Assembly: GCF_900176135.1 (NCBI RefSeq) | Contig: NZ_FWWW01000046.1 | Coordinates: 1 to 64,000, forward strand | DNA length: 64,000 nucleotides | Source: Hymenobacter roseosalivarius DSM 11622 | GTDB taxonomy: Bacteria > Bacteroidota > Bacteroidia > Cytophagales > Hymenobacteraceae | Reading direction: 5' to 3' | Part shown: piece after piece, positions 1 to 64,000 of the stretch | Layout of the letters: each line of letters starts with the position of its first letter | Numbering within the stretch: position 1 is the stretch's first letter | Program-made: the position numbers and the translations under genes | The notes under the pieces: generated by a model | The model's input: only the letters and a program-made list of their open reading frames with translations | The model's database searches: none | What the model was told of the DNA's origin: nothing

Positions 1-27
1 GGACGCTCTCACGTCCGGCTTTTTTTG
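1..27 (+). terminator. Rho-independent terminator cut by the window edge
   Basis: GGACG and CGTCC can pair around a six-base loop, followed by GGC and a run of seven T. The left half of the stem probably continues before base 1, so the gene it serves is outside the window. Confidence 0.5.
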
Positions 28-87
28 TGCCCTGGGGGGCTTTTCTGGGAAATTCGGCCCCGAATAAATGAGTGCTTCGGGAAGAAG

Positions 88-367
88 ACTAAAGTGAAAA
101 CGCTGCTTACAAGTAGAGGCGAATAAGCAGCAGCTCAGCAATATTCTGACCTGCCATGTGATGCCCGGCAACACGATGGCTGCTGACTTGAAAGACGGTC
201 AAACCATCAAAACGGGGCGGGGCGAGTCGCTGGCCGTGAGCCTATAGGGCGGCACCTTCACGATTCGCGATGCCAAAGGTGGCTCGGCAACCGTAACCAT
301 TCTCGACATTAAAGCCACCAACGGTACCGTTCCTTCCATCGACGCGGTACTAATGCCTACTAAGTAG
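88..367 (+). pseudogene. Decayed fasciclin (FAS1) domain gene, C-terminal part
   Basis: Read in the frame that begins at 122, the DNA gives NKQQLSNILTCHVMPGN, then a segment with AADLKDGQTIKT, and finally DIKATNGTVPSIDAVLMPTK before TAG at 365-367. This matches the end of a FAS1 domain: the 'NILTYHVVPG' strand and the 'DIKATNGVIHVIDTVLMP' strand are hallmarks of the family, which are secreted or surface adhesion-type proteins. Two lesions are visible: an in-frame TAG at 245-247, and a frame change near 115-122, because the preceding motif VKTLLTSRGE lies in another frame. No start or signal peptide is recognisable upstream. It is a remnant; the N-terminal half is missing or too eroded to read. 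Confidence 0.8.
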
Positions 368-559
368 GCGTTGCTGGTATAAAGTAAAAAAGGGCCTGCT
401 TCATGGAGGGAGGACCTTTTTGGTGGTGCTGGCCGTGCGAATGCCGCCCTGGAATCAGTTCGGGTGGCTCCACAACGCTGGTCGGTCGTATTTTTACAAT
501 GCCCTGGCCAAATAAAGCTGCCGGCACTGGTGCTTTTCCGTTTACGTTTTCGAACCCGT

Positions 560-991
560 ATGTCCGTTGCCGATTCTGCCGCTACTCTGCTTGCCCAACA
601 TGGGCTGCGTCAAACGCCCATCCGACAGGCTGTTTTGCGGGCGTTTCTGGCCAAAACCTACGCGCAGTCCAGCCATGATCTGGAGCAAAGCCTGGACTCC
701 AACACCGACCGGATTACCTTGTACCGCACCCTGAAAACGTTCGAGGAAAAGGGCGTGGTTCACCGCGTTATCGACAATACCGATATCCTCCGCTTCGCAC
801 TTTGCTCACGCGAATGCCCCCCCCACGCGCACGCCGATGATCATGTACACTTCAAGTGTTCCGCCTGCCTGCGCACGTACTGCCTCAATCATGTGGCTAT
901 TCCGGCCGTGGCGCTGCCAGGGGGTTTTCAGGCTACATCGCGCGAATATCTACTGACGGGCGTTTGTCAGCAGTGCGGTGTCAGTCAATAA
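560..991 (+). CDS. Fur-family metal-responsive transcriptional regulator
   Basis: A 143-residue protein of the normal length for the Fur/Zur/PerR family. The N-terminal half is the winged helix (GLRQTPIRQAVLRAF, then the recognition region DRITLYRTLKTFEEKGVVHRV). The C-terminal half holds the metal-binding and dimerisation domain with HAHADDHVHFKCSAC and a final CQQC, so both CxxC pairs of the structural zinc site are present. An extra Cys-rich patch (CSREC, YCL) lies just before the first pair. The ATG at 560 is preferred because MSVADSAATLLAQHG is the usual family start; an upstream TTG-type extension gives no family-like sequence. Which metal it senses cannot be told from the sequence. It is the only clearly intact gene between two pseudogenes. 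Confidence 0.85.
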   Translation: MSVADSAATLLAQHGLRQTPIRQAVLRAFLAKTYAQSSHDLEQSLDSNTDRITLYRTLKTFEEKGVVHRVIDNTDILRFALCSRECPPHAHADDHVHFKCSACLRTYCLNHVAIPAVALPGGFQATSREYLLTGVCQQCGVSQ

Positions 992-1197
992 GTGTCGTAT
1001 CAATTCGCTGAGAGATGAAAGAAACCCCCGCCTTAGCTAAAACACTGCCTCGGGTAAAATCCGTGAGTTACCGCTGGCGGGGGTGCTCTACCGTGTCACC
1101 GAATCTGCTTTCCTTAGTATCGCGCTGTTTCTACCCTATCCACCTTATCCCACAGCACAGCCTAGAACTTAACCGTAATGCTGTGCGCGATTCGTGC

Positions 1198-2410
1198 GCG
1201 CCGTTGGCTGCCTTATCTATCCCCAGCGACCTGCTTTACACCCTACTCGATATATCCCTGATAGCTGTGAACCTGCCTTCCCCGTGTATGGAGCGGGCGG
1301 CAGTGAAATAGTGAACTTCCAGATTGACTATGTCAATCCGGCCGGGCAGCGGATGGTCAGTTTACCAGAGCGGCCAGGTGGAACCATACCAACCCGCTTC
1401 CCTGGCTCCCTATCTAACGGAGTCTTTGACTTCTACCGACGGGCGTTTGAAACTGGCGAAGCCGGTCAGTATAAGCTGAATTACCAGGCCGACGGACTCG
1501 ACAACTACTTTCATCTGGCAGCCCAGCGCAGTGGCGAGCTGTTGGTGGTAAGCTTCACCGATACCGCCGATCAGGACCGTAGTATGGTAGAGCCAGCCCT
1601 GCGCGAAAGCCAGGTACGCGAATGGGAAGGGCTGGACCGATTAGAAACCCAGCGTCAGCAGTTGGACACGCTGTTTAGTCAGGCCCCCGCCGCCAACGCG
1701 GAGCTGGGTAACAGCAATGACTAGCTCCGGCGAACGAACGTGGATCTGGACAACTTCATCTATACGACCTCGCATGATTTGAAAGCGCCTATTATTAACA
1801 TCAAGGGCCTGCTACATGCGCTGCAACAACAATTGCCCCCCAGCAGTCAGGAAGGCGACGTGAACTTCATTCTGTCATTGATGCAGGGCGCGGTTGATCG
1901 TTTCAAAAATACCATCGACCACCTGACCGAGGTGTCAAAGCTGCAAAAGGAGCACGATCAGCCCGCCATAACCGTTGATCTAGCGGAGGTTATTGAAGAC
2001 ATCCGCCTGGACTTGATGCCGCTGATGGAGCAAGTACAGGCGTAGCTGGAGGTGGATGTAGAGGCATATCCCACGCTATCTTTTTCCAAGAAAAACCTGC
2101 GCTCGATCGTGTATAATCTGTTGAGCAATGCGTTCAAATACCGTCACCCAACCGCCCGGCCCATGTGCGGATCAGCTGCCGTCTCGAAGCCGGCTATGCT
2201 ATTTTGGAGGTTTAGGATAACAGACTGGGACTCGACCTGATGCGGGAAGGACAGCTGTTTGTCATGTTTCAGCGCTACCATACCCACGTAGAGGGCTCAG
2301 GTATTGGGCTATACATTGTTAAAAAGATAATTGACAACGCGGGGGGCAAAATTGAGGTGGAAAGCCAGCTCGGAGTTGGCTCCACCTTCCACGTTTACTT
2401 CAGGTGCTGA
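1198..2410 (+). pseudogene. Broken PAS-domain sensor histidine kinase
   Basis: A kinase can be read through at least five lesions. The PAS-like start (SDLLYTLLDISLIAVNL) is in one frame and continues as VYGAGGSEIVNFQIDYVNPAGQ in another, so a frameshift lies near 1280. In the second frame there are in-frame stops at 1722-1724 and 2043-2045. Between them are a coiled linker and the phospho-acceptor box NFIYTTSHDLKAPIINIKG (H-box). The N-box NLLSNAFKYRHP follows, then a second frameshift near 2155, another stop at 2213-2215, and a G-box (GSGIGLYIVKKII) ending with TGA at 2408-2410. Intact homologues are cytoplasmic PAS/HisKA/HATPase kinases. With three stops and two frameshifts it cannot be functional. 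The roughly 200 bases before it hold nothing I recognise. Confidence 0.9.
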
Positions 2411-2460
2411 TATCGGCCGCTGCTATTGTGGATTTCAGCCCTGTTAGCAAAGTGCGGAAG

Positions 2461-2506
2461 AAAAAAGGCCCCCAAAGTCGCATCTGCGACTTTGGGGGCC
2501 TTTTTT
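2461..2506. terminator. Bidirectional rho-independent terminator
   Basis: A perfect 16-bp stem (2467-2482 with 2485-2500) is flanked by A6 on the left and T6 on the right, so it can stop transcription from the broken kinase gene and from tRNA-Thr on the other strand. Confidence 0.85.
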
Positions 2507-2512
2507 ACGAAG

Positions 2513-2585
2513 AGCCTCTTATTGGACTCGAACCAACGACCTGCTCATTACGAATGAGCTGCTCTACCAACTGAGCTAAAGAGGC
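2513..2585 (-). tRNA. tRNA-Thr (anticodon CGU)
   Basis: On the minus strand the 73-base sequence folds as a cloverleaf: acceptor stem GCCTCTT paired with AAGAGGC, a D-loop with AGCTCAGTTGGTAGAGC, an anticodon stem GCTCA/TGAGC enclosing TTCGTAA (anticodon CGT, reading ACG for threonine), and a T arm with GGTTCGAGTCC. CCA is not encoded. It sits beside the bidirectional terminator. Confidence 0.95.
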
Positions 2586-2776
2586 GTATTCTCCGCGGCC
2601 GTAGCCGCCAGGAAGAACAAAGATAGGCAGGCGCCGGAAACTAGTGCAATGCTGGGGGGCTTTTTTCTAACCTCAACCATTAGCAAAAGCGAACAACAGG
2701 CCGTAGCTGTTATGCGTTTGGAAAAAGATAGCCGACATAATAGCCGGCGTTCGTTTGAATTTGACCCCCATACCAG

Positions 2777-3229
2777 ATGAAATCTGCTACCGTAGTTCGC
2801 GCTTTAGGTAATGGCCTTGCGGGCGCCGTTGTGCTGACGGCCGTGCACGAAACCGTCCGCCACATATTACCCGCTACTGCGCCGCGCATGGACGTGCTGG
2901 GTATGCGCGGCCTGCGCAAGCTGCTGGGCAAGGCAAATGCCCCCCAGCCCGACCACGATACCTTGTTCAACTTAACAATGGCCGGCGACCTACTTTCCAA
3001 CGGCTTGTACTACAGCTTGGTAGGCGCCGGCAAAAATGCTTGGCAACGCGGTGCCCTGCTTGGCTTAGCCGCAGGCATAGGCGGTGTGGTGCTACCCGGC
3101 CCGATGGGCTTAGGCAAAGCTCCCAGCAGCCGTACTCCCCAAACCAAGCTGATGACGGTGGCCTGGTACCTGATTGGTGGGCTGACCGCAGCGGGCGCAG
3201 CGTGGGCAACGCGCATGCGGAGAAAGTAA
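2777..3229 (+). CDS. Hypothetical membrane protein
   Basis: A 150-residue protein that I cannot assign to a named family. There are hydrophobic segments near residues 10-24, 75-85, 93-108 and 127-143, so three or four membrane spans are likely, with a short basic C-terminus (RMRRK). Gly and Ala are frequent in the predicted spans. No catalytic motif is visible. It stands alone between the tRNA and the FkbM gene. Codon use resembles its neighbours, which argues for a real gene. Confidence 0.6.
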   Translation: MKSATVVRALGNGLAGAVVLTAVHETVRHILPATAPRMDVLGMRGLRKLLGKANAPQPDHDTLFNLTMAGDLLSNGLYYSLVGAGKNAWQRGALLGLAAGIGGVVLPGPMGLGKAPSSRTPQTKLMTVAWYLIGGLTAAGAAWATRMRRK

Positions 3230-3281
3230 ACGGCTATGCTTGACGCGGCTCAGTTTAGTGCGTCCACGTAACCGGACATGC

Positions 3282-3289
3282 TACCTTTG
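3282..3289 (+). promoter_or_regulatory. Bacteroidota -7 box (TACCTTTG), near-leaderless
   Basis: TACCTTTG fits the TAnnTTTG -7 element. It ends 8 bases before the ATG at 3298, so the transcript would have only a few leader bases. No clean TTTG -33 box is seen at the expected distance. Confidence 0.55.
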
Positions 3290-3297
3290 CCGCCGTT

Positions 3298-4065
3298 ATG
3301 GTAAAACAACTCCGCAAACTCTTGGTCCAGGCCCTCGGCTTTGAGCGCTACATTCGTTTCGTGAGCCGCGTGTACCTGAGGCTGGTGGGGGCGGGCTGGG
3401 GGCGGGCCAAGTATCCCGAACTGTTTTTTCTAGAGAAGATTATCCGGCCTGGCTTCGTGTGCCTGGATATTGGCGCGAACCTGGGCTACTACTCCGTGGC
3501 GTTGTCGCGCCTGGTAGGCACGGAAGGAAGGGTATTGGCCGTAGAGCCCATCCCGGATTTCCAGAAAATATGGCGCGACAACGTGCGCCTCAGCGGCCTC
3601 GATAACCTCACGCTGCTGCCCTACGCTCTTGGGGGGCAAAATACCACCGTGCGAATGGGTACGCCCGAGCGCGATGGGCTGCTGCACCACGGCATGACCA
3701 AAGTAGCGGCTTCCAACCCCAACGAAACCTACGCCCGCACCTACGAGGTGCCCATGCGCGTGCCCGACGAGCTGCTGGCCGATCTGCCCCGCCTGGATTT
3801 TGTAAAATGCGACGTGGAAGGCTTTGAGCACGAGGTGTTTCGCCATCTGCAAGCCACGCTGCGCCGCTGCCGGCCCCTTATCCAAACGGAGCTGAATGGC
3901 CTGGAAAACCGCCAGAGCGTAGTAAAATTGCTCGCTGAGCTGGGCTATAAACCATTTGTGCTCTCGGTGCGTTCTGAACTTGTACCCTGCTCGGCCGAGC
4001 AACTCACCAGCGCCGTTACGGCCGACTTCTACTTTCAACCCGAGTCCTCGCCTTCCCGCCCATGA
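3298..4065 (+). CDS. FkbM-family SAM-dependent methyltransferase
   Basis: A 255-residue protein with the FkbM methyltransferase domain over most of its length. The SAM-binding motif VCLDIGANLGYYSVALSR is near residues 52-69, followed by the acidic strand end VLAVEPIPDF and the family motif FVKCDVEGFEHEVF near residues 162-175. Family members O-methylate sugars or other small molecules, often in polysaccharide or natural-product pathways; the substrate here is unknown. The N-terminus is basic and amphipathic with no signal peptide, so it should be cytoplasmic. Its stop overlaps the start of the DUF4834 gene by 4 bases (ATGA), so the two are probably translationally coupled. Confidence 0.85.
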   Translation: MVKQLRKLLVQALGFERYIRFVSRVYLRLVGAGWGRAKYPELFFLEKIIRPGFVCLDIGANLGYYSVALSRLVGTEGRVLAVEPIPDFQKIWRDNVRLSGLDNLTLLPYALGGQNTTVRMGTPERDGLLHHGMTKVAASNPNETYARTYEVPMRVPDELLADLPRLDFVKCDVEGFEHEVFRHLQATLRRCRPLIQTELNGLENRQSVVKLLAELGYKPFVLSVRSELVPCSAEQLTSAVTADFYFQPESSPSRP

Positions 4066-4352
4066 CCAAGTTTCTTCTCACTCTGCTCATTATTTCGCTG
4101 CTCGTGCGCTTTGTGCTGCCCGTGGTGTTGCGGCTGGTGGTGGGGATGTTCATCAAAAAGCAAGTCCGCCGCTACGGCCAGCAGTTTGGACAAGCTCCGC
4201 CGTTTGGGCAGGCCTCACCCTTCAGCCGCCCGCCCGGCCCGACTCCGGCGCCCGGCGAGGTGCGCGTCGAGTACGTGCCACCCCAGCCCCAAGCCCGCCC
4301 GGATACCGAGTTCAAAGGCGGCGACTACGTGGAGTACGAGGAGGTAAAATAA
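4062..4352 (+). CDS. DUF4834-family small membrane protein
   Basis: A 96-residue protein with one N-terminal membrane helix (FLLTLLIISLLVRFVLPVVL), a basic stretch, a proline- and glutamine-rich linker and a conserved acidic end GGDYVEYEEVK. This arrangement matches the Bacteroidota family DUF4834, whose function is unknown. It overlaps the upstream methyltransferase gene by 4 bases. The tail is probably cytoplasmic, since the positive charges follow the helix. Confidence 0.75.
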   Translation: MTKFLLTLLIISLLVRFVLPVVLRLVVGMFIKKQVRRYGQQFGQAPPFGQASPFSRPPGPTPAPGEVRVEYVPPQPQARPDTEFKGGDYVEYEEVK

Positions 4353-4427
4353 TTCATCTTGATAAACTAAAAGATTGCCTTGCTGGATGCCTTTGCGCGC
4401 TTCCGGTAGTACCATACTTAATTTCTT

Positions 4428-5183
4428 ATGACGTTATCTACTTCTAGCTCGCATGTGCCTGCTAATGAGCCGCAGCGACTGGAAGCCTTAGCTCCTTACT
4501 TGGTGCTAGGTACCGCGCCCGACGCGGTGTTTGACGAGGTTGTTCGTCTTACGGCCAAGTTGTTCAATGCACCTATTGCCCTGGTTTCGCTGGTGGAAGA
4601 GGGTAGTGTTTGGTTTAAAGCTAACTTCGGCTTAGCCGGCGCCGAGCGGGTAGCTCGCAACGAGAGTATGTGCTCAGTGGCCATCTTACAGGATGGGACT
4701 ACTATCTATGAAGATTTGCTCCAAGCGCCCTGCCAGCTTACCAAGCCCGATGTGGCGGAGGCTCTGCAGCTCCGCTTTTATGCCGGGCATCCGTTGCGCA
4801 GTGCCGATGGCCACCATATCGGGACTTTATGCGTAATTGACCGTCAGCCCCGCACACTTTCCATTACTGAACAGTTGCGCTTGCAGGCACTAGCGGCCGT
4901 AGTGATGAAGCTGCTTGACCTGCGCTTGGCCCTGAAGCCGCATCCGACCCATTCCCGCGCCCTGTGGTTACAGCTTTATCATCACCTGGATGAATCGCTC
5001 ACGCGCCTGAATACGTTGGCCGAGTTGGCCCGTTGGGAAGAGTCGGTGCACACGACCGATGCACTTAAGTATCAGCAATCTATTGAGGATGAAGCTGATC
5101 TGATTACTCAGATACTAGACAAGCAAATTTCGGCTGCCATGGCTACGGTGCTTGCCCTAGATGAAAGCGAGAAAGCAACATAA
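4428..5183 (+). CDS. GAF-domain protein
   Basis: A 251-residue soluble protein. Residues about 20-165 form a GAF domain of the type seen in Bacteroidota signalling proteins (FDEVVRLTAKLFNAPIALVS, ESMCSVAILQD, FYAGHPLRSADGHHIGTLCV). The remaining 85 residues are helical and lack an HATPase or GGDEF domain. It could be a stand-alone sensor that binds a small ligand or a regulator of a separate kinase; neither is shown. A terminator follows 58 bases downstream, so it is probably monocistronic. Confidence 0.8.
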   Translation: MTLSTSSSHVPANEPQRLEALAPYLVLGTAPDAVFDEVVRLTAKLFNAPIALVSLVEEGSVWFKANFGLAGAERVARNESMCSVAILQDGTTIYEDLLQAPCQLTKPDVAEALQLRFYAGHPLRSADGHHIGTLCVIDRQPRTLSITEQLRLQALAAVVMKLLDLRLALKPHPTHSRALWLQLYHHLDESLTRLNTLAELARWEESVHTTDALKYQQSIEDEADLITQILDKQISAAMATVLALDESEKAT

Positions 5184-5240
5184 GTAACCTGCTTGATTCG
5201 TTTGCCTGCTTTGGTATTGGCTTATAAGTAGTAAACCCGC

Positions 5241-5294
5241 AAAAAAGCCCCTAGCTTTCCTCGTTTCAAAACCGGGCGGCTGGGGGGCTTTTTT
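5241..5294 (+). terminator. Terminator with CTGGGGGGC motif
   Basis: A6-GCCCC on the left and GGGGGGC-T6 on the right can pair across a long imperfect loop after the GAF gene. The right arm contains the window-wide motif CTGGGGGGC. Confidence 0.6.
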
Positions 5295-5418
5295 ATGTCC
5301 GCCAAAATCGTTCTCGAACGCCATTCGTTTCCCCGAATAAAATAAACGACCTACCTTCGGCAGGCTTTGCCGGGCCCTAGGGGGCTTTTTGGCTGATTAT
5401 CGACTCTTTTGTTTGCTG

Positions 5419-8001
5419 ATGACTACTGTTTCTCCCGTTGCCGTGCCGCTGTGGCGGCGGATGCTGCCTCACCTGCTGGCCGTGTTGTTTTTCCTGGTGC
5501 TGGTGTTCGTATACTTCTCACCCCTGGTGCTGGAGGGCAAAACCCTCGCCCAGCACGACATCGTGCAGTTCAGGGGCGGCTCGCAGGAAGCAGCCACCTT
5601 CCGCGACGCGACTGGGCAGGAGGCGCTCTGGACCAATTCCATGTTCTCCGGGATGCCTACCTACCTCATCAGTACTCGCTTTCCCGGCGATTTATCGGTG
5701 TATCTGCACCAGGTGCTTACCCTGAATATGCCGGCGGTGGTAGCTAATCTGTTTCTGGCACTGCTCTGCGGCTATATTCTGTTCGTAGCGCTGGGGGTGC
5801 GGCCTTTGGTGGCGGTAATGGGTGCCATTGCGCTGGGCTTTACTAGTTACAACCTCGTTATTCTGGCCGCTGGGCACAATACCAAGTCCCTGTCGCTGGC
5901 ATACGCGCCGCTGGTGCTGGCGGGGCTGCTGGTCACGTTTCGGCGTAACCGCTGGCTGGGCGGGGCCTTGTTTGCCCTAGGACTGACCATGAATGTGCGC
6001 TCCAATCACCTGCAAATCACCTATTATCTGCTATTGTTGGTGTTGGTGTTTGGGATTGTAGAGTTGATTTATGCCTTCCGCGAAAAGCGCCTGCCCGACT
6101 TTCTGGGACGCACGGCTTTGTTAGGAGCTGCGGCTCTATTGGCCGTTGGCGTCAGCTTTGGCCGCCTCTACGTCACGGCCGAATATGGCAAGTACTCTAT
6201 CCGAGGCCGCTCCGAACTCACGACCCCTTCGCCCGGCGCCCCAGCCGCCGCTGCTGCCGATGATGCTCCCAGCGGCTCGGGCCTGGACCGCGATTATGCG
6301 TTCGGCTGGAGCTACGGCGTAGGCGAAACGATTACGTTGCTCATTCCCAACTACTTCGGTGGTGCCAGCCAAGGGGCACTAAGTGAAAGCTCAGCAACCG
6401 GCAAAGCGCTGACGCAGCTCGGGGTGCCGCCGGTGCAATTGCGTGATTATCTAAGCCAATTGCCGCTTTATTGGGGTGATCAGCCCAGCACTAGCGGCCC
6501 CGTGTACGTGGGCGCGGTGGTGTGCCTGCTGTTTGTGCTGGGACTATTCGTGGCCGACCGCCGCTTGCGAGCCTGGTTATTGATTGGTACTATGTTGTCC
6601 ATCGTATTGGCCTGGGGTAAGAACTTCGAGGTTTTCAACAACCTGATGTTCGATTATTTCCCCGGCTACAATAAGTTTCGGTCGGTGAGTATGGCACTGG
6701 TCATTGCCCAATTGGCTATGCCATTGCTGGCCGTGCTGGCTTTGGCCCGCGTGCTGCGCGCCCACCGCACGGCTGCGGCACCATTGGCTGGCCCCCCGGC
6801 CCTCACGCTTCCTGCTGTCGACTTAGCCGAAACGTCCGACCTCAAGCGCAAGCTGCTCTATGCCGTAGCCGGCACGGCGGGCGTATGCATCCTGGCCTGG
6901 CTGCTGAGTCTGGGGGCCGATTTTGCCTCGCCTATTGATGCGCAATTGCAGCAAAGCGGCTTTCCGCTCGATGCCATTCGCCAGGACCGCGCTGGCCTGC
7001 TCCGGGCTGATGTGCTGCGCTCGTTGTTCTTTATTCTGGCCGCGGGGGGCGTTTTGTACTTCTTTTTGCAGCGCAAGATCTCGGCCACGGCCGCCGCGCT
7101 GACTATCGGCGCCCTCACCCTCGTTGACCTGTGGGCGGTAGATAAGCGCTACCTCAACGACTCTAACTTTCAGCGCGAGACCGTGACGCAGCAGTTTGTG
7201 CCAACGCCGCAGGATCAGCAGATTCTGCAGGATAAGGATCTGAGCTACCGCGTGCTGAACCTGAATAATCCCTTCAACGAAGCCAATACCTCTTACTTCC
7301 ACAAAAGCATTGGGGGCTACCATGGGGCCAAGCTGCGCCGCTACCAGGATTTAATTGAGCGCCAGATTACTCCCCAGATACAGCAAATCTTCGCCCAGAG
7401 CAAGCCCGATGCGGCCCCGGTCCTCAACATGCTAAACACTCGCTACCTCATTATTCCGGCCGCCGAGAAGCAGCCTCAGCAGGTAGCCCGTAACCCTGGT
7501 GCCCTCGGCAACGCGTGGTTTATTACTGAAATCCAGCAAGTGCAGAGCCCCAACCAGGAAATTGCGGCCCTCAGCAGCTTCAATCCCGCCACCACGGCCG
7601 TTGTGGATGCCTCAAAATTCCCGCTCACCAAAACCGCCTACAACGTCGCCGGCTCCACCATTCGCCTCACCAACTATTCGCCGGACGCGCTGAAGTATCA
7701 GGCCAGTGCTGCCCAGGATGGCTTTATAGTCTTCTCCGAAATCTATTATAAGGACGGCTGGAACGCCTACATCGATGGCAAACTGGTGCCGCACCTGCGG
7801 GCCAACTATGTGCTGCGCGCCCTGCCCGTGCCTGCTGGCCAGCATACCATTGAGTTCAAGTTTGAGCCGCAGGCCTACGCCATTGGCAACACCGTGTCGC
7901 TGGTTTCATCTATCATCTTGATTCTGGGCTTGATAGGTGTGGCTTTTTACATCTGGAAAAAGCGGCCGGTGCTGGCTAATCAGGATTTGGTAGCGGTGTA
8001 A
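5419..8001 (+). CDS. YfhO-family large membrane protein
   Basis: An 860-residue integral membrane protein of the YfhO family. It has a first membrane span near residues 17-36, repeated hydrophobic segments up to about residue 560, a mid-region DYAFGWSYGVGETITLLIPNYFGG typical of the family, and a large extracytoplasmic C-terminal domain (YYKDGWNAYIDGKLVPHL, PAGQHTIEFKFEP) ahead of a last span and a basic tail. In Firmicutes YfhO is linked to glycosylation of lipoteichoic acid; members in Bacteroidota have no proven role, so a glycosyltransferase-like function in the envelope is only an inference. The ATG at 5419 is chosen over a TTG 30 bases upstream. Its stop codon is followed almost at once by a large inverted repeat. 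Confidence 0.85.
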   Translation: MTTVSPVAVPLWRRMLPHLLAVLFFLVLVFVYFSPLVLEGKTLAQHDIVQFRGGSQEAATFRDATGQEALWTNSMFSGMPTYLISTRFPGDLSVYLHQVLTLNMPAVVANLFLALLCGYILFVALGVRPLVAVMGAIALGFTSYNLVILAAGHNTKSLSLAYAPLVLAGLLVTFRRNRWLGGALFALGLTMNVRSNHLQITYYLLLLVLVFGIVELIYAFREKRLPDFLGRTALLGAAALLAVGVSFGRLYVTAEYGKYSIRGRSELTTPSPGAPAAAAADDAPSGSGLDRDYAFGWSYGVGETITLLIPNYFGGASQGALSESSATGKALTQLGVPPVQLRDYLSQLPLYWGDQPSTSGPVYVGAVVCLLFVLGLFVADRRLRAWLLIGTMLSIVLAWGKNFEVFNNLMFDYFPGYNKFRSVSMALVIAQLAMPLLAVLALARVLRAHRTAAAPLAGPPALTLPAVDLAETSDLKRKLLYAVAGTAGVCILAWLLSLGADFASPIDAQLQQSGFPLDAIRQDRAGLLRADVLRSLFFILAAGGVLYFFLQRKISATAAALTIGALTLVDLWAVDKRYLNDSNFQRETVTQQFVPTPQDQQILQDKDLSYRVLNLNNPFNEANTSYFHKSIGGYHGAKLRRYQDLIERQITPQIQQIFAQSKPDAAPVLNMLNTRYLIIPAAEKQPQQVARNPGALGNAWFITEIQQVQSPNQEIAALSSFNPATTAVVDASKFPLTKTAYNVAGSTIRLTNYSPDALKYQASAAQDGFIVFSEIYYKDGWNAYIDGKLVPHLRANYVLRALPVPAGQHTIEFKFEPQAYAIGNTVSLVSSIILILGLIGVAFYIWKKRPVLANQDLVAV

Positions 8002-8024
8002 CCAAGCTCCAGCTGAGTTACTTT

Positions 8025-8137
8025 GCCTGTAACGCGAACTTTTAGTTCGCGTATCGTCGCTGACGTTGCATAAGTCGTTGCTCAATGCCTCTGAGTGTCG
8101 CGCAACGAAACGCGAACTAAAAGTTCGCGCTACAGGC
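8025..8137. repeat. Intercistronic inverted repeat, 28-bp arms
   Basis: The arms 8025-8052 and 8110-8137 are complementary at 27 of 28 positions. Each arm also contains its own palindrome (CGCGAACTTTTAGTTCGCG). Outer 8-base arms ACCAAGCT/AGCTTGGT begin right after the yfhO stop at 8001 and recur near 8167. The element fills the gap to the next gene, which is read in the same direction. Confidence 0.9.
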
Positions 8138-8184
8138 AGACGACTGCACAGTTCCCCCAAGCTCCAGCTTGGTAACTACGTCTC

Positions 8185-9123
8185 ATGACCACAGCCGACC
8201 CGATAATTCTTCAAGAACTAGACGAACCCACCGCACGCCACCACGGTATTCGACTGATTTTGCTCCGCGATGATTTAAAGCACCCCGAACTGCCGGGTAA
8301 CAAGTGGCGCAAGCTCAAGTACAACTTACTAGAGGCCAGGGCCCAGGGTCACGACACGCTCCTGACCTTCGGGGGGGCTTTTTCCAATCATTTGGCGGCC
8401 GTAGCGGCTGCGGGGCGTTTGTATGGCTTCCGCACAATTGGCGTAGTGCGGGGCGAGTCAACAAGCCCACTGAATCCCACGCTGGTCCAAGCCGTGGCCG
8501 ACGGTATGACCCTGCGCTACCTCGACCGTGACACGTACCACTATAAGCAGGAACCCAGTTTCCAAGCTGACTTGCTCCATCAAACGGGCCCCGCTTATAT
8601 ACTGCCCGAAGGCGGCACAAACGAGCTTGCTCTGCGCGGTTGCGCCGAGTTAGTAACCGAGCTGAACGCCCAAACTTCCTTCGATACACTGTGCGTAGCC
8701 TGCGGTACCGGCGGCACGCTGGGAGGCTTTTTGGCAGCGCTGAAGCCCCAGCAGCAAGCCGTAGGCGTGGCAGCGCTGAAGAACGGCGGTTTTCTACAAG
8801 ATGACATTAACGTGTTGACAACTGCCGCCGGGCAAACTATTGCGGCCCAATGGTCAGTGCAGACGCAATATCATTTCGGGGGATACGCCAAGTTTTCGCC
8901 CGATCTAATGACGTTTATCCGGCAATTCCAGCAGCGCCACGGCGTCCTGCTTGATCCCCTGTACACGAGCAAGCTATTGTATGGCGTCCTGGATTTACTG
9001 AATCAAGATTACTTCACGGCTGGCAGTGCCGTAGTGGCCGTGCATACGGGCGGCTTGCAGGCCTGGGCCGGTTTTCGAGCCCGGTTTGAGAAGCGAAGCA
9101 GCTGGTGGCCGGAAGTAGCTTGA
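8185..9123 (+). CDS. PLP-dependent deaminase (ACC deaminase / D-cysteine desulfhydrase family)
   Basis: A 312-residue fold-type II PLP enzyme. The motif GNKWRKLKYNL (residues 38-48) carries the Schiff-base lysine, FGGAFSNHLAAVAAAG matches the substrate-binding loop, and CGTGGTLGGFLAAL is the phosphate-binding glycine loop. The family contains 1-aminocyclopropane-1-carboxylate deaminases and D-cysteine desulfhydrases, which split their amino acid to a 2-oxoacid and ammonia; short Bacteroidota members like this one are usually annotated as the broad family, and I cannot tell the substrate. It should be cytoplasmic. It follows the inverted repeat and has no clear partner gene. Confidence 0.85.
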   Translation: MTTADPIILQELDEPTARHHGIRLILLRDDLKHPELPGNKWRKLKYNLLEARAQGHDTLLTFGGAFSNHLAAVAAAGRLYGFRTIGVVRGESTSPLNPTLVQAVADGMTLRYLDRDTYHYKQEPSFQADLLHQTGPAYILPEGGTNELALRGCAELVTELNAQTSFDTLCVACGTGGTLGGFLAALKPQQQAVGVAALKNGGFLQDDINVLTTAAGQTIAAQWSVQTQYHFGGYAKFSPDLMTFIRQFQQRHGVLLDPLYTSKLLYGVLDLLNQDYFTAGSAVVAVHTGGLQAWAGFRARFEKRSSWWPEVA

Positions 9124-9264
9124 TCAATAAGCAGCGGGGATTTCGGCGCGGCGAATTAAAAGCAAGCGAATATTTGTTGCGACTCAACAGTGCCTAAGAT
9201 GAGTTGGCCACGTATTCAGACCAGCCATTGACCTTGTTTTCTGCCCGCCGTTTTATCTCACCGC

Positions 9265-9894
9265 ATGATCCGCTTGCTCCGCCGCTTATTGCCGTTGTTG
9301 TTTTTGGTGGGGTTAGGCTGGTTTTTGTGGGAGAAGGTGCAGCCCACGCTGGCGGAGCTGCAAAACCCGTTGCGGCCCACGCCGCAAATCACCGTGACTC
9401 ATAACACGGTGCTTACCAAGGTGGAAAGCCTGGGCCGCATGGAGCTGGTGCGCTTTCGCTTCAAGGATGTGGTGGAATATCGCAAAAGCACCTACCGCTT
9501 TCTGCCCGACTCCAAAGTAGCTCTTATCGTGGCCGGGGAGGCGGTCGGCTGCCTCGACATGACCAAAGTGCGCCCCCAGGATGTCGTGTTTGAGGGTGAC
9601 TCCATCCTGAGAGTGGCTTTGCCCGCGCCCGAGTTGTGTACATGGCGCGTCGATCACAGCCAGAGCAAAGTGTACAGCACCGAAAACTCGTTTTTTCAGG
9701 ATGCCGAGCTCATCGACGAAGGCTACCGCTACGCCGAGCGCAACGTGCGCCGAACGGCTCTGCAATCGGGTATTCTGCCCCAGACCACGCAAAACGCGGA
9801 GAAAATCTTGCGTCCTATGCTCGAAACCATGACCGGGCGCCGCGTGGTGCTGACGCAGCAAATGGCTCCGCCCCAACGGCCGGCTAAGCGGTAG
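9265..9894 (+). CDS. DUF4230-family protein
   Basis: A 209-residue protein with one N-terminal membrane anchor (residues about 5-22, LLPLLFLVGLGWFLWEKV) and an extracytoplasmic or cytoplasmic domain matching DUF4230 (LTKVESLGRMELVRFRFKDV, KVALIVAGEAVGCLDMTKV). The function of DUF4230 is unknown. The C-terminus is basic and proline-containing. It converges with the oxyR gene with only 9 bases between stops and no terminator hairpin there. Confidence 0.8.
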   Translation: MIRLLRRLLPLLFLVGLGWFLWEKVQPTLAELQNPLRPTPQITVTHNTVLTKVESLGRMELVRFRFKDVVEYRKSTYRFLPDSKVALIVAGEAVGCLDMTKVRPQDVVFEGDSILRVALPAPELCTWRVDHSQSKVYSTENSFFQDAELIDEGYRYAERNVRRTALQSGILPQTTQNAEKILRPMLETMTGRRVVLTQQMAPPQRPAKR

Positions 9895-9903
9895 GTGGCT
9901 TTT

Positions 9904-10830
9904 TTACTGCCATTTTATTTTCTGCGTCGCTCTGCCCGCGTGCAGCCGTTCGGGCACCTGCTCCAGAATCAGCTGGCGCAAATTGGTAAGCAGCTGAGTG
10001 CGTACAAAGCCATGATGCACTACTAAGCTTACTTCGCGCACCGGCTCTGGCGCCTCGAAGCGCTTTACCATCGGGTTGTCACCCGCCTCCCCCAGTACAG
10101 ACAGCTCTGGCACCAGCGTGTAGCCGTTGTTGCGGCGTACCAGCTCCTTTAAGGTTTCAATAGAGCCGCTTTCATAGCTGTACGGATGTACGCCATCTGG
10201 TGGCGCGCAAATAGTAAGTACCTGATTGCGAAAGCAATGGCCTTGCTGTAGCAGCCACAAGCCGGCCCCCGAAAGATCGGTGGGGCGCAGGGTGGCGTGC
10301 GCATACAGCGGGTGCGATACTGATACGTAGCCCAAAAATGGTTCTTCCAATAGCGGCACTTCGCGCAGCTGCCCGTCGTCGAGGGGCGTGATAAGGAGTC
10401 CTATATCGAGCTGGTGCGCTTTGAGCCGGCTTACCAATTCTTCTGATTGCAGCTCCTCCACCCGCACCCGCAGCTGGGGATGGCGCTCAGCCAAGGGCAC
10501 TAAAAATAAAGGTACCAAGTACGGGGCCAGCGTTGGAATAATGCCGAGCCGCACTTCGCCCACTAGCTCCCCCTTTTCCACCTGCACTACTTCGCGCAGC
10601 AGCTGCACTTCGCGGAGCACATGGCGAGCCTGCTGAATTACTTTAACGCCCACGGCAGTAGGCTCCAGGCGTTTTTTCTTGCGGTCGAATAGGAGTACAC
10701 CCAACTCTTCCTCCAGTTTTTGGAGTTGCATACTCAGCGCCGGCTGCGTTACGTGGCAGCTGCCGGCAGCACTCACAAACTGCCGGTGCGTGTCGAGCGC
10801 AAGGAGGTATTCAAGCTGTTGCAGATTCAC
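9904..10830 (-). CDS. oxyR: OxyR-type LysR peroxide sensor
   Basis: A 308-residue LysR regulator. The winged helix is residues 1-60 (QLEYLLALDTHRQFVSAAG, TQPALSMQLQKLEEELG) and the effector domain follows. Both redox cysteines of OxyR are present in GHCFRNQVLTIC, nine residues apart; with the GTG start at 10830 they fall on residues 199 and 208, exactly as in E. coli OxyR. That supports this start over an ATG 42 bases upstream. Peroxide would form a disulfide between them and switch on the divergent catalase gene, 153 bases away. A weak -7-like box (TATCTTCG, 10842-10835) sits just upstream of the start. Confidence 0.9.
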   Translation of the reverse strand: MNLQQLEYLLALDTHRQFVSAAGSCHVTQPALSMQLQKLEEELGVLLFDRKKKRLEPTAVGVKVIQQARHVLREVQLLREVVQVEKGELVGEVRLGIIPTLAPYLVPLFLVPLAERHPQLRVRVEELQSEELVSRLKAHQLDIGLLITPLDDGQLREVPLLEEPFLGYVSVSHPLYAHATLRPTDLSGAGLWLLQQGHCFRNQVLTICAPPDGVHPYSYESGSIETLKELVRRNNGYTLVPELSVLGEAGDNPMVKRFEAPEPVREVSLVVHHGFVRTQLLTNLRQLILEQVPERLHAGRATQKIKWQ

Positions 10831-10857
10831 CGTCCGAAGATACACTATAAGCGTTGC

Positions 10858-10871
10858 TGATACTATTATCA
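10858..10871. promoter_or_regulatory. Candidate OxyR operator dyad
   Basis: TGATA-ctat-TATCA is a perfect inverted repeat in the oxyR-catalase divergent gap, next to the catalase -33 box. LysR proteins usually bind such interrupted dyads, so it is a plausible OxyR site; this is inference from position and symmetry. Confidence 0.45.
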
Positions 10872-10881
10872 AAAAAAATGA

Positions 10882-10913
10882 TTTGATTTATACTTATAAC
10901 AGCAGCATCTTTG
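10882..10913 (+). promoter_or_regulatory. Catalase promoter
   Basis: TTTG at 10882-10885 and CATCTTTG at 10906-10913 are 20 bases apart, matching TTTG-N20-TAnnTTTG with one mismatch. This gives a leader of roughly 65 bases before the catalase ATG. Confidence 0.55.
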
Positions 10914-10983
10914 ACAGTAATTATATAAGATTGTCTCCCGACATCTCTCGTATAAGTAATCATCACCTAAACAAAGCTTTCCT

Positions 10984-12642
10984 ATGGACCAAGACCAAAA
11001 TCCCACGTCCGGCAACGGTACGGGTACGGCCGTTACCGGCGCTGGCTCTTCGCAGGACACGCGCACCGCGGCCGGCGAAAACGCCCAGACCCTCACCACC
11101 CGTCAGGGCCACCCCGTTACCAACAACCAAAATTCACGCACCGTGGGCAACCGCGGCCCCGTGACGCTGGAGAACTATCAGCTGCTGGAAAAAATCAGCC
11201 ACTTCGACCGGGAGCGTATCCCGGAGCGCGTAGTGCACGCTCGTGGCGCCGGTGCTCATGGTGTGTTTGAATCTTACGGCACCGTTGGCAACGACCCCAT
11301 CAGCAAGTACACACGGGCCAAACTGTTTCAGGAGAAAGGCAAGCAGACGCCCGTATTCGTGCGTTTTTCTACCGTAATCCACAGTAGCCACTCCCCCGAA
11401 ACCCTGCGCGACCCGCGTGGTTTTGCCGTAAAATTCTACACGGAAGACGGCAACTGGGACCTCGTAGGCAACAACCTGAAGGTGTTCTTTATTCGCGACG
11501 CCCTCAAATTCCCGGACGTAATTCACTCTCTGAAGCCCGATCCGATTACCAATCGGCAGGATGGGGGGCGTATTTTCGACTTCATGAGCAACACGCCCGA
11601 GGCGATGCATATGCTCACCTTCCTGTTTTCGCCCTGGGGCATTCCGGCCAACTACCGGCAGATGCAGGGTTCTGGCGTAAACACCTATAAGTGGGTGAAT
11701 GCCGATGGCGAAGGGCACTTGGTGAAGTATCACTGGGAGCCGTTGCAGGGCATCAAAAACCTGACTCAGCCGGAAGCCGAGAAGATTCAAGCCAAGAACT
11801 TCAACCACGCCACCCAGGATTTGTACGATCATATTGCCAAAGGCGAGTTTCCGCAGTGGGAGTTCCGCGTGCAGCTAATGCCCGATGGTGACCACCCCGA
11901 GCTGGATTTTGATCCGCTGGACGACACCAAGATCTGGCCCGAGGATCAGTTCCCGATGTACCCCATCGGCAAAATGACTCTGAGCAAGAACCCAGAAAAC
12001 TACTTTGCGGAAGTAGAGCAGGTGGCTTTCGGTACGGGTGTTCTGGTAGACGGTCTCGACTTCTCCGATGATAAGATGCTGCAGGGTCGTACGTTCTCGT
12101 ACTCTGACACCCAGCGCTACCGCGTGGGAACAAACTACTTGCAACTGCCCATCAACGCGCCTAAAAAGCACGTTGCTACTAATCAGCGCGATGGGCAGAT
12201 GACCTACCATGTGGATACGGCCCCCGGTCAGAACCCGCATGTGAATTACGAGCCATCCTCTCTAAACGGCCTGAAAGAAGCCCCCCGGTCGGCCCCGGAT
12301 CATAAGCCGCACTACAATGGTGTGCTGATTCGTGAGACTATCGATCGGCAGAACAACTTCAAGCAGGCCGGTGAGCGGTGGCGCCTACACGAGGAGTGGG
12401 AAAAGGAAGACTTGGTAAACAACTTGGTTGATGCCATCTCGGCCGCCGAGCAGCACATTCAGGATAAGATGGTCGAGCTATTCACCCAGTGCGACCCCGA
12501 GTACGGTCAGCGCGTGGCGGAAGGCTTGAAAAAACATGCTGAAATGTCGAATTCTAATGGCCAGGCCGGCATGAATGGTAAGAAAGAATCGGATGCAGTA
12601 GCGCAGGCTGAAGAGCGTGCCCACGAGGCCCAGCCTTACTAA
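10984..12642 (+). CDS. katA: Monofunctional haem catalase
   Basis: A 552-residue small-subunit (clade 3 type) catalase that breaks hydrogen peroxide into water and oxygen. The catalytic histidine is His85 in [16 protein letters not shown], the distal asparagine is Asn157 ([10 protein letters not shown]), and the proximal haem tyrosine is Tyr373 in [17 protein letters not shown]. The first 45 residues are a low-complexity, Gly/Thr/Gln-rich extension with no signal peptide. It is divergent from oxyR and followed at once by a strong terminator, so it is a single-gene unit probably induced by peroxide. Confidence 0.95.
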
Positions 12643-12661
12643 GGCCGAGTTAGAATTGATT

Positions 12662-12697
12662 AAAAAAGCCCCCCAGAACAGTTCTGGGGGGCTTTTT
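12662..12697. terminator. Bidirectional terminator made of two GCCCCCCAG motifs
   Basis: A6-GCCCCCCAGAAC and GTTCTGGGGGGC-T5 pair with a tiny loop between convergent catalase and recX. Both arms are the window-wide motif in inverted orientation. Confidence 0.95.
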
Positions 12698-12717
12698 CTG
12701 TGGGCGAAGAACCAGTA

Positions 12718-13218
12718 TTACTCGTCTTCATCTGTCTTTTCCTTGCCCAGATCATCCAGCGCCATCTTGATCAGGTCAGACTCATAGCCTTTGCTGGTCA
12801 TAAAAAGTTGCAGCTTCTGGCGGCGCACTCGTGAATTCTTCTCCTTTTCCTGGCGGTCCTTCTTTTCCAGCACGTCCACTAGATTCTGGTAATACTCGTC
12901 GCCGTCTATCTCCTTCATGCCTTCCCGGATGCAGTACTCGGAGATACCTTTAAACTTGAGGTCTTGCAGGATGCGGCGGCGACCCCACTTCTTGAGCCGG
13001 TACTTGCCGCGCACGAAGCTCTTGGCGTAGCGCTCCTCATCCAGCAGTTTTTCCCGACTCAGGCGGATGATGATTTCGCCGGCTTCGTCCTCCGTGAGGC
13101 CGTAGCTGCGGAGCTTGTCTTCGGTTTCCTTGAACGTGCGTTCCTGATAAGTGCAGAAAGAGGCTATTTTCTGAAGCGCTTCTGGCGGCGTATAAAACTT
13201 TTTGGCGGGCTGCTGCAT
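12718..13218 (-). CDS. recX: Regulatory protein RecX
   Basis: A 166-residue all-helical protein of RecX type, which binds RecA filaments and limits their activity. Diagnostic parts are ALQKIASFCTYQERTFKETEDKL at the N-terminus, EIIIRLSREKLLDEERYAKSFVRGK in the middle, and KWGRRRILQDLKFKGIS. The C-terminus is acidic (GKEKTDEDE). recA is not in the window, which is common in Bacteroidota. It converges on the catalase terminator. Confidence 0.9.
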   Translation of the reverse strand: MQQPAKKFYTPPEALQKIASFCTYQERTFKETEDKLRSYGLTEDEAGEIIIRLSREKLLDEERYAKSFVRGKYRLKKWGRRRILQDLKFKGISEYCIREGMKEIDGDEYYQNLVDVLEKKDRQEKEKNSRVRRQKLQLFMTSKGYESDLIKMALDDLGKEKTDEDE

Positions 13219-13277
13219 GCGTTGTGAAAAGGTGTTTGGTACCGTATACAGTTTAACTTAGCCTAAGCACAAAAGGA

Positions 13278-14189
13278 TCAAAGGATGGGCTTAATAATGG
13301 CTGGTTTATCTCCAAAGCGCATATTATATAGCACGACCGAGCCCAGAATAACAGCGTACGCTACCGCCTGTAGGGTAGTAGCGGCCTCGTTGAAATAAAG
13401 AAAAGCCAGCAGAAAGCTTACGACCGGATTCAGATACATCAGAATACCTACCGTACCCGAAGGCAGGGCATTCAAGGCATACAGGTTCAGAAACAGCGGT
13501 AGCACCGTGAATACAGCACTCAATATGGCCGTCATCAGGAGCAGATGCGTGTCGTGAAAACCGGCCAGAGGAGAAGCCCCCAGAAAGCTGGCAGTAGGCA
13601 GAATAAAGGCAGCAACCAAGGAAAGCTGTACGGTAAGTAATACCAGCCGGTCGTAGCCTTGCAGGCGGCGCTGGGTGATGAGGTAAAGGGCGTAGGTGGC
13701 CGCGACGACCAGGCTCATGAGTAGTGTGCGCGCCGCGCCCGTCCCCAGCAACGCGCAGCTCAACGCGCTCAGCCCGATGGCCAGCCACTGGTTGCGCCGC
13801 AGCTTTTCGCGCAGCACCAGAAACCCCAGCAGCGCCGTCAGGATAGGACAGATGAGGTAAGCGAAGGAGCCCGCCTGCACGCTCACTTTATTAATGACAT
13901 AAATAAACAGCAGCCAGTTGGACGTCAGTAAAATACCCCCCAGCAAGGTGCTGCCAGCCACCCCGCGCCGCTCACCTATCGGCGCTTTCCGCCACTTTTG
14001 CCACGTCGCCCGCACGGCCGAAAAGCGGAGAAGCAGGTTGATGATCAGTAAAATAAGGAGAGAAATGAGCACTCGAAAGAACAGAATCTGCCCACTGCTG
14101 TAACTCGTGAGCATACGGAGCGGAATGGGAAAAAACCCCCAAATAAGAAAAGCCGCGAGTGCGGCCAGGTGGTAGCGAGTAAGTTGCAC
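13278..14189 (-). CDS. EamA/RarD-type transporter
   Basis: A 303-residue, ten-span protein of the drug/metabolite transporter superfamily, resembling RarD (YHLAALAAFLIWGFFPIPLRMLTSYSSGQILFFRVLIS at the start, then two EamA repeats ending near SGTVGILMYLNPVVSFLLAFLYFNE). The substrate is unknown. The GTG at 14189 is the preferred start because the first span begins there; longer readings would run into the murF-alr start region. It is divergent from murF-alr with 58 bases between starts. Confidence 0.8.
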   Translation of the reverse strand: MQLTRYHLAALAAFLIWGFFPIPLRMLTSYSSGQILFFRVLISLLILLIINLLLRFSAVRATWQKWRKAPIGERRGVAGSTLLGGILLTSNWLLFIYVINKVSVQAGSFAYLICPILTALLGFLVLREKLRRNQWLAIGLSALSCALLGTGAARTLLMSLVVAATYALYLITQRRLQGYDRLVLLTVQLSLVAAFILPTASFLGASPLAGFHDTHLLLMTAILSAVFTVLPLFLNLYALNALPSGTVGILMYLNPVVSFLLAFLYFNEAATTLQAVAYAVILGSVVLYNMRFGDKPAIIKPIL

Positions 14190-14233
14190 GACGAAGAAAC
14201 AAACGGTAAAGACCGCAAAGATACCACACGCCG

Positions 14234-14241
14234 TACCTTTG
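14234..14241 (+). promoter_or_regulatory. -7 box (TACCTTTG) for murF-alr, leaderless
   Basis: TACCTTTG ends 6 bases before the ATG at 14248, so transcription would begin at or next to the start codon. No TTTG -33 box is evident at the standard spacing. Confidence 0.55.
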
Positions 14242-14247
14242 CTCCCC

Positions 14248-16743
14248 ATGCTACTGTTCACCGATTTGCCCGCTCTTACCAGCGGCACTTTGCTCCAATT
14301 GCCCCCCGAAGCAACTCGTGTTCAGTACCTGCTGCTCGACAGCCGGCGCGTGGGACAGCCGGCCGGGTCGCTGTTCTTTGCTATTCGCGGCGCTCAGCAC
14401 AACGGCCACCGCTACCTGCCCGACCTATATCAGCGTGGGGTGCGCTTGTTTGTGGTCGATAGAGTGGAGGAAATTCCGGGGGGCAAATTGGCATTTCCCG
14501 AAGCGGGCTTTCTGCTAGTGGAAGACAGTCTGGTGGCTTTGCAGGCGCTGGCGGCCTGGCACCGGCGGCAGTTTGAAATTCCGGTAATTGGTATTACGGG
14601 CTCCAACGGCAAGACCATTGTGAAAGAGTGGCTGGCCCAGCTGCTAGGCTCCGACGAACTCATCTGTAAAAGCCCGCGCAGCTACAATTCGCAAGTGGGC
14701 GTGCCGCTATCAGTGTGGGAACTGAACGCAACGCACACGCTCGGGATTTTTGAGGCTGGAATTTCGGAGCGGGGTGAAATGGTGAAGCTCGCCCATATTA
14801 TTCAGCCCACGCTCGGCATCTTCACCAACCTCGGCACGGCCCACGATGCCGGCTTTCCCTCGGCGGAAGAAAAGGTAAACGAGAAAATGCAGCTTTTTGC
14901 AGCGGTAGACACGCTTTTCTACTGCCGCGACCATGACGCCATTCATAGGGCTGCCCAGCAGATGCTTGGTCCGGCTCGCACCTTTATCTGGAGTCGGCAA
15001 CACCAGCAGGGGGCAAATTTGGGCGTTACGGTAACAGAAGCCAGTGCCGAGCGCACGGTGGTGCATGTGAATCTGGTTCGCCCGAGAGTTGAGGAATACA
15101 CGTTTACCTTGCCCTTCGCCGATGAGCCTTCGGTGGAAAACGCCCTCCATTGCTTAGCCGTGCTGCTGTGGTACGCCGTGCCAACCGCCGAGATTCAGCG
15201 CCGCCTCGACCGGCTGCTGCCCATAGCGATGCGCCTGGAGATGAAGCAGGCCCTCAACGACTGCTACGTTCTCGATGATACCTACAACAACGACCTGGCG
15301 GGCCTCACCCTCGCCCTCGATGCCCTGGCCCGCCAGCCCCGCCGCGGGCAGCGCACGCTCATTCTCTCCGACGTGCTCGAATCGGGCCAGCCGGCCGGGG
15401 AGTTGTACGCCAGAGTTGCGGCTCAGCTGCCGGCCCACGGCGTGGAACGCGTTATCGGCATCGGGCCAGCCATTAGCGAATATCAACACCTGTTTGGAGC
15501 TTTCCAGGGGGCATTTTTTGCGACAACAGAAGAGTTTCTGGCCAATTTTCAGCCCGAACAGTTTCGCCACGAAACGATTCTGGTGAAGGGTGCCCGCCGC
15601 TTTGAGTTTGAGCGTATCGTAGCGGCTTTTCAGCAAAAAATTCACGGTACGGTGCTGGAAGTAAACCTCGATGCGCTGGTGCATAACCTCAACTACTACC
15701 GCGCCCGTCTCGCGCCCGGCACCCGCCTGATGGTGATGGTAAAAGCCTTTGCCTATGGCAGCGGCAGCTACGAAGTGGCCAACCTGCTCCAGTTTCACCG
15801 GGCCGATTACCTGGCCGTGGCCTACGCCGATGAGGGCGTGGAGCTGCGGCAACACGGCATTAGTCTGCCGATTATGGTGATGAATCCTTCGCCCGACAGC
15901 TTCCAGAAGCTGCGGCAGTATCATCTGGAGCCCGAAATTTACTCGTTCGAACGCCTGCACGATTATCTTTTAGCTGCCCAGGACCAGCCGATGCCGGCCA
16001 TTCATCTGAAGCTCGACACAGGCATGCGCCGGTTGGGGTTTGCTGAGGAAGACTTGGATGAGCTATGTACGCTGCTGCGCAAAAAAGCCCCCCAGCTGCG
16101 CGTAGCCAGTATGCTGACCCATTTGGCGGGCGCCGACGAAGAGCAGCATAACGATTTTTCGCGCCAGCAACTAGCTGCATTTCAACGGATGACTCCGCTT
16201 GTAGAAGCGGCCCTGGGCTATTCTGTGTTGAGGCATGCATTGAACTCCGCTGGCATCGTGCGGTTTCCAGAGGCTCATCTGGACATGGTGCGTCTGGGCA
16301 TTGGCCTGTATGGAGTGGAGGCCTCGGGCAAGGATACAGCTGCCCTGCGCCCAGTCAGTACATTGCGAACAATCATTTCTCAGGTTAAGAAACTGCCTGC
16401 TGGTCAAACGGTTGGGTACGGTCGTCGTGGAGCTGCCACTGATTTTGAGCGGCGGATCGCTACTATAGCCATTGGCTATGCCGATGGCTACGACCGGCGC
16501 TTTGGCAACGGCGTGGGCGAAGTAGTAATACGCGGACTGCGGGCTCCCATCCTAGGCAACGTATGTATGGATATGTGCATGGTCGATGTCACCCACATTC
16601 CTGATGCGCAGGCTGGTGACTTAGTAGTCGTATTTGGCGAGGAGTTACCGTTGGTAGAGCTGGCTTCCCGCATTGGCACCATCGCCTACGAGCTGCTAAC
16701 GAATGTGAGCGAACGGGTGAAACGGATATTCATAACAGAATAA
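14248..16743 (+). CDS. murF-alr: Bifunctional MurF ligase / alanine racemase fusion
   Basis: An 831-residue fusion typical of Bacteroidota. Residues 1-460 are MurF-like: the ATP loop GITGSNGKT (115-123), and YNSQVGVPLSVWEL. MurF adds D-Ala-D-Ala to the UDP-muramoyl tripeptide. Residues from about 470 are a fold-type III alanine racemase with the PLP lysine Lys499 in MVMVKAFAYGSGSYEV, substrate-binding HLAGADEE, and the catalytic tyrosine region VGYGRRGAATDFERRIA. It makes D-Ala for the same pathway, so one protein both makes and uses D-Ala units. The ATG at 14248 is preferred over a TTG 9 bases upstream. The 3' flank is AT-rich. Confidence 0.93.
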   Translation: MLLFTDLPALTSGTLLQLPPEATRVQYLLLDSRRVGQPAGSLFFAIRGAQHNGHRYLPDLYQRGVRLFVVDRVEEIPGGKLAFPEAGFLLVEDSLVALQALAAWHRRQFEIPVIGITGSNGKTIVKEWLAQLLGSDELICKSPRSYNSQVGVPLSVWELNATHTLGIFEAGISERGEMVKLAHIIQPTLGIFTNLGTAHDAGFPSAEEKVNEKMQLFAAVDTLFYCRDHDAIHRAAQQMLGPARTFIWSRQHQQGANLGVTVTEASAERTVVHVNLVRPRVEEYTFTLPFADEPSVENALHCLAVLLWYAVPTAEIQRRLDRLLPIAMRLEMKQALNDCYVLDDTYNNDLAGLTLALDALARQPRRGQRTLILSDVLESGQPAGELYARVAAQLPAHGVERVIGIGPAISEYQHLFGAFQGAFFATTEEFLANFQPEQFRHETILVKGARRFEFERIVAAFQQKIHGTVLEVNLDALVHNLNYYRARLAPGTRLMVMVKAFAYGSGSYEVANLLQFHRADYLAVAYADEGVELRQHGISLPIMVMNPSPDSFQKLRQYHLEPEIYSFERLHDYLLAAQDQPMPAIHLKLDTGMRRLGFAEEDLDELCTLLRKKAPQLRVASMLTHLAGADEEQHNDFSRQQLAAFQRMTPLVEAALGYSVLRHALNSAGIVRFPEAHLDMVRLGIGLYGVEASGKDTAALRPVSTLRTIISQVKKLPAGQTVGYGRRGAATDFERRIATIAIGYADGYDRRFGNGVGEVVIRGLRAPILGNVCMDMCMVDVTHIPDAQAGDLVVVFGEELPLVELASRIGTIAYELLTNVSERVKRIFITE

Positions 16744-17174
16744 TTAAATTTTAGTTATATCCATGTTTTTATTGCAGCTATTTATTGGTATAATTTAAAA
16801 GCAAAGCCTGAGCCTAAACTATCAAGGAGTGGATGTATAAGCCAGAATATGGTAAGAGAATGAAGCGAAATTTATTACTCTCTAATAAGCATAGTAGCGT
16901 TTTTTAAATGCATTTATGTCATTTTCTATAAGTAAAATATCCGCTTAAATTGCGACGATACTTAAGCAGTAGGCTGGTTTGTTAATCTTGTTTTGTGTAT
17001 AAAATGGCATCAAGGCCGGGAAAAGTTTTTTTCTGGCCTTAATGCCATTTCTGTGTGCCTCTGGTGCACGTTTTGTATAGGGCAAAATTTCCGATCTGCT
17101 GTAGTGATTCCATACGTCTTTGGTTTATCACACGCTTACCCCAAACTACCCGTTCATTCCTCACTCTCTTGTGC
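16744..17174. other. AT-rich intergenic region with a hairpin
   Basis: This 431-base gap has no credible gene. It is clearly more AT-rich than its surroundings. At 17002-17050 an inverted repeat with 18-base arms (16 of 18 paired; AAATGGCATCAAGGCCGG against its partner) encloses AAAAGTTTTTTT. It may be a structured leader or an isolated hairpin upstream of the hydrolase gene; no known RNA family is recognised. Confidence 0.6.
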
Positions 17175-18572
17175 ATGAAGAAAATTCTCTACTCGACTTG
17201 TTTAGGCCTCTGTCTGGTTATTGCGCTGCTTATGTCAGTTCCGGCACGGGCAGCGTCTCCCGCGTTAGATGGTTTGTGGAAGGGGCCTTTACCTGTACCA
17301 GGAGGTCAGTTAGAGGTGGTATTCAGAGTGGTAGCTCTTACGGGCGGCTCTTTCTTCGCTACGCTCGATGTCCCGCAGCAAAAGATCAGCCGCATGGCCG
17401 TCAGCGTTGAAGTGCGCGGCGATACGATTGTGTTCGTGGCCCCCGAAGCGGGCAGCCAGTTTATGGGCTTGGTTTCGGCTGATGGCAAAGCATTGACGGG
17501 TACCTGGCAACAGCCTGGCTACCAGGTGGCCTTAACCCTTGGCTACACGTCGGCACAGATAAGTACCGCTAAGAGTGCGCGGCTCACCCCTCCTTATCGT
17601 GAGGAGGAAACAACGGTGAGTAATACTGCCGCCAACTTAACCTTGGGCGGTATGCTCACGATTCCGGCCGGTGAGGGCCCCTTCCCGGCTGTCGTATTGA
17701 TTTCGGATATGGGACCGCAAGATCGTGATGCCGCCGTTGGTGATTATCGGCCCATGGGCGTACTGGCCGACTTTCTTACCCGCCGCGGTATCGCCGTGCT
17801 GCGCTTCGACGACCGCGGCGTGGGCAAATCGAGTGGCGACTATAACGAGGCTACACCTCCCGGCTTAGTAACCGACTTACAGGTAGCTATGCGTGCGCTG
17901 CGCAGTCGCCCTGAGATTAATTCTTCCAAAGTTGGCGTTGTTGGACACGGAGAGGGGGGTAATATTGCTCTGCTGGCCGCCGCCCAGGAAGAGGCTCCTG
18001 ATTTTGTGGTTACTATGGCCGCCAGTGGCTTATCAGGCCGCGACCTGGTACTGCGCCAGCAGGCCGATTTGCACCGCTCTATGGGTGCCAGCACCACGCA
18101 AATGCAAATTGGCGTGATGCGTCGGCAGGCAATTCTGGATGTCATTCGTCAGACTCCCGACAATGCAAAAGCGCAACGCTTGGTCGCTATTATGCTGAGA
18201 GAAACGAATCCATCTATTGACGTGGCTACAGCCAGGGTTAGCGCCGGTCTATTAACGACGGATCGTTACCGCTACTTCCTGGATTTTGACCCTGTTAATA
18301 AGCTGTCAGCGGTAACTTGCCCAGTACTGTTGCTTTCAGGTACCGCCGACTCTTACATCGAAGCTGATATTAATCTTAACTCGCTGCAAAAAGGTCTGAA
18401 ACACAATAGCTCTGTAAATAGCCGCAAGTTGATAGGCGTTAATCACATGTTTCAGGCCGACCCGGCACAGTGGACAGTCGTAAATGGTCAGAAGCAGCCT
18501 ACTTTCTCGCCCCAGGCCCAAGAGGCCATCCGGCAGTGGATTATCGTGCAGGCAACAGAGAAAGCGAAGTAG
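17175..18572 (+). CDS. Secreted alpha/beta hydrolase with a lost nucleophile serine
   Basis: A 465-residue protein with a signal peptide (MKKILYSTCLGLCLVIALLM, cut near PARAAS). Residues about 25-140 form a beta-rich domain found in secreted dipeptidyl-peptidase-like hydrolases, and residues 160-465 the alpha/beta hydrolase fold (VVLISDMGPQDRD, GIAVLRFDDRGVGKSSGDY). At the nucleophile elbow the sequence reads VGVVGHGEGGNIALL, so the expected serine of GHSEGG is Gly259 (codon GGA at 17949). The acid (GTADSYIEAD) and histidine (GVNHMFQ) positions are kept. It may be a binding pseudo-enzyme or use another residue. The ATG at 17175 begins the signal peptide. Confidence 0.85.
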   Translation: MKKILYSTCLGLCLVIALLMSVPARAASPALDGLWKGPLPVPGGQLEVVFRVVALTGGSFFATLDVPQQKISRMAVSVEVRGDTIVFVAPEAGSQFMGLVSADGKALTGTWQQPGYQVALTLGYTSAQISTAKSARLTPPYREEETTVSNTAANLTLGGMLTIPAGEGPFPAVVLISDMGPQDRDAAVGDYRPMGVLADFLTRRGIAVLRFDDRGVGKSSGDYNEATPPGLVTDLQVAMRALRSRPEINSSKVGVVGHGEGGNIALLAAAQEEAPDFVVTMAASGLSGRDLVLRQQADLHRSMGASTTQMQIGVMRRQAILDVIRQTPDNAKAQRLVAIMLRETNPSIDVATARVSAGLLTTDRYRYFLDFDPVNKLSAVTCPVLLLSGTADSYIEADINLNSLQKGLKHNSSVNSRKLIGVNHMFQADPAQWTVVNGQKQPTFSPQAQEAIRQWIIVQATEKAK

Positions 18573-18665
18573 AAAAAGTAAAGCAGGTATAGGCTGAGCT
18601 AATAGGCTAGATGAACCGTTGTGGGGTCGTGTTCGTAGAACAGGGCTCCACTACTCTCTCCTGCT

Positions 18666-19274
18666 ATGAAAAAATCACTGTTTACAATTCTTAGTGCCGC
18701 TGTCCTGCTGACTGGTTGCGACAACCTGAAAAATCCGGCCAACAAAAACGAGCCTGAAGAAGCCACTGCCGATACAGCGATAGTTTATCGGGAGGGCGAG
18801 GCTGGTCCTGCCGTTGCCGTTGCCGACGGTGATTTAATCGATACGGACGCGCTGAATCTGCCTGACGTCGATTTCCCCGAGATTAATCTTCCAGACGTCT
18901 CTGTGCGCGGCAACGACCAATACAGTGTGTACGGCCTTGAAGAAACCGTACTCTTCGATACCGACAAAGCCACAATTAAGCCCAGCGCAGCCAAAGCCTT
19001 GCAGCAAATATCCGCTTCTATCGGTCAGCGTTCGGCTGGAAAGCAAATGCGCATCATTGGCCACGCCGATTCGCGCGATACCAAATCATACAATAAAGAG
19101 CTGAGCGAGCAGCGCGCCGAGGCGGTGAAAAACTGGCTGGTTCAGAACGGTAAGATTGAGGCTTCGCGTGTGGCTGTTCAGCCCATGGGCGAGTCGAAAC
19201 CGGTGGCCTCCAACGCCACGGCTGCTGGCCGTCAGCAAAACCGCCGCGTTGAAATCGCCGTGCTCAACAAGTAG
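18666..19274 (+). CDS. OmpA-family lipoprotein
   Basis: A 202-residue lipoprotein. The signal peptide ends in the lipobox LLTGC (Cys18). An acidic linker follows, with a repeat-like stretch NLPDVDFPEINLPDV, and residues about 95-202 are an OmpA C-terminal peptidoglycan-binding domain (VLFDTDKATIKPSAAKALQQI, IIGHADSRDTKSYNKELSEQRAEAV, MGESKPVASNATAAGRQQNRRVEI). It should tether the outer membrane to peptidoglycan. It is followed by a strong terminator. Confidence 0.9.
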   Translation: MKKSLFTILSAAVLLTGCDNLKNPANKNEPEEATADTAIVYREGEAGPAVAVADGDLIDTDALNLPDVDFPEINLPDVSVRGNDQYSVYGLEETVLFDTDKATIKPSAAKALQQISASIGQRSAGKQMRIIGHADSRDTKSYNKELSEQRAEAVKNWLVQNGKIEASRVAVQPMGESKPVASNATAAGRQQNRRVEIAVLNK

Positions 19275-19307
19275 CGGATAGCTACTTGTTGCAAATTCAG
19301 CTAGCAC

Positions 19308-19344
19308 AAAAAAGCCCCCCAGGATTAGTCTGGGGGGCTTTTTT
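19308..19344. terminator. Bidirectional terminator made of two GCCCCCCAG motifs
   Basis: A6-GCCCCCCAG and CTGGGGGGC-T6 pair around a short loop between convergent genes. Confidence 0.95.
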
Positions 19345-19395
19345 GTAGTACTCAGATAACGATTGAATAAAAATAAGATCGACTTAATATAAGAT

Positions 19396-20295
19396 CTACT
19401 TAATCATATCTACTTCGGCCTTGATCATAGCGTTGTAGCGCAAACCGCCCGCGCCGGACATCGTCATCAGCGTCCAGCCTTTGCCGAGTGTATAGCTCCA
19501 GGTTCGGCTCTCTTTGAACTCGAACGTCGGCCGCATGATCTGACCGTAGGGTGTATAGTTGTCGTCGAAATTGGTGGTATAGAACTTGTCGCCACTTACA
19601 ATCCATTCCATGGCTACATAAAAGCCTTCATCCGGAGCCACGATATTGTATTGGGTTAAATCAATGGTGAACCACTGCCCGCCGCCTGGCGCTGATACCA
19701 CGACGTTCTCGGTCAGCAAATCGGAGTTAGGGGAGCTATAGTTGCCGTCGGGAGCGTAGATGCGCACCCGGAAAGGCTCGCGGGGGAAGCCGTGCTCCCC
19801 GATGTAAAACGATACGGAGCGCACGTTACCCAGCTTCTTGCCCTTTTCGTTTTTTACGAAAAAGGCATACTGGCTACCTGGCATGCCCTGAATCATGCCG
19901 TCGCCGGGCGTATTGGAGCGCGCGCCCAGCTTCAGATCCTTCACTTTACTGGCCTGTACTTTTATTTCGGCCAGCTCATAAATCCGTTTAGAGACTTCAA
20001 TTACCATGTCGGCCTGGCTAGCGCCGCGCTTTACCAGCACAGCCGTGCGCTCGTAACCCAAGGCCAGAACGATCAGCGAGTCTTGCGCATTTTTGGTGGG
20101 GCCGCTCATCTGAAAGATGCCGATTTCGTTGGTAAGAGCGCCACTTTGCTCTTCTTTCAGCCCAATGGAAGAGAAGGGAATGGGCTCTTTCGTCTTCTTG
20201 TCGATAATACGACCAGATAGCCGCGTTTCCTGAGCTATGCTTAGCCCCGGAAGCAGCAGACAAAAGGTGAAGGTGAATAGTACGCGTTGGAACAT
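19396..20295 (-). CDS. Secreted carboxypeptidase-regulatory-like protein, copy 1
   Basis: A 299-residue exported protein with a signal peptide ending near SIAQE. Residues about 25-110 resemble the carboxypeptidase-D regulatory-like beta sandwich (LSGRIIDKKTKEPIPFSSIGLKEEQ), a module often at the N-terminus of TonB-dependent receptors and in free secreted proteins. The second half (RSNTPGDGMIQGMPGSQYAF, HGFPREPFRVRIYAPDGNY, YNIVAPDEGFYVAMEWIV) is a conserved beta-rich domain without known function. No plug, barrel or sorting domain follows. It is a close tandem duplicate of the next gene. Confidence 0.75.
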   Translation of the reverse strand: MFQRVLFTFTFCLLLPGLSIAQETRLSGRIIDKKTKEPIPFSSIGLKEEQSGALTNEIGIFQMSGPTKNAQDSLIVLALGYERTAVLVKRGASQADMVIEVSKRIYELAEIKVQASKVKDLKLGARSNTPGDGMIQGMPGSQYAFFVKNEKGKKLGNVRSVSFYIGEHGFPREPFRVRIYAPDGNYSSPNSDLLTENVVVSAPGGGQWFTIDLTQYNIVAPDEGFYVAMEWIVSGDKFYTTNFDDNYTPYGQIMRPTFEFKESRTWSYTLGKGWTLMTMSGAGGLRYNAMIKAEVDMIK

Positions 20296-20476
20296 AAAGT
20301 GGAGTTTACAGACCAGAAAACAAGTTTGTAAGAGAAATAGGGCTGGGAGAGATAGTTGTTAGAAACGCCAAATAGCGGTCGGAAAGCGTGGTTCCGTATA
20401 ACTAAAGACCAGTTTCCGGGTAGAGATCAACCTTTGATATAGCTTGGCAAAAAGCGTAAAGCAGCTAAGCCACGCC

Positions 20477-21376
20477 TTACTTATACATATCTACTTCGGC
20501 CTTGATCATGGCATTGTAGCGCATGCCATTATTGGCCAGGGTTATCAGGCTCCAGCCGCGGCCGATGGTATAATTCCAAGTCCGACTTTCTTTGAACTCG
20601 AACGTCGGCCGCAGAATCTGACCGTAGGGCGTATAGGTATCCATGAAGTTGGTGGTATAGAACTTATCACCCGTCACTATCCATTCCATAGCCACATAAA
20701 AGCCCTCATCCGGGGCTACGATATTGTATTGGGTCAAATCAACGGTGTACCAGGCGCCGCCCTTCACGGCCGACACCACGACGTTCTCGGTCAGCAGGTC
20801 GGAATTAGGGGAGCTGTAATTGCCGTCGGGAGCGTAGATGCGCACCCGGAAAGGCTCGCGGGGGAAGCCGTGCTCACCGATAAAGAATGACACCGTGCGC
20901 ACCAATCCTAGTTTCTTGCCTTTGTCATTCTTGACATAAAAGGCATATTGAGTGCCGGGCATGCCCTGAATCATGCCGTCGCCGGGCGTATTGGAGCGGG
21001 CGCCTAATCCGATGGGTTTTACCTTGCTGGCTTCAACTTTAATACCACTCAGCAAGTATTCGCGCTTGGGCACTTCAATAATGATTTCATCCAGATTCTT
21101 ATCGCTTTTTCTTACCAGAATGGCCGTACGCTTGAAGCCTAGCGCCATCACAATCAGCGAGTCCTTCTGATTTTTCTCCGGCATGGCTATCTGAAAGTAG
21201 CCGTATTCGTTGGTCAAAGCACCTGCCTGCTCTTCTTTCAAACCAATAGAAGCGTACTGAATGGGCTCCTGCGTTTCTTTATCAACTACTCGACCTGAAA
21301 TTCGGTCGGCCTGCGCGAAGCTGCAATAGGGCAGCATCAAGGCAAAGACGACTAAAGAAAGTACACGTTTGAACAT
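20477..21376 (-). CDS. Secreted carboxypeptidase-regulatory-like protein, copy 2
   Basis: Also 299 residues, with a signal peptide (cut near CSFAQA) and the same two-domain layout. Its C-terminal half is nearly the same as copy 1 (for instance HGFPREPFRVRIYAPDGNY and LTQYNIVAPDEGFYVAMEWI are shared), while the sandwich region between residues 95 and 125 has diverged. A -7 box lies just upstream, so this is the first gene of the pair; the 181-base gap to copy 1 has no terminator. It is divergent from feoA, though whether iron controls it is unknown. Confidence 0.75.
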   Translation of the reverse strand: MFKRVLSLVVFALMLPYCSFAQADRISGRVVDKETQEPIQYASIGLKEEQAGALTNEYGYFQIAMPEKNQKDSLIVMALGFKRTAILVRKSDKNLDEIIIEVPKREYLLSGIKVEASKVKPIGLGARSNTPGDGMIQGMPGTQYAFYVKNDKGKKLGLVRTVSFFIGEHGFPREPFRVRIYAPDGNYSSPNSDLLTENVVVSAVKGGAWYTVDLTQYNIVAPDEGFYVAMEWIVTGDKFYTTNFMDTYTPYGQILRPTFEFKESRTWNYTIGRGWSLITLANNGMRYNAMIKAEVDMYK

Positions 21377-21399
21377 AGCAAAAATGAGTAGTTGTACCC

Positions 21400-21407
21400 C
21401 AAAACTA
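21400..21407 (-). promoter_or_regulatory. -7 box upstream of secreted protein copy 2
   Basis: On the minus strand this reads TAGTTTTG, a TAnnTTTG match 23 bases before the ATG at 21376. No clear -33 box. Confidence 0.45.
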
Positions 21408-21527
21408 CAATGAATGTGCCAATGTCATCCGTATTTTCCTCGAATAGTTATACCTGTGCAACTTTCTGATGGAATAATTCTAAGCTGGTCTAAACCACTT
21501 CTTATGAGTGATTGAAGAAAACCATCT

Positions 21528-21559
21528 TTTGGCCGAAACCTAAATGGGACGTACCTTTG
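21528..21559 (+). promoter_or_regulatory. feoAB promoter
   Basis: TTTG at 21528-21531 and TACCTTTG at 21552-21559 are exactly 20 bases apart, a full match to the Bacteroidota TTTG-N20-TAnnTTTG promoter. The leader is about 30 bases. Confidence 0.75.
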
Positions 21560-21591
21560 TTTGAATCTTGTCTAAATAACCAATCCTGCCT

Positions 21592-21855
21592 GTGGCTATC
21601 CGTTCTACTACCGCTGCCCCTACGACCCAACGTAGTGTGAAAGACCTTCGTCTGGGCGAGAGCGGGACGATTTGCTGCCTACAGGATCCCGAGATGGCGT
21701 TGAAATTATTAGAAATGGGTTGCATTCCGGGCACGCAAGTGCGCCTGAATAGCCGCGCTCCGTTGGGGTGCCCCATTACACTGGTACTTGGCGACGAAGA
21801 TTATACGCTTTCGTTGCGGGTTAGCGAGGCGGCTACCATTTTATTGAAAAAATAA
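21592..21855 (+). CDS. feoA: Ferrous iron transport protein A
   Basis: An 87-residue SH3-like FeoA protein (SVKDLRLGESGTICCLQDPE, LLEMGCIPGTQVRLNSRAPLGCPITLVLGD). FeoA is a small cytoplasmic partner of the FeoB transporter. The start is GTG. The spacing to feoB is 9 bases, so they form an operon with the promoter just upstream. Transport of Fe2+ is the family role. Confidence 0.93.
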   Translation: MAIRSTTAAPTTQRSVKDLRLGESGTICCLQDPEMALKLLEMGCIPGTQVRLNSRAPLGCPITLVLGDEDYTLSLRVSEAATILLKK

Positions 21856-21864
21856 CCGGCGCGG

Positions 21865-24051
21865 ATGGCTCGCCTGGCAACTATATCTACTGTGCCCGCT
21901 CCGATGGCCGTCGCCTCAAGCGTTGATAGCATACCTGCGCCTCATTCCCGTCGGGGATTGACACGCATTGCCTTGGTGGGCAATCCTAACTCGGGCAAAT
22001 CCTCGCTGTTTAATCAGCTCACAGGCCTCAATCAGAAGGTTGGCAATTTCCCGGGCGTTACGGTTGACCGGAAGACCGGCATCAGCCAGCTTACGCCCCA
22101 GCACCGCGCCGAAATTATTGACTTGCCGGGTACGTATTCGCTATACCCGAAAAGCCTGGACGAGAAGGTTATTGCTGACTTGCTCTACGACCGTGACTCG
22201 GCGCAGTATCCCGATTTCGTGGTGGTAACGGTAGATGCTTCCAACCTGCGGCGTAACCTACTGCTTTTCACGCAGCTTGCCGATTTGGGCTTGCCCGCTG
22301 TGCTTGCCCTCAATATGATGGATGTAGCCGAGCAGCACGGCGTGCACATCGATATTGCTGAGTTGCAGCAGGAGCTAGGCGTTCCCGTCATTCCCATGAA
22401 TGCTCGTAAGGGCATTGGGGTAGCAGCGCTTAAGATTGTGATGGCCCAGCACCTGGACGCGCCAACAGTGCGTTTCTACGCGCCCGACGCAGCCCTGCTG
22501 CCCATGCTCCGGCAGATCCGGGAGCGTTTCGATCTGCACAATGATTACCTGGCGCTGCACTACGCGCACCAGTTTCGGCATATCAGCTTTCTGACGCCGG
22601 ATCAGCGGCAGTACGTGCAGGGGTTGGTAGAAAAGTATGGCTTCGAGCCTACTGCACGCCAGGCCCAGGAAACGATTGCCCGCTACGCCCGCATCAACGA
22701 GATTCTGCTTAATGCGGTGTCGGTGACGCGTACCGAGCGCAATGAGCCGTACAGCAACAAGCTGGATAAAGTGCTGACTCACCGGGTTTGGGGCTACATG
22801 ATTTTCTTTGGGGTGCTGTTTATGATGTTTCAGGCGGTATTTGCCTGGGCCAGCTATCCCATGGATTTGATTGACCAGGGCATAGCCCTGATTAACTCGC
22901 TCATTCAAACCAACTTTAATGGGCCGCTGATTAATCTGCTCACGGAGGGGGTTATCGCGGGTCTGGGGGGCGTTTTGATCTTCATTCCGCAGATTGCTTT
23001 GCTCTTTGCTTTCATTGCGGTGCTGGAGGAAACGGGCTATATGGCCCGCGTTACGTTTATGATGGACCGCATCATGCGCAAGTTCGGCCTGAACGGTAAG
23101 AGCGTGGTGCCGCTCATTTCGGGCGTGGCCTGCGCCGTGCCGGCCATTATGAGCGCCCGCACCATTGAGAACTGGAAAGACCGCATCATTACCATTTTTG
23201 TCACGCCGCTGATGAGCTGCTCGGCCCGGATTCCGGTGTACACGGTGCTCACGGCTTTGGTTGTGCCCGATGAGAAGGTGCTTGGTTTCTTCAACTTGCA
23301 GGGTGTGGTGCTGATGGGTTTGTACCTGCTAGGGTTCCTATCGGCTATGTTTTCGGCGTTGGCCCTGAAGCTGCTGCTTAAGACGCAGGAGCGGAGCTAC
23401 TTTATTATGGAGTTCCCAGTGTACCGCTGGCCGCGCTGGAAAAACGTTGGTATCACCATCGTTGAGAAGGTAAAAACCTTTGTGTTTCAGGCCGGGAAAG
23501 TCATTGTGGCCATATCCGTTATTCTATGGGTATTAGCTTCCTATGGTCCGGGCGAGGCACTGGAGCAAGCCGAGCAGCGGGCGCGTGCCACCGCCGCCCA
23601 GCAACAGCTTTCATCTGAGCAAACCGACAACCGGGTTGCTTCTGAAAAGCTTGAAAACTCTTATGCCGGACTATTTGGCCGCACGTTGGAGCCAGCCATT
23701 CGCCCTTTGGGCTTCGACTGGAAAATCGGTATTGCCCTTATCACGTCATTCGCCGCCCGCGAGGTATTCGTGGGGACTATTTCCACGATTTATAGCGTAG
23801 GCCAAGACGCGGACATGCGCACGGTGCAGCAGAAGCTCGCCGCCGAGAAGGACGAAAACGGTCAGCCATTTTTCACGCCGGCGCGAGCATTTTCGTTGCT
23901 GGTATTCTACGTGTTTGCTATGCAGTGCATGAGCACGCTCGCTGTTGTATACCGCGAAACCAAAGGCTGGAAATGGCCTCTGATGCAGCTGGTCTACATG
24001 ACAGGGCTGGCTTACGTGTCGTCGCTGGTTGTATATCAGCTGTTTAAGTAA
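21865..24051 (+). CDS. feoB: Ferrous iron transport protein B
   Basis: A 728-residue inner-membrane Fe2+ transporter. Its cytoplasmic G domain has G1 GNPNSGKSS (39-47), the switch region FPGVTVDRKTG, G3 DLPGTYSLYP and G4 NMMD. A helical GDI-like region follows, then about ten membrane spans with the two Gate motifs (SGVACAVPAIMSARTI with its conserved Cys, and FAAREVFVGTISTIYSVGQ). A helical, Gln/Ala-rich insert lies between the gates near residues 560-600. The start at 21865 adds a short N-terminal extension before HSRRGLTRIALVGNP; the ATG at 21904 is possible. Confidence 0.95.
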   Translation: MARLATISTVPAPMAVASSVDSIPAPHSRRGLTRIALVGNPNSGKSSLFNQLTGLNQKVGNFPGVTVDRKTGISQLTPQHRAEIIDLPGTYSLYPKSLDEKVIADLLYDRDSAQYPDFVVVTVDASNLRRNLLLFTQLADLGLPAVLALNMMDVAEQHGVHIDIAELQQELGVPVIPMNARKGIGVAALKIVMAQHLDAPTVRFYAPDAALLPMLRQIRERFDLHNDYLALHYAHQFRHISFLTPDQRQYVQGLVEKYGFEPTARQAQETIARYARINEILLNAVSVTRTERNEPYSNKLDKVLTHRVWGYMIFFGVLFMMFQAVFAWASYPMDLIDQGIALINSLIQTNFNGPLINLLTEGVIAGLGGVLIFIPQIALLFAFIAVLEETGYMARVTFMMDRIMRKFGLNGKSVVPLISGVACAVPAIMSARTIENWKDRIITIFVTPLMSCSARIPVYTVLTALVVPDEKVLGFFNLQGVVLMGLYLLGFLSAMFSALALKLLLKTQERSYFIMEFPVYRWPRWKNVGITIVEKVKTFVFQAGKVIVAISVILWVLASYGPGEALEQAEQRARATAAQQQLSSEQTDNRVASEKLENSYAGLFGRTLEPAIRPLGFDWKIGIALITSFAAREVFVGTISTIYSVGQDADMRTVQQKLAAEKDENGQPFFTPARAFSLLVFYVFAMQCMSTLAVVYRETKGWKWPLMQLVYMTGLAYVSSLVVYQLFK

Positions 24052-24060
24052 CAGCTAGCG

Positions 24061-24765
24061 TTACTTTCCAAGTAAAAACACAGCTGGTTGCTTGTGAATC
24101 TCCGGTAGCTTGCCCTTCCAGCCAGCTACGGTATGAGTTTGCACAAACTCATTAGGTGCCGTGAGACTGGCGGCAATACATAAGTGAGTAGAAGGCTGCA
24201 AATGCGCCAACAAATCATCCAGCAGCGGCATGTTGCGGTAAGGCGTTTCGATAAAAAGCTGGGTTTGATGCTGCGTAAGAGCTGCCCGCTCTAACTGCTT
24301 TAACGCCGCGATTCGCTTTGCTTTTTCGATGGGCAAATAGCCGTGAAAGACAAAGCTCTGCCCGTTCATGCCCGAGGCCATCAGAGCCAGCAATAAGGAC
24401 GAGGGCCCAACCAACGGCACTACCCGGATACCGAGTTGGTGCGCTATTCGCGCCAACTCTGCTCCCGGATCAGCTACGCCGGGGCAGCCTGCCTCTGATA
24501 AGATGCCCGCATCCTGGCCCGCAGTTACAGGCTGCAGCGCCGCCCGGATTTCTGCTTCGGAGGAGTCCTTATTAATTACCGTGAAGCGCAGGTCTTCGAT
24601 TACGTGCGCTGGGGCCACGCTCTTCACAAAGCGCCGTGCCGTGCGGGCATTTTCTACCAGAAAATACGAGAGCGCGGCCACATGCGTAGCTATCTGCGCC
24701 GGCAGCACCTGGGCAGCCGTATCATCGGCCAGAATAGTTGGGATAAGATAGAGGATGCCAGACAA
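24061..24765 (-). CDS. Tetrapyrrole-methylase-fold SAM methyltransferase (RsmI-like)
   Basis: A 234-residue protein of the tetrapyrrole (corrin/porphyrin) methylase fold, closest to RsmI-type rRNA methyltransferases (ILYLIPTILADD at the start, ILSEAGCPGVADPGAELA and VVPLVGPSSLLLALMASGMNGQSF). Bacteroidota have a paralogue of RsmI of this shorter kind; its RNA target is not known. The start is TTG at 24765. It converges on feoB with 9 bases between and no terminator hairpin. Confidence 0.8.
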   Translation of the reverse strand: MSGILYLIPTILADDTAAQVLPAQIATHVAALSYFLVENARTARRFVKSVAPAHVIEDLRFTVINKDSSEAEIRAALQPVTAGQDAGILSEAGCPGVADPGAELARIAHQLGIRVVPLVGPSSLLLALMASGMNGQSFVFHGYLPIEKAKRIAALKQLERAALTQHQTQLFIETPYRNMPLLDDLLAHLQPSTHLCIAASLTAPNEFVQTHTVAGWKGKLPEIHKQPAVFLLGK

Positions 24766-24805
24766 GAGAAAGCAGGTTTAAAGTGTGATGCAAGAGGTCA
24801 GCTAC

Positions 24806-25576
24806 TTAGCCTTGCATGAAGGCATTGACCAACTCAAACACTTTGTCGGGGGCTTCGGCGTGGAGCCAGTGGCCTACCTCGGGGATGGTTTCGACCTGCG
24901 AATTGGGGAAAAGCGCCGGAATGACGTGGAGCTTATCTTCCGTCGTGATGTAATCCGATTTGCCCCCCCGAACGAATAAAGCAGGCTTCAGAAACGGCTG
25001 GGGGGCTTTTATCTCGGCCCCAACGAGGGCCATGTGCGCGGTGAGCGCCTCAAGGTTGAGGCGCCAAGCAAACGAGTGATCTTCGCGGCGGTAAAGGTTT
25101 TTTAGCAAAAACTGCCGCACCGAATCATGCCTGATATGCTGGGCCATCATCTCATCGGCCTGCTGCCGGCTTTCTACGTGGGGCAGATCGACGGCGTGCA
25201 AACCCGCTAGGATGCTATCTTGGTGGAGCATATCGGAGAAGCTGGGCGCAATGTCCATTACCACCAGGCGCGCCAGCAAATCGGGGTAATCCAGGGCGAA
25301 ACGCATGGCTACCTTGCCCCCCATGCTATGACCGAGCAGGGTAGGGGCTTCGAGCTGAAGCTGGACGAAAAGCTCCCGCACATCCTCGCTCATCAACTCA
25401 TACGTGTGCTCCGGCGTGTGAGGCGAGCGGCCATGATTACGCAGATCCACGGCAATAACGCAGTGGTGCTCCGCCCAGCGCTTCGCCAGGGTTTGCCAGT
25501 TATCGAGGGTGCCAAAGAGGCCGTGCAGAATAACCAGTGGCGCACCTTGGCCTTGTTCGCGGTAGTGTAGTTGCAT
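24806..25576 (-). CDS. Alpha/beta hydrolase, YbfF-like esterase
   Basis: A 256-residue cytoplasmic hydrolase. The oxyanion loop LHGLFGTLDNW, the nucleophile elbow LLGHSMGGKVA (Ser84), a later acid and the histidine region VGHWLHAEAP are all present, so the triad is intact. Resemblance is to YbfF-type acyl esterases; the substrate is unknown. It is in a leftward run but spaced 40 bases or more from its neighbours. Confidence 0.82.
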   Translation of the reverse strand: MQLHYREQGQGAPLVILHGLFGTLDNWQTLAKRWAEHHCVIAVDLRNHGRSPHTPEHTYELMSEDVRELFVQLQLEAPTLLGHSMGGKVAMRFALDYPDLLARLVVMDIAPSFSDMLHQDSILAGLHAVDLPHVESRQQADEMMAQHIRHDSVRQFLLKNLYRREDHSFAWRLNLEALTAHMALVGAEIKAPQPFLKPALFVRGGKSDYITTEDKLHVIPALFPNSQVETIPEVGHWLHAEAPDKVFELVNAFMQG

Positions 25577-25645
25577 AAGGATTGAAGCTTATATCATCTG
25601 ATGAGCAAACGCGGCTTGGCGCTGACGCGTTGCGAAACTGGCAGC

Positions 25646-26239
25646 TCAGGTCCAGCAAAACCAGCGCTGCCGGTGCTCCAGCGGCGTATTGCGCAGGAAC
25701 TCCGTCAGGGGGGCGAGGTTAAGCAGCAAAGAAGTAAGCGTGAGTACTTCGCCGGTTTGCAGGTGCAGACGCAGAAAGTCGTAGTTGCTCCAGAACAGCC
25801 GTTTCGACTTGCAGGTGACGCGCTCCACGCGTACTAATTCGCTTTGACGGAACGGAATGCGCACGCGGCCCTCATACACTTCCAGCCGGTTTTCCTTGGG
25901 GTCGAAAACCAACGTTGTGTGCAGGTTGTGGGCATAATACTGCGCATGTAGCAGCAGCGCCGGCATGGAAAAGCCCAGCAGGACAGCTGACAGGGCCAGC
26001 AGCAAAACGGCCTCATGGGGGGCTAAGTGCCCCGTGTAAAAGTAAAAGCCCAGATTGGGCAAGCCGACGCCCAGGCACAGCAACGGCCAGAACAGCAGGT
26101 AGAATTGCCGCAGAAACGTGGGTCGGTAAACCTTACTCTTCTGCGAGAAAAAGCTGGTGATAAAGCGCAGCCCAAAGACAATGGCAAACACGACCACCCC
26201 AATTTCCAGCAAAGGCCGCAGGATCTGGAATATCTTCAC
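25646..26239 (-). CDS. Hypothetical membrane protein with a PH-like C-terminal part
   Basis: A 197-residue protein I cannot name. It has hydrophobic spans near residues 10-28, 48-70 and 77-98, then a hydrophilic beta-rich part (TTLVFDPKENRLEVYEGRV, FWSNYDFLRLHLQTGEVLTLTSLLL) that resembles bacterial PH-like domains by eye only. The start is GTG at 26239, 3 bases after the selD stop, so it is probably translated from the selD message. The function is unknown; the link to selenium metabolism rests on position alone. Confidence 0.6.
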   Translation of the reverse strand: MKIFQILRPLLEIGVVVFAIVFGLRFITSFFSQKSKVYRPTFLRQFYLLFWPLLCLGVGLPNLGFYFYTGHLAPHEAVLLLALSAVLLGFSMPALLLHAQYYAHNLHTTLVFDPKENRLEVYEGRVRIPFRQSELVRVERVTCKSKRLFWSNYDFLRLHLQTGEVLTLTSLLLNLAPLTEFLRNTPLEHRQRWFCWT

Positions 26240-26242
26240 CGC

Positions 26243-27295
26243 TTACCGAACCTGAATCCAGGCCTCGCCCGGCGTATGGGACCGCAATGTGCCAAAGGGT
26301 TGCAAGTCAAGGCCGTACTGGGCAAAAATGCCCCCCACGGCCTCGCGTCCTTCCGGCGCTACGCACACCAGCAAGCCGCCTGACGTTTGCGGGTCGCACA
26401 GCCACTGGCGCTGCTCGTCCGTCACCGGCCCGATTTTGTGGCCGTAGCTGTCCCAGTTGCGGATGGTGCCGCCGGGTACCGCTTTTTGCTGCCGATATTC
26501 CTCTGCTTCCTTCAGCAAAGGCACTTTGTTGAACTCGATTTCGGCCATCAGGTTGCTGCCTTCGCACACTTCGGCGAGGTGCCCGAGCAGGCCAAAACCC
26601 GTAACGTCGGTCATGGCATGCACGGCAGGAAGCTGGCCTAGCTCGTAGCCTATTTTGTTGAGCTGCATCATTTGCTGGGGGGCAATTTGCTCATGCTCGG
26701 GCCGCAGAATAGCGCGTTTTTGCGCCGTTGTCATCATGCCTACACCTAATGGTTTGGTCAGATATAGCTCACAGCCAGCCGTGGCCGTGTCATTGCGCTT
26801 GAGGTTAGCAATAGCGAGCATACCAGTCACCGCCAAGCCAAAAATGGGCTCTGGCGAGTCAATGCTGTGGCCGCCCGCCAACGGAATACCCGCCTCGGCG
26901 CAGATGCTGCGGCTACCCTCAATCACGCGGCGCGCCACCTCAGGGGGCAATTTATCGATGGGCCAGCCCAGCACGGCAATCGCCATAACCGGCCGCCCGC
27001 CCATAGCATACACGTCGCTGATGGCGTTGGCCGAAGCGATGCGCCCAAAGTCGTAGGCATCATCCACGATGGGCATGAAAAAGTCGGTGGTGCTGATGAG
27101 GGCCTGCCCGCCACCGATGTCAAACACGGCGGCATCGTCGCGGGAGCTGTTGCCCACCATTAGCTTATCGTTCTGGGGCTGTGGAATGCTGGTGTGCAGA
27201 ATCTGGTCGAGCACTTTGGGCGCGATTTTGCAGCCGCAGCCCGCCCCGTGGCTGTACTGGGTGAGGCGGATTTGATCGGTTTCTTCGGATGTCAT
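26243..27295 (-). CDS. selD: Selenide, water dikinase
   Basis: A 350-residue SelD that makes selenophosphate from selenide and ATP. The N-terminal glycine-rich motif [14 protein letters not shown] holds Cys20 (catalytic) and Lys23, so this is the Cys rather than selenocysteine form. PurM-like motifs follow ([54 protein letters not shown]). No selA or selB is in the window; the neighbouring selU is the visible user of selenophosphate. Confidence 0.95.
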
Positions 27296-27316
27296 ATTGT
27301 TCAGGGTGTGGTTTCT

Positions 27317-27406
27317 CGCAGGGTTACGCAGGGTTAGCGCAGAGTCGCGCAGTGTGCTGACGGTTGAACACTGCGAAATCCTGCGCTAACCCTGCGTAAC
27401 CCTGCG
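27317..27406. repeat. Intercistronic inverted repeat, 26-bp perfect arms
   Basis: Arms 27317-27342 and 27381-27406 are fully complementary, and a second perfect 8-bp stem (27348-27355 with 27368-27375) closes the loop. Each arm contains GCAGGGTTA-type words in tandem. The right arm encodes the last residues and TAG stop of selU, and the element ends before selD. Confidence 0.93.
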
Positions 27407-28435
27407 TGAAATAAATAAAGGTTGCGCCACTGCCCGCACCAGCTCCGCATTTATCACCGGGTCGCAAGTAGCAGATGGTACGCGCACGATGGTGCTGTTG
27501 ATTTTGGTGTTTAATCCGTGGCCGTAGGTTTTGTCATAATACTCGAGCGCGATATCCACCATTTTTTCCATGTCGCCCGCTTCGATGGCCGCCAAGGCTT
27601 CCTTCGTCGCCAAGCCGCCCAGGCGCTTACTGATGCGCTGAATGGCGCCCGCTAACTCGGCGGGGTCTTCGCGACCATACTCAGCGGCTAGCTTGCTGGT
27701 GCGTATTGCGCGTGGAATATCGAGCACGATAAGCGGAGCCAGGCGCATCTGCTCGAAAAGCAGCTTCGGAATCGTAACGCGGCCGATGGCCAGGCTCTCA
27801 TCTTCGAACCATGGCACGGCATTGGGGGGTAAATTTGCTAACTCAAATGCCAGCTCATTCTCGAATTGCTCGGCCGTAGGCTGGGGCGGCAAGCCAATGC
27901 TGCCAAACGACGAGCCTTTGTGTCTGGCCAAACCCTCCAAGTCCACGATAGGCTCACCCCGGCGGGCTAACTCATGCAGTACATCGGTTTTGCCGCTGCC
28001 CGTCAGGCCACCAAGCACGAATAGCGGGCGCGGCTCGGCAAATTGGGCCAGCGCCCACCGGCGGTAGTCTTTGTAGCCCTTATCCAGTAGATAAACTTTG
28101 AAGCCCGCCAGTTCCAGCAGCCACTGTACGGCGCCGCTGCGCATGCCGCCCCGCCAGCAATGCAGGCGCACTTCCTTCTGGGGGGCAATTTTCTGGGCCA
28201 GCTTCACCATCTTACTCATATTCGGCCCAAAGAAATCGAGACCAATATGGATGGCTTTCTCCTGACTGACCTGCTTGTAAGCGGTACCAATGCGGGCCCG
28301 CTCTTCATCCGTAAAGAGTGGCAAGCTCACTGCCCCCGGAATGTGGCCGTGGGCATATTCTACCGGGGCCCGCACATCCAGAATAGGCGCGTCGGGCGGG
28401 CCTTGCAGAAAATCGGAGAGGGAAAGACGAGGCAT
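27386..28435 (-). CDS. selU: tRNA 2-selenouridine synthase
   Basis: A 349-residue protein (also called MnmH/YbbB) that replaces sulfur by selenium in 2-thiouridine at wobble position 34. The N-terminal rhodanese domain carries the active cysteine Cys93 in LHCWRGGMRSGAVQWLLEL, and a P-loop GGLTGSGKT is at 142-150, as in the family. Selenophosphate would come from SelD next door. The final residues RRVTQG and the stop codon lie inside an inverted repeat arm, so the C-terminus has been supplied or altered by that element. Confidence 0.93.
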   Translation of the reverse strand: MPRLSLSDFLQGPPDAPILDVRAPVEYAHGHIPGAVSLPLFTDEERARIGTAYKQVSQEKAIHIGLDFFGPNMSKMVKLAQKIAPQKEVRLHCWRGGMRSGAVQWLLELAGFKVYLLDKGYKDYRRWALAQFAEPRPLFVLGGLTGSGKTDVLHELARRGEPIVDLEGLARHKGSSFGSIGLPPQPTAEQFENELAFELANLPPNAVPWFEDESLAIGRVTIPKLLFEQMRLAPLIVLDIPRAIRTSKLAAEYGREDPAELAGAIQRISKRLGGLATKEALAAIEAGDMEKMVDIALEYYDKTYGHGLNTKINSTIVRVPSATCDPVINAELVRAVAQPLFISRRVTQG

Positions 28436-28445
28436 GTAGTAAAAT

Positions 28446-28557
28446 TTGGTAGAAACGCAGCAGGGGCGCTCGGCTTCGCAGCTCGCGGTGGCATGATAAA
28501 GTAAGCTGGAAGCGCAGGGTCTAACGCCAAAAGCGCTGTAATGCGTTCCTACACCAG
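28446..28557. repeat. Intercistronic imperfect inverted repeat
   Basis: GGTAGAAACGCAG near 28448 pairs imperfectly with GCGTTCCTACACC near 28544, at the pdxJ-selU junction. The right arm overlaps the pdxJ stop codon (28549-28551). The word GGTAGAAACG also occurs in the repeat next to murQ. Confidence 0.6.
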
Positions 28558-29262
28558 TTGCCGCCGATACAGCTGAATCGTGTTTTCTAACCCCAAATAA
28601 AGCGCATCACATACCAGCGCGTGCCCAATGCTCACTTCTTCCAGGCTGGGTAAGTTTTGCTTTAAGTGAGCCAGGTTATTGAGGTCTAAATCGTGGCCGG
28701 CATTCAGGCCAATACCAAGCTCCTGCGCCAGAATAGCCGCCGTACGGTAAGGTGCAATAGCAGCGGCCGGATCGGTGTGATATTGCTGGGCATACGCTTC
28801 TGTATATAGCTCAATGCGGTCGGTGCCGGTACCTACAGCAGCCTTCACCATGGCCGGATTGGGGTCGAGAAAAATAGAAACCCGGCATCCCAACGTCTTC
28901 AGCTCCGTCACGACGCCCAGCAGATAAATCTGATGCTCGATGGTGTCCCAGCCCGCGTTGGAGGTAATAGCATCGGGTGCGTCGGGCACGAGTGTCACCT
29001 GCTCGGGGCGCACTTCCCGCACCAGATTGATGAAATCAGGCGTCGGGTTGCCTTCCACGTTCAACTCGGTGGTCACAATGCTTTTGAGGTCGCGCACGTC
29101 CTGGTAGCGAATGTGACGCTCATCGGGCCGCGGATGCACCGTAATGCCCTGCGCCCCGAATCGCTCACAGTCGCGGGCCACTTGCAGCAGATGGGGGCGG
29201 TTGTGGCCGCGGGCATTCCGCAGGGTAGCGATTTTGTTTATGTTTACGCTTAGTTTTGTCAT
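28549..29262 (-). CDS. pdxJ: Pyridoxine 5'-phosphate synthase
   Basis: A 237-residue TIM-barrel enzyme that condenses 1-deoxyxylulose 5-phosphate with 3-amino-2-oxopropyl phosphate in vitamin B6 synthesis. Motifs include [41 protein letters not shown], and [13 protein letters not shown]. The ATG at 29262 is the family start. pdxA and pdxB are not in the window. Its stop lies in the arm of an inverted repeat before selU. Confidence 0.95.
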
Positions 29263-29403
29263 CTCTTTAGAAAGCGAAAATTGGCTTCTGCTCTGGAGCC
29301 AGCGCACCGCGAAAGTACGCCGGTTTTACGGGACCTTTCTTGGTTCGTTGGCGTGCCGCCCGTTTGTTACAGGCGGCTTTTTTTACTTTAAGATTCCTCT
29401 ACT

Positions 29404-29868
29404 ATGGCCCTGAAAGAAACCATCGACGCCGCTATTAAGCAGGCTATGCTTGCCAGAGATAAAGTGCGCCTCACGGCCCTGCGCAGCATCAAATCTCAAA
29501 TACTGCTGGCTGAAACAGCTGAAGGCTCCCACGGTGCCGCCCTCACCCCCGATGCTGAAATCAAGCTGCTCACCAAAGCTGCCAAGCAGCGCCGCGAAGC
29601 CGCCGAAACCTACCAGAAGCAGTTCCGCTCCGACCTCGAAGAGATTGAGCTGGCTGAGCTCGCAATTATTGAGGAATACTTACCTCAGCAACTCTCCGAA
29701 GCTGATTTGGTTGAGCGCATCGTCGATATTATCCAGCGGACAGGTGCTACCGGCCCTTCTGACCTGGGCAAAGTAATGGGCGTTGCGGCCCGCGAGCTAA
29801 GCGGCCAAGCCGACGGCCGGATGATTTCGCAGGTTGTAAATCACTTGTTGAATAACACGAACGTGTAG
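29404..29868 (+). CDS. GatB/YqeY-domain protein
   Basis: A 154-residue helical protein matching YqeY (MALKETIDAAIKQAMLARDKVRLTALRSI, KLLTKAAKQRREAAETY, PQQLSEADL, ATGPSDLGKVMGVAARELSGQADGRMISQVV). The family resembles the tail domain of the GatB amidotransferase and probably touches tRNA, but its role is not established. It heads the rightward run and is followed by a perfect inverted repeat starting 9 bases after its stop. Confidence 0.9.
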   Translation: MALKETIDAAIKQAMLARDKVRLTALRSIKSQILLAETAEGSHGAALTPDAEIKLLTKAAKQRREAAETYQKQFRSDLEEIELAELAIIEEYLPQQLSEADLVERIVDIIQRTGATGPSDLGKVMGVAARELSGQADGRMISQVVNHLLNNTNV

Positions 29869-29876
29869 TTTTTGAG

Positions 29877-29929
29877 GAGCCAGTAGACCGTCATGCTGAG
29901 CTTGTCAAAGCATGACGGTCTACTGGCTC
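29877..29929. repeat. Intercistronic inverted repeat, 20-bp perfect arms
   Basis: Arms 29877-29896 and 29910-29929 pair fully around a 13-base loop (TGAGCTTGTCAAA). It sits between yqeY-like and cvpA, both read rightward. No T-run follows, so it is not a classic terminator. Confidence 0.93.
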
Positions 29930-29953
29930 TCAACTCCTAGCTCCTCCAAAACA

Positions 29954-30475
29954 ATGTCCGGGTTCGACCTCTTTCTGCTTTTGGTGGTGGGCGTGGGTGC
30001 CGTGAAAGGGTTTCGGCGGGGCTTGGTGCTGGAAGTCGCGTCGCTGTTGGCCTTCGTGCTGGGCGTGGTAGGTGGGCTGAGTCTGCTCAATGATGCCATT
30101 CCGCTGGTGCGGCATTATGTGGGCGAGGCCTTCGGCTTGCTGCCCATCGTGTCGTTTCTGCTGGTGTGCGCGCTCATTGCCTGGGGAGTTCATCTATTAG
30201 GCAGCTTCGTGAAGAGCGCTGTGCATCTTACCCCGCTGGGTCTGCTCGACAACTTGCTGGGCGGCGCGGCCGGGGCCTTAAAGTGGATATTGGGCTTAAG
30301 TCTGCTTTTGCACGGCTTAGGCTTGGCTGGTGTAAAGCTACTCTCGCCCGCCCTGACCGGTGACTCGCAGGTGCTGCCTCTGGTGCGACAGGCGACTCCG
30401 GTGGCTTTGGAGGTTGTAGGTTTCGTGATGCCGTTCGCTAGCACACTCCTCACCCGCCTGCGGGGGGTATTTTAA
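29954..30475 (+). CDS. CvpA-family membrane protein
   Basis: A 173-residue protein with four membrane spans and the CvpA start FDLFLLLVVGVGAVKGFRRGLVLEVASLL, where the Gly/Arg motif after the first span is diagnostic. CvpA is linked to colicin V production and purF control in E. coli and to envelope stress; its role here is open. The ATG at 29954 is preferred to an upstream start lying inside the inverted repeat. Confidence 0.85.
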   Translation: MSGFDLFLLLVVGVGAVKGFRRGLVLEVASLLAFVLGVVGGLSLLNDAIPLVRHYVGEAFGLLPIVSFLLVCALIAWGVHLLGSFVKSAVHLTPLGLLDNLLGGAAGALKWILGLSLLLHGLGLAGVKLLSPALTGDSQVLPLVRQATPVALEVVGFVMPFASTLLTRLRGVF

Positions 30476-30479
30476 AACG

Positions 30480-30569
30480 AATGGCTATATGGTTGCAGGT
30501 TAAACGACTGGTCGTTCTATCAGTGCTAGTCAAACAACCAGCCATATAACCTGCAACCATATAGCCATT
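30480..30569. repeat. Intercistronic inverted repeat, 23-bp perfect arms
   Basis: Arms 30480-30502 and 30547-30569 (each with GGCTATATGGTTGCAGG or its complement) pair fully around a 44-base loop. The element begins 4 bases after the cvpA stop and ends 6 bases before the GTG start of pabA. Confidence 0.93.
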
Positions 30570-30575
30570 TAACCG

Positions 30576-31196
30576 GTGCGGCTTCTTCTGCTCGACAACT
30601 TCGATTCCTTCACCTACAACCTGCTGGACTACTTTCAGCAGTTGAAGGTGCAGGTACAGGTCGTGCGCAACGATGTGCCTTTGGCGGCTATTGAAGCACT
30701 CGAATTCGATGGCATCGTATTGTCGCCGGGGCCAGGTACACCGGCCAGAGCGGGAGTGATGCCCGAAGTAATACAAGCGTATCATCAGCGGGTACCGATG
30801 CTGGGCGTGTGCTTAGGCCATCAGGCGCTGGGCGAATTTTTTGGGGCAAAACTGCAGCGCGCCGCGCAGCCCATGCACGGCAAGGTTTCGGAAATCGAAA
30901 TTGCCCCCCAGGAGCCTTTATTTCAAAATTTGCCCCCCAGACTGCTAGTCACGCGCTACCACTCCTTAATAATCAGCGCCTTGCCCGAAACGCTGGTGCC
31001 GCTGGCCCGCACTACGGATTCAACTCAGGAAATAATGGCCGTGCGCCACCACTTATTACCGCTCTACGGCGTACAGTTTCATCCCGAAGCACTGCTGACG
31101 AGCCATGGCTTGGCCTTGCTCGGCAATTGGGCCAAGTGTTGTATCATTGCAAAGGACGCTCGGTCGGCACCCGCCGCGCCCGCGTCCGCCCGCTGA
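30576..31196 (+). CDS. pabA: Anthranilate/aminodeoxychorismate synthase glutamine amidotransferase subunit
   Basis: A 206-residue class I glutamine amidotransferase of the PabA/TrpG kind. It has LLLLDNFDSFTYNLLDYFQQL at the start, the oxyanion motif SPGPGTP, the nucleophile Cys79 in MLGVCLGHQALGEFFG, and the His-Glu pair in QFHPEALLTSHG. It would pass ammonia to a chorismate-using partner (PabB or TrpE), which is not in the window. The start is GTG, directly after an inverted repeat arm. The last 15 residues are Ala/Pro-rich. It could serve tryptophan, folate or both. Confidence 0.88.
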   Translation: MRLLLLDNFDSFTYNLLDYFQQLKVQVQVVRNDVPLAAIEALEFDGIVLSPGPGTPARAGVMPEVIQAYHQRVPMLGVCLGHQALGEFFGAKLQRAAQPMHGKVSEIEIAPQEPLFQNLPPRLLVTRYHSLIISALPETLVPLARTTDSTQEIMAVRHHLLPLYGVQFHPEALLTSHGLALLGNWAKCCIIAKDARSAPAAPASAR

Positions 31197-31208
31197 GAAG
31201 CTGAGACG

Positions 31209-31997
31209 ATGGAATTGCAGATTAAGGAAAAGAATGGATTTCAGTACGTGGAGGAAGGCACCGGTGAGGTACTCCTGCTCCTGCACGGCTTGTTTGGCGC
31301 CCTGAGCAACTGGCAGGACGTCATAAGTGATTTCGCGCGCGACTACCGCGTTATCATCCCGATGCTGCCGATTTATGAAATGCCCCTGACCAAGGCAGGC
31401 GTGCCCGGTTTGGTAGGATATGTAGAGGAATTTGTAGCCGAAATGGCTTTGCAACAGCCTTTTACCCTGCTCGGTAACTCGTTGGGCGGGCACGTAGCGC
31501 TGGTGTATACCCTGCACAACCCGCAGCAGGTGCAGCGCCTGGTGCTCACCGGCAGCAGTGGCTTGTTCGAAGACTCAATGGGCAGCTCTTTTCCGAAGCG
31601 GGGCAACTATGGCTTCGTGCAGCAGCGGGTAGCTTACACGTTTTACGATCCTTCGTTAGCGACCAAAGACCTGGTAGATGAGGTGTTCAACGTTACGAAC
31701 TCAAACATCAAAGTTCTGCGGATCATTAATATAGCTCGCTCAGCGCAGCGCCATAATTTAGCGAAAGACCTGGGCCGTATTCAGGTGCCAACGCTTTTGG
31801 TATGGGGGCTGAATGACACGATTACCCCGCCGATAGTAGCTCACGAGTTTCATCGCCTCATCGCCAACTCCGAGCTGCATTTTCTGGACCATTGTTGTCA
31901 TGCGCCCATGATGGAGCGCCCCGAGGCGTTTAATGCCCGGCTCCGTCAGTTTCTGCATAGCACTAGGCGTCAGTCAGTCGTTAATTCCTTATCATAG
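31209..31997 (+). CDS. Alpha/beta hydrolase
   Basis: A 262-residue cytoplasmic hydrolase with LLLLHGLFGALSNW (oxyanion loop), Ser91 in LLGNSLGGHVALVY, the acid in VWGLNDTITPP, and the His region DHCCHAPMMERPEAFN. It starts 12 bases after pabA, so they may share a message. Substrate unknown; it resembles haloperoxidase/esterase-like members. Confidence 0.82.
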   Translation: MELQIKEKNGFQYVEEGTGEVLLLLHGLFGALSNWQDVISDFARDYRVIIPMLPIYEMPLTKAGVPGLVGYVEEFVAEMALQQPFTLLGNSLGGHVALVYTLHNPQQVQRLVLTGSSGLFEDSMGSSFPKRGNYGFVQQRVAYTFYDPSLATKDLVDEVFNVTNSNIKVLRIINIARSAQRHNLAKDLGRIQVPTLLVWGLNDTITPPIVAHEFHRLIANSELHFLDHCCHAPMMERPEAFNARLRQFLHSTRRQSVVNSLS

Positions 31998-32130
31998 AAG
32001 GCAAACTGCTTTTCTGATCACAAGCCAGAGTCGGCTCACCTAAACAAAGTTTGCTTCTTGGCGCTTGTTTGCCTTTTGGTTCGTAGCTTATCCACGTTTA
32101 CTTCCGTTTCTCAGCCTACACATGCATTCT

Positions 32131-32799
32131 ATGCTTGCCGAAGAATTGCTCAACCATTTGATTCCGGCGCTACAGGTGACGGATTCGACCGGGAAGGCTG
32201 CCAAATGGCTGGAGGAGTTTCACGTGGGCCAGTTGCCCGTCGTCGATAACCGTCAGTACCGCGGTCTTATTACCGAATCTGATCTGCTGGACTACGACCA
32301 GACGGAGGAATTGCTCAGCCAACTAACGCTGGGCTACGCCGACGTACATGTGCAGCACGATCAACATTTCTACAGCATCATGGAAATAGCTATTCAGAAT
32401 AAAATTCAGCTGGTTCCCGTCCTCGACGAGCAGCGTGAATACATGGGTGTAGTGACGGTAGGCGATACGTTGGCCGCGCTGGGCCAAATGCCTATCGCCG
32501 TAGGCCAGGGGGGTATTTTAGTGCTTTCGATGGATGAGCGCGATTATTCTCTCACCCAGATCAGCCGGTATGTAGAGGAGAATAACGCCAAAATTCTAAG
32601 CGCCCACGTCGCGCAGGATGAAAGCGACCCCTATAAAATTCGGTTGACGCTGAAGCTCAATACTCCTTCGCTTACCCGTATCGTGGCTACATTGGAGCGG
32701 TTTGGTTACGTTATCACCGCTCAGTTTAGCGGAGCCAGCGAGGTAGGCGAAGGTGAGCAAGACCGCTACGATGCTCTCTTGAAATACTTGAGCCTTTAA
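32131..32799 (+). CDS. CBS-domain protein
   Basis: A 222-residue soluble protein with a CBS pair (IPALQVTDSTGKAAKWLEEF, GQLPVVDNRQYRGLITESDLL; then MEIAIQNKIQLVPVLDEQREYMGVVTVGDTL) and a C-terminal ACT-like or unknown tail (LVLSMDERDYSLTQISRYVEENNAKILSAHV). CBS domains bind adenosyl ligands. ATG at 32131 begins the family motif MLAEELLN; a start 9 bases upstream is possible. In Cytophagales it lies ahead of nadK and the barrel genes, as here. Confidence 0.82.
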   Translation: MLAEELLNHLIPALQVTDSTGKAAKWLEEFHVGQLPVVDNRQYRGLITESDLLDYDQTEELLSQLTLGYADVHVQHDQHFYSIMEIAIQNKIQLVPVLDEQREYMGVVTVGDTLAALGQMPIAVGQGGILVLSMDERDYSLTQISRYVEENNAKILSAHVAQDESDPYKIRLTLKLNTPSLTRIVATLERFGYVITAQFSGASEVGEGEQDRYDALLKYLSL

Positions 32800-32923
32800 G
32801 CGCTGACAAGTTATTTGGTAGCAATAATTCCTTGAAGGAAAGAGAATTGAATGCGCAGAGAATGATAGGTCAGCAGTTAATTACTGCAGGATCAAGCCTA
32901 TTCCTGACCTTGCGGAACGAGAA

Positions 32924-34402
32924 TTGCGCGCCGCCCGGTTCTCCATTTCTACTGTTACGTACTTGAATCTGCTCGTCTGTTTACTTTCCCTACTGTTGGG
33001 CAGCAGTACTTTGCCCCCCAGGCCGGTTCCTGATTCTCTAAGACGCGCTCCAGCTGATAGTTTGCTGCAGGCGCAATGTCCGCAATACGCGGTTGTGCGC
33101 GTCAGCACTATCTTATTTGCGGGCAATGAGGTTACCAAGGAAGTCGTATTGCGAGCTGAACTGGACTTCCACGAAGGAGATACGCTGCACGCTGCTACGT
33201 TGGCCGCTCGTCTGGAAGGTAACCGCCTGCGGCTGTTCAACCTACGGCTCTTCCACAGCGTCACGCAGCAAACTGTTTGTCGCGACGGCGAAATCACTGT
33301 GCTGTTTGCGGTGCAGGAGCGGTGGTACACCTTTCCTATCCCAACGCTTTCGTTTGCCGAGCGCAATTTCAACGCTTGGCTCGACCGCCCCGACCGTTGG
33401 CGCCGGGTCAACTACGGGCTGTATGTTGTGCGCAAGAACTTCCGGGGCCGCAATGAGGAAGTGCGGGCTAATGTACAGCTAGGATTCAACCGCCGCTACG
33501 AGTTGTTTTACGAAGCGCCGGGCTACGGCCCGCGCCGTCGTATTGGCTTTGGCGCGGGCATCTCCTCTGCCCGTAGCCGCGCCCTCGACTATGCCACCCT
33601 TCGCGACCGGCTCGTCACGCTTCGCCCCGAAGATGGCTATCCACTGATGCGCCAGTATGGCTCGCTGGGGCTACGCTGGCGCCAATCAGTGCAGCGTTTC
33701 TCCGCATTGGATGTAGCTTATTATAAAGAGCAGGTTTCGGACTCAATTATTAAGCTCAATCCCGCGTATTTTCTGAATGGTTCACGACGTGAGTATCTGG
33801 AGCTTAAAATCACCAGTACCTTAAATCAGCGCAATACATTTGCCTATCCCCTCACTGGCCGGTTTGCCCAGGCGGCCTTATCACATCGGATTTTCCTGAC
33901 ACCTGGTAACGCTGATATTACTACTCTGCTAGGGCGCTATGCTCAATATTTCGCGCTGGGGGGCAATTTCTACTACAATTTCAGTGTGCAGGCTCAACTG
34001 CGACTAGCCCAACGCGTGGGGTACGCTGATAATAGAGCCCTTGGCTACGATGCGCATGTGCGGGGCTATGATGCCTACGTCGTTGATGGCCGTCACTATG
34101 GATTAGCGCGGCAAAGTGTATCGTATCGGCTTCTCGATGCCGGCAAAATCAAACTGCAGGGCATAGCCAATTCCAAGATAAACAGCTTACCCTTGGTTAT
34201 TTATTTGAATACCTTTACCGATGCCGGGTACGTGTTGGCTCGTACAACTATCCCTAGAAACAGATTACCTGACCAACTATTGGGGGCCGCCGGGGTAGGT
34301 TTGCATTTCGTCACCTACTACGACCGGGTCTTAACGGTGGAGTACACCCGCAATGGCCGAGGGGAAGGTGGGTTCTTCTTTCGCACCGATTTTCCTATCT
34401 AA
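32924..34402 (+). CDS. BamA/TamA-like surface-antigen barrel protein
   Basis: A 492-residue exported protein. After a signal peptide, one POTRA-like unit (VVRVSTILFAGNEVTKEVVLRAELDF, RLEGNRLRLFNLRLFHSVT) is followed by a beta barrel with many alternating strands and a conserved end region (TVEYTRNGRGEGGFFFRTDF), ending in Phe-Pro-Ile. It resembles the BamA superfamily but has fewer POTRA units than true BamA. The start is TTG at 32924. The role is unknown; it may insert or export specific proteins. It sits between the CBS gene and nadK. Confidence 0.75.
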   Translation: MRAARFSISTVTYLNLLVCLLSLLLGSSTLPPRPVPDSLRRAPADSLLQAQCPQYAVVRVSTILFAGNEVTKEVVLRAELDFHEGDTLHAATLAARLEGNRLRLFNLRLFHSVTQQTVCRDGEITVLFAVQERWYTFPIPTLSFAERNFNAWLDRPDRWRRVNYGLYVVRKNFRGRNEEVRANVQLGFNRRYELFYEAPGYGPRRRIGFGAGISSARSRALDYATLRDRLVTLRPEDGYPLMRQYGSLGLRWRQSVQRFSALDVAYYKEQVSDSIIKLNPAYFLNGSRREYLELKITSTLNQRNTFAYPLTGRFAQAALSHRIFLTPGNADITTLLGRYAQYFALGGNFYYNFSVQAQLRLAQRVGYADNRALGYDAHVRGYDAYVVDGRHYGLARQSVSYRLLDAGKIKLQGIANSKINSLPLVIYLNTFTDAGYVLARTTIPRNRLPDQLLGAAGVGLHFVTYYDRVLTVEYTRNGRGEGGFFFRTDFPI

Positions 34403-34441
34403 ACTTTATCCCAACGGTTTACCGCAGGTTACTCTTTTGTT

Positions 34442-35335
34442 ATGAAAATCGCCATAATTGGTAAGCCCCTCGACGATTCTACCTTACCTTTCGTTCAGGC
34501 ATTGCTGGATAATCTGGTAGATCGTCAGACTGAAATTCTTATTGCCGAGTCATTCCACTCATCTCTCTCTTCCCGGCTTCACTTAACTGATGAAATCACG
34601 GTTTTTCAACGTGGTGATTCTTTACGAAACGTACAATTTATCCTGAGCATTGGTGGCGACGGGACTTTGTTGGATACAGTAACCTATGTAGGAAGCCTGC
34701 AAATCCCAATTCTAGGTATCAATACTGGTCGGCTTGGTTTCTTAGCTACTATCACCCCAGAGCACATAGCGCAAGCCATAGATGCCTTATATAAAGGACA
34801 TTTCGTAATTGAGGAACGAAGTTTGATCCGCGTAGAAACTGATCCAGAGGTTTTTGGGAATATCAATTTCGGTCTCAATGAATTCTCTATTCTTAAGCGT
34901 GATACTTCGTCTATGATTGTGGTGCATACCTATATCGACGGTGAATATTTGAATTCTTATTGGGCAGACGGCCTGATTGTAGCTACTCCTACTGGCTCTA
35001 CTGGCTATTCCTTGAGCTGTGGAGGACCCGTAATGTTGCCGCAAACTAATAATTTTATTATTGCACCCGTGTGTCCGCACAACCTTAATGTGCGGCCTCT
35101 TATCGTGTCAGATCGTAGCGTGATTTCCTTCGAAATAGAGGGTAGAAGCAATAATTTTCTGCTTTCGCTCGACTCCCGCTCAGTTCCGGTAGAGGCCAAC
35201 GTGCAGATTGCTGTGCGACGTGAAAACTTTGGGGCACGCCTGGTAAAATTGAATCACGTTAATTTTCTGACCACCTTGCGCAGCAAGTTGAATTGGGGTC
35301 TGGATCGGCGCAACCCCGCTGGTACACCCGTATAA
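34442..35335 (+). CDS. nadK: NAD kinase
   Basis: A 297-residue ATP-NAD kinase making NADP. Diagnostic are the GGDGT motif (LSIGGDGTLLDTVTYVG), GINTGRLGFLATI, FGLNEFSILKRDTSSM, and YWADGLIVATPTGSTGYSLSCGGPVMLP. It is the usual length. It begins 40 bases after the barrel gene and is the last gene before a -7 box, so it may belong to the preceding unit. Confidence 0.95.
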   Translation: MKIAIIGKPLDDSTLPFVQALLDNLVDRQTEILIAESFHSSLSSRLHLTDEITVFQRGDSLRNVQFILSIGGDGTLLDTVTYVGSLQIPILGINTGRLGFLATITPEHIAQAIDALYKGHFVIEERSLIRVETDPEVFGNINFGLNEFSILKRDTSSMIVVHTYIDGEYLNSYWADGLIVATPTGSTGYSLSCGGPVMLPQTNNFIIAPVCPHNLNVRPLIVSDRSVISFEIEGRSNNFLLSLDSRSVPVEANVQIAVRRENFGARLVKLNHVNFLTTLRSKLNWGLDRRNPAGTPV

Positions 35336-35383
35336 ATGAAAGGCTATTTGTAATATTTGTTTTTTAAAGTTCCTTACAAACCC

Positions 35384-35391
35384 TACTTTTG
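35384..35391 (+). promoter_or_regulatory. -7 box (TACTTTTG)
   Basis: TACTTTTG matches TAnnTTTG, upstream of the barrel gene starting at 35464. TTTT at 35361-35364, 19 bases before, could serve as a degenerate -33 box. Leader about 70 bases. Confidence 0.45.
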
Positions 35392-35463
35392 TCGCTGACA
35401 GCTAATGTGCCTACCGGTTACCTTGCTCCCTCAAAATCTGATATTTCTAACCCTGGCTTGATT

Positions 35464-36369
35464 ATGAAGCATTTCTTTACCCACACCTTAGCTGTGTTGC
35501 TCTTGCTTGCACTTGTAGCTACTGAGGCAAGCGCCCAGCAATTCAACAAGCGGAAACAGTACAATTCAGTAGGTGTAAGCCTGAACGCTATGAACTATTT
35601 CGGTGATATTGTACCGAAGGCTAGTGTACCCAGCTTCCGTTTCGCTGCCACGCGACCTAACATAGGATTAACGTTTACGCGCCGTTTTGCCCCCCGTATA
35701 TCTGGTCGGGCTGGTCTATCGTACGGTCGTATTACCGGCGACGACACGAAAGCTGCTAATCAGAACGATTCGGATGCCAAGTATCGCTACAACCGTAACT
35801 TCGCCTTTCGCAACGACATAGTTGAATTATCAGCAATCGGTGTTTTCGATTTGATTGAAAATCGCAACACGTACGTAAGACGGCCTGATTTTGTACCGTA
35901 TGTGTTTGCTGGTGTTGCAGCATTTTATCACAGTCCTAAAGGCTTGGTAAAGGACAACGGCACATCTGCAGGTCTAACTCCTGGCGATTACATTGAGCTA
36001 CAATCGCTTAACACAGAAGGTCAAACAGAAGGCTACAGCAAGACTCAGATTTCTATTCCATTTGGTGGTGGCGTCCGCTACAAAATCAATAAGGATTTTG
36101 ATATTGGCTTAGAGATCGGCTGGCGTAAGACCTTTACCGACTACCTTGACGATGTAAGCGGTAACTTTGCTGCCGATGCTGATTTACGTAGCCCTGCGGC
36201 TAAGTATTTCGGTCGTGATATCACGCTTCGTACCGATGGTGAGTTTTCCCAATTCAACACCCCAGGCGATATGCGTGGTAAAAGCAATGAAGATGACTGG
36301 TATATCGTTACAGGTATCACGCTCAACTACATTCTTCAGCCACGCGTGAAAAGTCCTAAATTCCGATAG
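35464..36369 (+). CDS. Outer-membrane beta-barrel protein, DUF6089/PorG-like
   Basis: A 301-residue exported protein. The signal peptide (MKHFFTHTLAVLLLLALVAT, cut after SAQQ) is followed by a barrel of about eight strands (YNSVGVSLNAMNYFGDIVP, RPNIGLTFTRRFAPRISGRAGLSYGRI, SIPFGGGVRYKINKDFDIGLEIGWRKTFTDYLDDVSG). The motif 'NYFGD' and the 'RKTFTDYLDD' strand are typical of DUF6089, which includes the type IX secretion component PorG. The ATG at 35464 is preferred over a TTG at 35389. A T9SS role is inferred from family only. Confidence 0.75.
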   Translation: MKHFFTHTLAVLLLLALVATEASAQQFNKRKQYNSVGVSLNAMNYFGDIVPKASVPSFRFAATRPNIGLTFTRRFAPRISGRAGLSYGRITGDDTKAANQNDSDAKYRYNRNFAFRNDIVELSAIGVFDLIENRNTYVRRPDFVPYVFAGVAAFYHSPKGLVKDNGTSAGLTPGDYIELQSLNTEGQTEGYSKTQISIPFGGGVRYKINKDFDIGLEIGWRKTFTDYLDDVSGNFAADADLRSPAAKYFGRDITLRTDGEFSQFNTPGDMRGKSNEDDWYIVTGITLNYILQPRVKSPKFR

Positions 36370-36411
36370 CCGATAGTATCTGGCTGTCTATTCAACCCAA
36401 CAGTCAGTCTA

Positions 36412-37131
36412 ATGTTGCATTCTATTCTCCGTAAAACACTCCTTATTTGCTCAGTGCAAATAGGGAGTGTTTTTTTTATTACGTCTGCTAAAGCTCAAAA
36501 TACCAGTGAGTTAGGCATCGGTATTGGGGGGCTTAATTACAAAGGTGAGGTTTCACCTAACTATCAATTTGAAAACAACAGACCAGTTCTAACTATTTTC
36601 TATCGAAAAGACATCTCCGTGCCGATTACGTTGCGGGGGGCGTTTACGGGCGGAATGCTCCAGGCTAATGATAAAAATGTGATAGGGGTAAATGATGCTA
36701 TTGCCCCATTACATGATTTTCGAGAAGCTACCATGAAGGGTGGCTTGGCGGAAGTGTCAGGAGTACTCGAATACAATTTTTTCAATTACCACAATCGTAA
36801 GGATAAAATTCACTTTACGCCTTACGTGTTTATTGGGATTGCTGGCTTCTACGCCAATACTGAGGTTGTTTATGGAAACCAAAACTTTACTGGTCTTAAT
36901 GCCAACGGAGGCATGGTAGGTGTCGCAGTTCCAGCCGGCATAGGATTGAAATATGCTCTATCGCCCCGCTGGAACTTAGGATTAGAGGCTGGAGCCCGCA
37001 AAACATTTACGGATAAATTAGATCATTTAGAAGATCAGAATGCATTCATTAATAACCGATATACTAATGACTGGTATTTCTATAATGGGGTGAGCCTGTC
37101 CTATACATTCTATAAAATCTATTGCCCCTGA
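36412..37131 (+). CDS. Outer-membrane beta-barrel protein, second DUF6089/PorG-like copy
   Basis: A 239-residue exported protein similar in layout to the upstream gene (ELGIGIGGLNYKGEVSPNYQF, LRGAFTGGMLQAND, GLKYALSPRWNLGLEAGARKTFTDKLDHLED), about 60 residues shorter. A signal peptide (cut near SAKAQN) is present. It is 42 bases downstream of the first copy, so the two look like a diverged tandem pair in one unit with uppS and bamA. Whether they work together in secretion is not known. Confidence 0.75.
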   Translation: MLHSILRKTLLICSVQIGSVFFITSAKAQNTSELGIGIGGLNYKGEVSPNYQFENNRPVLTIFYRKDISVPITLRGAFTGGMLQANDKNVIGVNDAIAPLHDFREATMKGGLAEVSGVLEYNFFNYHNRKDKIHFTPYVFIGIAGFYANTEVVYGNQNFTGLNANGGMVGVAVPAGIGLKYALSPRWNLGLEAGARKTFTDKLDHLEDQNAFINNRYTNDWYFYNGVSLSYTFYKIYCP

Positions 37132-37222
37132 CTAAAGCAGAAGGAATCGGCAGCGCACATTCAGGCGGGAGGCAAATGCAACCATTTGCGTAACTTGCAG
37201 CCTCTTTACGCAAAAAATACCA

Positions 37223-37969
37223 ATGGCCGCTCGGTCCGAAATTGACTCTCAGAATTTACCCACTCACGTCGCCGTCATAATGGACGGTAACGGGCGTTGG
37301 GCTAAGCAAAAAGGTGGGCTGCGCATTTTTGGGCACCAAAGCGCTATTACGGCTGTGCGGGATACAGTAGAAGCCGCGGTAGAACTAGGCATATCGTATC
37401 TTACTCTTTATGCCTTTTCGACAGAGAATTGGGCTCGGCCAGCGTATGAGGTAACAGCTTTAATGCAGTTGCTGGTGCATACCATTCGCCAAGAAACACC
37501 GACCTTACTTAAAAACGGCATTCGATTGGAGTCTATTGGGCAGATTGATAGTTTGCCAGCATCCTGTCAGCGCGAATTGGCTGAGGCGAAGGGGCTAACC
37601 AGCGCTGGTACCCGCATGACGTTGGTACTGGCTTTAAGCTACAGCGGGCGCTGGGACCTAACTCAGGCCATGCGACGTATTAGCGAAGAAGTGGCTGCTG
37701 GACGATTGGAGCCCACGGCTGTAAACGAGACCACCGTAGCCCAATATCTTGCTACGGGGGGTATTCCTGACCCCGAGTTGCTTATTCGGACAAGTGGAGA
37801 GCAGCGTATCAGCAACTTTTTGCTTTGGCAACTAGCTTATACTGAACTTTATATCACTGATTTGTTGTGGCCTGACTTTCGGCGCGAACATTTTTACGAT
37901 GCCATTCAGTCCTATCAGCGTCGCGAGCGTCGGTTTGGCAAAACCAGTGAGCAACTAACCGTTTCGTAA
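37223..37969 (+). CDS. uppS: Isoprenyl transferase (undecaprenyl diphosphate synthase)
   Basis: A 248-residue cis-prenyltransferase that builds the C55 carrier lipid for cell wall and glycan synthesis. The catalytic region VAVIMDGNGRWAKQKG (Asp21), YLTLYAFSTENWARP, and DPELLIRTSGEQRISNFLLWQLAYTELYITDLLWPDF are all there. It ends 9 bases before bamA, so it is in the same operon. Confidence 0.95.
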   Translation: MAARSEIDSQNLPTHVAVIMDGNGRWAKQKGGLRIFGHQSAITAVRDTVEAAVELGISYLTLYAFSTENWARPAYEVTALMQLLVHTIRQETPTLLKNGIRLESIGQIDSLPASCQRELAEAKGLTSAGTRMTLVLALSYSGRWDLTQAMRRISEEVAAGRLEPTAVNETTVAQYLATGGIPDPELLIRTSGEQRISNFLLWQLAYTELYITDLLWPDFRREHFYDAIQSYQRRERRFGKTSEQLTVS

Positions 37970-37978
37970 GTTTTTAGA

Positions 37979-40492
37979 ATGATTGCTTCTCTTAATAAAT
38001 TTATCAGGCTGTTAGCCCTCGTAGTGTCGCTGGGAATAGTTGGCATCGGACAGTTGCGGGCCCAATCGCCTGCTCCAGGACCTGCTGAGCCTCAGCGCTA
38101 TGAGTTGGGGGGCATTACCATCAGTGGGTCACGCTATCTGGATGCAAATACACTGATTGGAATAACAGGTCTTCGAGTAGGCGACCCAGTAACTATTCCA
38201 GGGGAGGATATTGGTAAAGCTATTCGCCGACTGTGGGAACAGGGCATCCTTGGTGATGTGAGTGTATCTATCACCCGCATAGACGGGCAGCGTGTTTTCC
38301 TCGATTTCTTCCTGAGTGAGCGTCCACGATTATCTAAGTTTGACTTTGTCGGCATTAGCAAGAGCCAGGGTGATGAGCTGCGCGATAAGATCAAGCTTAT
38401 CCGGGGCAAGGTGGTGACGGATGCTTTACTGAATAACACCCGCACGCAAGTGCGCAAATTCTATACGAATAAGAGCTTCTTAGATGCTAAAGTGAATATT
38501 ACGCAAGTACCGGATTCGAGCTTATCGAATAGCGTAGTACTAAAAATCAAAGTAGATAAGGGTGAAAAAATCCGCATTCGTGATATTGCTTTTGAAGGTA
38601 ATGAGGCATTTTCTGATGGAAAGCTTCAAAAGAAGCTAAAGAAAACAAAGGCGAAAAAATCGTACAAGCTACTGACGGCGGGTAAGTTTCAACGGGCTGA
38701 ATACGAAGAGGACAAGCTTAAGCTGTTGGAGTTTTATAACGCTGAGGGTTACCGGGATGCTGTTATCGTTTCGGATACTCTAATTCGTCAGGAGGATGGG
38801 CTAGCCCTGCGGATTACGGTAGATGAAGGGCCAAAGTATTACTTCCGCAACATCACTTGGAACGGCAACTATCTGTATGATGATAAGACGCTGGCCTCGG
38901 TACTAGGAATCAAGAAAGGAAGCGTATACAATAAGGAAGAGCTTGAAAAGCGCATCAGCTACAATCCTACGGGGCAAGATGTGCAGTCGCTCTACATGAA
39001 TGATGGCTACTTGTTCTTTAACATCGACGCGGTAGAAACGAAGATTGAAGGCGATTCTATTGACTTGGAGATGCGCATCAGCGAAGGCGTACAGGCTCGT
39101 ATCAAGGAAATAAATATTGCGGGCAATACCAAAACCAGCGACCATGTGTTGCGACGCGAATTACGTACACTACCAGGGGATAAATTTAATAGGGAGTTGC
39201 TGATTCGCTCCCAGCGCGAAATCTCTACGCTAGGCTATTTCGACCCTGAAAAGGTAGGAATGGTGCCGGTACCTAATCAGGCCGAAGGCACAGTAGATAT
39301 TAATTACACGGTAGTTGAGAAGCCTTCTGACCAGATCACGCTTTCGGGCGGCTGGGGTGGCTATGCAGGCTTTATTGGTACGGTAGGCCTGGTTTTTAAC
39401 AATTTTTCCCTCCGTAAAGCTGGTGACTTCCGCAACTGGAAGCCGGTGCCAGCCGGCGACGGCCAGCGTTTGGCCCTGAACGTGCAAGCTAATGGCCTAC
39501 AATATCAAGCTTATTCCTTCTCTTTTACAGAGCCTTGGTTAGGTGGTCGTAAGCGTAATTCGCTGACCTTCAGCCTCAATAAGAGCATTCAGCGCCTAGG
39601 ACAGGCTCTGGACGCTAGCACTGACCGTTTCATTAAGGTAAATAGCGCCTCTATTGGTTTAGGACGGCAGCTGCGTTTCCCTGACGACTACTTTACATTG
39701 AGCAACTCACTATCAGTTAGCCAATATAAGCTAAACCAGTATCCGGCTTTCGGTACGGAGTTCTTCCGGAATGGTACTGGCAACGCGAATAACATCACGC
39801 TGAATACGACGCTGTCGCGCAATAGCATCGACAATCCAACTTACACTCGTCGTGGTTCGTCGCTGTCGCTTAGCCTAAATTTGACGCCTCCTTATTCGGT
39901 GTTCAATGGCGCCCATCCCTCCGTAAATGAGTGGGTAGAGTTCCATAAGTGGATGTTTGATGCTTCGTGGTTTACGCCAATCGTGGGAAAGCTAGTGCTC
40001 AACTCACGGGCCCACTTTGGCTACATTGGCTCGTATGGCTCCGACCGGCAGATCGGGCCTTTCGAGCGCTTTAAGCTAGGTGGTTCTGGCTTGGGCTATG
40101 GTGGCTCATCCAACTTTCTGATTGGTACGGAATATATTGGTCTGCGGGGCTATGGTGACCCCGGCGATGCTAACTCCATTCCTACGGCCCGGCAGGCATC
40201 CAGTGGGGGCGTAGCTTACAATAAATACGTAATGGAGCTGCGTTATCCGGTATCGCTCAACCCTGCGGCTACCGTGTATGTGTTGAGCTTCGCGGAAGCA
40301 GGCAACGCTTTTGATCAGTATACCAACTACAATCCCTATAAGCTGTATCGCTCGGTAGGCGTGGGTGCCCGCATATTCATGTCGGCATTTGGGTTACTCG
40401 GTTTCGACTACGGCTTGCCACTTGATACAGTGCCTGGCCAGACGAAGAAGGAAGGTATTTTCCACTTTATTATCGGCCAGCAGATTCGCTAA
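37979..40492 (+). CDS. bamA: Outer-membrane protein assembly factor BamA
   Basis: An 837-residue Omp85 protein. After a signal peptide, five POTRA domains are recognised by their repeated beta-alpha pattern (YELGGITISGSRYLDANTLIG, KIRIRDIAFEGNEAFSDGKL, YYFRNITWNGNYLYDDKTL, ARIKEINIAGNTKTSDHVLRREL), followed by a barrel (LSGGWGGYAGFIGTVGLVFNNFSL, SFTEPWLGGRKRNSLTFS) with GLRGYGDPGD, a variant of the VRGY lid-lock motif, ending in a barrel strand (FHFIIGQQIR). It folds and inserts outer-membrane barrels. The two Skp chaperones follow directly. Confidence 0.95.
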   Translation: MIASLNKFIRLLALVVSLGIVGIGQLRAQSPAPGPAEPQRYELGGITISGSRYLDANTLIGITGLRVGDPVTIPGEDIGKAIRRLWEQGILGDVSVSITRIDGQRVFLDFFLSERPRLSKFDFVGISKSQGDELRDKIKLIRGKVVTDALLNNTRTQVRKFYTNKSFLDAKVNITQVPDSSLSNSVVLKIKVDKGEKIRIRDIAFEGNEAFSDGKLQKKLKKTKAKKSYKLLTAGKFQRAEYEEDKLKLLEFYNAEGYRDAVIVSDTLIRQEDGLALRITVDEGPKYYFRNITWNGNYLYDDKTLASVLGIKKGSVYNKEELEKRISYNPTGQDVQSLYMNDGYLFFNIDAVETKIEGDSIDLEMRISEGVQARIKEINIAGNTKTSDHVLRRELRTLPGDKFNRELLIRSQREISTLGYFDPEKVGMVPVPNQAEGTVDINYTVVEKPSDQITLSGGWGGYAGFIGTVGLVFNNFSLRKAGDFRNWKPVPAGDGQRLALNVQANGLQYQAYSFSFTEPWLGGRKRNSLTFSLNKSIQRLGQALDASTDRFIKVNSASIGLGRQLRFPDDYFTLSNSLSVSQYKLNQYPAFGTEFFRNGTGNANNITLNTTLSRNSIDNPTYTRRGSSLSLSLNLTPPYSVFNGAHPSVNEWVEFHKWMFDASWFTPIVGKLVLNSRAHFGYIGSYGSDRQIGPFERFKLGGSGLGYGGSSNFLIGTEYIGLRGYGDPGDANSIPTARQASSGGVAYNKYVMELRYPVSLNPAATVYVLSFAEAGNAFDQYTNYNPYKLYRSVGVGARIFMSAFGLLGFDYGLPLDTVPGQTKKEGIFHFIIGQQIR

Positions 40493-40530
40493 TTCATTAG
40501 TCAATTTGTTAGGGTCTTAAAGTCGTTGCT

Positions 40531-41214
40531 ATGAAAAAGCTGCTTTCTTCTTTTATCGTTGTGCTAACTGGACTTCTAGCAACTCCTGCGGCTCAAGCGC
40601 AAAAATTTGGGTATGTAGACTCCGAATTTGTGATGGGAAAGTTGCCCGCTTATGCCGCTGCCCAGCAGGAGTTAAATACACTGTCTGGCAACTGGCAGAA
40701 GGATATTGAGAATCAAAAGAAAGAACTTGATAAGCTGTATCGCACTTATCAAGCGGAAGAGGTGTTGCTAACAGAAGCTGCAAAGAAGAAGCGGCAGGAT
40801 GAGATCCTGAAAAAGGAACAGGAGATAAAAGCGTATCAAAATAAGATTTTTGGTTTTGAAGGCCAGCTATTTAAAAAGCGGCAGGAACTAACCAAACCCG
40901 TTCAAGATCAGGTATTTGAGGCCATCGAGCGGGTCGCTAAAAAGAAACAGCTGGCGATTGTGTTTGATAAGGCTGGGGACTTAACCATGCTGTACACCAA
41001 TCCGGTCCATGACTATACTGAATTTGTGCTGGAGGAAATGGGTTTAGCATCTGAGGAGAAAAACCAACCTGGTACAAAAGGCTCAGTTCAGACTGTTGAA
41101 ACGCCTGCTACGCCTACCGATGGGGTAAATGCTGATGTTACTGATGTGCCTCCCGCCACTCGTCCGGTCCCTCGCACCCGACAGCCGGCGCAGCCGGTAA
41201 AACGAAAAAACTAA
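40531..41214 (+). CDS. skp: OmpH/Skp-family periplasmic chaperone, copy 1
   Basis: A 227-residue exported protein with a signal peptide (cut near QAQK) and the Skp pattern: KFGYVDSEFVMGKLPAYAAAQQEL, then long coiled-coil arms rich in Lys, Glu and Gln, and VFEAIERVAKKKQLAIVFDKAGDLTMLYTNP. The tail from about residue 180 is Thr/Pro-rich. Skp holds unfolded barrel proteins on the way to BamA. It is 38 bases after bamA. Confidence 0.88.
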   Translation: MKKLLSSFIVVLTGLLATPAAQAQKFGYVDSEFVMGKLPAYAAAQQELNTLSGNWQKDIENQKKELDKLYRTYQAEEVLLTEAAKKKRQDEILKKEQEIKAYQNKIFGFEGQLFKKRQELTKPVQDQVFEAIERVAKKKQLAIVFDKAGDLTMLYTNPVHDYTEFVLEEMGLASEEKNQPGTKGSVQTVETPATPTDGVNADVTDVPPATRPVPRTRQPAQPVKRKN

Positions 41215-41255
41215 CTTTGACTTTCTAACTTGCAACTTCCCTTTTAATGACCACC

Positions 41256-41882
41256 ATGAACAAAATCCGCCTTGCTTTGGCCGCGGCCGCTCTTACCTTC
41301 ACCACCACTACGGCTACCCTAGCGCAGGCCCCGCTAAAGATCGGATACACTAGCGTGGACTATGTGCTCAGCCAGATGCCCGAAAGCAAGCAGATCGAGT
41401 CAGATCTGAAAGCATACAGCTCGCAGTTGGAAGCCCAGTTAAAAAGTAAGATTGCTGATTATCAAACAAAGGCTGAGGCTTATCAGAAGGGCGCTAGTGC
41501 CATGACTGAGGTTGTTCGCGCCGATAAAGAAAAAGAATTGACCGGTCTTCAGGGCTCCATTCAGGAGTTTCAGCGCAGTGCCGACAACTCACTTCAGCAG
41601 AAGCAGCAAACCTTGCTAAAGCCAGCATTGGATAAGCTGCAAAAGACGATTGATGCCGTAGCCACTGAAAACGGTTATACCTACGTACTGAACTCGGATG
41701 GTGCTAGCCCAGTGCTGTTGCACGGTCCTAAGGAAGGTGACATCTCCGATATGATTCTTAAGAAGATGGGCGTTACGCCAGGTGCTGCTCAGGCTCCCGC
41801 TGCTGCTCCTGCTAAGACTACCCCTGCTGCACCTACTGCTGCACCCGCTGGCAACACAGCCAAAAAAGGTAAGAAGAAATAA
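41256..41882 (+). CDS. skp: OmpH/Skp-family periplasmic chaperone, copy 2
   Basis: A 208-residue exported chaperone paralogous to copy 1 (KIGYTSVDYVLSQMPESKQIESDLKAY, coiled-coil centre, KTIDAVATENGYTYVLNSDGASPVLLHG), with an Ala/Pro/Thr-rich tail and a basic end. The ATG at 41256 (MNKIRLALAAAAL) gives a standard signal peptide; an ATG 9 bases upstream is possible. A terminator follows 18 bases after the stop, closing this operon. Confidence 0.85.
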   Translation: MNKIRLALAAAALTFTTTTATLAQAPLKIGYTSVDYVLSQMPESKQIESDLKAYSSQLEAQLKSKIADYQTKAEAYQKGASAMTEVVRADKEKELTGLQGSIQEFQRSADNSLQQKQQTLLKPALDKLQKTIDAVATENGYTYVLNSDGASPVLLHGPKEGDISDMILKKMGVTPGAAQAPAAAPAKTTPAAPTAAPAGNTAKKGKKK

Positions 41883-41900
41883 GGCTTCGACACCTTATCT

Positions 41901-41941
41901 ACAAGAAAGCCGGAACATAGCGTTTCGGCTTTCTTGTTTTT
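41901..41941 (+). terminator. Terminator closing the bamA-skp operon
   Basis: ACAAGAAAGCCG pairs with CGGCTTTCTTGT, with a T-run, after skp copy 2. Confidence 0.85.
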
Positions 41942-41974
41942 GAGACTTAATTGCCAACAGCATACTATTCACTA

Positions 41975-43036
41975 ATGCTTACTGAAAATTTGCCCCCCGA
42001 TGATTTAGCTGATGAAGAACTCGGCGAAGGCGGCGACGAACTATACGAGCATCACCGCATTCAGGTAAATCGGGGCCAGGAAATGCTGCGCCTAGACAAG
42101 TTTCTGCTGCATCGGCTTTCGCATACTTCGCGTACCAAGATTCAGAATGCTATTCTGGCCGAAGCTGTGCAGGTAAACGCAAAAGTCGTAAAGGCCAGCT
42201 ACCGGATCAAGCCGCACGATATTATCACTATCACGCTGCCCGAGCCTCCCCGCGAGTTTAAGGTTATGCCCGAACCCATGGAACTGGATATTCCTTACGA
42301 GGACTCGGCTCTGCTACTCGTGAATAAGCCCGCTGGGTTGGTGGTGCACCCCGCTTTTGGTAACTGGCAGGGCACACTGGTAAACGGACTAGCCTACCAC
42401 CTACAAAACCTGCCTACGGGCCGCAATGGCGAAATACGTCCGGGCCTTGTGCATCGCATTGATAAGGACACGTCAGGTTTGCTGGTAATAGGAAAGTCGG
42501 AGTGGGCGATGACGCACCTCTCGCAGCAGTTCTTTCATCATACCATCGAGCGCACGTACCTGGCGCTGGTCTGGGGGGTTCCAAGGGAGATGGAAGGCAC
42601 AATACGGGGCCATGTAGGCCGTAGCGTCAAAGACCGGAAAGTGCAAGCCGTATTCCCTGATGGGGAGCAGGGGAAGCCGGCGGTTACGCATTACAAGGTG
42701 CTCAAGACGTTCCGGCACGTAGCGCTACTACAATGTAATCTCGAAACCGGACGAACGCATCAGATTCGGGTGCATATGAAGCACATTGGTCATCCATTGT
42801 TCTCGGATGCTACCTACGGCGGCGATAAAATACTGTATGGGCAGCGTACGGGTGCCTATAAGGCGTTCGTTGAGAAAGCCTTCGCTCTAATGCCCCGGCA
42901 AGCACTACACGCCAAATCTTTAGGCTTTGAGCATCCTGACACGGGTCAGCACGTACATTTTGAGTCAGACCTACCAGCTGATTTTGCTGCCGTACTTGAA
43001 AAATGGGAGAAGTTTACCATTGATGAGCAAGTATAA
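41975..43036 (+). CDS. RluA-family RNA pseudouridine synthase
   Basis: A 353-residue enzyme with an S4 RNA-binding domain (MLRLDKFLLHRLSHTSRTKIQNAI, VQVNAKVVKASYRIKPHD) and the RluA catalytic domain. The catalytic Asp is in GLVHRIDKDTSGLLVIGKS, and LETGRTHQIRVHMKHIGHPLFSDATYG is the second family motif. It converts uridines to pseudouridine in rRNA, most like RluD; the site is not decidable here. The ATG at 41975 is preferred over a TTG at 41951. A terminator follows 22 bases after the stop. Confidence 0.92.
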   Translation: MLTENLPPDDLADEELGEGGDELYEHHRIQVNRGQEMLRLDKFLLHRLSHTSRTKIQNAILAEAVQVNAKVVKASYRIKPHDIITITLPEPPREFKVMPEPMELDIPYEDSALLLVNKPAGLVVHPAFGNWQGTLVNGLAYHLQNLPTGRNGEIRPGLVHRIDKDTSGLLVIGKSEWAMTHLSQQFFHHTIERTYLALVWGVPREMEGTIRGHVGRSVKDRKVQAVFPDGEQGKPAVTHYKVLKTFRHVALLQCNLETGRTHQIRVHMKHIGHPLFSDATYGGDKILYGQRTGAYKAFVEKAFALMPRQALHAKSLGFEHPDTGQHVHFESDLPADFAAVLEKWEKFTIDEQV

Positions 43037-43058
43037 GCTACTCGATGTACTTTATTGC

Positions 43059-43096
43059 AAAAAAAGCCTCCCAGCATACGCTGGGAGGCTTTTTTT
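43059..43096. terminator. Bidirectional terminator
   Basis: A7-GCCTCCCAGC pairs with GCTGGGAGGC-T7 between convergent rluA-type and TPR genes. Confidence 0.95.
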
Positions 43097-43114
43097 ATTG
43101 TTTATTGAAACGAA

Positions 43115-44713
43115 TTACTTCTTACGCTTCGTAATTTCACTGATGGCTGTAGCGGCCTGCGTATCATTAGGGTCAAGGGCGATTACTGCCTGCCAGTAAG
43201 GAAGCGAAGTAGACTTCTCGCCTTTCTGGTAGTAGTAGTAACCCAGATACTTGTTAGCCTCAACCAAACCTTCTTTGTACTTAGTAGGGTCGTTCGCTTT
43301 GGCTACCTCAATGAACTTCTCATAGTGAGGCTTGGCGGTACCTTGCTTGGAGTCTGGGTCTAGACCAAAGTTAGCGCGAGCACGCATCAGGTATACCGGC
43401 ACGTAGGTTGGGCGAGCCGTAGCTACAGCGCTATAGAGTTTATCAGCTTCAGCGAACTGCTTGTTCTGCTCGTAGGCACGGGCTAGATAGATTTGGTCAG
43501 CTAGCTCAGGGGTAGCGCCTTGAGCGGCAATTTTAGCCTGATACGTGGCAATAGCCTTCGCATAGTCTTTCTTGGCCAAGTAAGCCTGAGCTAAGTCGTT
43601 CTGCAGATCGCCAGCCTTATCGGGGTTAGACTGAATAGCCTTCTCGATAATGGCAACGCCTTCATCCGTACGGCCAGCGCCCATCAGCATTTTGCCATAG
43701 TACACGTTATCCTCGGGGATAATCTTGTTGGCAGGAGCCATCTTCATGTACTTCTCCATCGCTGGCAATGCCAGGTCGTTTTGCTTGTTCTCATAGAGAG
43801 AGTAAGCCAGCAGACGGTTCATTGTCAGGTTGTTCGGATCTGTCTTCAGTACGTTTTGTATCTCCGTCAGCGCCTCTGGGTATTTGCCCGTCAGGTACAG
43901 GAAGGAAGCGTATTTGGCGTTCGTGCTGGGAGTTTTCTCCGCTATCGACGTGTACTTCTGAAAAGTAGAAAGGGCTAAGTCGTATTGCTTAGCGAAGTAA
44001 TACATTTCAGCCAGGTCGCGGTAGGCAGGAGCGAAGTTCGCATCAAGGCTGATGGCTTTCTCGAAAGAAGTACGAGCTTCATTGAAGTTGCGCGAACGCA
44101 CATACAGCTGACCTTTACGGTAATTAGACATCACCGAATTCGGATCAACGATCAACGCACGATCATAGCTTCCCATTGACTCGCCGCCACCATTCTCAGA
44201 CTTCTGATAGATGTCACCGCGGGCAATCATAAGGCCCAAATCGTCCTTGCCTTTGTTAGCAGCTTGTGCAGCGTTTACATAGGCTATAGCCTTGCTGGTA
44301 TCTTTAACATCAGACTCAGCGTACGCCTGGGCAATCATTTTCAGCGTGTTGAACGCCTCCCTTTTCTTGGTGGCTTTTACTGCTTTATCAAACTGATTAG
44401 CCGCCTCGGCCTCGTTGCCCTTCGCCAGTGCAGCACGACCAGCGGCTACCAACGACATGGGAGAATCGGAATTAGGGGTGATTTTGCTGAAATAGAAAGC
44501 GGCCGAATCGGGCATTTCCCGCATCTGATACAGGCGGCCCAACTCATACATGGCCTCGGGCGACTGACCTTGACGGAGCAGCGCACCACGGGCTTCATTA
44601 TAGCGCTCCAGTTCGAGTGACTTTTGGGCGGTCTGCGCACTCTGAGCGAAAGCGGCAGAGCCGGAAACCGACAAGGCAACGAGGAACGAAAGTTTCCAGG
44701 GCTTGAAGTTCAT
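43115..44713 (-). CDS. Exported TPR protein
   Basis: A 532-residue exported protein with a signal peptide (MNFKPWKLSFLVALSVSGSA, cut after AFAQS) and about ten TPR units from residue 35 to the end (ARGALLRQGQSPEAMYELGRLYQ, SLDANFAPAYRDLAEMYYFAKQYDLALSTF, LKTDPNNLTMNRLLAYSLYENKQNDLALPAMEK). TPR proteins act as scaffolds. It is the last gene of the exbB-tonB cluster, 44 bases after the PstS-like gene, so it probably takes part in the same envelope machinery. The start ATG at 44713 is used rather than a TTG two codons before. Confidence 0.85.
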   Translation of the reverse strand: MNFKPWKLSFLVALSVSGSAAFAQSAQTAQKSLELERYNEARGALLRQGQSPEAMYELGRLYQMREMPDSAAFYFSKITPNSDSPMSLVAAGRAALAKGNEAEAANQFDKAVKATKKREAFNTLKMIAQAYAESDVKDTSKAIAYVNAAQAANKGKDDLGLMIARGDIYQKSENGGGESMGSYDRALIVDPNSVMSNYRKGQLYVRSRNFNEARTSFEKAISLDANFAPAYRDLAEMYYFAKQYDLALSTFQKYTSIAEKTPSTNAKYASFLYLTGKYPEALTEIQNVLKTDPNNLTMNRLLAYSLYENKQNDLALPAMEKYMKMAPANKIIPEDNVYYGKMLMGAGRTDEGVAIIEKAIQSNPDKAGDLQNDLAQAYLAKKDYAKAIATYQAKIAAQGATPELADQIYLARAYEQNKQFAEADKLYSAVATARPTYVPVYLMRARANFGLDPDSKQGTAKPHYEKFIEVAKANDPTKYKEGLVEANKYLGYYYYQKGEKSTSLPYWQAVIALDPNDTQAATAISEITKRKK

Positions 44714-44757
44714 GAGCAAAAGGGTTAGTGAAGAAGAGTGAGTAAAAGAGTTAAAAT

Positions 44758-45717
44758 CTACTTGGTTGAGGTCGTCACGATGCGGGTTTGGCCAATGGCC
44801 GGCATCAATCCCGACTTCAGAATGATCAACTGGCCTTTGGTGCCAGCCACAAAAGAGGCAAATCCGCTACCTAAGCCCGTACGAGCCTCCCGGTTGATAA
44901 CGAATAGCTCGCGGCGCAGAGGATACGTTTTAAGAGCCAAATAAGCCTGATACGGCTGCACATAGTCGTCAGGTGTTTTAGGGTTGTCGAGGGCGCTTAT
45001 GCCCACTACCCGCACCTTGCGCAGAAAGCTCTGTACCGACGAGTCGTCACGGTCACTTATCCAGTTGGCTCCCACCACGCCGATTGCGTCGGGATGCGTA
45101 GCAACGTAATCAAGGAGTTCAGGGTTCGATTTTGCCGCGAACACGCGCTTGGTTAAAGGCGTTCCCTGCGTTACCGAATCCTGAACATAACGGGTGGTGC
45201 TGGAGCGGTTCGCATCAAACACTACATTAATATCTCCCAAGCCTTTTTTGCCGCTTACCTGCGCCCACTTCTCAGTTTGACCGGTGAAAATAGTCCGAAG
45301 CTGAGCCATTGTTAGCAGCGAGTCAGGGTTGCTGGGATGCACGATGATGGCCAAGCCATCAGTAGCAATCTTAGTGACGCGGGGGGTAATAGTTTGCTGC
45401 TTAAAGGTTGCTTTTTCAGCATCAGTCAACTGCCGCGATACAATCACCGCCCGAACCTTATCGGCAAGCAAGTCCTGCATGACGGCTTCTTCCGGCTTAT
45501 ATACTGCCGTGACGGTAGCCGACTGGTAGAGTTTCTGAAAAGTGTCGACCTGTGACCGCACGATAGGCTCAAACGTTTCGTCCACACTGATATTGAGGCG
45601 GCCGCTCGTAGGCGTGTCTCTGTCAGCCGGATTTCCTTGGTTGCAACCTGTAGTGAGTAAGCCGGAGAGCAGAAGTAAAGCGCCGGCTGCTCGCCAGTTA
45701 GCGCGCAGAACTGTCAT
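44758..45717 (-). CDS. PstS-like substrate-binding lipoprotein
   Basis: A 319-residue lipoprotein: the signal sequence ends in the lipobox LLTTGC, followed by a type II periplasmic binding fold related to PstS (LNISVDETFEPIVRSQVDTFQ, TDGLAIIVHPSNPDSLLTMAQLRTIFTGQTEKWAQ, INVVFDANRSSTTRYVQDSV, DAIGVVGANWISD). PstS binds phosphate for the PstCAB pump, but no pstC, pstA or pstB is here; its neighbours are TonB/ExbB/ExbD genes. The ATG at 45717 begins the lipoprotein signal. Its start overlaps the preceding small gene by 20 bases. The ligand has not been shown and could be other than phosphate. Confidence 0.82.
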   Translation of the reverse strand: MTVLRANWRAAGALLLLSGLLTTGCNQGNPADRDTPTSGRLNISVDETFEPIVRSQVDTFQKLYQSATVTAVYKPEEAVMQDLLADKVRAVIVSRQLTDAEKATFKQQTITPRVTKIATDGLAIIVHPSNPDSLLTMAQLRTIFTGQTEKWAQVSGKKGLGDINVVFDANRSSTTRYVQDSVTQGTPLTKRVFAAKSNPELLDYVATHPDAIGVVGANWISDRDDSSVQSFLRKVRVVGISALDNPKTPDDYVQPYQAYLALKTYPLRRELFVINREARTGLGSGFASFVAGTKGQLIILKSGLMPAIGQTRIVTTSTK

Positions 45718-45955
45718 TGGATTTCTTGAAATGTTGCTGGTAGGTGCGGACAAATCTAATAATTCCGTAGAGGACAAAAATGCCCCCCAGTGTACGTTGT
45801 ACTGTTGGCGACAACGAAAAAGCCTCAGGTGAGGCAAACCAAAGGAAAATGCCCAAGCTGATGTAAGCGAAGGCCATGAACAGCGAAAAGTAGCGCATCA
45901 CATTAGTAGCGCCGCGCTTTCCTAAGCGTTCATCCGTGGTTTGGCGATTCAACAT
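45698..45955 (-). CDS. Small two-span membrane protein
   Basis: An 85-residue protein with two hydrophobic helices (YFSLFMAFAYISLGIFLWF and VQRTLGGIFVLYGIIRFVRTY) and charged ends. Overlapping the PstS-like gene start by 20 bases suggests translational coupling. I do not recognise the family; in context it may be a membrane partner of the PstS-like lipoprotein or of the TonB motor. The ATG used is the first available after tonB. Confidence 0.6.
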   Translation of the reverse strand: MLNRQTTDERLGKRGATNVMRYFSLFMAFAYISLGIFLWFASPEAFSLSPTVQRTLGGIFVLYGIIRFVRTYQQHFKKSNDSSAR

Positions 45956-46073
45956 AAGCGTGATCTAACGGGGAAAAGTATTCAGTTAGTGCCTTAACGT
46001 ATAAATGTAGGTAGATTGTTCGCCTCACTGCCCAAAATATATATCATCTCGGATATTTTGAGGTCAAGTGAAT

Positions 46074-46117
46074 ACAGAAAATCCAGGAAGCGCAATTTTG
46101 CCCCCTGGATTTTCTGT
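46074..46117 (-). terminator. Hairpin between tonB copy 2 and the small membrane gene
   Basis: ACAGAAAATCCAGG and CCTGGATTTTCTGT form a perfect 14-bp stem around a 16-base loop. There is no strong U-run on the minus strand, so it may be a weak terminator or an intercistronic hairpin. Confidence 0.55.
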
Positions 46118-46172
46118 CTGGTAAGAAAGCTGCATTTCTTGCTGATTTCAGCCTGTTTGCTGCTGCAATGGT

Positions 46173-47009
46173 TTACTGGTACTGGAAGGTAATAGGCATT
46201 GTGTAGCGCACCGGAACTGCATGGTCGTTTTGGCGGCCAGGCGACCAGGGGGGCATTTTGCTTATTACGCGTATTGCCTCTTCGTCCGTACCATAACCTA
46301 GCCCTTTAATGACGGCTACATCAGAGATAGAGCCATCGGCATTTACCGTGAAAGAAATATAGACACGCCCAGAAACCGCGGCACTTGCCGCTTGGCTCGG
46401 GAAGCGCAGGTTGCGCTGCATATAGCGGCGCAGCGCCTCCGGGCCACCCACAAAGTCAGGCATTACTTCTGCCGTTAGGAAGGGCTTCGTAATTGCACCC
46501 GCGCCCGTCTTGCCCGAATCAGTACCTGCGCTTGAAATGTCGGTGACGACGCCGGTATTATTCCTTGGAATGGCGACTGGACCAACAACCGCCCCAGGCG
46601 TGGTTGTCTCACCGATAACCTTTTCCATTGAGATGGGCTTTGTGACCAGCTCATCTGGTACCACTCGCGAAATCACATCAGCTGGATTTGCCTTTGTCAC
46701 TACTGCTCGTGTTGGGGGTGGTGCCACTGGAGGAGCTACTGCCGGGGGTGTGGGGGGCAAAATTGTAATAAGCTCAAGATCAATAATGCCTCGATCTACG
46801 GGTAGAACCGCATCGGCGACAGTTGGGGAGAGGCGTTGCACCAACATGGGAATGCTAAACAGCACCAGGCATAGCGCCAGTGTGGCGGCCAAAGCGGTAG
46901 CCAAGTGCCGCTTATAAAGGCGGCGCAGCAGATATGCGCCATACGCTTGATTGCGGCCATCAAAGACGATGTCGTCGAGGGTAGCGGTGAGCAGATTGAG
47001 GGTTTTCAT
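46173..47009 (-). CDS. tonB: Energy transducer TonB, copy 2
   Basis: A 278-residue inner-membrane protein. The cytoplasmic start LDDIVFDGRNQAYGAYLLRRLYKRHL is the Bacteroidota TonB motif; a membrane helix follows (residues 37-57), then a Pro-rich periplasmic linker and a C-terminal TonB domain (MPDFVGGPEALRRYMQRNLRFP, SGRVYISFTVNADGSISDVAVIKGLG). It passes proton-motive energy from ExbBD to outer-membrane receptors. A terminator separates it from tonB copy 1, so it may have its own promoter in the AT-rich 47010-47160. Confidence 0.9.
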   Translation of the reverse strand: MKTLNLLTATLDDIVFDGRNQAYGAYLLRRLYKRHLATALAATLALCLVLFSIPMLVQRLSPTVADAVLPVDRGIIDLELITILPPTPPAVAPPVAPPPTRAVVTKANPADVISRVVPDELVTKPISMEKVIGETTTPGAVVGPVAIPRNNTGVVTDISSAGTDSGKTGAGAITKPFLTAEVMPDFVGGPEALRRYMQRNLRFPSQAASAAVSGRVYISFTVNADGSISDVAVIKGLGYGTDEEAIRVISKMPPWSPGRQNDHAVPVRYTMPITFQYQ

Positions 47010-47164
47010 GGGTTGTATAGGCTAAAAGGTGAAAGAAGGCCGCAACGCGCATTACCCAAGCCATTCACTATCCTCTTCCCATTACTTCCGCTCTGGCTTT
47101 CGAACTCTCAACGCACTATATATATTAACTAGTATGCATGCCGACAAAAATTATTTATATACAT

Positions 47165-47202
47165 AAAAACCCCAAGCGACACAGCGGCCGCTTGGGGTTT
47201 TT
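47165..47202 (-). terminator. Terminator after tonB copy 1
   Basis: AAAAACCCCAAGCG pairs with CGCTTGGGGTTTTT, with U-runs possible on either strand, 20 bases past the stop of tonB copy 1. Confidence 0.88.
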
Positions 47203-47222
47203 AGCTTCGAAAAGCAAGAATC

Positions 47223-48050
47223 TTACTTGATAGCGAAGGTTACCGGAACAGTGAATGATACGCTTACTGCACGGCCATTTTGCTTACCAGGAGCAAACCT
47301 AGGTAGGGTTTTTACGGCACGAACGGTTTCTTCGTCGCAGCCGGCTCCGATACCTTTGGTGATTTTCACATCCGTTACCTCACCCTGGGGGTTTACGGTA
47401 AAGTTTACGAAAACCTTGCCCTCCACTTGGTTGCGTAGTGCCAATGCTGGGTATTTGATGGCTTTTTGAATAGCGCCAACAATAGCATCATTACCACCCG
47501 GGAATTGCGGCATCTGCTCTACGTAGGTATACACTTTCGTGTCTACTACTTCAGCTACTGCAGCATTGCCGTCACCTTCCAAGCCGCTTAAGTCCACCTC
47601 GTTGGTGTTACCTTTTACCGTCACGGTAGCAACTACCTTGTCCTTCAGCTCATCCTGATCCGGAATTTCTTCCTCCTTTACTACCTCTTCATCTTTTTTG
47701 ATGACGGGAGGCGTAAACTTAATCGTGGAGAGCTTTGGTGGCGGCGGTGGCGGTGCCTCCGGTGGTGGGGGCGGTGGCGGTGGCGGTACCGCTTTATCAA
47801 GCGGCGGTGCTTCCATCAACTCATTCACCTTCAAATTCTTAGCATCTTCCTCTGCTCTGCTACCCTCAAACATGCGGGCAATGATAGGGAAGCTTACCAG
47901 AACCGCGAAGATGGCGATGCCGATGAGCAGAGCACGGGTTAAGTGCTTGCTGTACAAGCGACGGAGTACGAAGGCTCCGTAGGCCTTGTTGCGACCTTCA
48001 AAGACGATATCGTCGAAGGAAGCACGGGCCAGTTGTGTGTTGTCCATCAT
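47223..48050 (-). CDS. tonB: Energy transducer TonB, copy 1
   Basis: A 275-residue TonB with the same N-terminal motif (FDDIVFEGRNKAYGAFVLRRLY), a membrane helix, and a periplasmic linker with runs of nine and six prolines (residues about 89-106), then acidic and charged segments, ending in the TonB C-terminal domain (MPQFPGGNDAIVGAIQKAIKYPALALRNQVEG, TVNPQGEVTDVKITKGIGAGCDEETV). The long proline stretch can span the periplasm. Its start overlaps the exbD stop by 4 bases. Confidence 0.93.
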   Translation of the reverse strand: MMDNTQLARASFDDIVFEGRNKAYGAFVLRRLYSKHLTRALLIGIAIFAVLVSFPIIARMFEGSRAEEDAKNLKVNELMEAPPLDKAVPPPPPPPPPEAPPPPPPKLSTIKFTPPVIKKDEEVVKEEEIPDQDELKDKVVATVTVKGNTNEVDLSGLEGDGNAAVAEVVDTKVYTYVEQMPQFPGGNDAIVGAIQKAIKYPALALRNQVEGKVFVNFTVNPQGEVTDVKITKGIGAGCDEETVRAVKTLPRFAPGKQNGRAVSVSFTVPVTFAIK

Positions 48051-48571
48051 AGCCCTGACTTGCTTATAAGTACAGTGTCAGCTGGTGCAATATCCACCAG
48101 CGCGTATTTCTTCTGGTTAGTGATGTTCATCTCATCCAGAATGTCAACCATGTTCTTGTAGACTGATTTCCGTGCTGGCTTAATCAGTACTACAGTATTC
48201 GGATTGGCACGCATACGATCGAGCAACACCTTACGAATACCAGTTGCCGCATAGTTAGTAACCTTCAACTCAGGCTTTACGTCGTCGGCCAACAGGCCTT
48301 CGTAGTAATACACTTTGTTGGTTTCGCCCAAAATTACCGTCATAGCATTCGACGATTTAATCTCGGATGGTGGGTCACCGTCTTTAGGCTTTACCGGCAT
48401 CGTCACCTGCATTACGTTCGGCTTATTGAACGTAGTTGTGAGCATGAAGAAGGTAAGAAGAAGGAAGGCCAAGTCAACCATGGGAGTCATGTCGATTTTG
48501 GTCGACATTTTCTTGGCCCGTTTCTTCCCGCCTTTTCCTCCGGAGTCGGCTTTTTGTTGTATTTCTGACAT
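48047..48571 (-). CDS. exbD: ExbD-family biopolymer transporter, copy 2
   Basis: A 174-residue protein with a cytoplasmic Lys-rich start, one membrane helix containing the proton-carrying aspartate (Asp33 in DMTPMVDLAFLLLTFF), and a periplasmic domain (VLIKPARKSVYKNMVDILDEMNI). With ExbB it forms the proton-driven motor for TonB. It lies 14 bases after the other exbD. Confidence 0.93.
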   Translation of the reverse strand: MSEIQQKADSGGKGGKKRAKKMSTKIDMTPMVDLAFLLLTFFMLTTTFNKPNVMQVTMPVKPKDGDPPSEIKSSNAMTVILGETNKVYYYEGLLADDVKPELKVTNYAATGIRKVLLDRMRANPNTVVLIKPARKSVYKNMVDILDEMNITNQKKYALVDIAPADTVLISKSGL

Positions 48572-48585
48572 TTCGCTACGGGAGG

Positions 48586-49215
48586 TTAGTTTCCGGCTAC
48601 TGTTTTGGGTTTCATCTCCAAATCAGTAATCAGGTTGAAGCGATTAATATCCTTATCCTGCATGTACTTGATAAGTTTGCGAACCGTCGGTACATCCGCG
48701 TTGTTATCACCCTTAATGGCGATGTAAACCGGCTTTCTGAAAAGCTGTTGGTTAGCAGCTCTTCCCTGTATCACCCAATCAATGATTTGATTGTTCGTGG
48801 AGTCAGTTGGGATACCTGGCTGCTGAACTTTCTTTACTTCCTCCTTATCACGGTCGAGAAGAGAGCCAAGCTGCTGAATCGGTACACCAAAACTAGTCAT
48901 TTGGCCGAAGCGCTTCTTTTGCTGAGGGGTAAAAGAGACACCATATTTGGCACCTACTTTTTCCAGCATCAGCACTTTGGCGGGCTCACTGTCCAGCGCG
49001 AAATAGGTCTTGCCATCCTTATCAACCGAAATAGTAATCAGGTTGGTGTCGGGCAGCTTAAGGTCCGAGGTAGAGGATGGTGTGTCCACCATAACGACTT
49101 CCTCAGGAGCAAACTTGGTGGTGAGCATAAAGAATGTCACCAGCAGGAATGCCAAGTCCACCATCGGGGTCATATCCAACGAGGGGGACGTTCTATGGGG
49201 CTTAACTTTAGGCAT
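48586..49215 (-). CDS. exbD: ExbD-family biopolymer transporter, copy 1
   Basis: A 209-residue ExbD with Asp20 in LDMTPMVDLAFLLVTFFM and a longer periplasmic domain than the second copy (VYIAIKGDNNADVPTVRKLIKYMQDKDINRFNLITDLE). The middle has an extra segment with GVSFTPQQKKRFGQMTSFG. Two different ExbD proteins suggest heteromeric or alternate motors, a known trait of Bacteroidota. Confidence 0.92.
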   Translation of the reverse strand: MPKVKPHRTSPSLDMTPMVDLAFLLVTFFMLTTKFAPEEVVMVDTPSSTSDLKLPDTNLITISVDKDGKTYFALDSEPAKVLMLEKVGAKYGVSFTPQQKKRFGQMTSFGVPIQQLGSLLDRDKEEVKKVQQPGIPTDSTNNQIIDWVIQGRAANQQLFRKPVYIAIKGDNNADVPTVRKLIKYMQDKDINRFNLITDLEMKPKTVAGN

Positions 49216-49280
49216 TTCTGGCTTAGTTAGTTTGAATTCAGAAACGTAGGAAGCCTAGGCTTTAGTGCGTTAACTGCAAC

Positions 49281-50153
49281 TTATGCCGTGTAAGTTTCCT
49301 TTTCGCCGTGCTGAGCGGCGAACGTCTGAATAATGCTGAAGCCAGCTTCGTCGATGCTGTACGTCAGCTCGTCGATTTTGCTTGTAAAGAAGTTGTAGGA
49401 GATGATGGCCAGCGCTGAGCCAAGAATACCGAGGGCCGTGTTAATCAAGGCTTCCGAGATACCGTTAGCGAGTGCTGTAGCATCGGGGTTACCAGCTTGT
49501 GCCAGAGCCGAGAAGGCCTTGATCATACCCGCTACCGTACCCAACAGACCTACCAGCGTAGCGATAGAGGCGATTGTTGAGATGATAACCAGGTTTTTCT
49601 CCAGCATAGGCAATTCCAAGGCAGTAGACTCTTCAATCTCTTTCTGGATTGACAGGATCTTCTGGTCTTTGTCCATGCCGCGCTCACGCGACATTTCCTG
49701 GTATTTCAGCAGGCCAGCCTTTACCACGTTAGCTACCGAGCCTTTCTGCTGATCGCAAACCGCCAGAGCGCCGGTGATATCGTTCACGTTCAGCTTCTGA
49801 CGGATCGATCGAACGAAGCTTTCGATACTTTTCGTGCCGCGGGCTTTGCCGATGGTCAGATAGCGCTCGATGGAGAAAGTGATAACAAGCAGGAACAACG
49901 TGAGCAGAATGGGCACGATAAAGCCCCCTTTGTACACGATGCCGAGATAGTTACCCTCAATCGGGTTGTTCTCATTATTACCGCCCTGGAAGTTGGCACC
50001 ATTGCCGAATACGAACAGGTAAATAATAATCGAGACTACAAGTGCCAACGGAATTACGATGGCGGCGAACGCTGATCCGCCTTTCGCTTCTTCCGTAGGA
50101 GCAGCGGGAGCGGCAGGCCGCACGTTCTTGTTCATGGCATTCTTCTGTTCCAT
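49281..50153 (-). CDS. exbB: MotA/TolQ/ExbB proton-channel protein
   Basis: A 290-residue ExbB with an N-terminal extra membrane segment (AFAAIVIPLALVVSIIIYLFVF), a second span, a cytoplasmic loop (FVRSIRQKLNVNDITGALAVC, GLLKYQEMSRERGMDKDQKILSIQKEIEE) and two further helices with the conserved TLVGLLGTVAGMIKAFSAL and GISEALINTALGILGSALAII. It is the first gene of the cluster, behind a perfect promoter and a leader of about 190 bases. Confidence 0.94.
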   Translation of the reverse strand: MEQKNAMNKNVRPAAPAAPTEEAKGGSAFAAIVIPLALVVSIIIYLFVFGNGANFQGGNNENNPIEGNYLGIVYKGGFIVPILLTLFLLVITFSIERYLTIGKARGTKSIESFVRSIRQKLNVNDITGALAVCDQQKGSVANVVKAGLLKYQEMSRERGMDKDQKILSIQKEIEESTALELPMLEKNLVIISTIASIATLVGLLGTVAGMIKAFSALAQAGNPDATALANGISEALINTALGILGSALAIISYNFFTSKIDELTYSIDEAGFSIIQTFAAQHGEKETYTA

Positions 50154-50348
50154 TGTGCCGGAGGATTAGGGGGTTGGTAGTGAAAGGTTGAAGAGGTAAA
50201 GGAGAAAATGAAGAGGGTATTGGGTGAAAAAAAGAATAGCCCAAAGACGACGGCGGCCCCGCTCACCCGCATATTTGCCCCCAGTATGGGAATAAAATAT
50301 GGGTCTGCTCGTGCGCGGGGCCTGGTTTCTCAGAAGGTCTATGCTTGG

Positions 50349-50380
50349 CAAACCTAAATAAAAACCAGCGTGCCGCCAAA
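50349..50380 (-). promoter_or_regulatory. Promoter of the exbB-exbD-tonB operon
   Basis: On the minus strand TTTG (50380-50377) and TAGGTTTG (50356-50349) are exactly 20 bases apart, a full match to TTTG-N20-TAnnTTTG. It implies a leader of about 190 bases before exbB (50154-50345), in which I see no gene. Confidence 0.72.
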
Positions 50381-50443
50381 TGGAATATGGGTTTAAACGG
50401 TTTAAAACGGTGCGCGGCTTAAAAAAAAGCTATTTCTCGCTAT

Positions 50444-51268
50444 TTACGGGGCAGAGGAATCGGGCAAACTTTTAGCTCTTTCCCAGTACGTGTCCATTTC
50501 GGCCAAGGTTAAATCAGAGAGACGATGTCCTTCGCGGGCGGCCTCGGTTTCAAGGTATTGAAAACGGCGAATAAACTTTCGGTTAGTACGTTCTAATGCT
50601 TCCTCAGGATTGATTCCGGCGAACCGGGCAAAATTTACGAGCGAAAATAATAAGTCGCCAAACTCGCTCGCCGCACGCTCAGAATCGATGGAATCAGCGT
50701 TTTGGGGGGCAAATTCAGCTCCGAACTCGCCTAGTTCTTCCTGTACTTTCTCCCATACCTGGGCTGGCTCTTCCCAGTCGAAGCCAGCCCCACGGGCTTT
50801 TTCTTGAATACGCATGGCCTTCACCAGCGCTGGCAATGATACGGGTACTCCCCCCAGCACCGACGTATTCCCTTTTTCTTTCAGCTTCAGTTGTTCCCAA
50901 TTGCGCTTTACGTCCTCCTCGTCTGTCACCTGCGTGTCGCCATAAATATGCGGGTGACGAAAAATTAGTTTTTCGCATTGCGCGTTCAACACATCGGCAA
51001 TATCGAAGCGTCCGCTTTCGGCGGCTATTTTTGAATAAAAAGTTAAATGCAAAAAAACATCTCCGATTTCCTTTTGCACATCCGCTAAGTCATCGCGCAG
51101 AATAGCGTCAGAAAGCTCATATGTTTCCTCAATAGTAAGGTGCCGTAAGCCTTGCATGGTTTGTTTACGATCCCAGGGGCACTCAGCCCGCAGGCGGTCA
51201 AGCACATCCAGTAAGCGGCTGAATGCAGCTAATTGCTCAGGACGACGGGAAGGAGAAGACTTTTCCAT
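50444..51268 (-). CDS. mazG: MazG nucleoside triphosphate pyrophosphohydrolase
   Basis: A 274-residue two-domain MazG that hydrolyses non-canonical or excess NTPs. The first domain has LRAECPWDRKQTMQGLRHLTIEETYELSDAI with its EExxE metal site and DVQKEIGDVFLHL; the second domain has EKVQEELGEFGAEF and ASEFGDLLFSLVNFARF. The ATG at 51268 (MEKSSPSRR) is preferred over an upstream start. It is divergent from glmM and has a -7 box touching its start. Confidence 0.93.
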   Translation of the reverse strand: MEKSSPSRRPEQLAAFSRLLDVLDRLRAECPWDRKQTMQGLRHLTIEETYELSDAILRDDLADVQKEIGDVFLHLTFYSKIAAESGRFDIADVLNAQCEKLIFRHPHIYGDTQVTDEEDVKRNWEQLKLKEKGNTSVLGGVPVSLPALVKAMRIQEKARGAGFDWEEPAQVWEKVQEELGEFGAEFAPQNADSIDSERAASEFGDLLFSLVNFARFAGINPEEALERTNRKFIRRFQYLETEAAREGHRLSDLTLAEMDTYWERAKSLPDSSAP

Positions 51269-51273
51269 TAAGT

Positions 51274-51281
51274 CAAATATA
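51274..51281 (-). promoter_or_regulatory. -7 box (TATATTTG) for mazG, near-leaderless
   Basis: Reads TATATTTG on the minus strand, ending 5 bases before the mazG ATG. No TTTG -33 match at the standard distance. Confidence 0.4.
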
Positions 51282-51411
51282 CGGTCACTTTCTGCATAAG
51301 GTAGTCGTAGCACGGGCCAGAACGCTAGGCTGCAGCGTTAAGAAAGTATTTAAGGACTAAAAATTGTCATTGCCCTAAAACTACTTTCATAGAGAAAGCA
51401 GCGCGTTTGTC

Positions 51412-51419
51412 TACTTTTG
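51412..51419 (+). promoter_or_regulatory. -7 box (TACTTTTG) for glmM
   Basis: TACTTTTG matches TAnnTTTG, 22 bases before the GTG at 51442. TTTC at 51385-51388 is a possible degenerate -33 box with loose spacing. Confidence 0.45.
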
Positions 51420-51441
51420 CGACTTAAAATAACCATTGCTT

Positions 51442-52836
51442 GTGGCACTGATAAAATCAATTTCGGGTATTCGAGGCACTATCGGGGGCGTAGCCGGAGA
51501 TGGGCTTACTCCTATCGACGTAGTAAAGTACGCGGCCGCTTTCGGAACGTGGGTGCTGGACACTACGCAGAACAATACTATCATTATCGGCCGTGATGCC
51601 CGCATTTCGGGCGAAATGGTGAGCAAGCTGGTAGCTGCAACGTTGCAGGGATTAGGTATTCATGTAATCGACCTAGGCCTGAGCACCACGCCTACCGTGG
51701 AGCTTGCCGTGCCCGCCAAAAAAGCTGGCGGCGGTATTATCCTGACTGCCTCCCACAACCCAAAGCAGTGGAACGCGCTGAAGCTGCTCAACAACATAGG
51801 CGAGTTTATTTCGGATCAGGATGGGCAGCAGGTATTAGCCCTGGCCGATGCAGAGCAATTTAATTTTGCGCCGGTAAACAAGCTGGGCCAGTACAGCACT
51901 GATTCCAGCTTCCTTAAAAAGCATGTGAAAGCCGTGCTGGCCTTGCCGTTGGTAGATGCTGAGGCCATTCGCGCCAAGAATTTTCGGGTAGTAATTGACT
52001 GCGTGAATTCCAGTGGCGGTTTGGCGGTTCCACTCTTGTTAGAAGCGCTGGGCGTCGAAAAAATTGAGAAGCTGCACTGCGAGCCCACCGGCGACTTTGC
52101 CCACAACCCCGAGCCATTGCCCGAAAACCTGCGCGATATTGCCCGGGTGCTCGAAAAAGGCAGCTACGACCTCGGCATTGTGGTGGATCCTGATGTAGAC
52201 CGCTTAGCATTAGTAAGTGAAAACGGCGAAATGTTCGGTGAGGAATACACCCTGGTAGCCGTCGCCGATTATGTGCTCAAGCAGAGCGGTGGGGGCAATA
52301 CGGTGAGCAACCTGAGCAGCACCCGCGCCCTGCGCGACGTAACGGAGCGGCTGGGGGGCAATTATGCCGCCGCCGCTGTTGGCGAGGTGAATGTGGTAAA
52401 CATGATGAAGCAAACCAACGCCATTATTGGGGGCGAAGGCAACGGAGGTATCATTTTTCCCGAGTTGCACTACGGCCGCGACGCCTTGGTGGGAATTGCT
52501 TTATTTCTGACTCACCTGGCCAAATCCGGGCTTACCATGACGCGTCTGCGGGCATCGTATCCCAATTATCATATCTCTAAAAACAAGATTGAGCTGACGC
52601 CCGATATTAATACCGACAAGATTCTGGAGCAGGTACAAAAGCGCTACGCGAAGCAGCCTATTAATACCATCGACGGCGTCAAAATTGAGTTTGATAAAGA
52701 GTGGGTACACCTGCGTAAATCGAATACGGAGCCCATTATCCGCATTTACGCGGAGTCCGATTCCAACGCCACCGCCGATCATCTGGCAAACAAGATCATT
52801 GGGGACATCAAAGAGATTCTTTCAGCTAAAGCGTAG
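51442..52836 (+). CDS. glmM: Phosphoglucosamine mutase
   Basis: A 464-residue phosphohexomutase interconverting glucosamine 6- and 1-phosphate for peptidoglycan and lipid A. The phosphoserine is Ser104 in GGGIILTASHNPKQWNALKLL, the metal loop is VVDPDVDRLALV, and the sugar-binding loop is GGEGNGGIIFPELHYGRD. The GTG at 51442 gives the family start MALIKSISGIRGTIGG; a TTG six bases earlier is less likely. It could also act on other hexose phosphates. An inverted repeat begins 5 bases after its stop. Confidence 0.9.
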   Translation: MALIKSISGIRGTIGGVAGDGLTPIDVVKYAAAFGTWVLDTTQNNTIIIGRDARISGEMVSKLVAATLQGLGIHVIDLGLSTTPTVELAVPAKKAGGGIILTASHNPKQWNALKLLNNIGEFISDQDGQQVLALADAEQFNFAPVNKLGQYSTDSSFLKKHVKAVLALPLVDAEAIRAKNFRVVIDCVNSSGGLAVPLLLEALGVEKIEKLHCEPTGDFAHNPEPLPENLRDIARVLEKGSYDLGIVVDPDVDRLALVSENGEMFGEEYTLVAVADYVLKQSGGGNTVSNLSSTRALRDVTERLGGNYAAAAVGEVNVVNMMKQTNAIIGGEGNGGIIFPELHYGRDALVGIALFLTHLAKSGLTMTRLRASYPNYHISKNKIELTPDINTDKILEQVQKRYAKQPINTIDGVKIEFDKEWVHLRKSNTEPIIRIYAESDSNATADHLANKIIGDIKEILSAKA

Positions 52837-52840
52837 AAGC

Positions 52841-52954
52841 AGACATGAGTACAGAGAGGGGAGAAGTGAGACTCTTTGTGCTTTTTGGCCTTGCATGAGC
52901 CTCCACGAGTTTCCCTTCTCGCTTCTCCGTACTCACCTCTCAGCACTCATGTCT
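52841..52954. repeat. Imperfect inverted repeat covering the next gene's start codon
   Basis: AGACATGAGT at 52841-52850 pairs exactly with ACTCATGTCT at 52945-52954, and the inner parts (GAGAGGGGAGAAGTGAGA and its near complement) pair with a 7-base offset. The ATG of the cysteine desulfurase gene (52949) lies inside the right arm. Confidence 0.8.
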
Positions 52955-54100
52955 CAACAAGCCGTTTATTTCGATAACGCCGCTACCACGTCCCTCGACC
53001 CTGAGGTGCTGGAGGCTATGATGCCATTTCTGCAAAATCACTTCGGCAACCCAAGTAGCATTCATGGGCACGGACGACAGGTACGAGCTGCCATCGAGAA
53101 CGCGCGCAAGACTATAGCGCATTTGATTAATGCGGCCCCAGCGGAGATTTCCTTTACTTCGGGCGGTACAGAGGCTGATAATTACGCGGCTTTCGGGAGT
53201 ATTCGCACGCTGGGCCTGCGCCACGCTATTACCTCTCCGCTGGAGCATCATGCCGTGCTGCACACCTTGCAGGCTTTAGAAAAATCGGGCGACATACAGC
53301 TTAGCTATGTGCGCCACGATGAACGTGGCCGTCTGGACATGGTACATCTGGATGAGCTGTTGGCCACGCAGCCGCGCTCTTTTGTCAGCCTGATGCACGC
53401 TAATAATGAGATAGGCAACATCAATGACGTGCAAGCCATTGCCGACTTATGCCTGCAGCACGATGCCATATTTCATACCGATACGGTGCAGACCATAGGA
53501 CATTACCGCCACGATGTGCAGCAACTCAAAGCGCACTTTCTGGTCGGGTCGGCCCATAAGTTTCATGGGCCAAAAGGGGTGGGATTTCTGTATACCCGCT
53601 CCGGTACGCAGGTTACCCCCCTTATTCATGGTGGCGCGCAGGAGCGCAACGTGCGGGCCGGAACCGAGAATGTCTATGGCATCGTGGGACTGGCCAAAGC
53701 TATGGAAATAGCCTACCGCGATATGGCGAACCACCAGCGTCATATTCAGGGCTTGAAAGACCTCTTTATTACCGCTCTACGGGCGGAAATCGAGGATGTG
53801 CAGTTCAACGGAACGTCAGCTGAAGCTGATCAAAGCCTGTACACGGTGCTGAATGTAAGCCTGCCGCCTTCAGATATAAATGAGATGCTGCTCTTCAATC
53901 TTGATATTAATCGGGTATCGGTATCTGGCGGGTCGGCGTGTTCGAGCGGGGCTAATGCGGGTTCTCATGTGCTTAGCGCGCTGAACTGTGACCCCAGCCG
54001 GGGGGCCATTCGTTTCTCCATGAGTAAGTACAATACGGCGGAAGAAGTAAAATTTGCCGTAGAGCAGCTGGCTAAGATGTACCGCAAGGTGCCAGCTTAA
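52949..54100 (+). CDS. Cysteine desulfurase (NifS/IscS family)
   Basis: A 383-residue fold-type I PLP enzyme taking sulfur from cysteine for Fe-S clusters and thio-modifications. The PLP lysine is Lys204 in LVGSAHKFHGPKGVGFLY, and the active cysteine is Cys331 in VSVSGGSACSSGAN. The first residues MSQQAVYFDNAATTSLDPEVL are typical. No iscU or fdx is next to it, so it may be a stand-alone NifS type. The ATG lies within an inverted repeat arm, which could limit its translation. The terminator follows 22 bases after the stop. Confidence 0.92.
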   Translation: MSQQAVYFDNAATTSLDPEVLEAMMPFLQNHFGNPSSIHGHGRQVRAAIENARKTIAHLINAAPAEISFTSGGTEADNYAAFGSIRTLGLRHAITSPLEHHAVLHTLQALEKSGDIQLSYVRHDERGRLDMVHLDELLATQPRSFVSLMHANNEIGNINDVQAIADLCLQHDAIFHTDTVQTIGHYRHDVQQLKAHFLVGSAHKFHGPKGVGFLYTRSGTQVTPLIHGGAQERNVRAGTENVYGIVGLAKAMEIAYRDMANHQRHIQGLKDLFITALRAEIEDVQFNGTSAEADQSLYTVLNVSLPPSDINEMLLFNLDINRVSVSGGSACSSGANAGSHVLSALNCDPSRGAIRFSMSKYNTAEEVKFAVEQLAKMYRKVPA

Positions 54101-54122
54101 ACTGATAGTGTCCTATTGAATC

Positions 54123-54158
54123 AAAAAAGCCCCCCAGGTACACATAGGGGGCTTTTTT
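54123..54158 (+). terminator. Terminator with GCCCCCCAG motif
   Basis: A6-GCCCCCC and GGGGGC-T6 pair after the cysteine desulfurase gene; the left arm is the window-wide motif. Confidence 0.9.
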
Positions 54159-54316
54159 GCTTTACTACTGGTTTCGAGTGTATATTCAGAAAGGATAGGT
54201 ATTGCAATAAGTTAATACTAAAGGTAAGGCAGGACGCTAATGACTGCCAGTTGCATTCATTACCTATTTTGGCTGCCGTTCGTACTGTTTTCCACAGACT
54301 TGCTTTATCCTGACTC

Positions 54317-54976
54317 ATGGCCGAAATAAATATCCAGCGCAAAAAGAATTCACTTAGTCCGTGGCTGCTGATTTTGCTGGTGCTAGCGGCGTTGGCGGTA
54401 GGAGCTTACTTTCTGTTCCGCACCGACTCGGAGCCTGCCACTACCGCTCCGCCTGCAACGGGTGCCATCACTCCTGCGGATGCTGATGCCGAGGCACAAG
54501 CGCGCGCTACGCCACCGCCCGCCGATGGCGGCACGCAGGCCGTAACAGATATGGCCGCCGAAGAAACGCCAGCGTCGGCTGAGGAGCTGGCCCGGTTTGC
54601 GGCCGATGAGGACGATACCCCCAATTATGGGCGTCGGGGCCTGCAGTTGCTCACGGCTACTCTCGTTGATCTAGCCGACCGCGACGACTTGCGCGATAAC
54701 AACATCAATGAAAAGCGCAACGACCTGACCAGTGCTACCATCCGCCTGACCGACAACGCTAATGCCAGCCTGCGGCCCGGCTTTGTAGCCGCCGCCGCTC
54801 TAATGCAGGCAATGCAGCAAAAAGCCTATCCCGCGCTGGCGCGCCCGGTTGCGGATCTGGTACAGCGAGCCGATGAGCTGCCCAATCAGGTTACGGCTGC
54901 CGAGGTGCCCACAGTGCGCGAGTTCCTGGTGCGGGCCGCCGACGTGGTCGGAACCTTAAGTAAGCCCGCTGCCTGA
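54317..54976 (+). CDS. Hypothetical single-span protein
   Basis: A 219-residue protein with one membrane helix (WLLILLVLAALAVGAYFLF, residues 15-33) after a short basic start, an Ala/Pro/Thr-rich linker, and a helical C-terminal domain (RRGLQLLTATLVDLADRDDLRDNNINEKRND, ATIRLTDNANASLRPGFVAAAALMQAMQQK). No known family comes to mind. The domain should be outside the cytoplasm. The upstream 158 bases have no promoter box I can support. Confidence 0.65.
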   Translation: MAEINIQRKKNSLSPWLLILLVLAALAVGAYFLFRTDSEPATTAPPATGAITPADADAEAQARATPPPADGGTQAVTDMAAEETPASAEELARFAADEDDTPNYGRRGLQLLTATLVDLADRDDLRDNNINEKRNDLTSATIRLTDNANASLRPGFVAAAALMQAMQQKAYPALARPVADLVQRADELPNQVTAAEVPTVREFLVRAADVVGTLSKPAA

Positions 54977-55051
54977 TTATGCCTAAAGAATAGCCTAAAG
55001 GCTTTTCCCAGGATTATCTTACTCCCTTACCTGACTCTCACTTCTTTCCCG

Positions 55052-55582
55052 ATGGAACCAATTTCTACCCCTATTCCACCTGCCGAGGGGATGCACCTGC
55101 GCCGTCTGCGCGACTTAGCCGACTTCGAAGTAGCCGATAGCAGCCCCGATGTGCGCGGCTGGAGCGTGCGCGGAGCCGATGGACAGAAATTCGGCGAGGT
55201 GGCGGAGCTGATAGTGGAGGAAGAAGCGCTGAAAGTACGCTACCTCGATATAGAGTTGAGCAGCAACCTGCGCGTGAACAAGCATGAACGTCATATTTTG
55301 CTGCCCGTGGGCGTTGCGGCATTGGATGAGGAAGGCGACAATGTGTTTGTGCCGGCTCTCACGCTGGAAACGGTGCTGGAGTATCCGCCTTATGCCGAGA
55401 TTCAAATCAGCCGCGGCTACGAAGAGGCCATGCTTCGGGCCCTGAAGCTGCCATTGCCTGAGGCCGGTTCGGAAGGCTTTTACAATCAGTCTTCGTACGA
55501 TGAGCAGCATTTCTACCAAAACCGTCGGCCGGCTGAACTAAATGCTTTTCGCCGCCGCGATCAGAATAATAATGTCCTTTAG
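55052..55582 (+). CDS. PRC-barrel domain protein
   Basis: A 176-residue soluble protein. Residues about 12-115 match the PRC-barrel fold (MHLRRLRDLADFEVADSSPDVRGWSVRGADGQKFGEVAELIV, VRYLDIELSSNL, HILLPVGVAAL), known from RimM and photosynthetic reaction-centre H subunits. The tail (GFYNQSSYDEQHFYQNRRPAEL) is Tyr/Gln/Asn-rich. Such free-standing PRC proteins are common in Hymenobacter-like genomes and often linked to stress, but no function is proven. Confidence 0.8.
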   Translation: MEPISTPIPPAEGMHLRRLRDLADFEVADSSPDVRGWSVRGADGQKFGEVAELIVEEEALKVRYLDIELSSNLRVNKHERHILLPVGVAALDEEGDNVFVPALTLETVLEYPPYAEIQISRGYEEAMLRALKLPLPEAGSEGFYNQSSYDEQHFYQNRRPAELNAFRRRDQNNNVL

Positions 55583-55620
55583 CTAGTGCTGGGGGGTATT
55601 TTACTGGGCGCAATGGTTAC

Positions 55621-56448
55621 CTAACCGAAGGCTTTATACAAGGCCCAAAGGCTCCAGACGATAACAATCAGGCCTACGCCCACAAACATCCAGCGCACGG
55701 GCAAACGCCCCGCCAGGCGCGCAGCCAATGGAGCCGCGGCCACGCCCCCCACAATCAGGCCCAGCACTACTTGCCAGTACGTAAAGCCGAGAGTAGCAAA
55801 AAAGGTGAGGGCGCTGGCAAACGTGACAAAAAACTCGGTCAGGCTGACTGAGCCAATAACATATTGGGGTGCGCGGCCCCGCATCAGCAAGGTGCTGGTT
55901 ACTAAAGGCCCCCAGCCGCCGCCCCCAAATGAGTCTAAAAAGCCCCCCGCACCGGCTAGCCAGCCGATATGCTTTACGGGGCGGGAAGGGCCAATTTGTT
56001 GAAAAGCCTGACGCAGAATGCGCAATCCTAGCAGTAGTAGGTATACCGCCAGGGTGGGCTTCACCCAGGCTGAAAAATGCTCGCCAAAGTAAGAAAGCAG
56101 AAAGGCCCCGCTTACGGCTCCCAGCACGCCAGGCACCAGCAGCGCCCGAAATAAGCGCCGATTGACGTTGCCCAGCCGATAATGACTGTAGCCCGAAGCG
56201 CCACTGGCAAACACTTCGGCCGTATGAATGCTCGCGCTCACCGTAGCCGGCGACATATTCAACGACATCAGACTGATAGCCGTCACCACCCCATAGCCCA
56301 TGCCCAAGAGCCCGTCAATGAGTTGGGCCACAAACCCAATAGCGACGAAAATGTAGAATGTCTGGGCACTGCTGACCATCTCCCATATATGCTCCCAGGA
56401 AATAGCAAGCGTCAACACATTCATACTCAATAGTACACTAAACGCCAC
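55621..56448 (-). CDS. TauE/SafE-family permease
   Basis: A 275-residue protein with about eight membrane spans and the two half-motifs of the TauE/SafE family (FVAQLIDGLLGMGYGVVTAISLMSLNM and GFLDSFGGGGWGPLVTSTLLMRG). The family exports sulfite, sulfoacetate or other anions; the substrate here is unknown. The start could be the ATG at 56448 or at 56424 (MNVLTLAIS). The gene converges on the PRC-barrel gene. Confidence 0.85.
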   Translation of the reverse strand: MAFSVLLSMNVLTLAISWEHIWEMVSSAQTFYIFVAIGFVAQLIDGLLGMGYGVVTAISLMSLNMSPATVSASIHTAEVFASGASGYSHYRLGNVNRRLFRALLVPGVLGAVSGAFLLSYFGEHFSAWVKPTLAVYLLLLGLRILRQAFQQIGPSRPVKHIGWLAGAGGFLDSFGGGGWGPLVTSTLLMRGRAPQYVIGSVSLTEFFVTFASALTFFATLGFTYWQVVLGLIVGGVAAAPLAARLAGRLPVRWMFVGVGLIVIVWSLWALYKAFG

Positions 56449-56469
56449 GTTGCTGCTTACTGAAAACGC

Positions 56470-56519
56470 TAAAAAACCTCTATACCTCAGCAGTTATTAG
56501 CTGCCGCGGCATAGAGGTT
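56470..56519 (-). terminator. Terminator after hemH
   Basis: On the minus strand AACCTCTAT pairs with ATAGAGGTT and is followed by T6, 24 bases past the hemH stop. Confidence 0.82.
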
Positions 56520-56542
56520 ACTTTCTTAGGCTAGCGTACCTG

Positions 56543-57583
56543 CTAGTTCTGACGAATCATATCAGTCACAGCCTCTACCCAAAGTGGGTGCGTATTCAGG
56601 GAAGGAACCAACTGCCAATGCTCCCCGCCGGCTTCCTCAAACAACTCCTTAAATTCTTCGCCTACTTCAATGGTAGTTTCCAAGCAGTCGGCTACGAAAG
56701 CCGGGCTGAAGGCCAGCACATTTTTGATGCCTTTAGCCGGCAAGGGCTTCAGCACTTCATCGGTATAAGGCTGGAGCCAGGGGTCGCGCAGGCGGCTTTG
56801 CAGGCGGCTTTGAAAGGATACCGTGTATTGATCGGGACTCAAGCCCAAGCCGGCCGCTACTAGGCGCGAGGTAGCGAAGCACTGGGCCCGGTAGCAGTAG
56901 CGGTTGTTCTTGTTGTAGGTGTTGCAGCATTTGCCCAGTTGGCAATAACCCTTGAAGCTGCCCTTCAGTACGTGCCGCTCCGGGATGCCGTGGTAGCTAA
57001 ATACGATGTGGTCGTAGTCGCGCTTGGCCATTTCTTCCTTGCCCAGCGCCACGATAGTATCGATAAAACCCGGATTATCCGCGAAGGAGCTGATAAAGCT
57101 GATGCTGGGCACCACCCACCATTTGCGTACAATGTCCATCACCTTCTGCTGCACCGAGCCCGTGCTGGCCGAGGCGTACTGCGGAAACAACGGCAGCACG
57201 ATGATGCGGTCAACGGCGGCCTCGCGCAGCTCTTCCAGGGCTTTTTCGATGCTCGGGTTCTGGTAGCGCATTCCGAAGGCCACCACGTAGTGCGAGCCTA
57301 GCCTTTCCTGTACCAGCTTCTGCAAATCGAGCCCGTGGAAGAGCAGAGGAGAGCCCCGCTCGGTCCAGAGCTGCTGGTAGATTTTGGCCGACTTGGGCGC
57401 CCGTAGCGGCACTACCAAACCCTGAAACAAGGGGTAGCGCACGGCGGCGGGCATGTCCACTACGCGGCCATCGGTCAAGAATTCGTTGAGGTAACGCCGC
57501 ACGTCGCTGGTTTGGGGCGAATCGGGCGTACCAAGATTGACGAGCAGAACGCCGATACGGCGCTGGGGGGCATTTTCAGGCAT
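56543..57583 (-). CDS. hemH: Ferrochelatase
   Basis: A 346-residue protein inserting Fe2+ into protoporphyrin IX. The motifs RIGVLLVNLGTPDSPQTSDVRRYLNEF, FSYHGIPERHVLKG (the His that serves metal entry), YTVSFQSRL, and FAPAFVADCLETTIEVGEEFKELF are present, as are the cysteines of CQLGKCCNTYNKNNRYC. Right at the 'FQSRL' motif the sequence reads FQSRLQSRLRDPWL because a 12-base unit is repeated at 56789-56812, adding four residues. The ATG at 57583 is the family start. Confidence 0.93.
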   Translation of the reverse strand: MPENAPQRRIGVLLVNLGTPDSPQTSDVRRYLNEFLTDGRVVDMPAAVRYPLFQGLVVPLRAPKSAKIYQQLWTERGSPLLFHGLDLQKLVQERLGSHYVVAFGMRYQNPSIEKALEELREAAVDRIIVLPLFPQYASASTGSVQQKVMDIVRKWWVVPSISFISSFADNPGFIDTIVALGKEEMAKRDYDHIVFSYHGIPERHVLKGSFKGYCQLGKCCNTYNKNNRYCYRAQCFATSRLVAAGLGLSPDQYTVSFQSRLQSRLRDPWLQPYTDEVLKPLPAKGIKNVLAFSPAFVADCLETTIEVGEEFKELFEEAGGEHWQLVPSLNTHPLWVEAVTDMIRQN

Positions 57584-57610
57584 AAACAGTACAAAACGTC
57601 GGACGCAATA

Positions 57611-57618
57611 CAAAGGTA
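57611..57618 (-). promoter_or_regulatory. -7 box (TACCTTTG) for hemH
   Basis: Minus-strand TACCTTTG, 27 bases before the hemH ATG. It shares the divergent gap with the era promoter. Confidence 0.5.
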
Positions 57619-57743
57619 GAGCACCAATGGTTTGCGCTAACCAGGAATGAGTAAAGTAGAAACAGATAGTCGAACTAAAAGTCGGGCAGCCTGATTCTGA
57701 CCCCTAACTTGTTGGGCATCACGGTTGCCTCGTACTAAAGCCG

Positions 57744-57751
57744 TACCTTTG
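57744..57751 (+). promoter_or_regulatory. -7 box (TACCTTTG) for era
   Basis: TACCTTTG, 25 bases before the GTG of era at 57777; -33 box not clear. Confidence 0.5.
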
Positions 57752-57776
57752 CAGCCTCATTTTCAGCACCATCACC

Positions 57777-58670
57777 GTGAATCCCGAACCCAAACCGCAC
57801 CGCGCCGGCTTTGTGAGCATTATTGGCAAGCCCAACGTGGGCAAGTCTACGCTTATGAATGTGCTCGTTGGCGAGCGGCTCAGCATCATTACCAGCAAAG
57901 CCCAGACTACGCGCCACCGCATCATGGGCATCCTGAACGGCGACGATTTTCAGCTCGTCTACTCGGATACGCCCGGCATTATTCAGCCCAAATACGAGCT
58001 GCACAGCGCCATGATGAGCTTCGTGTACGCTTCGCTGGAAGATGCCGACGTGATTCTGTTTGTGACCGATATCTACGAAAAGCACGACGAAGAGCCCGTA
58101 GTGGAGCGCCTGCGCCGGGCCGAAACGCCGGTTATTGTCCTGGTCAACAAAATAGACCAAGCCGAGCAGGTAGAGGTAGAAGCCAAGCTCGCCTACTGGC
58201 GCGAGCAGCTCCCCAATGCCGCCGAAGTATTGGCTATATCGGCGTTGAATGCTTTGGGCACCGAGCGTGTTCTGGAGCTGGTTCTGGAACGCTTACCCGA
58301 GCACCCGCCGTATTATCCTAAAGACGAGCTAACCGACAAACCGGAGCGGTTTTTTGCCGCCGAGATGATTCGGGAAAAAATCTTTAAGCTCTATAAAAAA
58401 GAAGTGCCTTATAGCTGCGAAGTCGGCGTAGAGGAGTTCAAAGAGGACGAGAAAATCATTCGCATCCGGGCCACTATTTACGTGGAGCGGGCGAGTCAGA
58501 AAGGCATTATTATCGGCCACAAAGGCGAGGCACTGAAAAAAGTAGGTACCTGGGCGCGGGAAGAAATGGAGAAGTTCTTCGGCAAGCAGGTGTTTCTGGA
58601 AACTCACGTAAAAGTTAACGAAAACTGGCGCACCGATCCCAAGGCGTTGAGCCGTTTTGGATATCAATAA
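57777..58670 (+). CDS. era: GTPase Era
   Basis: A 297-residue GTPase that matures 16S rRNA and the 30S subunit. G1 GKPNVGKST is at residues 17-25, then SKAQTTRHRIMGI (switch), G3 DTPGI and G4 NKID. The C-terminal KH domain holds IIIGHKGEALKKVGTWAREEME. The start is GTG. Its stop codon directly precedes a 30-bp inverted repeat. Confidence 0.95.
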   Translation: MNPEPKPHRAGFVSIIGKPNVGKSTLMNVLVGERLSIITSKAQTTRHRIMGILNGDDFQLVYSDTPGIIQPKYELHSAMMSFVYASLEDADVILFVTDIYEKHDEEPVVERLRRAETPVIVLVNKIDQAEQVEVEAKLAYWREQLPNAAEVLAISALNALGTERVLELVLERLPEHPPYYPKDELTDKPERFFAAEMIREKIFKLYKKEVPYSCEVGVEEFKEDEKIIRIRATIYVERASQKGIIIGHKGEALKKVGTWAREEMEKFFGKQVFLETHVKVNENWRTDPKALSRFGYQ

Positions 58671-58775
58671 AGGTGAGTTTGTGAAGTGGTGAACTTGTGA
58701 ATTCGCTGTTTTACAGGCGTAGGCCGCACTGTTAGAACATCAAACTCACAAGTTCACCACTTCACAAACTCACCT
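58671..58775. repeat. Intercistronic inverted repeat, 30-bp perfect arms
   Basis: Arms 58671-58700 and 58746-58775 are fully complementary around a 45-base loop. The arm contains repeated words (GTGAG/GTGAA/GTGAA/GTGAA). The left arm starts at the base after the era stop. The longest perfect arm in the window. Confidence 0.95.
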
Positions 58776-58852
58776 CTTTCCGACCATCTTTCACTTAATA
58801 TCCCCGGGCACTGCCAGACGTAGGTCGGACTGGCGGCTGGGGCACTTTACAC

Positions 58853-60175
58853 ATGAAAAATACTATCGCTATTGTGGGGCGGCCCAACGTGGGCAAATCC
58901 ACGCTATTCAATCGCTTAGTTGGCCAGCGTAAGGCCATCATGGACAACGAAAGCGGCGTAACCCGCGACCGGCACTACGGCTACGGCGACTGGACCGGCA
59001 AGTACTACTCCGTCATTGACACGGGCGGCTACGTACACGGCTCCGACGACGTATTCGAGGAAGAAATTCGTAAGCAGGTGAAGTTGGCCATTGACGAGGC
59101 CGACGTGGTTCTGTTTATGGTAGATGTAGACGCTGGTCTGCACGGCCTAGATGAGGAGTTTGCCAATGTGATGCGTCGTTATCAGGGTAAAAAACCAATT
59201 TATCTGGTTGCTAATAAGGCTGATACCAACGCTCGGGCGCATGCGGCTGGGGAGTTTTATGCCTTAGGAATTGGCGACGGCGACATCTTCACCATTTCCA
59301 GCCAAAACGGCTCCGGCACCGGCGATTTGCTCGATGCCGTGGTAAGTCACTTCGATGATCCGTGGGTAGAAGAGCCCGACGCGGGGTTGCCCAAAATCGC
59401 GGTGCTAGGGCGGCCCAACGTGGGCAAGTCCAGCTTGTTTAACCTGCTGCTGGGCGAGGAGCGCACGATTGTGACGGACGTAGCCGGCACCACCCGCGAC
59501 GCCATCCAGACCCGCTACAACGCCTTCGGCAACGACTTTATCTTGGTAGATACGGCCGGTCTGCGTCGCAAGAACAAGGTGCATGAAGACATAGAGTTCT
59601 ACTCCGTACTGCGCTCTATCCGGGCCATGGAAGAGTCGGATGTGTGTATCGTAATGCTTGATGCCACTCGTGGTATTGAGGCGCAGGACGTGAACATCAT
59701 TGGCTTGGCCGACCGCAACCGCAAGGGTATCGTGATTGTGGTCAACAAGTGGGACTTGATTGAGGATAAGCAGACGAATACGGTGAAGGAGTTTGAGGAT
59801 CAGATTCGGGAGAAAATCGCTCCTATTAGCTATCCGCCGATCATTTTTACTTCGGTGCTTACCAAGCAGCGTGTACACAAAGCCATCGAAACGGCCGTGC
59901 AGGTCTATAACAATAAGTCGAAAAAAATACCGACTTCTCAGCTCAACGAAGTGATGCTGCGGGAGATTGAGGCGCACCAGCCGCCCTCTACCAAGGGTAA
60001 GATGGTGCGGATCAAGTACGTGACGCAACTGCCCACGCACAACCCGGTTTTCGCCTTCTTCTGCAACCTGCCCCAGTACGTGAAGGAAAGCTATACGCGC
60101 TACCTCGAAAACCGCCTGCGCGAGCATTTCGACTTTACCGGCGTACCGATCGGTATTATTTTCCGCAAGAAATAA
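58853..60175 (+). CDS. der: GTPase Der (EngA)
   Basis: A 440-residue ribosome-assembly GTPase with two G domains: GRPNVGKSTLFNRL at residues 8-21, and GRPNVGKSSLFNLLLG near 185-200, each with DTGG/DTAG and NKAD/NKWD motifs, followed by a KH-like C-terminal domain (YVTQLPTHNPVFAFFCNLPQYVKESYTRYLENRLREHFDF). It acts in 50S assembly. Era and Der are next to each other with the 30-bp repeat between. Confidence 0.95.
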   Translation: MKNTIAIVGRPNVGKSTLFNRLVGQRKAIMDNESGVTRDRHYGYGDWTGKYYSVIDTGGYVHGSDDVFEEEIRKQVKLAIDEADVVLFMVDVDAGLHGLDEEFANVMRRYQGKKPIYLVANKADTNARAHAAGEFYALGIGDGDIFTISSQNGSGTGDLLDAVVSHFDDPWVEEPDAGLPKIAVLGRPNVGKSSLFNLLLGEERTIVTDVAGTTRDAIQTRYNAFGNDFILVDTAGLRRKNKVHEDIEFYSVLRSIRAMEESDVCIVMLDATRGIEAQDVNIIGLADRNRKGIVIVVNKWDLIEDKQTNTVKEFEDQIREKIAPISYPPIIFTSVLTKQRVHKAIETAVQVYNNKSKKIPTSQLNEVMLREIEAHQPPSTKGKMVRIKYVTQLPTHNPVFAFFCNLPQYVKESYTRYLENRLREHFDFTGVPIGIIFRKK

Positions 60176-60252
60176 TCGCCAATTCAGCATCCCTGAAGCA
60201 TTCTGACGATAAGTGGTAAGCAATTACCATTTCTATTCAGTTGGCTAAGATC

Positions 60253-60294
60253 ATCAAAAAAGCCCCTCAGGCCTACTCTGGGGGCTTTTTTGAT
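60253..60294 (+). terminator. Terminator after der
   Basis: ATCAAAAAAGCCCC pairs with GGGGGCTTTTTTGAT, with a T-run. Confidence 0.92.
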
Positions 60295-60474
60295 GGAAGG
60301 TAGTGATTGGAAGTACTACTATCTGCAAATAATTAATAAAATTCTTGATCCCGTCGGGTTACTTATTGATGGTTGGGGTATAAAGACTCGAATTTCCCGA
60401 CCAGCTGCTCGCGGCTGGATATGAGATTCACCTCAAAATTGATTTTTCAACCCCCTCTCTAATTTACCCAGATC

Positions 60475-60723
60475 ATGAAAAAAGTATTGTTTCTTGCCCT
60501 CGCTGCTGCTTCGTTCACCTTCACTTCTTGCGATACGAAGACCGAAAACGCTCAGGAAAATGCTGCCGACAACGTAGAAGAGTCTGGCGAAATGAAGGCC
60601 GACGCTATGGAAGAGGCTGCTGACTCGACCCGCGACGCTGCTGAGAACACGGCTGATAACATGGAAGATGCAGCTGATGCAACGCCTTCTACCACTACTC
60701 CTGCTGCTACCACCACCAACTAA
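60475..60723 (+). CDS. Small acidic lipoprotein
   Basis: An 82-residue lipoprotein with a signal peptide (KKVLFLALAAASFTFTSC, lipobox FTSC) and an acidic tail of repeated motifs such as ENAADN, EEAADS, ENTADN and EDAADAT. It is of the type that is abundant in Bacteroidota envelopes, with no known function. A strong terminator follows 20 bases after the stop. Confidence 0.7.
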   Translation: MKKVLFLALAAASFTFTSCDTKTENAQENAADNVEESGEMKADAMEEAADSTRDAAENTADNMEDAADATPSTTTPAATTTN

Positions 60724-60743
60724 TTTAGTTGGTGCGAAAACAC

Positions 60744-60781
60744 AAAAAAAGCCCCCCGGACTTGGTCTGGGGGGCTTTTTT
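60744..60781. terminator. Bidirectional terminator built of the window motif
   Basis: A7-GCCCCCC and CTGGGGGGC-T6 pair between convergent lipoprotein and unknown genes. The right arm is an exact window-wide motif. Confidence 0.95.
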
Positions 60782-60794
60782 ATGTTCAAATTTT

Positions 60795-61361
60795 TTAGTT
60801 AAGTCGTCGCTGGAGCATGCTGTCTACTACTTCAAACAGGCGGCGCGGTTCGTAGGTGCGCCACGGTAGCTCATCGAGTTGGCCGCCGAAGTTTATGTAG
60901 TTGTCGATGTTGTACTGGCGCATTTCGCGCAGTACGTGCTCCTGAAAGTTGACGCCGGCAATCCAGCCATCTTCCACGTCCTCAAACCATTCCTCGTAAT
61001 ACGAGTCGTCGGAACCGTGGAAATTGAATACGTTTTCTCCGATAAGAATGAATTTGCGGATGCCCTCGTGCACCATCAGGTCAATGATGTTGCGCTTGAG
61101 CTGCATCACGTCGTTTTCGATGGCATCATTCCACTCGCCGATAAACTCTATTACGGCTATGCCTTGCTCATAATCCACGAATAGAATTTTGAGAAAAAGA
61201 GTATCGGATTCAAGGCTATCCCATTGAGGATGAATGTAATAGCCGTAGATTGTGTTAGTAAAGGAATCGAGGCTGTTTTCGGCCTCGAACAGCGGAGAGC
61301 GGGGGTCTTCGGAGGCCGAATACTGCTCAATCCAATTATAATGCGGCTCGATGGTATGCAC
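60795..61361 (-). CDS. Conserved Bacteroidota protein of unknown function
   Basis: A 188-residue soluble protein with conserved aromatic and acidic patches (TIEPHYNWIEQYSASEDPRSPL, YGYYIHPQWDSLESDTLFLKILFVDYEQG, IEFIGEWNDAIENDVMQLKRNII, NVFNFHGSDDSYYEEWFED). I do not know its function. The GTG at 61361 is preferred, since an upstream extension to 61445 would read through an inverted repeat arm. It is the last gene of the leftward group beginning with the arginase-like gene. Confidence 0.7.
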   Translation of the reverse strand: MHTIEPHYNWIEQYSASEDPRSPLFEAENSLDSFTNTIYGYYIHPQWDSLESDTLFLKILFVDYEQGIAVIEFIGEWNDAIENDVMQLKRNIIDLMVHEGIRKFILIGENVFNFHGSDDSYYEEWFEDVEDGWIAGVNFQEHVLREMRQYNIDNYINFGGQLDELPWRTYEPRRLFEVVDSMLQRRLN

Positions 61362-61377
61362 GGGAAGGCTGTTTTTT

Positions 61378-61479
61378 GGTAGAAACGTGCCACAGAGCGT
61401 TCTGTTCCGTACACTATCCAAAAAACTGTGGTAGTACCTAGGCAAACTGCTGCCGAACGCGCCGTGGCGCGTTTCTACC
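61378..61479. repeat. Intercistronic imperfect inverted repeat
   Basis: GGTAGAAACGTGCCACAG at 61378-61395 pairs at 16 of 18 positions with the arm ending at 61479 (the complement of GGTAGAAACGCGCCACGG). The right arm includes the TAG stop of murQ (61475-61477). Confidence 0.8.
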
Positions 61480-62281
61480 GATTCGTATAGGCCGTTAGCG
61501 CCGCCCGCACCGAGCCGTGCTGTTGCAGCAGCTTCGCGGCTTCTGCCTGGTCAATGCCGAGTTCATCCATAATCATTCGCTCGCCGCGGTCCACCAGCTT
61601 GTAGTTGGTGAGCTGCATATCCACCATTTTGTTGCCTTTCACCTTACCCAGCCGAATCATGGTGGCTGTGGTGAGCATATTGAGCACCAGCTTTTGACCT
61701 GTGCCAGCTTTCAGGCGCGTGCTACCGGTCAAAAACTCCGGCCCCGTCACGACTTCCACTGGAAACTCGGCGGCGGCGGCTACCAGGGAGTCGGCATTGC
61801 AGACAACGCAGCCCGTAGCAATTCCTTGACGCCTGGCCTGCTCCAGACCACCGATAACGTAGGGCGTACGGCCCGAGGCAGCAATGCCCACCAGCATGTC
61901 ATTTTGGTTGATGCTATACGCCTGCAAATCCTTCCAGGCCTGTCCCGCATCATCCTCCGCGTTTTCTACGGCCTGGCGAATAGCAGTGTCGCCTCCGGCA
62001 ATGATGCCGATCACCATACCCTGCGGCACCCCAAAAGTGGGCGGACATTCAGAGGCGTCCAGAACACCCAGCCGCCCACTCGTACCCGCTCCAATATAAA
62101 ATAAACGTCCCCCACGCTGCATACACGCCACCGTAGCTTCCACCAGGGCCTCAATCTGGGGCAAGGACTTGGCCACAGCCTGGGGCACGGTTTGGTCTAC
62201 GCTGTTCATGCCAACAAGCAAATCGTGCGTAGAAAGGGTTTCGAGGTTGTTGAAGAGGGAAGCGCTTTCGGTGGAGTTCAC
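61475..62281 (-). CDS. murQ: N-acetylmuramic acid 6-phosphate etherase
   Basis: A 268-residue SIS-domain enzyme that splits MurNAc-6-phosphate to GlcNAc-6-phosphate and lactate in cell-wall recycling. Motifs: FYIGAGTSGRLGVLDASECPPTFG, GIIAGGDTAIRQAVENAEDD, GIAASGRTPYVIGGLE. The start is GTG at 62281. nagZ, anmK or amgK are not in the window. The stop codon lies in the arm of an inverted repeat. Confidence 0.93.
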   Translation of the reverse strand: MNSTESASLFNNLETLSTHDLLVGMNSVDQTVPQAVAKSLPQIEALVEATVACMQRGGRLFYIGAGTSGRLGVLDASECPPTFGVPQGMVIGIIAGGDTAIRQAVENAEDDAGQAWKDLQAYSINQNDMLVGIAASGRTPYVIGGLEQARRQGIATGCVVCNADSLVAAAAEFPVEVVTGPEFLTGSTRLKAGTGQKLVLNMLTTATMIRLGKVKGNKMVDMQLTNYKLVDRGERMIMDELGIDQAEAAKLLQQHGSVRAALTAYTNR

Positions 62282-62317
62282 GGTGGTGAGCAGAATAAGT
62301 AGGTGGGATGACGGCGC

Positions 62318-62650
62318 TTACGGCTGCGGGGCTGTCTGGTTGGGAGCGCCGGGGCCGGGGGGCAATTTTAGCTTTCCAATAACCGTGAATTTATCGAAAA
62401 CATGAGCCGTATGAGGCGCGTCGCGGTGCAGCTCGGCGGTAAGGTCCTGGCCGGCCCAATGACCATAATGATTGCCCCGCGTCCAGAGGCGCGAGCGGCC
62501 CACATCATAAATCAGGCCCTGGTAGCTCACCCAGATTTCGTCCCGGTCCTGACCATTACGCAACGCCAGCTGCGACAGCGTGTATTCAGGCAAGTCATTT
62601 TTCGTTGTTGGTTTTTCGCTTTTTTTTTCCGACGAGAATGCGTTATCCAT
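62318..62650 (-). CDS. Cytochrome-b5-like haem/steroid-binding domain protein
   Basis: A 110-residue protein. Residues from about 20 follow the cytochrome b5 pattern (LPEYTLSQLALRNGQDRDE, IWVSYQGLIYDVGRSRLW, GNHYGHWAGQDLTAEL, APHTAHVFDKF), with candidate haem histidines in GNHYGHWAG and PHTAHVF. No membrane helix. The partner is unknown. The ATG at 62650 is chosen, and the gene is 36 bases ahead of murQ, so they may share a message. Confidence 0.72.
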   Translation of the reverse strand: MDNAFSSEKKSEKPTTKNDLPEYTLSQLALRNGQDRDEIWVSYQGLIYDVGRSRLWTRGNHYGHWAGQDLTAELHRDAPHTAHVFDKFTVIGKLKLPPGPGAPNQTAPQP

Positions 62651-62729
62651 TTGACTGAAAAGGGATTCATTTATCAAGACGTGGCTTTGAGCAATACCAA
62701 AAAATGAAAAGCCAACAACGAAAAACGGA

Positions 62730-63878
62730 TTAACCTAATAGGGCTTGGGTCAGAATCCAGCGATTGGGTAAATCACCTTGAGCGGCGTACACGTAGTCTT
62801 CGTAGCTGCATGGCACCACGCGTTTTATGGTGCTGTCGGCCATGCTTTCCACTTCCAGCCACCACTTTTCGGTGCGCTTGGCCTTATAGAACACCAGCTT
62901 GGCCGGCGTGCCGGGCAGCCCCACGGCGTAGCGCTTGAAGCGGGTGCTTTGAAAATCGGTTTCGCCGCGCCGATGGTAAAAGCCTTCCACAAAGTACCAA
63001 AGCATAGTAGCCAGCGTGGCCGCGGCCAGGCCGTGCGGGTCGTAGTCGGGGCGGTAGCCATAGAGGCCGAAGCTGCTGAGCTGGTCATTATGGCCGGCGT
63101 ACCAGGCTAGCTGGGCAGCCTCCTCACTGGTCAGGCCAAATGGATTGGCCGGTGAATAAGCCGGCGCATCCTGCCAACGAAGCGCAGCCACATCAAAGCT
63201 CACGAAATCGGCTTGCCGTAATAAAGGCTCCGCCTGGCGCACATCTGTCCGAACGGCCCCCAGACGCAGGGTTTCGAAGTGCAGCTTTTCCAAAGCGGCC
63301 AGCACTTCTGGGGTAGCCAGGTATTGCTGGTGGGCCAGCTGAGCGAAGTTGAACAGAAAGCTGGGCTCGTGCATAAGCATACGCCGCAGGTGCGAGTCTT
63401 CGGCAGCGGCCAAGTCGTGCTCGGCCATATCGACGCGGGCATCCACAGTGGCAAAGCTTACGGCTCTATCCAGTGTTTCGTAAGCCAGAAACTGGCCATA
63501 ATCAAGGTCATGGCTGCCGCCCAGCAGGATAGGAACGGTTTTTTGTTCTAGTAATGAAGACACTATTTCGCAGAGCCGCCGATACGTGTCTTCCAGCGTG
63601 AGGCCCGGTCGTAGGTTGCCTAAATCCACGAGGCGCAGATGAGCAGAGCCTTTCTGTAACTGGTAGAAGCGGTGGCGCACAGCATCGGCCCCGTGCTGGG
63701 TTGGTGGGCCGGCGGCGCTGCCCCGCCACTCGTTCAGGCCGATAATGGCCATATCGGCCTCCCGCCAATCCGGAAACGTATCCAGAAAGCAGGTAAGATG
63801 AGCCCCGAGCGTGGTAGGAGCAAGGACTGGAGGAACAAGCTCCTCAGGGAGCGGATCAAAGAAGATAGCCAGATTCAT
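62730..63878 (-). CDS. Arginase-fold protein (formimidoylglutamase-like) with an altered metal site
   Basis: A 382-residue ureohydrolase-fold protein. GGSHDLDYG replaces the usual GGDHS, FATVDARVDMAEHD replaces DAHxD (His to Arg), and ADFVSFDVAALRW replaces SFDxDAxDP (second Asp to Ala). So at least two of the six usual manganese ligands differ. Annotation as formimidoylglutamase is customary for this Bacteroidota clade, but catalysis is doubtful. The ATG at 63878 (MNLAIFFDPLPEEL) is chosen. The 122 bases to the window end have no gene, only one window motif near 63940. Confidence 0.75.
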   Translation of the reverse strand: MNLAIFFDPLPEELVPPVLAPTTLGAHLTCFLDTFPDWREADMAIIGLNEWRGSAAGPPTQHGADAVRHRFYQLQKGSAHLRLVDLGNLRPGLTLEDTYRRLCEIVSSLLEQKTVPILLGGSHDLDYGQFLAYETLDRAVSFATVDARVDMAEHDLAAAEDSHLRRMLMHEPSFLFNFAQLAHQQYLATPEVLAALEKLHFETLRLGAVRTDVRQAEPLLRQADFVSFDVAALRWQDAPAYSPANPFGLTSEEAAQLAWYAGHNDQLSSFGLYGYRPDYDPHGLAAATLATMLWYFVEGFYHRRGETDFQSTRFKRYAVGLPGTPAKLVFYKAKRTEKWWLEVESMADSTIKRVVPCSYEDYVYAAQGDLPNRWILTQALLG

Positions 63879-64000
63879 CGGGCAAAAGCAAGGCAGGCCG
63901 GCGAAATTACGCAAATCGCGGTAGCGGTCCACCACATTTGCCCCCCAGCCATGCTATCCAGGCCTGGTAGTTGCCTTTCCGCGAAAAAATCCATTTATTT

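Follow-up and report, generated by a model that had tools for sequence, protein, structure and literature searches.

Bacteroidota depend on TonB-dependent uptake, and accounts of the motor usually stop at ExbB, ExbD and TonB. In the excerpted text of a study of Riemerella anatipestifer, hemin and iron uptake need the TonB2 system, exbB2-exbD21-exbD22-tonB2, whose complex is inactive in E. coli without its neighbour gene; exbB-exbD-tonB1 is active (PMC4446302). The excerpt mentions neither a TPR protein nor a small protein, and the function of the gene downstream was, as described there, not part of that study. The TonB2 system of Vibrio vulnificus has the extra parts TtpB2, TtpC2 and TtpD2, and the TPR protein TtpD2 is essential for siderophore uptake (PMC6957404, in excerpt). 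Excerpts of further papers cite a Flavobacterium psychrophilum exbD mutant that is attenuated and grows poorly without iron (PMC9331221 and PMC9618737), and give changes of -3.1 to -2.7, sign as printed, for Bacteroides thetaiotaomicron BT2664-68, which comprises a substrate-binding protein, ExbD and ExbB (PMC10434189). Across the literature covered, which included few subscription journals, the PstS-like, TPR or small proteins considered here are nowhere described as parts of a Ton system.

We analysed a window of 64,000 nucleotides of Hymenobacter roseosalivarius DSM 11622 (contig NZ_FWWW01000046.1, positions 1 to 64,000), in which eight genes are ordered exbB-exbD-exbD-tonB1-tonB2-85-aa gene-pstS-like-TPR, all on the minus strand (Table 1). 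An initial annotation of this DNA had listed eight genes read leftward, and every one was found where it had been placed. The two overlaps it gave are also correct, 4 bases between tonB1 and the second exbD (48047-48050) and 20 between the 85-aa and pstS-like genes (45698-45717); the pstS-like gene starts at the ATG at 45717, the longer open reading frame reaching 45837 being a mechanical first start only. The components of a Ton motor are present: an ExbB-type channel, two PF02472 ExbD proteins and a PF03544 C-terminal domain in both TonB proteins. Both ExbD proteins carry the motif MVDLAF, including the membrane Asp.

Table 1. Genes and hairpins of the locus, in window coordinates
Feature	Position	Strand	Properties
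exbB, MotA/TolQ/ExbB proton channel	49281-50153	-	290 aa; PF01618 106.4 bits, cut-off 22.9
exbD, first copy	48586-49215	-	209 aa; PF02472 68 bits
exbD, second copy	48047-48571	-	174 aa; PF02472 71 bits
tonB1	47223-48050	-	275 aa; PF03544 76 bits
Terminator-like hairpin past tonB1	47152-47212	-	-28.6 kcal/mol, z -6.3
tonB2	46173-47009	-	278 aa; PF03544 58 bits
Terminator-like hairpin past tonB2	46070-46135	-	-29.9 kcal/mol, z -5.8
85-aa membrane protein	45698-45955	-	apparently two membrane helices; without Pfam match
PstS-like lipoprotein	44758-45717	-	319 aa; PF12849 (PBP_like_2) 140 bits; lipobox Cys25
Periplasmic TPR protein	43115-44713	-	532 aa; Pfam TPR, ~14 repeats, signal peptide
Terminator hairpin past TPR gene	43059-43096	-	z -8.0; symmetrical

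The gaps on either side of tonB2 measure 213 and 217 bases and each contains a terminator-like hairpin; therefore the region probably gives three transcripts, exbB-exbD-exbD-tonB1, tonB2, and small membrane protein-PstS-like-TPR, and the single block of the initial annotation is not confirmed. Both hairpins come from a separate folding analysis, the promoter and terminator scan having left them out. A sigma-70 promoter scan returned 3 promoter-like sites against 7.0 in shuffles, using a model that is uninformative for this phylum, and a by-eye search upstream of the 85-aa gene gave no convincing Bacteroidota-type promoter. The hairpin past the TPR gene sits between that gene and a facing RluD-like gene.

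The association between ExbB and the PstS-like protein is real and deep, and it is near-complete within class Bacteroidia. Among 198 genomes of the class, 119 encode both proteins, 75 neither, 3 ExbB only and 1 the PstS-like protein only; in this last genome the contig begins inside exbD, that is, at a contig break. Co-retention persists where linkage is lost: 42 genomes among the 119 have the two genes more than 8 kb apart, including 37 with the genes on different contigs (in some cases via contig breaks), and at 16 unlinked loci examined the pstS gene has a TPR gene beside it in 13 and the small-protein gene in 11. When 80 loci were fetched by PstS similarity alone, they contained the TPR gene in 79, tonB in 74, exbD in 71, exbB in 70 and the small-protein gene in 70; at the Bacteroides-type loci in this set the small-protein gene was not found. 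The cassette is downstream of the motor genes in most loci and upstream in 7, and the standard B-D-D-T-T order, with two tonB genes before the cassette, occurs in 29 of 112 cluster loci. The 112 cluster proteins were picked by neighbourhood, whereas the 198-genome draw and the 80-locus set were not; 12 of 124 PstS-type open reading frames were excluded for having no small-protein or TonB gene within 2.5 kb, and these 12 also failed an alternative inclusion rule of a TPR gene plus a PstS score >200.

Motors also occur without the cassette nearby. Within class Bacteroidia, the motor of one family (f43, three genomes) has no detectable PstS-like neighbour beyond a 20-bit trace. When the search was taken beyond the class, 112 genomes with a matching ExbB were covered, and in 67 of them the surrounding 40 kb gave no PstS match, a count that includes a few class Bacteroidia genomes with the PstS-like protein on another contig; at 14 non-class loci examined among the 67, very divergent PstS-like and TPR genes were found in 5, none in 8, and 1 was cut by a contig end. 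The gene order, which the initial annotation had supposed to be common in Bacteroidota, is conserved by the 80-locus set, the cluster loci and the 198-genome draw, and the co-occurrence and locus counts bear out its view that the PstS fold goes with a TonB motor and not with an ABC pump. It had named separate transcription together with absent co-occurrence as grounds for giving up its reading: separate transcripts are indeed likely here, but the reading as a whole is not refuted, because co-occurrence is near-complete within the class.

The predicted model of the PstS-like protein (pLDDT 87.9) has a PstS fold, matching 4gd5_A with Z 28.0 and 2.0 Å over 241, and its former phosphate site holds D46, E47 and D168. 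The anion-binding Arg is present in 25/25 pump-linked PstS controls; Asp takes its place (D168) in 100 of the 112 cluster proteins, and Ser/Thr is replaced by D46 in 108 and by E47 in 102. At least two of the three acidic residues occur in 108/112 cluster proteins versus 0/25 pump-linked PstS proteins, and in the alignment the old ligand-site residues rank among the most conserved of the protein. These comparisons show a phosphate site that, as read from its residues, is lost, and we infer that the protein once served an ABC transporter as its binding protein and feeds no pump now. Its TIGR02136 score is 91.4 bits, under the curated cut-off of 206.6.

The model of the TPR protein (pLDDT 92) matches 3u4t with a TM-score of 0.91 over the target, and profile positions 267-524 of the cluster's TPR family match it continuously at 267 bits. 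3u4t is the C-terminal part of the related Cytophaga hutchinsonii TPR protein Q11TI6, a structure-only entry whose title gives no function. A homologue of the 85-aa protein is found in 102 of the 112 cluster loci, with a conserved YG..R in the second apparent helix.

We favour the explanation, at a probability of roughly 0.6, that the PstS-fold lipoprotein has been co-opted to serve the Ton motor as adaptor or regulator, together with a TPR scaffold and usually the two-helix membrane protein. The sensor or adaptor role proposed in the initial annotation therefore remains the best reading, while its uptake alternative is dropped. On this reading the locus provides the cell with a main Ton motor (ExbB, two ExbD, TonB) plus an accessory module. 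The lipid would anchor the PstS-like protein in a membrane, where it may act on the motor; the TPR scaffold would link it with ExbD/TonB or with receptors of the outer membrane, and in loci that encode the two-helix protein, this would pin the module to the inner membrane. The old cleft, being acidic, might bind a ligand other than phosphate, or a protein, and thereby set whether or where TonB engages receptors. Contact between module and motor is predicted from gene context, the models being of single chains. Against the adaptor reading, the Riemerella TonB2 complex may be inactive in E. coli for other reasons (receptor specificity), 8 of the 14 non-class loci have no PstS-like neighbour and the f43 motors none beyond the 20-bit trace, the small-protein gene was not found at the Bacteroides-type loci, and separate transcripts are probable here. 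A tentative and rather doubtful extension is that the acidic cleft is a ligand-gated clutch, which would sense a periplasmic cation, amine or peptide rather than phosphate and, by way of the TPR scaffold, permit TonB to pull; the main Ton motor of class Bacteroidia might then be a compound machine, with an ABC-transporter binding protein rebuilt into its clutch.

TPR proteins commonly act as assembly factors, and the TPR and PstS-like proteins could promote assembly or stability of the motor or of its numerous receptors, without regulating force. The genome has 47 Plug matches, marking TonB-dependent receptors to be served, and two MotA/ExbB proteins over cut-off, and in H. roseosalivarius a probable bamA and two skp-like genes lie next to the cluster (37979-41882). 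We consider this explanation unlikely, however, as such high conservation of the old ligand-site residues would not be required of a part with a structural role only.

It is quite unlikely that the cluster is a Tol-Pal counterpart that attaches the outer membrane to the wall, whether in place of powering uptake or in addition to it. Its order of motor, transducer, lipoprotein and TPR protein resembles TolQ-TolR-TolA, Pal/TolB and CpoB, its ExbB fits the tolQ model (97.7 bits) above the exbB model (59.7 bits), both far under cut-offs, and the genome has 0 TolB_N matches; in addition, Bacteroidetes are without identifiable tol-pal loci according to the excerpt of a 2025 paper (PMC12204202). However, both transducers bear TonB_C domains, the lipoprotein has a PstS fold, an OmpA-like wall-binding domain is absent from all eight proteins, and a Bacteroides control genome does have TolB_N matches, so the absence is not general. 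The Riemerella counterpart, moreover, is required for hemin and iron uptake in the text excerpted (PMC4446302).

Binding of phosphate or a phosphorus compound for uptake or sensing, via TonB or a distant pump, is very improbable, and we reject it: despite the clear PstS fold and PBP_like_2 match, the site is rebuilt, a profile search found no PstC over the family cut-off in the H. roseosalivarius genome, and a Pit-type transporter is encoded there. Among 27 class Bacteroidia genomes with the PstS-like protein, 8 have a PstC over cut-off and 19, this one included, do not. The block likewise contains no PstCAB genes, as the initial annotation had stated; the TonB-linked phosphorus-source uptake that it had also entertained is unsupported, because the phosphate site is swapped for three conserved acidic residues. 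Two other PF12849 matches in the genome (L002 and L003) were rejected as a second PstS; they sit in ~301-aa open frames that presumably start like LysR-type regulators. That the cassette adjoins the motor genes by chance is hardly credible at all: separate transcripts are likely here and the loci lie apart in some genomes, but the cassette can lie upstream or downstream of the motor genes and the 198-genome counts, with 4 discordant genomes, reject it; shared ancestry inflates the Fisher value, on which the co-retention of unlinked loci does not depend.

Many relatives keep this module of PstS-like protein, helper and often small membrane protein, and these results suggest that it is an unstudied accessory to the Ton motor, a widespread uptake machine. 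Should the motor require two or three additional proteins, attempts to reconstitute it without them may be unsuccessful, as with Riemerella TonB2 in E. coli in the excerpted text, and motor models drawn from E. coli would be incomplete.

Compared with known systems, the lipoprotein shares its fold with the PstS of PstSCAB, but there the anion-site residues are kept, whereas here they are replaced and the genome is without a PstC over cut-off. Like Tol-Pal, the cluster groups a motor and transducer with a lipoprotein and a TPR protein, but it has TonB-type transducers and no TolB or wall-binding domain. Orthology of the Riemerella TonB2 system to this motor is judged from the order described in the excerpt. 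The six components listed for Vibrio TonB2 in the excerpted text name no PstS-fold protein; the likeness, by description for the TPR part, is that of a Ton motor with a TPR component, which here is encoded at 79 loci of the 80-locus set.

All eight genes that the initial annotation assigned to the cluster lie on the minus strand at the positions it gave, and both overlaps that it reported, of 4 and 20 bases, are correct; the starts of the PstS-like and TPR genes were corrected. Its reading of the genes as one block is weakened by hairpins 3′ of tonB1 and of tonB2, with a gap of ~215 bases at each. Transcript breaks within the cluster are probable, and in this genome the region is likely to yield three transcripts. 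Other genomes may often have just one, because tonB and pstS are nearly contiguous in Bacteroides-type loci (median gap of 3 bases in the nine loci with pstS directly after tonB). The tonB2 gene sits between two terminator-like hairpins, and a second tonB is also found in Pontibacter and many Hymenobacter relatives.

Features of the TonB cluster and of the genes facing it
Feature	Position	Strand	Details
Whole cluster	43115-50153	minus	eight genes
tonB2	46173-47009	minus	
PstS-like gene	ATG 45717	minus	corrected start
TPR gene	ATG 44713	minus	corrected start
Hairpin 3′ of tonB1			-28.6 kcal/mol, z -6.3
Hairpin 3′ of tonB2			-29.9 kcal/mol, z -5.8
bamA-like and two skp/OmpH-like genes (presumed identities)	37979-41882		facing the cluster

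ExbB, both ExbD and both TonB proteins match Pfam models well over cut-off. In the PstS-like protein, Cys25 lies in a lipobox and the PBP_like_2 domain scores 140 bits, but the PstS family model gives the protein 91 bits, below the cut-off of 206.6. Its fold is established here: on the predicted model (pLDDT 87.9), the solved phosphate-binding proteins 4gd5_A and 4omb_A superimpose with Z 28.0 (rmsd 2.0 over 241) and Z 28.4 (rmsd 2.3 over 261), respectively. The TPR protein has ~14 repeats (model pLDDT 92) and an N-terminus that by eye resembles a signal peptide; PDB 3u4t is the solved C-terminal half of a Cytophaga hutchinsonii relative. A Pfam search with the 85-residue protein gave no match, and its alignment suggests two membrane helices with a conserved YG..R in the second.

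We scanned genomes with a PstS-like alignment and took the best 80 of 575 confirmed loci, not chosen by neighbourhood, from Hymenobacter, Rufibacter, Pontibacter, Solitalea, Bacteroides, Phocaeicola, Dysgonomonas and environmental assemblies, two of them labelled Ignavibacteria. These loci have TPR in 79/80, tonB in 74, exbD in 71, and exbB and the small protein in 70 each, absences being partly due to contig ends; the ten loci lacking the small protein belong to Bacteroides, Phocaeicola and Dysgonomonas. Adding 40 more genome stretches gave 124 PstS-type ORFs, 112 of them cluster members by neighbourhood. With B, D and T for exbB, exbD and tonB, the commonest order is B-D-D-T-small-pstS-TPR (45/112), followed by the window's own B-D-D-T-T-small-pstS-TPR (29), the accessory cassette standing apart from any motor genes (11), B-D-D-T-pstS-TPR (8) and an arrangement with the cassette ahead of exbB (7, one incomplete).

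Co-occurrence of the PstS-like protein with this ExbB is deep within the class. In an even draw of 198 Bacteroidia genomes (PstS-like E <= 1e-15, ExbB E <= 1e-50), the PstS-like protein is present in 120 and cluster-type ExbB in 122: 119 genomes have both, 75 neither, three ExbB only and one PstS only (Fisher p ~1e-49, a value inflated by shared ancestry). In the PstS-only genome the contig starts within exbD. The ExbB-only genomes form one family with all four motor genes (exbB-exbD-exbD-tonB), where a search for a PstS-like neighbour found nothing beyond a 20-bit trace in one; these loci without PstS-like and TPR genes represent natural loss or replacement. The two genes lie <=8 kb apart in 77/119 genomes; in the other 42 they are far apart on one contig (5) or on different contigs (37). 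At 16 unlinked loci examined, TPR lies beside pstS in 13 and the small protein in 11. The PstS-like protein and ExbB are therefore kept together even when unlinked, which argues for a joint function. Within Bacteroidia, a phylum draw gave 27 genomes with each protein, the same 27. Phylum-wide the link is looser: among 112 ExbB genomes, a PstS match lies <=8 kb away in 40, <=40 kb in 5 and neither in 67, a few of the latter being Bacteroidia with the PstS-like protein elsewhere. Fourteen non-Bacteroidia loci examined from the 67 comprised five with very divergent PstS-like and TPR genes, eight with none and one cut. The five are whole-cluster copies (PstS-like, 95-126 bits) from families outside the class, missed at BLAST level; they suggest an old origin.

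What does the PstS-like protein bind? Controls were 25 PstS ORFs from 16 stretches chosen near PstC matches, and the 112 cluster proteins were aligned to them. Where the RE..SGT motif has its Arg, that residue is present in 25/25 controls vs Asp in 100/112 cluster proteins, and alignment to 4gd5 places D168 on the same Arg. The first loop is mostly G-S-(T/D/P) in controls; cluster proteins have D46 in 108/112 and E47 in 102/112 (Asp in four more). In E. coli PstS, these loops contact phosphate. At least two acids occupy these three positions in 108/112 cluster proteins vs 0/25 controls; the phosphate site has been lost. This is decisive against the proposed uptake of a phosphorus source. The cleft probably still binds something other than phosphate, because Arg95 and Asp120 are retained in controls and cluster proteins alike and the rebuilt positions are highly conserved among cluster proteins. 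In the window's genome, no PstC exceeds cut-off (best E 1.7e-7), a Pit-type transporter is present, and a search for further clear PBP_like_2 binding proteins found none; the two weaker matches fall in open frames whose starts resemble LysR-type regulators and were rejected as a second PstS. PstC exceeds cut-off in 8/27 Bacteroidia genomes with the PstS-like protein and not in 19. Three other loci (L142, L144, L145) carry adjacent pairs of PstS-type proteins with neither the canonical RE.NSGT nor the cluster motif, a candidate further binding-protein family.

The cluster is probably a main motor of the cell, because this genome encodes two MotA/ExbB proteins that pass the cut-off, alongside 47 receptor plug domains, and the gene for the other MotA/ExbB protein, on contig 32, has by eye a single ExbD-like and a single TonB-like gene after it. 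No accessory genes were seen in the contig 32 stretch. We propose that the three accessory proteins (PstS-like, TPR and small) would bind the motor and regulate or position it; a Tol-Pal-like role and an assembly role are less probable alternatives.

A motor role is already published for the Riemerella anatipestifer counterpart, the TonB2 system (exbB2-exbD21-exbD22-tonB2); without the gene downstream of tonB2, the TonB2 complex was inactive in E. coli, and the simple exbB-exbD-tonB1 complex was active (PMC4446302). This failure fits a need for the accessory module, but other explanations exist. The nearest precedent is a Vibrio TonB2 system, which has been shown to require the TPR protein TtpD2 (PMC6957404).
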